A DNA stretch of 22,368 nt from a virus. The position numbers were made by a program, and so were the translations under genes. Positions 1-22,368 of this stretch are shown piece by piece. The DNA is taken from positions 1-22,368 of IMG/VR virus record IMGVR_UViG_3300037349_000064; one strand, given 5' to 3'. How positions within the stretch are numbered: the stretch's first letter is position 1; every line of letters starts with the position of its first letter. Under the pieces are notes generated by a model, which made no database searches, was not told the origin of the DNA, and saw nothing but the letters and a program-made list of their open reading frames with translations.

Positions 1-1600
1 CCTTGATTGGAGCCCAGCCCGCCGGCGCCCTGTGCTCGGGGTAGTATTTGATCAGCCCTTCGTCTTTCATGTTGTGGAAGATGTCATTGCTGGCCAGGTA
101 GCGGCTCATGTTGGCGCTGTAGAGCGTCATCGCGTCGACCGGGTTTTCGACGGCCGGCGTCAGACCAGCGTCAATCCCCTCCTGAAGGGTGGGGATCGAG
201 CGGGCGCGCAGATTGCGACCAGAGCCCTGTTTGGCGACGCCGGCCATGCGCTGCGCGACGATGGACGGCTTCTCCTTCCACATATGGACGTAGTAGTTGT
301 CTATGAAAGACGACCTGATCTTCAATTCCGCTTCGGCTTTTTGGGCCTTAGTCTTGGCGGTTGCAGCCAGGGCGCGGCGGACCTGATACTCGATTTGGCC
401 ACGGTAATAGTTCGCCGTCTTCTTCAGGTCGTCCACCGCCGACTGAAGGTGTTCCGATACGGTGTGCTTATCGGGCTCTTCAACGGCGCGCACGATGGCG
501 CGCTGGCTGTCCGGTCCGTCGACCGGCAGGTTGCCGACGACCTTCTGATGCTTCGCCAGGCGCGCGGCGGCGCGGTCGGATTCAGCCGTGCGGGTTCCAT
601 AAGCGGCGCGGTGGATGCGGCCGGCGGCCTGACTGTCAGCGTTGACATGCTCGGGCGAGAAGATTTTCTGTGCAGGCCGAACAACGTCACTGGTCAGATC
701 GCCGGACTTCCTGGCGGCCTCGATCGCCCTGCCTGCCGCGCTCAACTCCGCTTCCGGCTGCGCCATCATAACGGCATCGCCGGCCAGGTTTCCCAGGAAC
801 TCACTGGCATTGTGGCCGAGTGGCTTGGTCAGTTTCTTGGTTGGTTCTGTGACCGTGTTGTCGACGACACCAGAAATATTGGCGAACGGATAGCCAGCCA
901 CGTCCAAGGCGGTCTTGGTTACACGCGCCGGCCCGGCCCAGATACCCCGCTTCTTGTTGAGTGGCGCGGTGAAGTCATGCTTCAAGTTCTCGTTGGCCTG
1001 CCGCCCGCCTTCCGTGAAAGCTTTGGGGACCTCCAGGAAGCGATCTGCAACAGTACCCAGAAACGAATGTGCTTCCTGTGGCGCGGCGGGCTTTGCCGGT
1101 GCAGCCGCAGGGGCGCCAGCATAAGCCGCTGCGTAAGGATCACCACCTGAAGCCGCAGAGGGTTTGGTGTAGGCCGTCGCATAGGGGTCGTCTTGCGCGG
1201 CGCGGACCCCGACATGAATGTGCGCCCCCTGTCCGCCGGCCGCGCCTTCAGCCAAAGGGTCGTAGCCGGCTTTCTTGAGCATGGCCGTGACCTGGGCAGG
1301 AGACATGCCCGGCACGACGATGTCGTGGGCGCCAGGGGCGTCGGGTGTGCCTCGACTGTGTGCAGATGTACCCTTGGCCGTCGCTGCGCCCTGAGAACGA
1401 AGCTGACGTTCGCGTGCGTCCGTGCGGTAATCCCCGGTCGGTCGCCACTTCCCGGCGCCGAATAGACTGTCCATGTCCGTCGCGAAATCCTTGGTCGTCA
1501 GGTACGACCCCGGCTTAACGGTTGGTGGTTTGGTGTAGGCCGCTGCGTAGGGATCGGTCTGCGGCGCCGCGCTGTAGGCCGCTGCATACGGATCGCCCAT
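1..1600 (-). CDS. Large internal virion protein with M15-like peptidase module (3' end outside window)
   Basis: The frame is open without a stop from the ATG at 1600 to the left edge, giving 533 codons of a longer protein. Residues 3-9 and 16-22 are DPYAAAY repeats; two more copies follow at 138-144 and 154-160. Between the pairs lies a compact domain with SAHSRGTPDAPGAHDIVVPG and, 30 residues later, QGAHIHVG. The histidines H81 and H127 or H129, and Asp D93 (or D87), resemble the zinc ligands of M15-type (VanY or endolysin L-Ala-D-Glu) peptidases. The rest is alpha-helical (RAIEAARKSGDLTSDVV, DLKKTANYYRGQIEYQVRRA, AKTKAQKAEAELKIRSSF), as in large ejection proteins. A virion-borne wall-opening activity would suit its place as the last ejection gene. 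The zinc-peptidase call is tentative. Confidence 0.7.
   Translation of the reverse strand, partial: MGDPYAAAYSAAPQTDPYAAAYTKPPTVKPGSYLTTKDFATDMDSLFGAGKWRPTGDYRTDARERQLRSQGAATAKGTSAHSRGTPDAPGAHDIVVPGMSPAQVTAMLKKAGYDPLAEGAAGGQGAHIHVGVRAAQDDPYATAYTKPSAASGGDPYAAAYAGAPAAAPAKPAAPQEAHSFLGTVADRFLEVPKAFTEGGRQANENLKHDFTAPLNKKRGIWAGPARVTKTALDVAGYPFANISGVVDNTVTEPTKKLTKPLGHNASEFLGNLAGDAVMMAQPEAELSAAGRAIEAARKSGDLTSDVVRPAQKIFSPEHVNADSQAAGRIHRAAYGTRTAESDRAAARLAKHQKVVGNLPVDGPDSQRAIVRAVEEPDKHTVSEHLQSAVDDLKKTANYYRGQIEYQVRRALAATAKTKAQKAEAELKIRSSFIDNYYVHMWKEKPSIVAQRMAGVAKQGSGRNLRARSIPTLQEGIDAGLTPAVENPVDAMTLYSANMSRYLASNDIFHNMKDEGLIKYYPEHRAPAGWAPIK
1121..1189 (-). repeat. DPYAxAY repeat pair 2
   Basis: Two further copies encode DPYATAY (1169-1189, followed by TKPS) and DPYAAAY (1121-1141). 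With the first pair they bracket the M15-like module. Confidence 0.75.
1527..1594 (-). repeat. DPYAAAY repeat pair 1
   Basis: Two copies encode DPYAAAY at 1574-1594 and 1535-1555. The second is followed by TKPP and shares its 3' 16 bases (CGGCCTACACCAAACC) with the copy near 1161-1189. Confidence 0.75.
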
Positions 1601-2856
1601 TAGAAGTCAGCCGGCTGTCCGGTCCTCTGCTGGTATATCTGGCGCACCTTGGCGGCATCGGCGCCCTGCCGGATATGCGACAAAGCTAGCGCCTTTTCTT
1701 TCGCAGGGTCTACGTTGCTCGGCGTCTGCCCGCCCCCGCCCCCGCCCATGGATGGCGGGGGTCGTCGCGCAGGGGCCGGTGCGGTCGTCGCCCCGCCGCC
1801 GGCCTGGGTGCGGTAGTTGGCCACGTCGGCCTTGAGCTGCGCCTCCCATTCCTTCTCGTCACCACCCATCTGCGCGACCAGGGTGCGGGCGCCAGCGGTG
1901 ATCTGGGCGGCAGTGACGTGGCCGCCGGCCGCGATCCCCGCTGCCTGGACGCGGGCGCCAGCGCTCATGCTGGCGGCTTGGACCCTGGCCGCGTCGTTCA
2001 GCTTGGCGACATCGACCTGGGTCAGCCCGTGGATCTTGGCCACTTCTTTCAAGGTGTCATCGCGCGCGGCGGCAACCTCTTTCTGGGTCTGAGAACGAAC
2101 GTCCTCAACCGCCTCCTGACCCTGCACACGCATGGCCGTGTCGTGTACGGACGTCTCGGCGCGCAGCTCGGCGACCTGAGACTGAAGCAGCATCTTCTCT
2201 GTGCCGCCCATTTCGCTCTCTTGCTTCACGCCATACTCCAGCGCCGCGGCGACTTCGGCCGGCGTCGCGTTCGGGAACTTCTGGCGGATGGCCTGGGCGC
2301 GCTGTTTCAGCCAAGCTTTGTTCTGCTGTTTCATCGCCGCGAACTGAGACTGGAGATCGCTCGCCCCGCCTTGGGGGGCTGACGTACCGCCGCCGGGGGG
2401 CGGACCTGGAGCAGGGCCGTTCTGGGGCGGCATGGCGGGTGCGGGGCCGCCAGGGGCAGGCATGGGTTGCGCGCCGGGCATACGGGCTTGCGGGGGCGGC
2501 CCAGAGGCCTGTGGAGGCGGCGGGGTGACGCCAGGGGGCATTGAGGTCGCACCAGGCGGCACAGGCCCCGTAGGACCTCCCTGTGGCTGCGGCTGGGCTT
2601 GGGGCGGCGGCTGAGCTGCCGCGACCGGCGCAAGGGGTGTGGGGGCGGCCTGGGGCTGCGGAGGCTGACCGACCTGGCCGGTCGGACCTGCCGGTCCATC
2701 GGGCTCGTCAGCGTCTTCGGTCTGGACCCAAAGCTCCTTGCCCTTCTGTTCGGCCTCCTTAATGCGGCGAGCATCCCATTTGGACTTCAGGTCTTCCCCG
2801 GCCTCCAGGCCCTGTGTAAGGCCTCCAAGGCCAGCGGCGAAATTAGAAAACGCCAT
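1600..2856 (-). CDS. Internal virion protein candidate with Pro-rich and hendecad-repeat regions (418 aa)
   Basis: Three regions can be seen. Residues 1-50 are a helical charged head (DLKSKWDARRIKEAEQKGKE). Residues 52-165 are Pro/Gly/Gln-rich, disordered and collagen-like (GPAGPTGQVGQPPQPQ). Residues 166-340 are helical (MLLQSQVAELRAETSVHDTA), containing four consecutive 11-residue units at 290-333: ARVQAASMSAG, ARVQAAGIAAG, GHVTAAQITAG and ARTLVAQMGGD. Eleven-residue periodicity is typical of right-handed coiled coils. The tail ends VRQIYQQRTGQPADF. It has no cysteine. It starts 3 bases after the previous stop, and its TAA overlaps the next ATG (TAATG). It is probably the second ejection protein; the call rests on composition and order. 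Confidence 0.66.
   Translation of the reverse strand: MAFSNFAAGLGGLTQGLEAGEDLKSKWDARRIKEAEQKGKELWVQTEDADEPDGPAGPTGQVGQPPQPQAAPTPLAPVAAAQPPPQAQPQPQGGPTGPVPPGATSMPPGVTPPPPQASGPPPQARMPGAQPMPAPGGPAPAMPPQNGPAPGPPPGGGTSAPQGGASDLQSQFAAMKQQNKAWLKQRAQAIRQKFPNATPAEVAAALEYGVKQESEMGGTEKMLLQSQVAELRAETSVHDTAMRVQGQEAVEDVRSQTQKEVAAARDDTLKEVAKIHGLTQVDVAKLNDAARVQAASMSAGARVQAAGIAAGGHVTAAQITAGARTLVAQMGGDEKEWEAQLKADVANYRTQAGGGATTAPAPARRPPPSMGGGGGGQTPSNVDPAKEKALALSHIRQGADAAKVRQIYQQRTGQPADF
1858..1989 (-). repeat. Four 11-residue (hendecad) repeats
   Basis: Codons 290-333 of the 418-aa internal protein encode four adjacent 11-residue units with consensus ARVxAAxIxAG. The first two differ at only three positions, which implies recent duplication; the last is the most diverged. 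Confidence 0.68.
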
Positions 2857-2859
2857 CGG

Positions 2860-3756
2860 CTACCCCATATTGCCGATAGATTGTGCCCCTGTTGCCAGGG
2901 CCGTACCAGCGCCCGGCGCAAAGATATCGGCCGCCAAGCCGCCGGCCTGCAACAGGCCGCTCCACATGGCGTTGCTCTGCGCATTGTTGATCTTCGTCGC
3001 GTTCTGGGCGTTCGCCGTGGCCGACTGACCCAGGCCGAGATAGCCCTGGTCAGCGCTCACGCCCTCCCCCTCGATCCCCGCCTGCGTTGTATATCCGCCG
3101 CTCAGGGCCTGAAGCGCGGCGATGTTGGCGTTCTGTTGCGTCAGATAGGTGTTCGACGGCAAGGCCGACCCCTGGGCCAGGGTGGTCAAACCTTGGCTGG
3201 CGAGGTTGGCCCCAGCCGTGTCGGCGCCTGCCGCCGCGCCGGTCAGACCCGCGACAGCGCCGGCCCCCGCCGTCTGCCGGCCGAGCTGCTGGTTCTGCCA
3301 ATTCAGGTTGAAGTTCTGGCCCGACTGCTGTGTCAGACCTGCGCCGAAAGGTGAACCCGCCACACCATTCATGGCGTTGACGGCGTTCGATTGGTCCTGG
3401 TTCTGCTGGTACTGCTGATTGTACAGCGCCGCCTGTGGATCGAAAGCGGTCTGGTTGATCTGCGTCGCCATCGGCTGGGCCATGCCGGCCAGGCCGTAGA
3501 GGTTCTGCGCCGCGCCCTGTTGACCTGCCGCGACCCCCGGCGCCATGCCCGCCACCTGATTGGCGCCCTGGATGGCGGTGGCGTAGTAGGGGTTGTTCTG
3601 TACGGACGTTGCGATCTGCTGGAGCTGTGTGTCGACACCGCTCTGCTGGCCCTGGAGCGTTCCCAGGTCGTTGATGAAGGCTTGGTAGCTCTGATCCGCG
3701 CCTGCCTGATTCGCCGGCTGATAGCCGCTGGGCGCTTTCGATCCACCACCGGACAT
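2860..3756 (-). CDS. Internal virion (ejection) protein candidate, Gln/Ala/Gly-rich (298 aa)
   Basis: The product is rich in Gln, Ala, Gly and Asn with no cysteine or membrane signal: SGYQPANQAGADQSYQAFIN, then DPQAALYNQQYQQNQDQSNA and LASQGLTTLAQGSALPSNTY. The C-terminus has a short hydrophobic stretch (WSGLLQAGGLAADIFAPGAG). This composition, the size and the position ahead of two more such proteins fit the first of three ejection proteins in short-tailed phages (the T7 gp14 position). Those proteins leave the virion and form a channel across the host envelope. The frame opens with TTG at 3762, but ATG at 3756 has AAGGG 6 nt upstream and is preferred. Confidence 0.68.
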   Translation of the reverse strand: MSGGGSKAPSGYQPANQAGADQSYQAFINDLGTLQGQQSGVDTQLQQIATSVQNNPYYATAIQGANQVAGMAPGVAAGQQGAAQNLYGLAGMAQPMATQINQTAFDPQAALYNQQYQQNQDQSNAVNAMNGVAGSPFGAGLTQQSGQNFNLNWQNQQLGRQTAGAGAVAGLTGAAAGADTAGANLASQGLTTLAQGSALPSNTYLTQQNANIAALQALSGGYTTQAGIEGEGVSADQGYLGLGQSATANAQNATKINNAQSNAMWSGLLQAGGLAADIFAPGAGTALATGAQSIGNMG

Positions 3757-3758
3757 GA

Positions 3759-4235
3759 TCAACCCTTCAGGCGAATGGCGTAGACAGTCTCAAACAGCGA
3801 CCATCGCAGCGCGACCAACAGATCACCAAGCGTAGCGCCTTTCTCTCCGATGCGCAAAGCCACATGCGGCTTGGCCGCCATGAAAGCCCGCCGCACCCCC
3901 AGCGCCTTCAACATGCGCGGCAGCGCGCGAAGCAGGACGACCCCGGCGCCGCGGTGATCGGCGTCGACATAGATGGCCTCGCACCACGCCTGGAGCGTTC
4001 CTTTGTGCTGGAGCGAAGCGCTGATGATGAAGTAGGCGTAGCCGATCAGGACGCCGTTCTTGCGTACCCCGGCGATCTTGAACGTGCCCTGCCGCTCCAG
4101 CACGCGGGCGCCGGGCCAGTCTATCTCAAGAGGAAGGTGGTCGTTCTCGGCTTCTTCCCAATGGCCGATCGACAACTCGTCCAGGCCGTCAGCCAGGAGG
4201 TCATCCAGCTTCTCCCAGGCGACCTCAATCGACAT
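3759..4235 (-). CDS. GNAT-family N-acetyltransferase (158 aa)
   Basis: The predicted enzyme transfers an acetyl group from acetyl-CoA to an amine. The GNAT core is visible: strands FKIAGVRKNGVLIGYAYFI, then EAIYVDADHRGAGVVLLRAL, where the DHRGAG segment corresponds to the acetyl-CoA pyrophosphate-binding motif A, followed by helix LPRMLKALGVRRAFMAAKPH. I place the start at 4235 (MSIEVAWEKL), because AGGAAG lies 6 nt upstream, rather than at 4250, which has a weaker site. It therefore overlaps the hydroxylase-like gene by 11 bases. GNAT genes occur near structural genes in several podoviruses, but the substrate is unknown. Confidence 0.75.
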   Translation of the reverse strand: MSIEVAWEKLDDLLADGLDELSIGHWEEAENDHLPLEIDWPGARVLERQGTFKIAGVRKNGVLIGYAYFIISASLQHKGTLQAWCEAIYVDADHRGAGVVLLRALPRMLKALGVRRAFMAAKPHVALRIGEKGATLGDLLVALRWSLFETVYAIRLKG

Positions 4236-4710
4236 CGGGCTTCCTGACATCGATCACCAGGTGGACAGCGGCGTGATCAGAGAAGTTGGCTTCTGAGTGC
4301 AGCACCGTGTGTTCGACGAAGTTCAGGTTGCCGACAGGGATCATGGCCCGCTCGACGCCTGACATCATCCACAGGCCGGGCGACGGGACGATGCACAGGT
4401 GCAGGCGGTAGCAGCCGTTGTCATCATCGATCCGCCAGGGCGTCGCCGACTGCGCCCTGAACCGCTGAAGCTCGACGCAACCGAACTCGGCCGGCTTGCC
4501 GTCAAGGAACTTGGTCGCCCCGTTGCGGATCTTCGACAGCAGGGACCGGGCCTGCTTCCAGTCCTTCAGGAGTTGGGTATCCTCTGTTGCACTGCGCAGA
4601 AGCAGCGTGTCCACACCGTTGAGGTCGGCGGACAACAGGGACCTGTACTTGAGAACGAAGGTGGCCAGGAAATTTTCGGTTTCCAGAAACCCGACAGGCT
4701 GGATATTCAC
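4225..4710 (-). CDS. Aspartyl/asparaginyl beta-hydroxylase-like protein (161 aa)
   Basis: The C-terminal 60 residues resemble the cupin core of 2-oxoglutarate/iron-dependent aspartyl/asparaginyl hydroxylases: an RLHL strand with H104, a glycine turn (IPVGNLNFVEH), and VLHSEANFSDHAAVHLVIDV with H138, the expected second iron histidine. Family members usually have Arg just before the VHL strand to hold 2-oxoglutarate; here the position is Ala (A148), so catalysis is uncertain. The N-terminal half is helical and charged and not recognised. The start is GTG at 4710, giving a GTGA overlap with the endolysin stop, so the two are co-translated. Targets could be phage structural proteins or host proteins. 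The family call rests on a short motif. Confidence 0.5.
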   Translation of the reverse strand: MNIQPVGFLETENFLATFVLKYRSLLSADLNGVDTLLLRSATEDTQLLKDWKQARSLLSKIRNGATKFLDGKPAEFGCVELQRFRAQSATPWRIDDDNGCYRLHLCIVPSPGLWMMSGVERAMIPVGNLNFVEHTVLHSEANFSDHAAVHLVIDVRKPDVD

Positions 4711-5162
4711 GAATTCCAGAGCGCGATTTCAGCGGCCCGCCTCCGCACCAGGCCTTGCTGCACGGCGCCGCCGCCATAGACCCACTTGTTCAGCTCGGAA
4801 GGGACATTGATCAAGGCGCCGTTAATCACGTCCACCCGTACGGTCGACCCGTGCCAGTGGCCGATTCCTTCGTTGAACACGAAGTCGATCAAGGCTGCGT
4901 ACTGGCCTTCGGTCAGAGCGTCGATGATCTCAGGGGCCAGGTCTTCGCAGAGCGGCCCGGCGGCCCGTGTGACCAAGTCTTGGTCCGCCAGGGCGTCACC
5001 CTGTGCCGGGGTCAAGGTCGCGGCCCATAGGGGGTCCTGGGGGCCAGATAGGAGATGTCCCCAGCCGATGGTCGGATTTCCCGCCATGTCGAGGTATCGG
5101 GTCGGACGAAAGCCTTCGAACGCGTGCAACAGCCCGAGACAGGTGTCAGGGACCGGGCGCAT
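4707..5162 (-). CDS. Endolysin, GH24 muramidase (T4-lysozyme type)
   Basis: The enzyme hydrolyses the beta-1,4 bond between N-acetylmuramic acid and N-acetylglucosamine in peptidoglycan at the end of infection. The catalytic triad of the family is visible with exact T4 lysozyme spacing: E16 in HAFEGFRPTRYLD, D25 at the end of that segment, and T31 in NPTIGWGH. Downstream features also fit: LTEGQYAALIDFVFNEGIG and the C-terminal GLVRRRAAEIALWNS, which resembles the usual end of phage lysozymes. At 151 aa it is a single-domain enzyme without a wall-binding module. No signal or signal-anchor segment is present, so release needs a holin. It starts in the stop of the 50-aa gene and shares a GTGA overlap with the next gene. 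Confidence 0.92.
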   Translation of the reverse strand: MRPVPDTCLGLLHAFEGFRPTRYLDMAGNPTIGWGHLLSGPQDPLWAATLTPAQGDALADQDLVTRAAGPLCEDLAPEIIDALTEGQYAALIDFVFNEGIGHWHGSTVRVDVINGALINVPSELNKWVYGGGAVQQGLVRRRAAEIALWNS

Positions 5163-5314
5163 CAGGCGGTGCGCGGGCCAAGGCTCCGAGGTGTCGGTGC
5201 GACGCCCTTGCGCACGGCGCCATTGTTGACGCTGCCCTTGGCCGGCGTCTGCGACGAATCGACGGCGGCGGGGCTCATGTTCTTCATGCCCTTGGGGCAG
5301 AGGGTGACGGCCAT
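5162..5314 (-). CDS. Small basic Pro/Ala-rich peptide between holin candidate and endolysin (50 aa)
   Basis: This 50-codon gene begins MAVTLCPKGMKNMSPAAV and ends VAPTPRSLGPRTA, with net positive charge and no hydrophobic segment. It has the best ribosome site of the lysis block (AAGGAGA, 6 nt before the ATG), and its TGA overlaps the endolysin ATG (TGATG), so endolysin translation is probably coupled to it. Nothing in the sequence suggests an enzyme. It could be a small virion or lysis-timing peptide, or mainly a translated leader for the endolysin. No family is recognised. Confidence 0.68.
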   Translation of the reverse strand: MAVTLCPKGMKNMSPAAVDSSQTPAKGSVNNGAVRKGVAPTPRSLGPRTA

Positions 5315-5325
5315 GGTCAGTCTCC

Positions 5326-5607
5326 TTAGTTGCTGCCAGTCATCTTAGCGCGAACCGCGTCTGCTGTCTTGTCAGGAATGTTCGCCACGGCGGTAGCCTG
5401 CTGCTCGCGGGCCATGGTGAGCTGTGCAGCCAGGGTTTGCCCGTTTACGTAGCTGTAGCCGGTGAAGGTGATCAGGCAAGTCAGCACGGCGGCCATGAAG
5501 CCCAAGGTGAGCTTGTTCATGAAGGTGCAGGCGTCGATGTGCGCGTTCAGTGCGATCAGCACTTCGCGAGACGTTGGCTCACCTACTTTATGCACGGTGT
5601 CGCTCAT
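5326..5607 (-). CDS. Single-membrane-segment protein, holin candidate (93 aa)
   Basis: The product has a polar N-terminus (about 30 residues), one hydrophobic segment at about residues 32-53 (LTLGFMAAVLTCLITFTGYS), and a polar helical C-terminal half (LAAQLTMAREQQATAVANIP). It lies just upstream of the GH24 endolysin, which has no secretion signal and needs a pore or release protein, so a holin or lysis-accessory role is the simplest guess. Single-segment holins are known, but no family motif is visible. The Shine-Dalgarno is weak (AGCGG close to the ATG). The stop TAA is part of the AAGGAG ribosome site of the next small gene. Confidence 0.6.
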   Translation of the reverse strand: MSDTVHKVGEPTSREVLIALNAHIDACTFMNKLTLGFMAAVLTCLITFTGYSYVNGQTLAAQLTMAREQQATAVANIPDKTADAVRAKMTGSN

Positions 5608-5632
5608 CCGCTATCAACGCACCAGAGGTGAT

Positions 5633-6091
5633 CTAGTTGTAGACGAAGCAGGTGATCGGCACGGTGGCGTTCAGCGCCGCCGAGGCGTGAGTGTTCTGGA
5701 TCGCGAAGGTGAAGGATCCGGCGGCGGCCAGGACGTCGACAGGCATGGGGTTGCCAGTGCCGGTATAGTTGGCGGCAAAGCAGTTGATCTGTGATGCGAC
5801 CGCGACCGAGGCGTCGGTCACGGTGACGGTCGCGGAGGTCACGCCCGCCGCCGTGGTCAGGCCGGTGATCGACGCCGTGAGACGGATACCCTGGCAAGTC
5901 GCCGTGGTCGTGCCGGTGCAGGCCACATTGTACTGCGCCGAGGGCAGGCCGTTGTTGATCTCCTGGATGACCGTGTTCAGGCCGGCGTTGACGGTGTCCA
6001 TCGGCGTGTTGATGTACGCCAGCGGGGCCGCGAAGGCCGGCGGCGCCAGCATGAACAGGGCAGCTACGGCCAGGGCAAGGAAGCGTTTCAT
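5633..6091 (-). CDS. Small exported protein of the fibre cluster (152 aa)
   Basis: The start at 6091 is chosen because GGAGA lies 7 nt upstream and the product opens with a clear signal peptide (MKRFLALAVAALFMLAPPAF, cleavage after AFA); the upstream Met at 6145 would put charged residues ahead of it. The mature protein begins PLAYINTPMDTVNAGLNTVI, a short amphipathic stretch, and continues as a Thr/Ala/Val-rich beta domain (GIRLTASITGLTTAAGVTSA, TVTVTDASVAVAS) ending ITCFVYN. Four cysteines are present. No family is recognised. It may be a small fibre tip, a receptor-masking protein or a periplasmic factor. It is preceded by a candidate promoter and followed by the lysis genes. Confidence 0.72.
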   Translation of the reverse strand: MKRFLALAVAALFMLAPPAFAAPLAYINTPMDTVNAGLNTVIQEINNGLPSAQYNVACTGTTTATCQGIRLTASITGLTTAAGVTSATVTVTDASVAVASQINCFAANYTGTGNPMPVDVLAAAGSFTFAIQNTHASAALNATVPITCFVYN

Positions 6092-6121
6092 GGGGCGTCT
6101 CCGAAAGGGTCTAGTGACACT

Positions 6122-6150
6122 GCCATAAGAGGGGCAGCGGTGCAAATCAA
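6122..6150 (-). promoter_or_regulatory. Candidate promoter for the 152-aa exported protein and lysis genes
   Basis: The 152-base gap contains, on the minus strand, TTGATT (6145-6150), a 17-nt spacer and TATGGC (6122-6127), about 31 nt upstream of the ATG at 6091. The spacing is ideal for a sigma-70-type promoter, while both boxes are imperfect. Together with the C-rich segment just upstream, it suggests a transcriptional boundary between fibre and lysis blocks. Confidence 0.38.
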
Positions 6151-6178
6151 TGGCCGGGCTCGCGCAACGGGTACTGGC

Positions 6179-6243
6179 TGTCTTGGGTGATCTGGGGTGG
6201 GGCTAGGGGTGCGTTGTCAGGGCTGCGCAGGCGGGGGATGGGG
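6179..6243 (-). terminator. C-rich, G-poor transcript region, possible Rho (rut) site
   Basis: Directly after the stop of the 319-aa gene, the minus-strand RNA has about 35 C against about 9 G over 63 bases, with runs of CCCC separated by A and T. Such C-over-G, weakly structured RNA is the signature of Rho loading sites. No stem followed by a U-run is seen here. Confidence 0.35.
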
Positions 6244-7203
6244 TCAATTCTGCCGAGCGATCAGTTCGACCGTGATCTGTTGGCCGCTGGTCGGGGTGTA
6301 AGCGCCCCCGATCACCGGGTAGACATACAGAGAGCGGCTATTAGATGCGGCGCACACTGGATTTGTCACCAAGCCGCTATAGCAGTAGTCTCCGTCGCCG
6401 CTATTCTCACACGACGCGACCGAAAGAAAGAGCTGCAAACTTCCGTATCCGGTATTTGCGCCGGGGAAAACACCCCCGTCTCCGACTGTCAACGTCAGGG
6501 CTGCGTTCGAAATCCAGACGCTGACCGTGGGCGGTACGGTAGCGTTGCTTCCTAGACCCCATCGCATCCGAACCTCAATCCCGGATGTGCATCCGCCATT
6601 GGCGCCGACCACGTTGGTAAAGGAGATCGGCACGACTGACCCGGCCGTGGTGGAGTTGGCGACATAATAGTTGGCCGCATAGGATAGTACGTTGCTCGGT
6701 CGGTTGAACGTGTAGGTGCTGAAGGTGAGATTATAGGGGGGAGTCCCGGACGGAACCGCGACACTTGGTGTCGCCTGGAGTGCGTTCAGGAGCGTTGTGA
6801 TATTTTGGTTCAGCCGCTTAAGCAGCGCCTGTTCCGTACAAGTCCCGTTATCGGTCGCGCACGCCGTATCGGCCTGCAGGCCTTGGGTGACGCTCCATCC
6901 ATCCAGAAAAGCTCCAGCCGCCGCCTGAGTGAACCATGCCTGTCCTGACGATCCACCATTTCCCTGGTTAGCAGTGATGGTGCCACCGCCAGAGGCGTTG
7001 ATAATCAGGTTCCCGTTCGCGTCACACCCCAGCCCCATCTGCTGGCCATTGGTCGGGGCTGGCGGGGACGAGCGATAGACGCACCCTGCCGCGCTTGACT
7101 GCGACCCAGCGTTGCCGGGCGTCACGTTGGCCCCGGTTGGATCCGCGAAGACCGGCGAGGCCAGCATCAGCCATGCGGCGATCGAGGCGATGATCTTTTT
7201 CAT
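6244..7203 (-). CDS. Cysteine-rich fibre-associated protein with signal peptide (319 aa)
   Basis: The frame is open upstream to 7308, but the Met at 7203 has AGGGA about 9 nt upstream and begins a signal peptide nearly identical in style to that of the preceding spike (KKIIASIAAWLMLASPVFA, cleaved before DPTG). The mature N-terminus has PAPTNGQQMGLGCDANGNLI, a phrase common in phage tail and fibre proteins, followed by DTACATDNGTCTEQALLKRL and a short helix. The C-terminal half is a beta-rich domain (GIEVRMRWGLGSNATVPPTV, TPTSGQQITVELIARQN). Eight cysteines were counted, including ATDNGT flanked by two. There is no enzyme motif. It begins 10 bases after the spike stop. It is probably a fibre, spike partner or exported accessory; I do not know its family. 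Confidence 0.75.
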   Translation of the reverse strand: MKKIIASIAAWLMLASPVFADPTGANVTPGNAGSQSSAAGCVYRSSPPAPTNGQQMGLGCDANGNLIINASGGGTITANQGNGGSSGQAWFTQAAAGAFLDGWSVTQGLQADTACATDNGTCTEQALLKRLNQNITTLLNALQATPSVAVPSGTPPYNLTFSTYTFNRPSNVLSYAANYYVANSTTAGSVVPISFTNVVGANGGCTSGIEVRMRWGLGSNATVPPTVSVWISNAALTLTVGDGGVFPGANTGYGSLQLFLSVASCENSGDGDYCYSGLVTNPVCAASNSRSLYVYPVIGGAYTPTSGQQITVELIARQN

Positions 7204-7213
7204 AGTCGGTTCC

Positions 7214-9190
7214 CTATCCCGCGACCCAGGCCGAGCCGTTATAGAACACCGGGCAGTGGTTTGAGCCCGATCCCGTGACTGCCGAGCCGAACGTGCAGGC
7301 CGTCGCATCGGTCACATAAGCCTTATCACCATTGACAGGGGAAGGATCGGCCGTCGCCAAGCCCGAAACCGTAGTCGCCGTCGCGCGAAGGTAATTTCCT
7401 ACCACGTTAGTTGTGGACGTGATGCCGGGCGCGGCAAACGGAAGGTTCGAGGTGGTCGTTATGCCGTTGAGTGTGAGCCCCAGCACCCCTTGGCCATACA
7501 AGGTGAGGTTCGATCCCGATGGCGAATAGACTAGGTTGGCCCCGGATCCAGGCGACCATTGAAGCGCCTGCGCCGCGCCAAGAGTGACGCCGCCCGTAGT
7601 GGTGATCAAACCGCCGCAGCCAATGCTATACACGATGGCATTTGAGGAGTTGACCGCCGCGAAGGGGCCGGACGAGCAGGACGGGCCTTCCTTAACCTTG
7701 ATGTTGGCCGCGTTGTTCGTATCGGTCGGTAGCACGCCGACTTGCAGCAGCGCCGTGTTGATCGTGTTCTGGCCGAAGTCGTGGTTGAGCGTGGCTGTCG
7801 AGATGGCGTTCAGAGACAGCCAGTTGACCGCGCCAACGCCCGTGAACTCAGGGATGCCGCAGCCCACCGCGCCGGTCAGGCAGCCGGAACCCTCCGCATC
7901 CAGAACAACACCGTCAAACGCGGCTCCGGTGTTCAGGATCAGGTAGTTCGACGTGATCGAGAAAATGGTAGCATCCCAGATACCATTGTTGAGGAAGTTG
8001 TTCTTCGCGGCATTGTTCAGCCGGAAGGCGAAGGCGTAGTTGGTCACCTCGATCAGGTTGTCCGAGATGTCGTTGCCGACCGCCTCCCCCGTCGCTCCGT
8101 CCACGTCAAAGGCGGCGCCGTTGTAGTAGGCCAGCGAGCCGGTGAGCCCCCCAAAGGATGTCGTGTTGACCGCGACCGTCAGGGTGTTCGCATCGGTCGG
8201 GGTGGCCGTCTGCGACCCGTTCAAAGCGGCCCAGTTGCCGGTGCCGCCGATGAAGACAAGGTTGATCGGGACACCGATGGCGAAGCCGTGGCCCGTTACA
8301 GTGAGCGCGGTCGAGCTGGCGTTCGTCGCCGCCGACACCGATGCGGTCAGATTGGAACCGCTGGTGATCGACACATCGTTGTGGTGGACGAACAGATTGT
8401 TGGCGAACGATTGAAAGAACACCGCGCGCCGAATTTTGCTGAAATAGTTGTCCTGGATGAACCCAGCATAGCCCTGGTAGGGCGCCGTCAGGCTCCCACC
8501 AATTGAAGTTCCGGTGCCGCCGGCGATGATCGCGTCGTTGCAGGCCAGGCGCGCGGATGCCGTGCCGACAAAGGCGACATTGTGGATGACCGGAATGGTG
8601 TTCGTGACGAACAGGAACGGCGCGCAATCTGCGCCTCCGTCCTGGAGGTTGAGGTGGTCGATCTCCAGAACCCCGGCGCCGAGCGAGACAATCTTGCCGC
8701 CGGCCGAGTTGCTGCGCAGGTCCAGGCCAGACGGGGCCGTGACCGGAACGCCGGTGTTGTTGGAGTTGTAGCCGGTGCCCGTAATGCGGATATAGGACTG
8801 GGTCGGGCTTCCGGTGGCGCTATTTGGAAGCGTGATCTGTCCGTTGATGAGGCACATGGACGGCAGCATGATCACCCCACCACCGGCGGTGTTTACGGTC
8901 GTCAGCAGGGCGTTTAACGCCGCCGTATCGTCGGTAGTGTCGTCACACCGAAGTCCATTGCTGGTCGCCAGATATATCGGCAACACGCCAAATTCGGCGG
9001 CCACCTGACTGAGCGTGGCGCTTCTGGTCGTCCCGCCCTGCCACACGGCGAACTGATTTGACAGGCTGACAGACGACGCCGTGGGCAGGCTGCCGATGGT
9101 CTGCGCCTGAACGCTAGAGCAGATGCAGGCTGCAAGCACAGGCCCAGCGAACAGCAGCCACGCGGCGACCAGGACGATGATCTTTTTCAT
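7214..9190 (-). CDS. Tailspike-like beta-helix protein with lipoprotein-type signal (658 aa)
   Basis: The first 22 residues are a signal sequence (KKIIVLVAAWLLFAGPV core) ending in L19-A20-A21-C22, a perfect lipobox, so lipid attachment by signal peptidase II is possible alongside ordinary cleavage. Residues 31-68 repeat the fibre module of the neighbouring spike (IGSLPTASSVSLSNQFAVWQ, GGTTRSATLSQ). From about residue 80 the pectate-lyase-like motif RCDDTTDDTAALNALLTTVN and the beta-helix begin. Residues about 284-357 are an inserted small beta domain (ALTVTGHGFAIGVPINLVFI) like those found within many phage spikes. The last 38 residues (GDKAYVTDATACTFGSAVTG) are a common tail-protein end. 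Twelve cysteines were counted. GGGAGA is well placed before the ATG. Confidence 0.8.
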   Translation of the reverse strand: MKKIIVLVAAWLLFAGPVLAACICSSVQAQTIGSLPTASSVSLSNQFAVWQGGTTRSATLSQVAAEFGVLPIYLATSNGLRCDDTTDDTAALNALLTTVNTAGGGVIMLPSMCLINGQITLPNSATGSPTQSYIRITGTGYNSNNTGVPVTAPSGLDLRSNSAGGKIVSLGAGVLEIDHLNLQDGGADCAPFLFVTNTIPVIHNVAFVGTASARLACNDAIIAGGTGTSIGGSLTAPYQGYAGFIQDNYFSKIRRAVFFQSFANNLFVHHNDVSITSGSNLTASVSAATNASSTALTVTGHGFAIGVPINLVFIGGTGNWAALNGSQTATPTDANTLTVAVNTTSFGGLTGSLAYYNGAAFDVDGATGEAVGNDISDNLIEVTNYAFAFRLNNAAKNNFLNNGIWDATIFSITSNYLILNTGAAFDGVVLDAEGSGCLTGAVGCGIPEFTGVGAVNWLSLNAISTATLNHDFGQNTINTALLQVGVLPTDTNNAANIKVKEGPSCSSGPFAAVNSSNAIVYSIGCGGLITTTGGVTLGAAQALQWSPGSGANLVYSPSGSNLTLYGQGVLGLTLNGITTTSNLPFAAPGITSTTNVVGNYLRATATTVSGLATADPSPVNGDKAYVTDATACTFGSAVTGSGSNHCPVFYNGSAWVAG

Positions 9191-9239
9191 GGTTCGTCTC
9201 CCGCGACGACGCTATCAGCAAAGCCTGGATCGTGCAAAA

Positions 9240-11162
9240 TCACTGCCATCCCCGACAAGAGTATTGCAGCGTTACGCCTGCCGTCAGGGCCGCGCCATAG
9301 GTGAAGGTTGTCGTCGTGGTGGTGAAAGTGTTGGCGTTGCCGCCCATCCCTGAAGACACCAGGTGCGTTGAACAAACTGGCGTTTGGCCCCATGCGGTGT
9401 GGAAGGTCATAACCGCGGTCGAGGACATGCCAGTGCCGATTGTAATGGTTCCGACGTTGTCGTTCCCGCTGATCGACGCCCCGCTACCCCACCCGGAGGT
9501 CAGCACTGGCGCTGTGCCCTCGTCCTCTTCGTGAATAGCGAATCCAGCGGAGGTGGCGCCGAGGCCGCAAAACAGCGCCACTCCAGCAAAGTTGTTCAGG
9601 CACGCCTCGCCCCCCGACGTAACGGGGGTGAGGTAAGACACATTGGCGGCGCTCACACCAACGGCGCAAACAGGGGAGCCGCTCCCTGAAGGAATCCACG
9701 CAAAGCAGGTGTTGTTGGGGGAGTTCAGAATCCCTCCCGTGCCGACCAGAGTCACCCCGTTTGGGGCGATCACTGTTCCAAGCGCGATGGGGCCTGGCGC
9801 GCACGCGGCCTGGGCCGTCTGTATGTTGGAATCAACCGTCGTCGTCTGATTGGAGCCGAAGTAAAGGTTGCTGCTCCCCAGCGCCACGCAGCCCAGATGA
9901 GTTGACCCATCTGCCGCGACACCCTCGGTGTAGTTATTGTCGAAGGTCGATCCGGTGACCGTGATGTCGCCGATCACGTCACTGTTGGCGATGGCGCTCT
10001 GCGCGACATAGATGCCGGCGCCGCCCTGCGTCGCGTTCCCATTGGCGACAAAGCGATCCCCACTCACCACCACGTTCTGCACGGGATAACCCGCAGAGGA
10101 AAATCCGCTGCTCGTAAGGTAATCAATAAGAATCCCGAATCCTTTGACCGCACTTGTTCCGGGGTTGGCCAGCCAATAATTAGTGGAGAAGACGTAATTA
10201 GTACCCGTCGCAAGGAACGCGCCGACGTTAAAGTTCGAGGCCTTGACGTTCTTAATCGTTACCCCTGACGTTGAGGCGAAGCTTACCCCGCTTCGGTTCT
10301 GCGCGCTGTTGACGGTGTCGACGACCACCGAGAGGCATTTGTCCCCCACTCCCGTTGTGCCGTTAGTACCAATCCCGCTAGCGATCACGTTCTCAAACGT
10401 AATCTGCTGCATATAGGCCCCGTCGAAGCATTGGCCCGCCGCATCTATAACGATGTTTGAGTACAGGCCATTCACAATCCAATCTGCGTCAAACGGAGAG
10501 CCCTCCCCGCCAAAATTGCCCGTGAAATGCAGGTCGCGATAGAGGAAGTTCATGTCGCTCGTGGACGCAATGCCAACGTTCTCCTGGCCCGAGGTCAGCC
10601 CGGCGCGAGTGCCCTGGATGGTCAATCCTAGCACCGAGAAGTTGGTGTCGGTGTCAAACTGGAACGCGCTCGACAGGGCGATGGAATTGTCGACGACGAT
10701 CGTCGCTCCGTAGCCCTGGATGCTGAAGTTTGTCTTCCCCTGCCACAGCACTGCGGAGTTGTTCTGCGCACAGCAAGGCGCCGTGACGGTGGACGCGAAG
10801 CGATAGGTTCCTGGAGGGACTAGCAGGACTTCATTGCTTGCAACCGCCGCGCGAAAGACAGGTGCGCTGTCGGTGACGCCCGTAGGGTCAGCCCCGAGCG
10901 CAACCACATTCACGGGGACCTGAGCTGCATTGGAGGGTGTGTAGCCCAGGATCGACTTGATCTGTGCCGATGTCAGAGTGCCGATCGAATAGGCCGAGGC
11001 CTGAGTCGATGAACACTTTCGCGTGGTGCCGCTTTGCGAGCACGCATACAAATCCGTGCCGTTCACGCCGGACGCGGCCGGCAGATTGGGGATGATCTGA
11101 CTGAATACCGGTCCAGCCAAGAGCACCACAATGGCCGCTAGAATAGTGCTACGCCACGCCAT
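9240..11162 (-). CDS. Tailspike-like beta-helix protein with signal peptide (640 aa)
   Basis: Residues 1-21 (RSTILAAIVVLLAGPVFS core) form a signal peptide with a VFS cleavage site. Residues 22-60 hold a fibre N-terminal module (IIPNLPAASGVNGTDLYACS, SGTTRKCSST). From about residue 85 the pectate-lyase-superfamily entry motif appears (VVALGADPTGVTDSAPVFRA, then VLLVPPGTYRF), followed by a long right-handed beta-helix. The C-terminal 75 residues (VGTITIGTGMSSTAVMTFHT, TFTYGAALTAGVTLQY) form a separate beta-sandwich seen at the ends of phage tail proteins. Such spikes bind or degrade surface polysaccharide. No catalytic residues could be assigned. Fourteen cysteines were counted. GGAGA lies 5 nt before the ATG, which is inside the end of the small gene upstream. 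Confidence 0.8.
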   Translation of the reverse strand: MAWRSTILAAIVVLLAGPVFSQIIPNLPAASGVNGTDLYACSQSGTTRKCSSTQASAYSIGTLTSAQIKSILGYTPSNAAQVPVNVVALGADPTGVTDSAPVFRAAVASNEVLLVPPGTYRFASTVTAPCCAQNNSAVLWQGKTNFSIQGYGATIVVDNSIALSSAFQFDTDTNFSVLGLTIQGTRAGLTSGQENVGIASTSDMNFLYRDLHFTGNFGGEGSPFDADWIVNGLYSNIVIDAAGQCFDGAYMQQITFENVIASGIGTNGTTGVGDKCLSVVVDTVNSAQNRSGVSFASTSGVTIKNVKASNFNVGAFLATGTNYVFSTNYWLANPGTSAVKGFGILIDYLTSSGFSSAGYPVQNVVVSGDRFVANGNATQGGAGIYVAQSAIANSDVIGDITVTGSTFDNNYTEGVAADGSTHLGCVALGSSNLYFGSNQTTTVDSNIQTAQAACAPGPIALGTVIAPNGVTLVGTGGILNSPNNTCFAWIPSGSGSPVCAVGVSAANVSYLTPVTSGGEACLNNFAGVALFCGLGATSAGFAIHEEDEGTAPVLTSGWGSGASISGNDNVGTITIGTGMSSTAVMTFHTAWGQTPVCSTHLVSSGMGGNANTFTTTTTTFTYGAALTAGVTLQYSCRGWQ

Positions 11163-11380
11163 GCGTTCTCCGAATAGTTGTACAGCCGATAAACGCCCAG
11201 AACAGTGTCGTAATAAAGGTTGTACAGAGTAGGATCCGGTGCGGCGGCCAATTGTGGAATGGCGGTGAAATTAGACGCCCCTAAGAACAGGGCCAACAGG
11301 AAGTTGAAATTGGTCATGACTTGCGTGGCGTCGGCGTCATCGCCATTCGCCAAGTCTTGTGGAAGTACGGGGGTGGCCAT
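11138..11380 (-). CDS. Small fibre-base-like protein (80 aa)
   Basis: This short protein repeats the mature N-terminal motif of the gene before it: LANGDDADATQVMTNFNFLLALF here against LVNGQLADANQVMSDFNNVRNCF there. It then ends with NLYYDTVLGVYRLYNYSENAW. It has no signal peptide and no cysteine, unlike its neighbours. It could be a minimal virion-attachment or fibre-docking module that acts with the neighbouring spike, or a degraded fibre that has lost its shaft. The start overlaps the preceding stop by one base (TGATG), and its end overlaps the next gene by 25 bases, so it is embedded in the fibre operon. No function can be assigned from the sequence beyond the shared motif. Confidence 0.72.
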   Translation of the reverse strand: MATPVLPQDLANGDDADATQVMTNFNFLLALFLGASNFTAIPQLAAAPDPTLYNLYYDTVLGVYRLYNYSENAWRGVALF

Positions 11381-12231
11381 CAGTCACCAATGACCATGTA
11401 GTAGAATGCGCCTGAACCGTTTGAGTTGTTCTTCACGGTGATTTGGGTCGTACTGATCGCGGTAACCACGTCGTGTAACTGACCGCCTGACCCAAAGGCG
11501 CTGGAGGGTGTGATCGTGGCGCTCAGGGCCGCGGTTGGAAAGGTGCAGCCGAAAGTAGCGGTGGTGCTGCTATTGCCGGCCACCGAAGCTGTCACGCCGA
11601 AGGCCAGCACCAGGCCACCGGGAAGAGAGGCGCAGCCAGGGTTGGCGTTGACCGTGAGCACCGTCAGGGATGCCGGGGTGACGGCGTGCGTGGTGTCCGT
11701 GCCGGTAGCGACCTGGGCAGCCGTAGCCAGGGTGGTCGGCCCTTGGACGGACGTGCTGGCGGCTGGGCTGGCGATCACCGTCGTCGCAAGGCCCTTGGCG
11801 TTCACGGTCACGGTAGCGTTGGCATAGGTTCCTGGCGAGGCGTTGACCGTCGCCAGTGTGCCGGCGCCGGTCACATTCGCGCCGGTGAAGGTCGGTGACG
11901 TGTAGGTCAGGTCGCCAGTGATCCCGATCGTGCCGCCAGGGGTCAGGGCGCCCGCCGTAGCCCCGCCGGCCGTCGTCGAGCCTGTACCGCCCTGCGCGAC
12001 ACTCAGGGGCGTCGTAAGGCCGTTCAGGGACGTGATGTCGCTATTGGCGTTGTTTGCCGCGCCATTGTTGATGAAGCAGTTTCGGACGTTGTTGAAGTCC
12101 GACATCACCTGGTTGGCGTCGGCGAGCTGGCCGTTAACCAAGGTATAGGGATAGGCAGGGCAGGACCCGGCGAAGGCCGGCGCCGCGACGGCGCCCAGCA
12201 GCAAGGCCAGTGTGAAGATCAAACGCCTCAT
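11380..12231 (-). CDS. Tail-fibre-like protein with N-terminal signal peptide (283 aa)
   Basis: The first 21 residues, MRRLIFTLALLLGAVAAPAFA, form a textbook Sec signal: two arginines, a hydrophobic core and an AFA cleavage site before GSC. The mature part starts with the phage fibre motif LVNGQLADANQVMSDFNNV, followed by LTTPLSVAQGGTGSTTAGG, a linker very common in tail fibres. A long Thr/Ala/Gly-rich shaft continues to a C-terminal domain (TQITVKNNSNGSGAFYYMVI) resembling the gp53-like fibre tip ending in F-Y-x-x-IG. Four cysteines are present, an even number. The ATG overlaps the nozzle stop (ATGA), so it is translated together with the tail genes. A fibre identity is likely; the signal peptide is unexpected for a virion part. 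Confidence 0.78.
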   Translation of the reverse strand: MRRLIFTLALLLGAVAAPAFAGSCPAYPYTLVNGQLADANQVMSDFNNVRNCFINNGAANNANSDITSLNGLTTPLSVAQGGTGSTTAGGATAGALTPGGTIGITGDLTYTSPTFTGANVTGAGTLATVNASPGTYANATVTVNAKGLATTVIASPAASTSVQGPTTLATAAQVATGTDTTHAVTPASLTVLTVNANPGCASLPGGLVLAFGVTASVAGNSSTTATFGCTFPTAALSATITPSSAFGSGGQLHDVVTAISTTQITVKNNSNGSGAFYYMVIGD

Positions 12232-14381
12232 GCCGTGAGCCCCTGAAGCTGGTAGCCGGTGATCTGGTAGCGCATATAGACGTTCCCGATGGCCTGGCCT
12301 GGCGATGCAGTCCCCGTCACCTGGAGCGACATCTGCTTGAAGACGATCGGATCATCCCACGGAATCCGGTATTGCACAAACGAGCCTTGCACCGAACCCC
12401 AGTAGAAGGCGCCCCAATTCACGCCGCCCCAATCACTGCCGCCGGCCGCTCCGCCTCCATACCAGTTAGCCCGGCCCCATTTGAATTGCCCCCAGATCGT
12501 CGGCTTCGGTGTGAAGGCGCTGATGTAGACCGTGTCGAGAGTATTGCCGAACTCGTCATTAGCCACGACTCGAACAGGGTCAGTCGCCGCCAGGGCCATG
12601 GCGATGGTCGCCTCGGTCACTTGATTCATCGCCATATCTTGGTTGTCGGGCAACAGCGACGTCTCATAGACCCATTCGATGGGGTTGCCGTTCTCAATAT
12701 AGATGGTGGAGTTGATTGGGTCTGGTACAGATTGCCACAGCGCAGCGTTGATACCGACACCTACGCCAATAAAACAAGACAGTGCGTCGCATCCCTCAAG
12801 CAACGTATGTGGAAACGTGTGGGGCCCGTTCCACGACGTGGGGTCGAAGTCATACCAATACTCTTGAAACGGCTGGCCGTTGACTGCCGCGTTCTGAACA
12901 GTGACCCTGAAAGTGTTCTGGGCGAACGCCGCGCACATGCGCGAGGGATACAGGGCATTGGCGAAGGGCACGTAGACGCCCTTGCCGTCCGGACCGATCG
13001 GATCGCTTAAAGTGCCCGACAGGCCCAGAATACGAAAGCCATCCGGGGCGATGAAACCGATCCCCAGCGGCATGGGGCAGAGGGTGTTGGGCGCCAAGGT
13101 TCCGACCGACCCGTTGACGACACTCAAGGCGAGGTTCGATGTCGCCTGGTCGCCGGTGATCTGATAGAAGGCGCCGGCGCCTTTGAAGACGACCAGGGCC
13201 TGAAGCGAGCCGCCAGTGACCTGGTTGGTCAGAGGCAAACCACACGCTGCCGTAGTCGGAGTGTTATCACCGACCGTCAAAGCCTGTGATGCAAAGCTGA
13301 TCTGCGTCGGGTTAAGCGAATCGGAAAACACGGCGTAATTCTGCACGCCATAGTAGGCGCGACCGTTGAACTGCGCCACCCATGCCGGCACGGAAGATAG
13401 CGGATTGGTGTTGGTGTTACCAGCGCCCCAGAGCGGGTTGCTGGGACTGCCGCCGGTGATGGCCAGGGCGACGTTGGTAGTGGTTGCCGTGGCGTTTACC
13501 GAGATCGTGATCGTGCCGCCGCCGCTGACGTCCAGGGCTTCGGGCGTAACCCCATCCCCGGATATGGCTGGCAGAGACATGGTGATCTGTGACGAACTGT
13601 CGACGCTCAGAATCGCCGCGCCAGTGGCCGGCCCGACGCCGGTCACAGTCATGCCGACCTCGAAGCCAGCCGTTGAAGGGATGGACGTGACAACCGCCGA
13701 TGTGGCGGTGTAGACACCCGTTGTCTCCTTGCTGAAAACCCCGTTGGCGGCGCTGATGACCCTGGCGCCCGCCGGAATGCCGGCGCCTGTGATGAGCTGG
13801 CCGGGCTGCACACCGCTCAGGATCGGCGCCGACGTGCCGCCAGGGGTTTGAATGCTGCGGATGACCGGGGAGCCGTTGGTGGTGTTCCCCAATAGTGCCG
13901 CCTCGTCATAGGACGAGATGTCGAACCAGCCGATGTAGGGGCCGGCGCCGCCAGGGAAACCTGGATGTGTCACCACCAAGCGACTCGGGAAAGATGCTAT
14001 GGTCGGCGGGGTCCAGTCGCCGATTGTGGGCTGTGTCGTCGGGCAATTAGCCGCGGTGACGCCCGAGATTGGCACGTCCTCGCCGGTGACAAGGTTCATG
14101 CAGAAAGGTTCGTCCTTGCCGGGGAATCTGCTGGACGGGACCATGCCCCAGACCAGCGTTCCGACCACCAGCAAGGCGCTGGGTATCAAAGCCTGGTTGA
14201 AGGCCGCGAAGTTATAGACCTGCTGCTCGGCCGGCCGGGGGACGTAGATGTTCGCTGAATGTGGTGCGCAGACCAGGTTGGTCAGGGCCTTCATCGACCC
14301 GGCCATGGCGTTCGTGCCGTCGAGCGAGTCGGTCACGCCCTTTGGGCGAAAGGTGAGGGGCCTAGACTTGCGGAGGGGCAT
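12228..14381 (-). CDS. Tail nozzle / hub-like protein (717 aa)
   Basis: This large beta-rich protein follows the adaptor, the position of the tail tube tip (T7 gp12 or P22 gp10-like proteins, built on a beta-propeller). It has no signal peptide. The N-terminus (NAMAGSMKALTNLVCAPHSA, YNFAAFNQALIPSALLVVGT) and the middle (PAWVAQFNGRAYYGVQNYAV, ALVVFKGAGAFYQITGDQAT, CPMPLGIGFIAPDGFRILGL) repeat the blade-like pattern of surface reading, value and label strands typical of these proteins. Residues about 175-300 carry two Gly/Thr-rich Ig-like inserts (GQLITGAGIPAGARVISA and AGFEVGMTVTGVGPATGAAI). Near the C-terminus, residues 630-663 hold six tryptophans in WGxxx units. The start ATG at 14381 has AGGAC upstream. 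The gene ends in an ATGA overlap with the first fibre gene. Confidence 0.72.
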   Translation of the reverse strand: MPLRKSRPLTFRPKGVTDSLDGTNAMAGSMKALTNLVCAPHSANIYVPRPAEQQVYNFAAFNQALIPSALLVVGTLVWGMVPSSRFPGKDEPFCMNLVTGEDVPISGVTAANCPTTQPTIGDWTPPTIASFPSRLVVTHPGFPGGAGPYIGWFDISSYDEAALLGNTTNGSPVIRSIQTPGGTSAPILSGVQPGQLITGAGIPAGARVISAANGVFSKETTGVYTATSAVVTSIPSTAGFEVGMTVTGVGPATGAAILSVDSSSQITMSLPAISGDGVTPEALDVSGGGTITISVNATATTTNVALAITGGSPSNPLWGAGNTNTNPLSSVPAWVAQFNGRAYYGVQNYAVFSDSLNPTQISFASQALTVGDNTPTTAACGLPLTNQVTGGSLQALVVFKGAGAFYQITGDQATSNLALSVVNGSVGTLAPNTLCPMPLGIGFIAPDGFRILGLSGTLSDPIGPDGKGVYVPFANALYPSRMCAAFAQNTFRVTVQNAAVNGQPFQEYWYDFDPTSWNGPHTFPHTLLEGCDALSCFIGVGVGINAALWQSVPDPINSTIYIENGNPIEWVYETSLLPDNQDMAMNQVTEATIAMALAATDPVRVVANDEFGNTLDTVYISAFTPKPTIWGQFKWGRANWYGGGAAGGSDWGGVNWGAFYWGSVQGSFVQYRIPWDDPIVFKQMSLQVTGTASPGQAIGNVYMRYQITGYQLQGLTA
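12393..12494 (-). repeat. Trp-Gly pentapeptide repeats in the nozzle gene
   Basis: Codons 630-663 of the nozzle-like gene read WGQFK WGRAN WYGGG, then a short Gly/Ala/Ser spacer, then WGGVN WGAFY WGS. Tryptophans are spaced 5, 5, 11, 5 and 5 residues apart, so the repeat is nearly symmetric about the spacer. The pattern is directly visible; its structural role is unknown. Confidence 0.7.
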
Positions 14382-14384
14382 GGA

Positions 14385-15164
14385 TTAGGTCCTGTCCGGG
14401 GCCCACCCGACAGATTTTGTATTCGGCAGTCCGCTGATGCTCGATCCAAAATACCGGCGATCCAACTTGGCCGTCTGAGCGCGGTTGGTCTTATTGTCCT
14501 TCATGATGAGATACTTGCGCAGGATGCCTTCTGCACCGAATGGCCCGTCGCCCAGAAACTCTTTCCACCGCTCATCGTCGGTCAGGCGCATCATCTCACC
14601 GGCCACGCGGTTGATCAGGTAGTTGGAGTTGGGGAACCACGGCACGAGCGAACTGGTCTCGGGCGTGACGATCTGCGGCATGAGCTTTTGATAGCGCACC
14701 GTGCAAGGATAGGCGCCGCTGGGCGGGGCATAGACGTAGGCCACGGCGTTCGTGCCGACGACACCTTCCTGGGTCGCATCGGCGAGCGAGACGTCGGTGG
14801 CGAACCAATAGGGGTAGGACTGCAACCCGGCCTGCTGGACCGCCATGTCGAACTCGGACAGATCCAGCGGGATCAGCGGGTAGGGCACGCCCTGGTTGGT
14901 CCACCAGACCGACTCAGGGCCACAGCAGCGCAGGAAGTCGGACGGCAAGGGGTAGGGACCGGACCCGTAGATGCTGTTGCCAATGAGTGAGGTCAGGCCA
15001 GGGTCGAAGTTGAAATAGTAGGTTCCGGCCGCGACCTCGAAGTCATAGCTGGTGCACAACTCTTCGAGAACGGTGTTCAGCACCCGTCCCGCCTTGGCGA
15101 CCCCGCCGGGGAGTTTGGCGATGGCCGCCGCGTCCCGGCATATGACCTGAGCGGATTGGGGCAA
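14385..15164 (-). CDS. Head-tail adaptor (tail tubular / gp4-like connector) protein
   Basis: The 259-aa product sits between capsid-block genes and the nozzle-like gene, where podoviruses encode the ring that extends the portal. The N-terminus is helical (ICRDAAAIAKLPGGVAKAGR, VLNTVLEELCTSYDFEVAAG). The middle is rich in aromatic residues and proline (SGPYPLPSDFLRCCGPESVW, then AVQQAGLQSYPYWFATDVSL), and a C-terminal helix and tail follow (LINRVAGEMMRLTDDERWKE, LDRRYFGSSISGLPNTKSVG). This arrangement fits phage adaptor or tail-accessory proteins of the T7 gp11 or P22 gp4 kind, though I cannot align it precisely. The start is TTG at 15164; no ATG or GTG is in frame nearby, and GGGGTAGG lies just upstream, overlapping the previous stop. 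Confidence 0.72.
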   Translation of the reverse strand: MPQSAQVICRDAAAIAKLPGGVAKAGRVLNTVLEELCTSYDFEVAAGTYYFNFDPGLTSLIGNSIYGSGPYPLPSDFLRCCGPESVWWTNQGVPYPLIPLDLSEFDMAVQQAGLQSYPYWFATDVSLADATQEGVVGTNAVAYVYAPPSGAYPCTVRYQKLMPQIVTPETSSLVPWFPNSNYLINRVAGEMMRLTDDERWKEFLGDGPFGAEGILRKYLIMKDNKTNRAQTAKLDRRYFGSSISGLPNTKSVGWAPDRT

Positions 15165-15167
15165 CGC

Positions 15168-15743
15168 CTACCCCGCGACCTTGGCCTCGGCAGCGGCGAT
15201 TTCGGCCGTCAGCTCTTCGATCCGCGTCTTGCGGCGTTCGATGTTGGTCTGGTGGTTCTCGATCTCGGCGGCCAGGCCTTCGTCGTTCTTGGCCTTGCAT
15301 TGCTGTGCGTCGAGAATCGCCGCTTCGATGCGCTCGATCTGGATCGCGTCCTGGCCGCGGGGCCTATACTCGCCACGGCGATTGGTGTCGCCTACGTGCT
15401 TGGCGTAGCCCGAATCGAAGATCGCCTTCTTTTGCCGCTGCCACTCCAAAATCTGAACGTCCAGTTCGGCATTGGCGACCTTGGCGCGAAGCTTGGTGTC
15501 GGCCTCCTGGATCGTGAAGCGATCGATGTCGAGCGACATCTGCTTCAGATCCTTCCGCATGCCGACGATGTCATGGATCAGCTTCTGCCGCGAGGCGAAG
15601 CCCATCAGCCTGTCAAGCAGGGCGTTGACCTCGGTGTCGGTCTGCGCCGGATCGATCGCGGTCTGGAACACGACCTGGCGGTCGCCATCGACGTTCGCGG
15701 TGATCGAAACGCCGATGACGGGGACGTTGATGACTTCGGTCAT
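15168..15743 (-). CDS. Coiled-coil phage protein of unknown function (191 aa)
   Basis: The first 25 residues (TEVINVPVIGVSITANVDGD) look beta-structured. The remainder is mostly charged helix with heptad-like spacing, for example LIHDIVGMRKDLKQMSLDID, LRAKVANAELDVQILEWQRQ and the C-terminal ENHQTNIERRKTRIEELTAE, interrupted by a polar loop around GYAKHVGDTNRRGEYRPRGQ. No membrane segment or signal peptide is present. It starts one base inside the stop of the preceding gene and ends three bases before the TTG start of the adaptor gene, so it belongs to the head-to-tail block. A second scaffold-like or assembly chaperone role is possible, but nothing in the sequence decides it. Confidence 0.7.
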   Translation of the reverse strand: MTEVINVPVIGVSITANVDGDRQVVFQTAIDPAQTDTEVNALLDRLMGFASRQKLIHDIVGMRKDLKQMSLDIDRFTIQEADTKLRAKVANAELDVQILEWQRQKKAIFDSGYAKHVGDTNRRGEYRPRGQDAIQIERIEAAILDAQQCKAKNDEGLAAEIENHQTNIERRKTRIEELTAEIAAAEAKVAG

Positions 15744-16273
15744 CAGGCGGCCATTGCTTCGGCGGCGCGGCGCTGGCGCGCGGCGTTGAAGCGGCTCTGG
15801 ACGCCCTTGACGCCGCTGATCGAGGCCTCTTCGGCGCGCTGGTAGTATTCGGACAGGGACTTGCCCTGGACGACCGACTCGTGCTTCCAGCCGGCGGCCT
15901 GCATCTCACGCAGGGAATTGGCGACGTGGCGCGGGACCGTATAGGTGACGCCGTGGCTGTACTCCCTGAAGTTGACCGTCAGACCGGAGTTGCCACTGGC
16001 GCCGCGCTGGAAGGGGGCAAGGTCGAGGGTGATGCGCACCATCTCGTCGTTGGTCTGGTGGCCTGTGGTGAAGCCCTCTTCGCGCTCCAGGCGGATCGTC
16101 TCTTCGTCGATCAGCGCCTTCATGGCGTTGGCGATGCGGGTCTTGTCGACCTGGGCTCTCGCTTTCGCTCGCGCCTCCTTGACCTGATCCTTAGTCAGGA
16201 AGGGATGGTCGAAGTTTTCTTCGGGGTCGTCCCCAATCAGATCCTCGCCGATCAGGTCTTCGTCTTCAGCCAC
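15743..16273 (-). CDS. Conserved-looking phage protein of unknown function (176 aa)
   Basis: I do not recognise a named family. The frame extends upstream to an ATG at 16375, but that would run through the small gene before it. The GTG at 16273 has TAGGAG 9 nt upstream and gives a sensible acidic N-terminus (AEDEDLIGEDLIGDDPEENF), so I chose it. A charged helix follows (LTKDQVKEARAKARAQVDKT), then a beta-rich core (MVRITLDLAPFQRGAS, LTVNFREYSHGVTYTVPRHV), then an alkaline helical tail ending QRRAAEAMAA. The VPRHVANSLREMQAAGW segment looks like an ordered domain rather than low complexity. The stop overlaps the next start by one base (TGATG), pointing to translational coupling and joint expression with head genes. 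A structural or assembly role is likely from position only. Confidence 0.7.
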   Translation of the reverse strand: MAEDEDLIGEDLIGDDPEENFDHPFLTKDQVKEARAKARAQVDKTRIANAMKALIDEETIRLEREEGFTTGHQTNDEMVRITLDLAPFQRGASGNSGLTVNFREYSHGVTYTVPRHVANSLREMQAAGWKHESVVQGKSLSEYYQRAEEASISGVKGVQSRFNAARQRRAAEAMAA

Positions 16274-16283
16274 AGCCGCGCTC

Positions 16284-16565
16284 CTAGGTAGTCCAAGGTC
16301 CGTTAGCGACAGTATCCTTGGAAAGGAGAATTGGCCAGCCCCTCGAATCGACAAAGACCACGTCGCCCTCGCCAACCGTCAGGAAGCCCCGGCCGGGGAC
16401 AATGAGCTTGCCGGACTTCGACAAACAGGCGCTCTCGAAGAACTGCTGGTTGGTTCCTGTGATCGCCGCCGAGATGGCGGCAATGTCGGCGTCCGCCGCA
16501 GCGTGAAAGAAGGTTACACCGGTCAGCGAGTTATTCGCGTTCGTGCCGCCAGAGAAAGTGGCCCT
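16284..16565 (-). pseudogene. Small head-type protein with apparent start-codon loss (AGG for ATG)
   Basis: A clean 93-codon frame lies between the capsid hairpin and the next gene. It reads ATFSGGTNANNSLTGVTFF and, later, GKLIVPGRGFLTVGEGDVV and DSRGWPILLS, a globular beta-rich small protein of the kind found beside capsid genes. No ATG, GTG or TTG opens it: an in-frame TAG at 16575-16577 is followed by GAT AGA CCA AGG GCC ACT. The AGG at 16563-16565 stands exactly where ATG would be expected (ATG GCC ACT is a typical phage start), with TAGGATAG as a Shine-Dalgarno at proper distance. A single T-to-G change would explain this. The coding frame is otherwise intact, so the change is recent, a sequencing error, or the gene uses a rare start such as the CTG at codon 13. 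Its stop TAG overlaps the Shine-Dalgarno (TAGGAG) of the next gene. Function is unknown; a decoration or head-completion role is a guess. Confidence 0.65.
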
Positions 16566-16592
16566 TGGTCTATCCTACAGGACGTTGAGAAG

Positions 16593-16616
16593 GGGCGCGC
16601 GGTTTGCCGCGCGCCC
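16593..16616 (-). terminator. GC-rich hairpin after the major capsid gene
   Basis: Seventeen bases after the capsid stop, the mRNA can form a perfect 10-bp stem, GGGCGCGCGG and CCGCGCGCCC, around a CAAA loop. The downstream sequence is CTTCTCAACG, which lacks a true U-run. It could be a partial terminator that keeps later genes below capsid level, or a 3' stabiliser of the capsid message. Confidence 0.6.
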
Positions 16617-16633
16617 TAACTGAACGCCTCGTC

Positions 16634-17980
16634 TTAGGTGAAGGTCGTCGAGAAGGCCGACGCCGATTCGATGCGGGCGAAGAAGGTCGTATTCTCCAGG
16701 AGCGTGCCGTAGAAGCATTTCCAGCCGACGATGCGGAGCTGGTTCAGCGGGTCGCTCTTGTCGGCCTTGTCCAGGTAGTTGAACTCGGCGTCCTTCAGAA
16801 CGACCTGGCCGTAGGCGCCGCGACCGAAGATGAAAGTCGGATAGACGGTGACGCCGGTCGCCGGGGCGGCGGGCGGGGTCTGGGTCAGGCCCAGGCCGGT
16901 GATGACCACGGTGGTCCCGGCGGCGAGCTGCACCGCCTGCCCGGCCATCGGGCCGGACAGAGGACCGGAAGCCGTCAGGCCCAGCTTGCCAGGGCTGGTC
17001 GTGGTCCCGACATAGACGTTGTAGGTGAAGCCGGCGGTGGACGGCAGGGTGACGCTGATCGAGCCGTTGGGGCCGGTCACGTTGATCGACGCCGAGACCT
17101 GATAGATGTTGCTCTCGTATTGGTTCTGCGTGTCGGACCCGGTGACAATGATGTAGTAGGTCGCGTTGGTCGCCAGGGCGCCGGACGTGCCCGCCGTGCC
17201 GTTGACCTGGGCGATCCCGGTCCAGGACGGGACCATGTTCGACTTGCACCAGCGGATCCCCGACCACTCGCCGGCCTCGTAGTTGTAGAGGCGGTTCAGG
17301 TCGGAATAGGTCCAGGCCAGGTTGACCTGGCTGTTCTGGCGGAAGTCGCCGATGACGAGGGTGTGCATGACGCCGGCATAGTGCGGCATCTGGCGGGGGT
17401 TCTCGCTGGCTCGCGAGCCGCCGGCCTCGACCGACTTCATCTCGTCGGTCATCTCATCGCCCATGTAACGTGGAGCGCCGAGGGTTTCGAGCGCCGCGTT
17501 GGTGCGGATGACGGTGGTGGTGTCGAGGACGTCGGTGGACAGCAGGGCGGCGCGGGAGCCGCGGCTGTTCACATAGTTGACCTGGGTGCCGGCCAGGAGA
17601 GCGACGAAGGTGTTGCGCTCCAGGGTTTCCGACATCTGAAGGCTGATCAGCTCGATCGCCTTCTTGAAGAGCGGGTGCTTGATCGTCAGTTCGGCGACGT
17701 CGGTGATCGTCACCTTGTCACCCCACTGGAGCGCCGTGACCGAGACCGTCGAGATGGTCATGGTCTCGCCGATCGGCGGAACGCCTTCGGACAGCGGCGC
17801 GAAGGGCAGAACGATCCGGTTGTAGCGGACGGCGGTGTAGGTCGTGCCTCGACCTTCGTCCAGACTCAGTGGGTCGCCGAACTGATAGACCACAAGCTGG
17901 CGGCGTGCCAGCGGCAAGGTCTCATCGGCGATGTAGTTCTCGATGTCCGCCGAAAAGCTTGGAGCGGTATTGACTGCCAC
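16634..17980 (-). CDS. Major capsid protein, N4-gp56 family type, with inserted Ig-like domain
   Basis: This is the 448-aa shell protein, expected to adopt the HK97 fold. The N-terminal part (SLDEGRGTTYTAVRYNRIVLPF, then VSVTALQWGDKVTITDVAEL, then HPLFKKAIELISLQMSETLER) and the C-terminal part (YPTFIFGRGAYGQVVLKDAEF, then DPLNQLRIVGWKCFYGTLL and FFARIESAS) match the pattern I know for N4-gp56-type capsids. Between them, at about residues 252-380, sits an extra Ser/Thr/Gly-rich beta region (ATYYIIVTGSDTQNQYESNI, FTYNVYVGTTTSPGKLGL) that looks like an Ig or fibronectin-type fold and would be displayed on the capsid surface. The start codon is GTG at 17980, chosen because GGGAGA lies 5-6 nt upstream and the product begins MAVNTAPSF. 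A strong GC hairpin follows the stop. Confidence 0.88.
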   Translation of the reverse strand: MAVNTAPSFSADIENYIADETLPLARRQLVVYQFGDPLSLDEGRGTTYTAVRYNRIVLPFAPLSEGVPPIGETMTISTVSVTALQWGDKVTITDVAELTIKHPLFKKAIELISLQMSETLERNTFVALLAGTQVNYVNSRGSRAALLSTDVLDTTTVIRTNAALETLGAPRYMGDEMTDEMKSVEAGGSRASENPRQMPHYAGVMHTLVIGDFRQNSQVNLAWTYSDLNRLYNYEAGEWSGIRWCKSNMVPSWTGIAQVNGTAGTSGALATNATYYIIVTGSDTQNQYESNIYQVSASINVTGPNGSISVTLPSTAGFTYNVYVGTTTSPGKLGLTASGPLSGPMAGQAVQLAAGTTVVITGLGLTQTPPAAPATGVTVYPTFIFGRGAYGQVVLKDAEFNYLDKADKSDPLNQLRIVGWKCFYGTLLENTTFFARIESASAFSTTFT

Positions 17981-17984
17981 GGTA

Positions 17985-18005
17985 GTCTCCCTTGTTCGGG
18001 GAGAC
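17985..18005 (-). promoter_or_regulatory. Hairpin enclosing the capsid gene's Shine-Dalgarno
   Basis: In the mRNA, GTCTCCC pairs perfectly with GGGAGAC across a 7-nt loop (CGAACAA). The 3' arm GGGAGAC is the ribosome binding site of the major capsid gene, whose GTG start lies 4 nt after the stem. The fold would bury the Shine-Dalgarno, so it may tune capsid translation, or act as a 5' stabilising structure. The stem is seen in sequence; the regulatory role is inference. Confidence 0.5.
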
Positions 18006-18020
18006 CCTATGGCCGCCCCG

Positions 18021-18785
18021 TCAGAACTTCATCCCTTCAAGGCGCTTGCGGCGCGCCTCGACCTCACTCAGGTTCCGGCGATCGCCGGTCTGAACATCGC
18101 TTCGCCCGCCACTCGGCCGGGCCGCATTGCGCGCCGTCCCTGGCGCGGCCGCGGCCGCCTGCCGCTGGCGGGCCTTTGGAGCCCCGGCCATGATCCGATC
18201 CCCGATAAGGTACTTGAGGATCGTTTCGCGCGGTGACGTGAGGCCCTGCTTACGCAGATTGGCGAGTTCGGTTTCGACATCGGCGGCCATCTTGGCCGCT
18301 TGCGGGTTGGTCGCGCACAGGCTTCTGAAAGCCGCGGCGTCCGCACTGTCCTTCGTACTGAACTCGACCTGAGCAAATCGGGCCTCAAATTGGTTCCTCT
18401 GTTCAACGAGCAGGAAGTCTGTCCGCTGACTCTCCGACATTGCCGCCAGGCGCCGCTGCCGTTCTTCCGCCGCTTCCCGAGTCGCATTCGGATTGACCGG
18501 CTGAGCAGACATTTGCTCAAGCTGGGCCTTCAAAGCCGCCGTTTCCGCCTTGGCTTCCGCCGCGATCCGGGTGGCTTCCGCTACGCGATTTTCACCGCGC
18601 GTGCGCCTTGGAGGTTCGGGTTGGGGGTCTGGATCGACAAGATCGTCGACTTCCAGTTCGTCGTCCTGGTCTTCCAGGTCGGGGTCCAGCTCCAGATCGA
18701 CCTCATCATCGATGTCGTCGTAGGTGGCGCCGGTGTCGGACGGTGGCGCACGGAAAACCGTGGCCATCAATTGCCGATTGAACAT
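18021..18785 (-). CDS. Probable capsid scaffolding protein
   Basis: The 254-aa product lies between the portal and the major capsid genes, the usual position of the assembly scaffold. The N-terminal 60 residues are strongly acidic (runs of D and E such as DDIDDEVDLELDPDLEDQDD). A charged helical, coiled-coil-like middle follows (RVAEATRIAAEAKAETAALKA, then AAEERQRRLAAMSESQRTDF), and the C-terminus is basic (DRRNLSEVEARRKRLEGMKF). An acidic or coiled-coil body with a basic C-terminal capsid-binding segment is the general design of phage scaffolds. The start at 18785 is supported by AGGAGA about 5 nt upstream; an internal Met at codon 7 has no comparable site. No protease motif was seen, so I do not call a fused prohead protease. 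Scaffold families diverge quickly, so the call rests on composition and context. Confidence 0.75.
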   Translation of the reverse strand: MFNRQLMATVFRAPPSDTGATYDDIDDEVDLELDPDLEDQDDELEVDDLVDPDPQPEPPRRTRGENRVAEATRIAAEAKAETAALKAQLEQMSAQPVNPNATREAAEERQRRLAAMSESQRTDFLLVEQRNQFEARFAQVEFSTKDSADAAAFRSLCATNPQAAKMAADVETELANLRKQGLTSPRETILKYLIGDRIMAGAPKARQRQAAAAAPGTARNAARPSGGRSDVQTGDRRNLSEVEARRKRLEGMKF

Positions 18786-18848
18786 CTACTTCTCCTGGTC
18801 GGTAACGCCGACAAATCGGGGTGGCGACTATCGGCCGCCAGTCGAAGA

Positions 18849-18881
18849 CCTATATTGGCCATAGGAATTGAGACTTGTCAA
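18849..18881 (-). promoter_or_regulatory. Candidate promoter ahead of scaffold and capsid genes
   Basis: The 98-base gap between portal and scaffold genes is locally AT-rich. On the minus strand it contains a perfect TTGACA (18876-18881) overlapping the region just after the portal stop. A TATAGG lies at 18849-18854, but the 21-nt spacing is longer than the optimal 17 nt. The intermediate GCCAATAT could instead serve as a host-type -10 element. A promoter here would raise expression of scaffold and capsid relative to portal. This is a pattern match only. Confidence 0.35.
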
Positions 18882-18883
18882 AG

Positions 18884-21010
18884 TCACATCTTCCTTGGCA
18901 TTCCGACCGCGCCAGCCGCCGGCATTTGATCCTGGTGTATGGCCCCTGGCGGTTGGTCATTCTTGACCTGCCCGGTCGGCTGGGCGCCGGCCTGCGGTCC
19001 CTGCCCTCCACCTCCACCCGGCGCGCCCGGCGCCTGCTTCATCTGCATGTCGGCCTTGGCCTGCATCTGCTTCTGGTGGCGCTGGATATGCTCCCTGGCG
19101 TGCTGGGCGATGATCGGGTCGTGGTCCTGGGCGTAGGGCATATGCGCCTGGATATGGGCGATGTCGTCGTCGCCGAAGTGGACCTTCACCTCGAATCCGT
19201 TCAACAGCATCTGGTTTTCGGTCTCGGGGTCGACCGTGACCATCGACTTCTTCTTGAAGATCAGCGGGCCAAGGCGAGGACCGAACACGTCTTCGACCTG
19301 GGAGACCATCAGCGGCGAGATGTCGAACTCATAGTCGGGATACATCTGCGGCGGAATCTTGATCATGGTCGCCACGACGGCGGTCTGCTGCTGGAGCCGG
19401 GCGGCGTTGCGCGCCGCCTCCACCCCGTACCAGCGGAAATCGTAGCGGTCGCCAATCTGGATTGGCTCTATGCGCTCCATGTTGGCGCGCAGACCCATCT
19501 CGCCAAACTTCTTGATCGTGATGGCTTCGTCGCGGAACTGGTGGTCGTACCAGGCCCAGCGCAGAAGCAGGGGTGAATAAATGCCTTCTTCCTGGATCGT
19601 CACCGCATCGGCGGTGGTCAGAATATCGACCTGCTGTTCGGTGGCGATCTCGGCCTGGTTGCGCTTCTTCTGGCCAGTGCCTTGCGGAACCATGGCCGGG
19701 TTGACGCCGAGCGATTGGAATATCTGCTCCTTGATCGCCGCGGTGCGTTCGATCGAGGTCCGCCACAACTCGGGGAACTGGAGAATCTTGGTGTCGTTGG
19801 GGCTGGTCGACCACACCGCGCCCAGCCCGTAGATCATCGTTTCGATCCGAGGGTTCTTCAGGGGGTCGGTCAGGATCGGCGGCATGGCCGAGAAGTGCGA
19901 CGTGTCCGCACCTTCGTTGATCGTGTCGTTGGCGAAGATCTGAAGGCTCAGGACATTGGAGACCGGGGGCTTGCCCTTGAACACCCCGGCGACCTTCTCC
20001 ACCGGCGCCGAGATGAGCGGCACAAGATCGGACCAGTAGGGGCAGAGCTTGCATCCCAGGATCTGGTTCTCACCGCCGAAGCGGGCGACACAGAGCCGCA
20101 GATCGCCGTCGACCTTCAGCCGGGTCCAGGTCTCATATCCCAGGACGTGCTTGCCACCAGCCTTGATCCCGGCCGCCTTGGCCTGGTCCTTCTTGGTGTT
20201 CTGCCGGGTGTTGGGCTGGCTGTTCTGCGCCGTCATTTCCTCCAGCAGTTTCTCGCCGGCCGACTTGGAGACATCGCCCTCCTTGATCATTCGGCGGATG
20301 GCGGCCTTGGACCACCGCCGTTGGATCGTCACCGACCCGCCGGCCTCCAGGGCTTCCTCGATAGAGTCGGACGTGGCCGGCAGGATCAGCACATCGACAT
20401 CGGGGATCAGCTCGACGTATGGCAAGCCCTCCTTGACCTTCTCCTCAACCATGGTGTCGATGGGCTCACCACCGGGCATGTCAGGATCGACTTCCATGCC
20501 GTCGACCACGACAGGCCGCTGCTCGCGGCGGGCGGTGAATCGTTCGGTGGTCCGCCAGCCGGTGTAGATGGTATACTGACCTTCGCAGTCGCCGCTGACG
20601 GTCAGGGGCGCCGCGACCTGGGTCCGCAACTTGGTCTTGCGGATATAGTGCTCCAGCAGCGACGTGATCCCAGTCGGCGGGTCAGCCTCGCCGGTCACGA
20701 CCTCGACGTAGCGGCCATTCTGGGGGAAGAGCTGGTTGACAAACCGGGTCTTGCGGGCGTTCACCGCGTCGTTGACAATCGGCACGAAGATTTGCGAATT
20801 GCCGCTGTAGTACTGGTTGTCACTCAGGATCGAGTTGTACGCATCCCAATTGTCGGCGATCTCATTGGACCGGCGGCGCTGATCGTCGAAGCCCTTGTTG
20901 ACCGAGTCGTAGAGATCTTTCAGCTTCTCCCACATCTCCTTGCGGCCCGAAAGCTCTTTGGACCGGCTGGTAAGCTTGCCGTCCTCGATCTCTTCCTCTT
21001 CGGGGTCCAT
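18884..21010 (-). CDS. Portal protein (head-tail connector ring)
   Basis: The 708-aa product has the size and position of a podovirus portal, the dodecameric ring through which DNA is packaged and ejected. It begins one base after the terminase stop, the usual terL-portal order. The N-terminal third holds SQIFVPIVNDAVNARKTRF followed by VNQLFPQNGRYVEV, a stretch I associate with portals of this podovirus type. A helical mid-region follows, with QSLGVNPAMVPQGTGQKKRN and the helix QAEIATEQQVDILTTADAV, resembling the long stem and crown helices of portals. The C-terminus (about residue 640 onward) is Gln-, Gly- and Pro-rich low-complexity sequence, as in many portal barrels or tails. The start ATG at 21010 has a GAGG about 8 nt upstream inside the end of terL, which suggests coupled translation. 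I could not assign a specific Pfam family. Confidence 0.87.
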   Translation of the reverse strand: MDPEEEEIEDGKLTSRSKELSGRKEMWEKLKDLYDSVNKGFDDQRRRSNEIADNWDAYNSILSDNQYYSGNSQIFVPIVNDAVNARKTRFVNQLFPQNGRYVEVVTGEADPPTGITSLLEHYIRKTKLRTQVAAPLTVSGDCEGQYTIYTGWRTTERFTARREQRPVVVDGMEVDPDMPGGEPIDTMVEEKVKEGLPYVELIPDVDVLILPATSDSIEEALEAGGSVTIQRRWSKAAIRRMIKEGDVSKSAGEKLLEEMTAQNSQPNTRQNTKKDQAKAAGIKAGGKHVLGYETWTRLKVDGDLRLCVARFGGENQILGCKLCPYWSDLVPLISAPVEKVAGVFKGKPPVSNVLSLQIFANDTINEGADTSHFSAMPPILTDPLKNPRIETMIYGLGAVWSTSPNDTKILQFPELWRTSIERTAAIKEQIFQSLGVNPAMVPQGTGQKKRNQAEIATEQQVDILTTADAVTIQEEGIYSPLLLRWAWYDHQFRDEAITIKKFGEMGLRANMERIEPIQIGDRYDFRWYGVEAARNAARLQQQTAVVATMIKIPPQMYPDYEFDISPLMVSQVEDVFGPRLGPLIFKKKSMVTVDPETENQMLLNGFEVKVHFGDDDIAHIQAHMPYAQDHDPIIAQHAREHIQRHQKQMQAKADMQMKQAPGAPGGGGGQGPQAGAQPTGQVKNDQPPGAIHQDQMPAAGAVGMPRKM

Positions 21011-22368
21011 CTATCGCCTCGCGGTGACGTACTTCTGCCCGTTCGGCAGTCTCCCGTAGACGATAGCGGAACTTTCATTCGATGGCGAGGAGACCTCGAA
21101 CAGGCCACACAGGCTCTCCAGGCCCTCCATCAGCGTCCGATACGGCCCCGGCTCGGCATAGTCGGCCAGGTAGCCGTCCTTCTCCAGGGTGCGGCAGTAG
21201 CCATCGGCAAAGGCGTTCAGGGTCCAGATGGCGTCAGAAGCCACGTGCAGGCGCGGCTGGCCGTTCCTGCGGCTGCTGAGCATGTCGGCGATCGAAGCCC
21301 GCCCCATGGCCGGCGGCACGCCCTGGCGTATCTCCAGGTTCGCCCGCAAGGCGGCCTGGCGCAGCCCGACGTTGTTGAACTGGTCGAAGTGCAAAGGACC
21401 CGCCGTCAATTCGACGCGCCGGCCGGCAATGGCCTGCGCTTCGCCGACTATTTTCGTCAGAACGGTTTGCGGATCGCCCTCCAGGACCCAATCGCCGAAG
21501 ATGCGGATCGATCCCTCAAAGCTCTGTAGCAGCATGCCGGTGACCATGGCCGGCGTCGCGTTCAGGGCCAGCCAGCTCTGGCGGTGCGACTGCGGCCTGA
21601 TCTCGTCATCGATGTGGTCGTCGCCGAAGTCTTCGTAGATCGGCGAGCCTGGCCGCATCTTCAGAGCATAGGCCAGGGCGTTGGGGGCGTCGATCTTGCC
21701 GAGCGGAAAGCCGAGAAGCTGTTCGCGCAGTTCGGGCATGGGCTTGGTGAACACGGCATTGGATGACATGAAGAAGGGCTGAAGACCGCGGATGAAGTCC
21801 CGCTTGCCTGGAGGCGCCTTCACAGCCTTGACCGGAAGCGAAATGCCGCGGCGGATGCTCTCGGCCCGAATCGGCTGCATCAGCCATTGGTTCAGTCCGT
21901 CTTCTTCCACCCCGGTCCAGATCGGGTGCAGCTCTTCCATGGAATCGAAGATCGCCTTGACGATCTGGTCAGGCATGAGCTGCCTGGCCCAACCATCCCA
22001 GATGATCAGTCTGTTGCCGATCCACGACCAGGCCGCGTGGCCGGTGTCGGCCGAGCCCCGGTTCACGGTGCGGGCCGGGTCGGTCATGGTGTAGATGGCT
22101 TCCCACTTCCGCACGCGGGGTTCTATGACCAGGTTTTCCGACTTGAACACCTTCGCTTCCGGGGCGTCGGGGTCGCACAGGTACTCGGCGCGGAAGCCCT
22201 GCATCTGGCCGGTCTGAGCGGACCTGGTCTCCAGACCTTCAATGAACTTCATATCGAAGCGGTCGGGCCAGGAGGGGACCCGCTCGCCCCCTTCGTCCAG
22301 GTAGTAGATCGGGATCCGCCGCGACAGCCAGGAGGGGTCCTCGTGCAGAACCATAGCCAGGCTCTCGG
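21011..22368 (-). CDS. terL: Terminase large subunit, nuclease and C-terminal part (5' end outside window)
   Basis: This is the DNA-packaging motor subunit that cuts concatemeric phage DNA. Only the C-terminal portion is present. The frame stays open to the right edge (codons for ESLA precede the first Met at 22354), so the N-terminal ATPase with its Walker motifs lies outside the window. The RNase H-like nuclease is visible, numbering from the Met at 22354: a first acidic residue in TMTDPA (D92), a second acidic pair in GVEEDG (E150/E151), and the final Asp in IDAPNALAYAL (D222), preceded by the PPGKRDFIRGLQPFF segment common in terminases. About 200 residues follow the nuclease, longer than in minimal terminases, including HFDQFNNVGLRQAALR and SDAIWTLNAFADGY. 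The stop codon TAG lies immediately before the portal start. The packaging identity is firm; the role of the C-terminal extension is not known to me. Confidence 0.9.
   Translation of the reverse strand, partial: ESLAMVLHEDPSWLSRRIPIYYLDEGGERVPSWPDRFDMKFIEGLETRSAQTGQMQGFRAEYLCDPDAPEAKVFKSENLVIEPRVRKWEAIYTMTDPARTVNRGSADTGHAAWSWIGNRLIIWDGWARQLMPDQIVKAIFDSMEELHPIWTGVEEDGLNQWLMQPIRAESIRRGISLPVKAVKAPPGKRDFIRGLQPFFMSSNAVFTKPMPELREQLLGFPLGKIDAPNALAYALKMRPGSPIYEDFGDDHIDDEIRPQSHRQSWLALNATPAMVTGMLLQSFEGSIRIFGDWVLEGDPQTVLTKIVGEAQAIAGRRVELTAGPLHFDQFNNVGLRQAALRANLEIRQGVPPAMGRASIADMLSSRRNGQPRLHVASDAIWTLNAFADGYCRTLEKDGYLADYAEPGPYRTLMEGLESLCGLFEVSSPSNESSAIVYGRLPNGQKYVTARR

Follow-up and report, generated by a model that had tools for sequence, protein, structure and literature searches.

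According to the textbook account of tailed phage assembly, fibres are put on the tail in the cytoplasm. The locus described here raises the question why five neighbouring fibre-type genes of one phage begin with apparent export signals, and where their products are used. The window, i.e. the whole stretch of DNA that was analysed, is the 22,368-base virus record IMGVR_UViG_3300037349_000064. Every gene lies on the minus strand, in the order cut terminase large subunit, portal, scaffold, major capsid protein (MCP) and small head and tail genes, then a 717-aa tail protein, the fibre cluster, a holin-like gene and a phage lysozyme. Among the further genes are one for an acetyltransferase and, at the left end, one for a cut virion-type protein. 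From this gene content we infer a short-tailed phage. The nearest annotated records reach no more than ~30% MCP identity, and cultured relatives are lacking. In many relatives the acetyltransferase gene (3759-4250, minus strand, GNAT-type) likewise follows the lysis genes; phmmer finds 15 family members including the one of the window.

Genes of the fibre cluster

The fibre cluster and its neighbours comprise the following features; signal peptides are predicted and given with their score and the residues that follow.

12228-14381, minus strand: 717-aa tail protein, stabilisation-protein-like, without signal, directly upstream of the fibre cluster
11380-12231, minus strand: g11380, fibre gene, 283 aa, 4 mature Cys
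12169-12231, minus strand: signal peptide of g11380, MRRLIFTLALLLGAVAAPAFA (then GSC), score 11.35
11138-11380, minus strand: 80-aa fibre-module protein without signal peptide or Cys, sixth fibre-type gene, inside the cluster
9240-11162, minus strand: g9240, spike-like gene, 640 aa, 14 Cys
11100-11162, minus strand: signal peptide of g9240, MAWRSTILAAIVVLLAGPVFS (then QII), score 9.47
7214-9190, minus strand: g7214, spike-like gene, 658 aa, 12 Cys
9131-9190, minus strand: signal peptide of g7214, MKKIIVLVAAWLLFAGPVLA (then ACI), score 11.72
6244-7203, minus strand: g6244, fibre-type gene with signal peptide, 319 aa, 8 Cys
7144-7203, minus strand: signal peptide of g6244, MKKIIASIAAWLMLASPVFA (then DPT), score 10.33, similar to the g7214 signal
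5633-6091, minus strand: g5633, signal peptide, 152 aa, 4 Cys, weak endosialidase beta-barrel match
6029-6091, minus strand: signal peptide of g5633, MKRFLALAVAALFMLAPPAFA (then APL), score 11.55
5326-5607, minus strand: holin-like 93-aa protein with one hydrophobic segment, holin role inferred
4707-5162, minus strand: phage lysozyme (endolysin) without signal peptide, downstream of the fibre cluster

Behind its signal peptide, g11380 carries the N-terminal module 'YPYTLVNGQLADANQVMSDFN', a VAQGGTG linker and a Gp53-like C-terminal domain (Gp53-like_C). The signal of g9240 is followed by a 'LPAASGVNGTDLYACSQSGTTRKCSS' module and the beta-helix-type motif GADPTGVTDS..PPGTY, that of g7214 by an 'LPTASSV..GGTTRSAT' module and the beta-helix-type motif DDTTDDTAALNALL. 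Normal fibre modules after the signals had been claimed in a first-pass annotation made from the window's letters. This was confirmed, with the caveat that the pectate-lyase-type fold of g9240 and g7214 is visible as sequence motifs only. Neither Pfam nor PHROG provided a family for g9240, g7214 or g6244, the first two had no useful PDB match, and no homologue of g9240 was found in the viral contigs or phages searched. AlphaFold models were unusable (g9240, single sequence, pLDDT 36; g11380, 15 sequences, pLDDT 44), and a PDB fold search with the poor g11380 model gave nothing. The 80-aa protein, a fibre module with a short tail, lies between signal-bearing fibres, overlaps the next gene by 25 bases and is also found in L003 and L004. 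Its product may conceivably act as a cytoplasmic adaptor.

Signal peptides of the five fibre genes

Sec signals with the cleavage motifs AFA, VFS, VLA, VFA and AFA had been proposed for g11380, g9240, g7214, g6244 and g5633, respectively. This held: all five ORFs lie on the minus strand at the coordinates given there, with the same motifs. N-termini were rated with a home-made scorer that considers n-region charge, the hydrophobic core and the -3/-1 rule. The five fibre genes score 9.5-11.7, as compared to 7.4-12.1 for 16 positive-control signal peptides, and the 14 other genes of the window all remain below 4. A signal is present in 5/5 fibre genes vs 0/14 other genes (Fisher p ~9e-5). When whole proteins were shuffled, only 0-2 of 2000 shuffles per gene reached the gene's own score. 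The five starts are well supported, since SD-like sequences (GGAG, AGGGG or GGGA) lie a few nt before each of them and the first ATG, that of g11380, overlaps the stop codon of the upstream gene 12228-14381.

All five N-termini meet the features of Sec and signal peptidase I substrates, i.e. a basic n-region, a short hydrophobic h-region and small residues at -3 and -1. No lipobox is found in any of the five signals, and signal peptidase I is therefore the expected peptidase. A Tat motif is absent as well; Tat export and lipoprotein signals were rejected for lack of their motifs. A SAR-type uncleaved anchor was also rejected, its criterion not being met, with AxA-type sites in all five. We consider it very likely that the five genes start with Sec / signal peptidase I signals. 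This rests on home-made scoring, and export and cleavage have not been shown biochemically.

Signals across the phage group

Via the capsid protein, 80 related contigs (66-78% identity) were retrieved from IMG/VR, and 66 fibre-region proteins with such signals were found in 40 capsid-found relatives. With the homologue of 12228-14381 as a marker for the equivalent position, 70/159 genes downstream of it bear a signal vs 34/489 upstream; some of the upstream signal-bearing genes are themselves fibre-like. The g11380 family counts 26 members by phmmer, most of them with a signal peptide whose letters differ each time, and homologues of g5633 in L026 and L015 retain the signal. In two contigs with ~30% capsid identity (L262, L263), a signal-bearing gene directly follows the corresponding tail protein. 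Fibre-type genes of control phages (T7, HMO-2011, S-2L, LUZ100 and others) revealed no signal (0/~27). The fibre signals are a property of a widespread, uncultured phage group and not a quirk of a single contig.

Concerning integrated relatives, no prophage with the window-type capsid gene was found in the ~780 alphaproteobacterial genomes sampled. The sole bacterial capsid match, 57% identical, stems from Paraburkholderia phenoliruptrix (L229 / L266), and the first fibre there is signal-less. Judging from this contig, integrated relatives probably exist and differ in the signal trait.

Relatives also contain more large signal-bearing fibre or spike genes, of 444-1200 aa and with up to 20 Cys. 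Large examples are L046 637-6678, L053 3562-7574, L237 10075-13677 and L004 17187-20366; several lie away from the main fibre cluster.

Cysteine pairing

The mature Cys counts of the five window proteins (4, 14, 12, 8 and 4) are all even. In relatives, Cys density amounts to 1.41/100 aa in the 66 signal-bearing proteins vs 0.29 in their signal-less neighbours. An even number is found in 61 of the 66 (zero in three of these) and an odd number in 5. After clustering at 50% identity, 39 even and 3 odd proteins remain, vs 34 and 27 among core proteins (Fisher p 4e-5). Free Cys are avoided and pairs are kept, as expected for folding in an oxidising compartment; the disulfides themselves are inferred from sequence alone. 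Paired Cys, i.e. a mature part suited to an oxidising compartment, are a supporting criterion for Sec substrates, and this criterion is met.

A referee may ask whether the signals are an artefact of wrong starts or of chance hydrophobic stretches in GC-rich, alanine-rich proteins. In favour of this, antisense ORFs reach the cut-off of our scorer at a rate of 1.2% with the first start and of 5.2% if any start is allowed. Against it stand the occurrence in five of five genes of one cluster, starts pinned by SD-like sites, conservation over diverged relatives with different signal letters, and the independent Cys evidence. We regard an artefact as very unlikely.

The same module with and without signal

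A DNA-pattern search of IMG/VR for the N-terminal module of the first fibre, [LY]P[FY]xLxNGxxADAxQVMxxFN, gave a partial sample with at least 125 distinct copies. Roughly half of the 125 start at the module itself, and in roughly half a signal precedes it. For four rows close to the score cut-off the assignment was made by eye: L087, L133 and L194 count as signal-bearing, L123 as signal-less. Both forms lie downstream of homologues of the same tail gene and adjoin them.

A Cys pair, one residue just before the LP motif and the second ~25 residues on, is present in 42/66 signal-bearing copies vs 0/59 signal-less ones, and no copy with the first Cys alone was seen among the module copies. The arm before the LP motif was counted from the predicted cleavage site in signal-bearing copies and from the initiator Met in signal-less ones. 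Its modal length is 5 in both forms (37/66 and 31/57, respectively), and 56/65 signal-bearing copies possess an allowed cleavage site that leaves exactly five residues. Since the arm length peaks at five residues in both forms, cleavage would restore an ordinary fibre N-terminus. L042 (no signal) and L046 (signal) have near-identical modules and represent a near minimal pair. L075 falls in a group that bears the signal and the Cys pair and has itself lost the signal along with both Cys.

Correction for relatedness is limited because the tree of this short module is weakly resolved. About 15 state changes are needed, only 3 of which are forced by well-supported branches, and the count is soft; for an independent-pairs test of signal vs Cys the supported branches were too few. 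A scan for a second fibre module yielded three contigs only, too few for another comparison of Cys and signal.

The first-pass annotation had left undecided whether the proteins are exported or whether hydrophobic ends serve virion anchoring. In the latter case, uncleaved N-termini would hold the fibres in the virion or in a membrane, and the mere presence of hydrophobic ends on structural proteins speaks for it. Against it, the hydrophobic cores are short and followed by small residues and AxA motifs (median signal length 21), cleavage would restore the arm length of the signal-less forms, Cys parity points to an oxidising compartment, and a membrane-less virion offers nothing to sit in. Because of the cleavage motifs, the short cores, the even and enriched Cys and the restored arm, export is strongly favoured; anchoring is without support and very improbable.

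Proposed route of the exported fibres

We propose that the receptor-binding fibres and spikes of this short-tailed phage are made with cleavable Sec signal peptides. Late in infection they would be exported via the host Sec machinery and cut by signal peptidase I, and the mature fibres would fold in the oxidising periplasm with disulfide bonds. Holin and endolysin would open the cell. Then, or just before, the mature fibres would meet virions assembled in the cytoplasm and dock via the same N-terminal module as signal-less fibres do. We lean towards this explanation as a whole, with a probability of roughly 0.6. Sequence comparison lends strong support to export, cleavage and disulfide formation, none of which has been shown biochemically; virion attachment and its timing at lysis are inferred. 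To our knowledge there is no precedent for periplasmic fibres reaching cytoplasmic virions, which counts against the explanation. It is further limited by the lack of any experiment or virion proteomics for the group, by the lack of a cultured relative and by the home-made signal scoring.

Fibres on or off the virion

Two criteria for tail fibres are met, i.e. location in the virion gene cluster beside tail genes and recognised fibre or receptor-binding domains (Gp53-like_C in g11380, Collar and S74 in relatives). Collar exceeds the Pfam cut-off in the signal-bearing L065 and lies just below it in L061. The Peptidase_S74 chaperone is found in the signal-bearing L004 (E 5e-8), with weaker matches to S74 in L024 and to Mtd in L029. 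No receptor-binding domain was found in g9240, g7214 and g6244. Synthesis without an export signal, a trait usual for the family but not defining, is not met. Fibre-like genes, judged by low charge, were also surveyed in ten near-complete relatives: G002, G004 and G006 have only signal-bearing ones, whereas the others have one or a few without signal. Because of the phage fibre domains and because these three genomes lack signal-less fibre-like genes, the exported fibres are likely those used by the virion, an inference made without virion data.

The main rival is that the exported fibres act off the virion, in the infected cell and the lysate. Free or bound to the surface, they would block receptors or serve as depolymerases or decoys, and virions would use other receptor-binding proteins. 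Such fibres might shield progeny from re-adsorbing to debris, or stop superinfection. Phages do export other envelope proteins for superinfection control. Moreover, signal-less fibre genes are retained in some relatives (L018, L020, L026, L055), and the exported module is also found in bacterial genes that lie outside prophages, for which reason the module alone does not prove virion docking. Against the rival, no signal-less fibre-like gene was found in G002, G004 and G006, both forms are positional equivalents beside the tail gene with the same N-terminal arm, S74 and Collar belong to the typical domains of virion fibres, and five or more such genes per genome are many for a blocker. Off-virion action remains possible, and in relatives with signal-less fibre genes the exported fibres could do another job. 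Assembly after export, surface masking and secreted depolymerases, all listed in the first-pass annotation, cannot be separated by sequence alone; among them, the comparative evidence favours fibres that end up on virions.

A bolder version of the virion reading extends the route to an entire lineage of lytic short-tailed phages. Their receptor-binding apparatus would be built outside the cytoplasm, with Sec export and periplasmic disulfide bonding of the fibres, and added to finished virions at or after lysis, the export signal being gained and lost as a unit before the docking module. For this joint claim we see the odds as evenly balanced.

Bacterial loci with the exported module

Exported Cys-paired fibre-module proteins are encoded, often in tandem, in bacterial genomes (L205, L208, L209, L211, L215, L225, L227), apparently outside prophages. 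An exported protein of 1400-2000 aa lies beside them, together with a YD-repeat mini-protein of ~90 aa ('YTYDALGRV...WGCFNW'). The genera are Bradyrhizobium, Bosea, Mesorhizobium, Reyranella and Sphingosinicella (Rhizobiales and relatives). These loci probably represent a conserved surface locus.

They bear on a further rival, according to which the exported form was taken from bacterial surface adhesins and the phage mimics or interferes with host surface proteins. In its support, the bacterial loci L202-L228 encode exported, Cys-paired ADAxQVM proteins, several beside giant exported YD-type proteins. Against it, the direction of transfer is unresolved, and the phage copies lie in the virion gene cluster and are combined with phage receptor-binding domains. 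We consider this rival unlikely. A bacterial adhesin source might nevertheless explain where the signals came from, without contradicting the main explanation.

Comparison with known systems

If the proposed route is true, assembly takes place in two compartments with attachment at lysis, a route not known for tailed phages. It would account for why the fibres of these mostly environmental phages are rich in Cys, and would imply the practical rule that such fibres need periplasmic expression to fold. The module with and without signal offers a clean natural comparison, and the finding links phage fibres to exported fibre-like bacterial adhesins.

No tailed phage with Sec-exported tail fibres was found in the open-access full-text literature searched, in agreement with the first-pass remark that a run of so many is not known from any described system. 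Ordinary podovirus fibres and spikes (T7 gp17, P22-type spikes, S74-chaperone endosialidases) take the same position after the tail genes, have a modular N-terminus and, as here, the VAQGGTG linker and Gp53-like, Collar and S74 domains. The known ones differ in that their production and assembly take place in the cytoplasm, without a signal peptide. The Sec-exported proteins known from tailed phages are lysis proteins (SP and SAR endolysins, Rz1 spanins), likewise late proteins that use the host Sec system; endolysins have been reviewed (PMC6116005). However, these are lysis enzymes or membrane proteins and not receptor-binding fibres, and the endolysin of the window is itself signal-less. In filamentous phages, the virion proteins pIII and pVIII have signal peptides and the adsorption protein is disulfide-bonded. 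These coat proteins differ in that their assembly proceeds through the inner membrane and the cycle is non-lytic, and the phages are unrelated to tailed dsDNA phages. The DsbA requirement of Klebsiella phages (PMC13412088) was set aside as a parallel, its authors tying it to host surface proteins.

The mosaic adhesive trimer (MAT) proteins of Bdellovibrio bacteriovorus are phage-tail-fibre-like trimers with a signal peptide directly before the fibre (PMC10769870). They comprise S74 and non-S74 types, are surface-located and have a role in recognition; a conserved beta-rich domain of ~130 aa immediately follows the signal peptide across the superfamily (PMC10769870). Going by this description, MAT and window fibres share the combination of a signal peptide with a phage-like fibre, whereas MAT proteins are bacterial, serve predation and are not encoded in a virion cluster. 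Among known proteins, the MAT fibres of Bdellovibrio are the nearest to the exported fibres described here.
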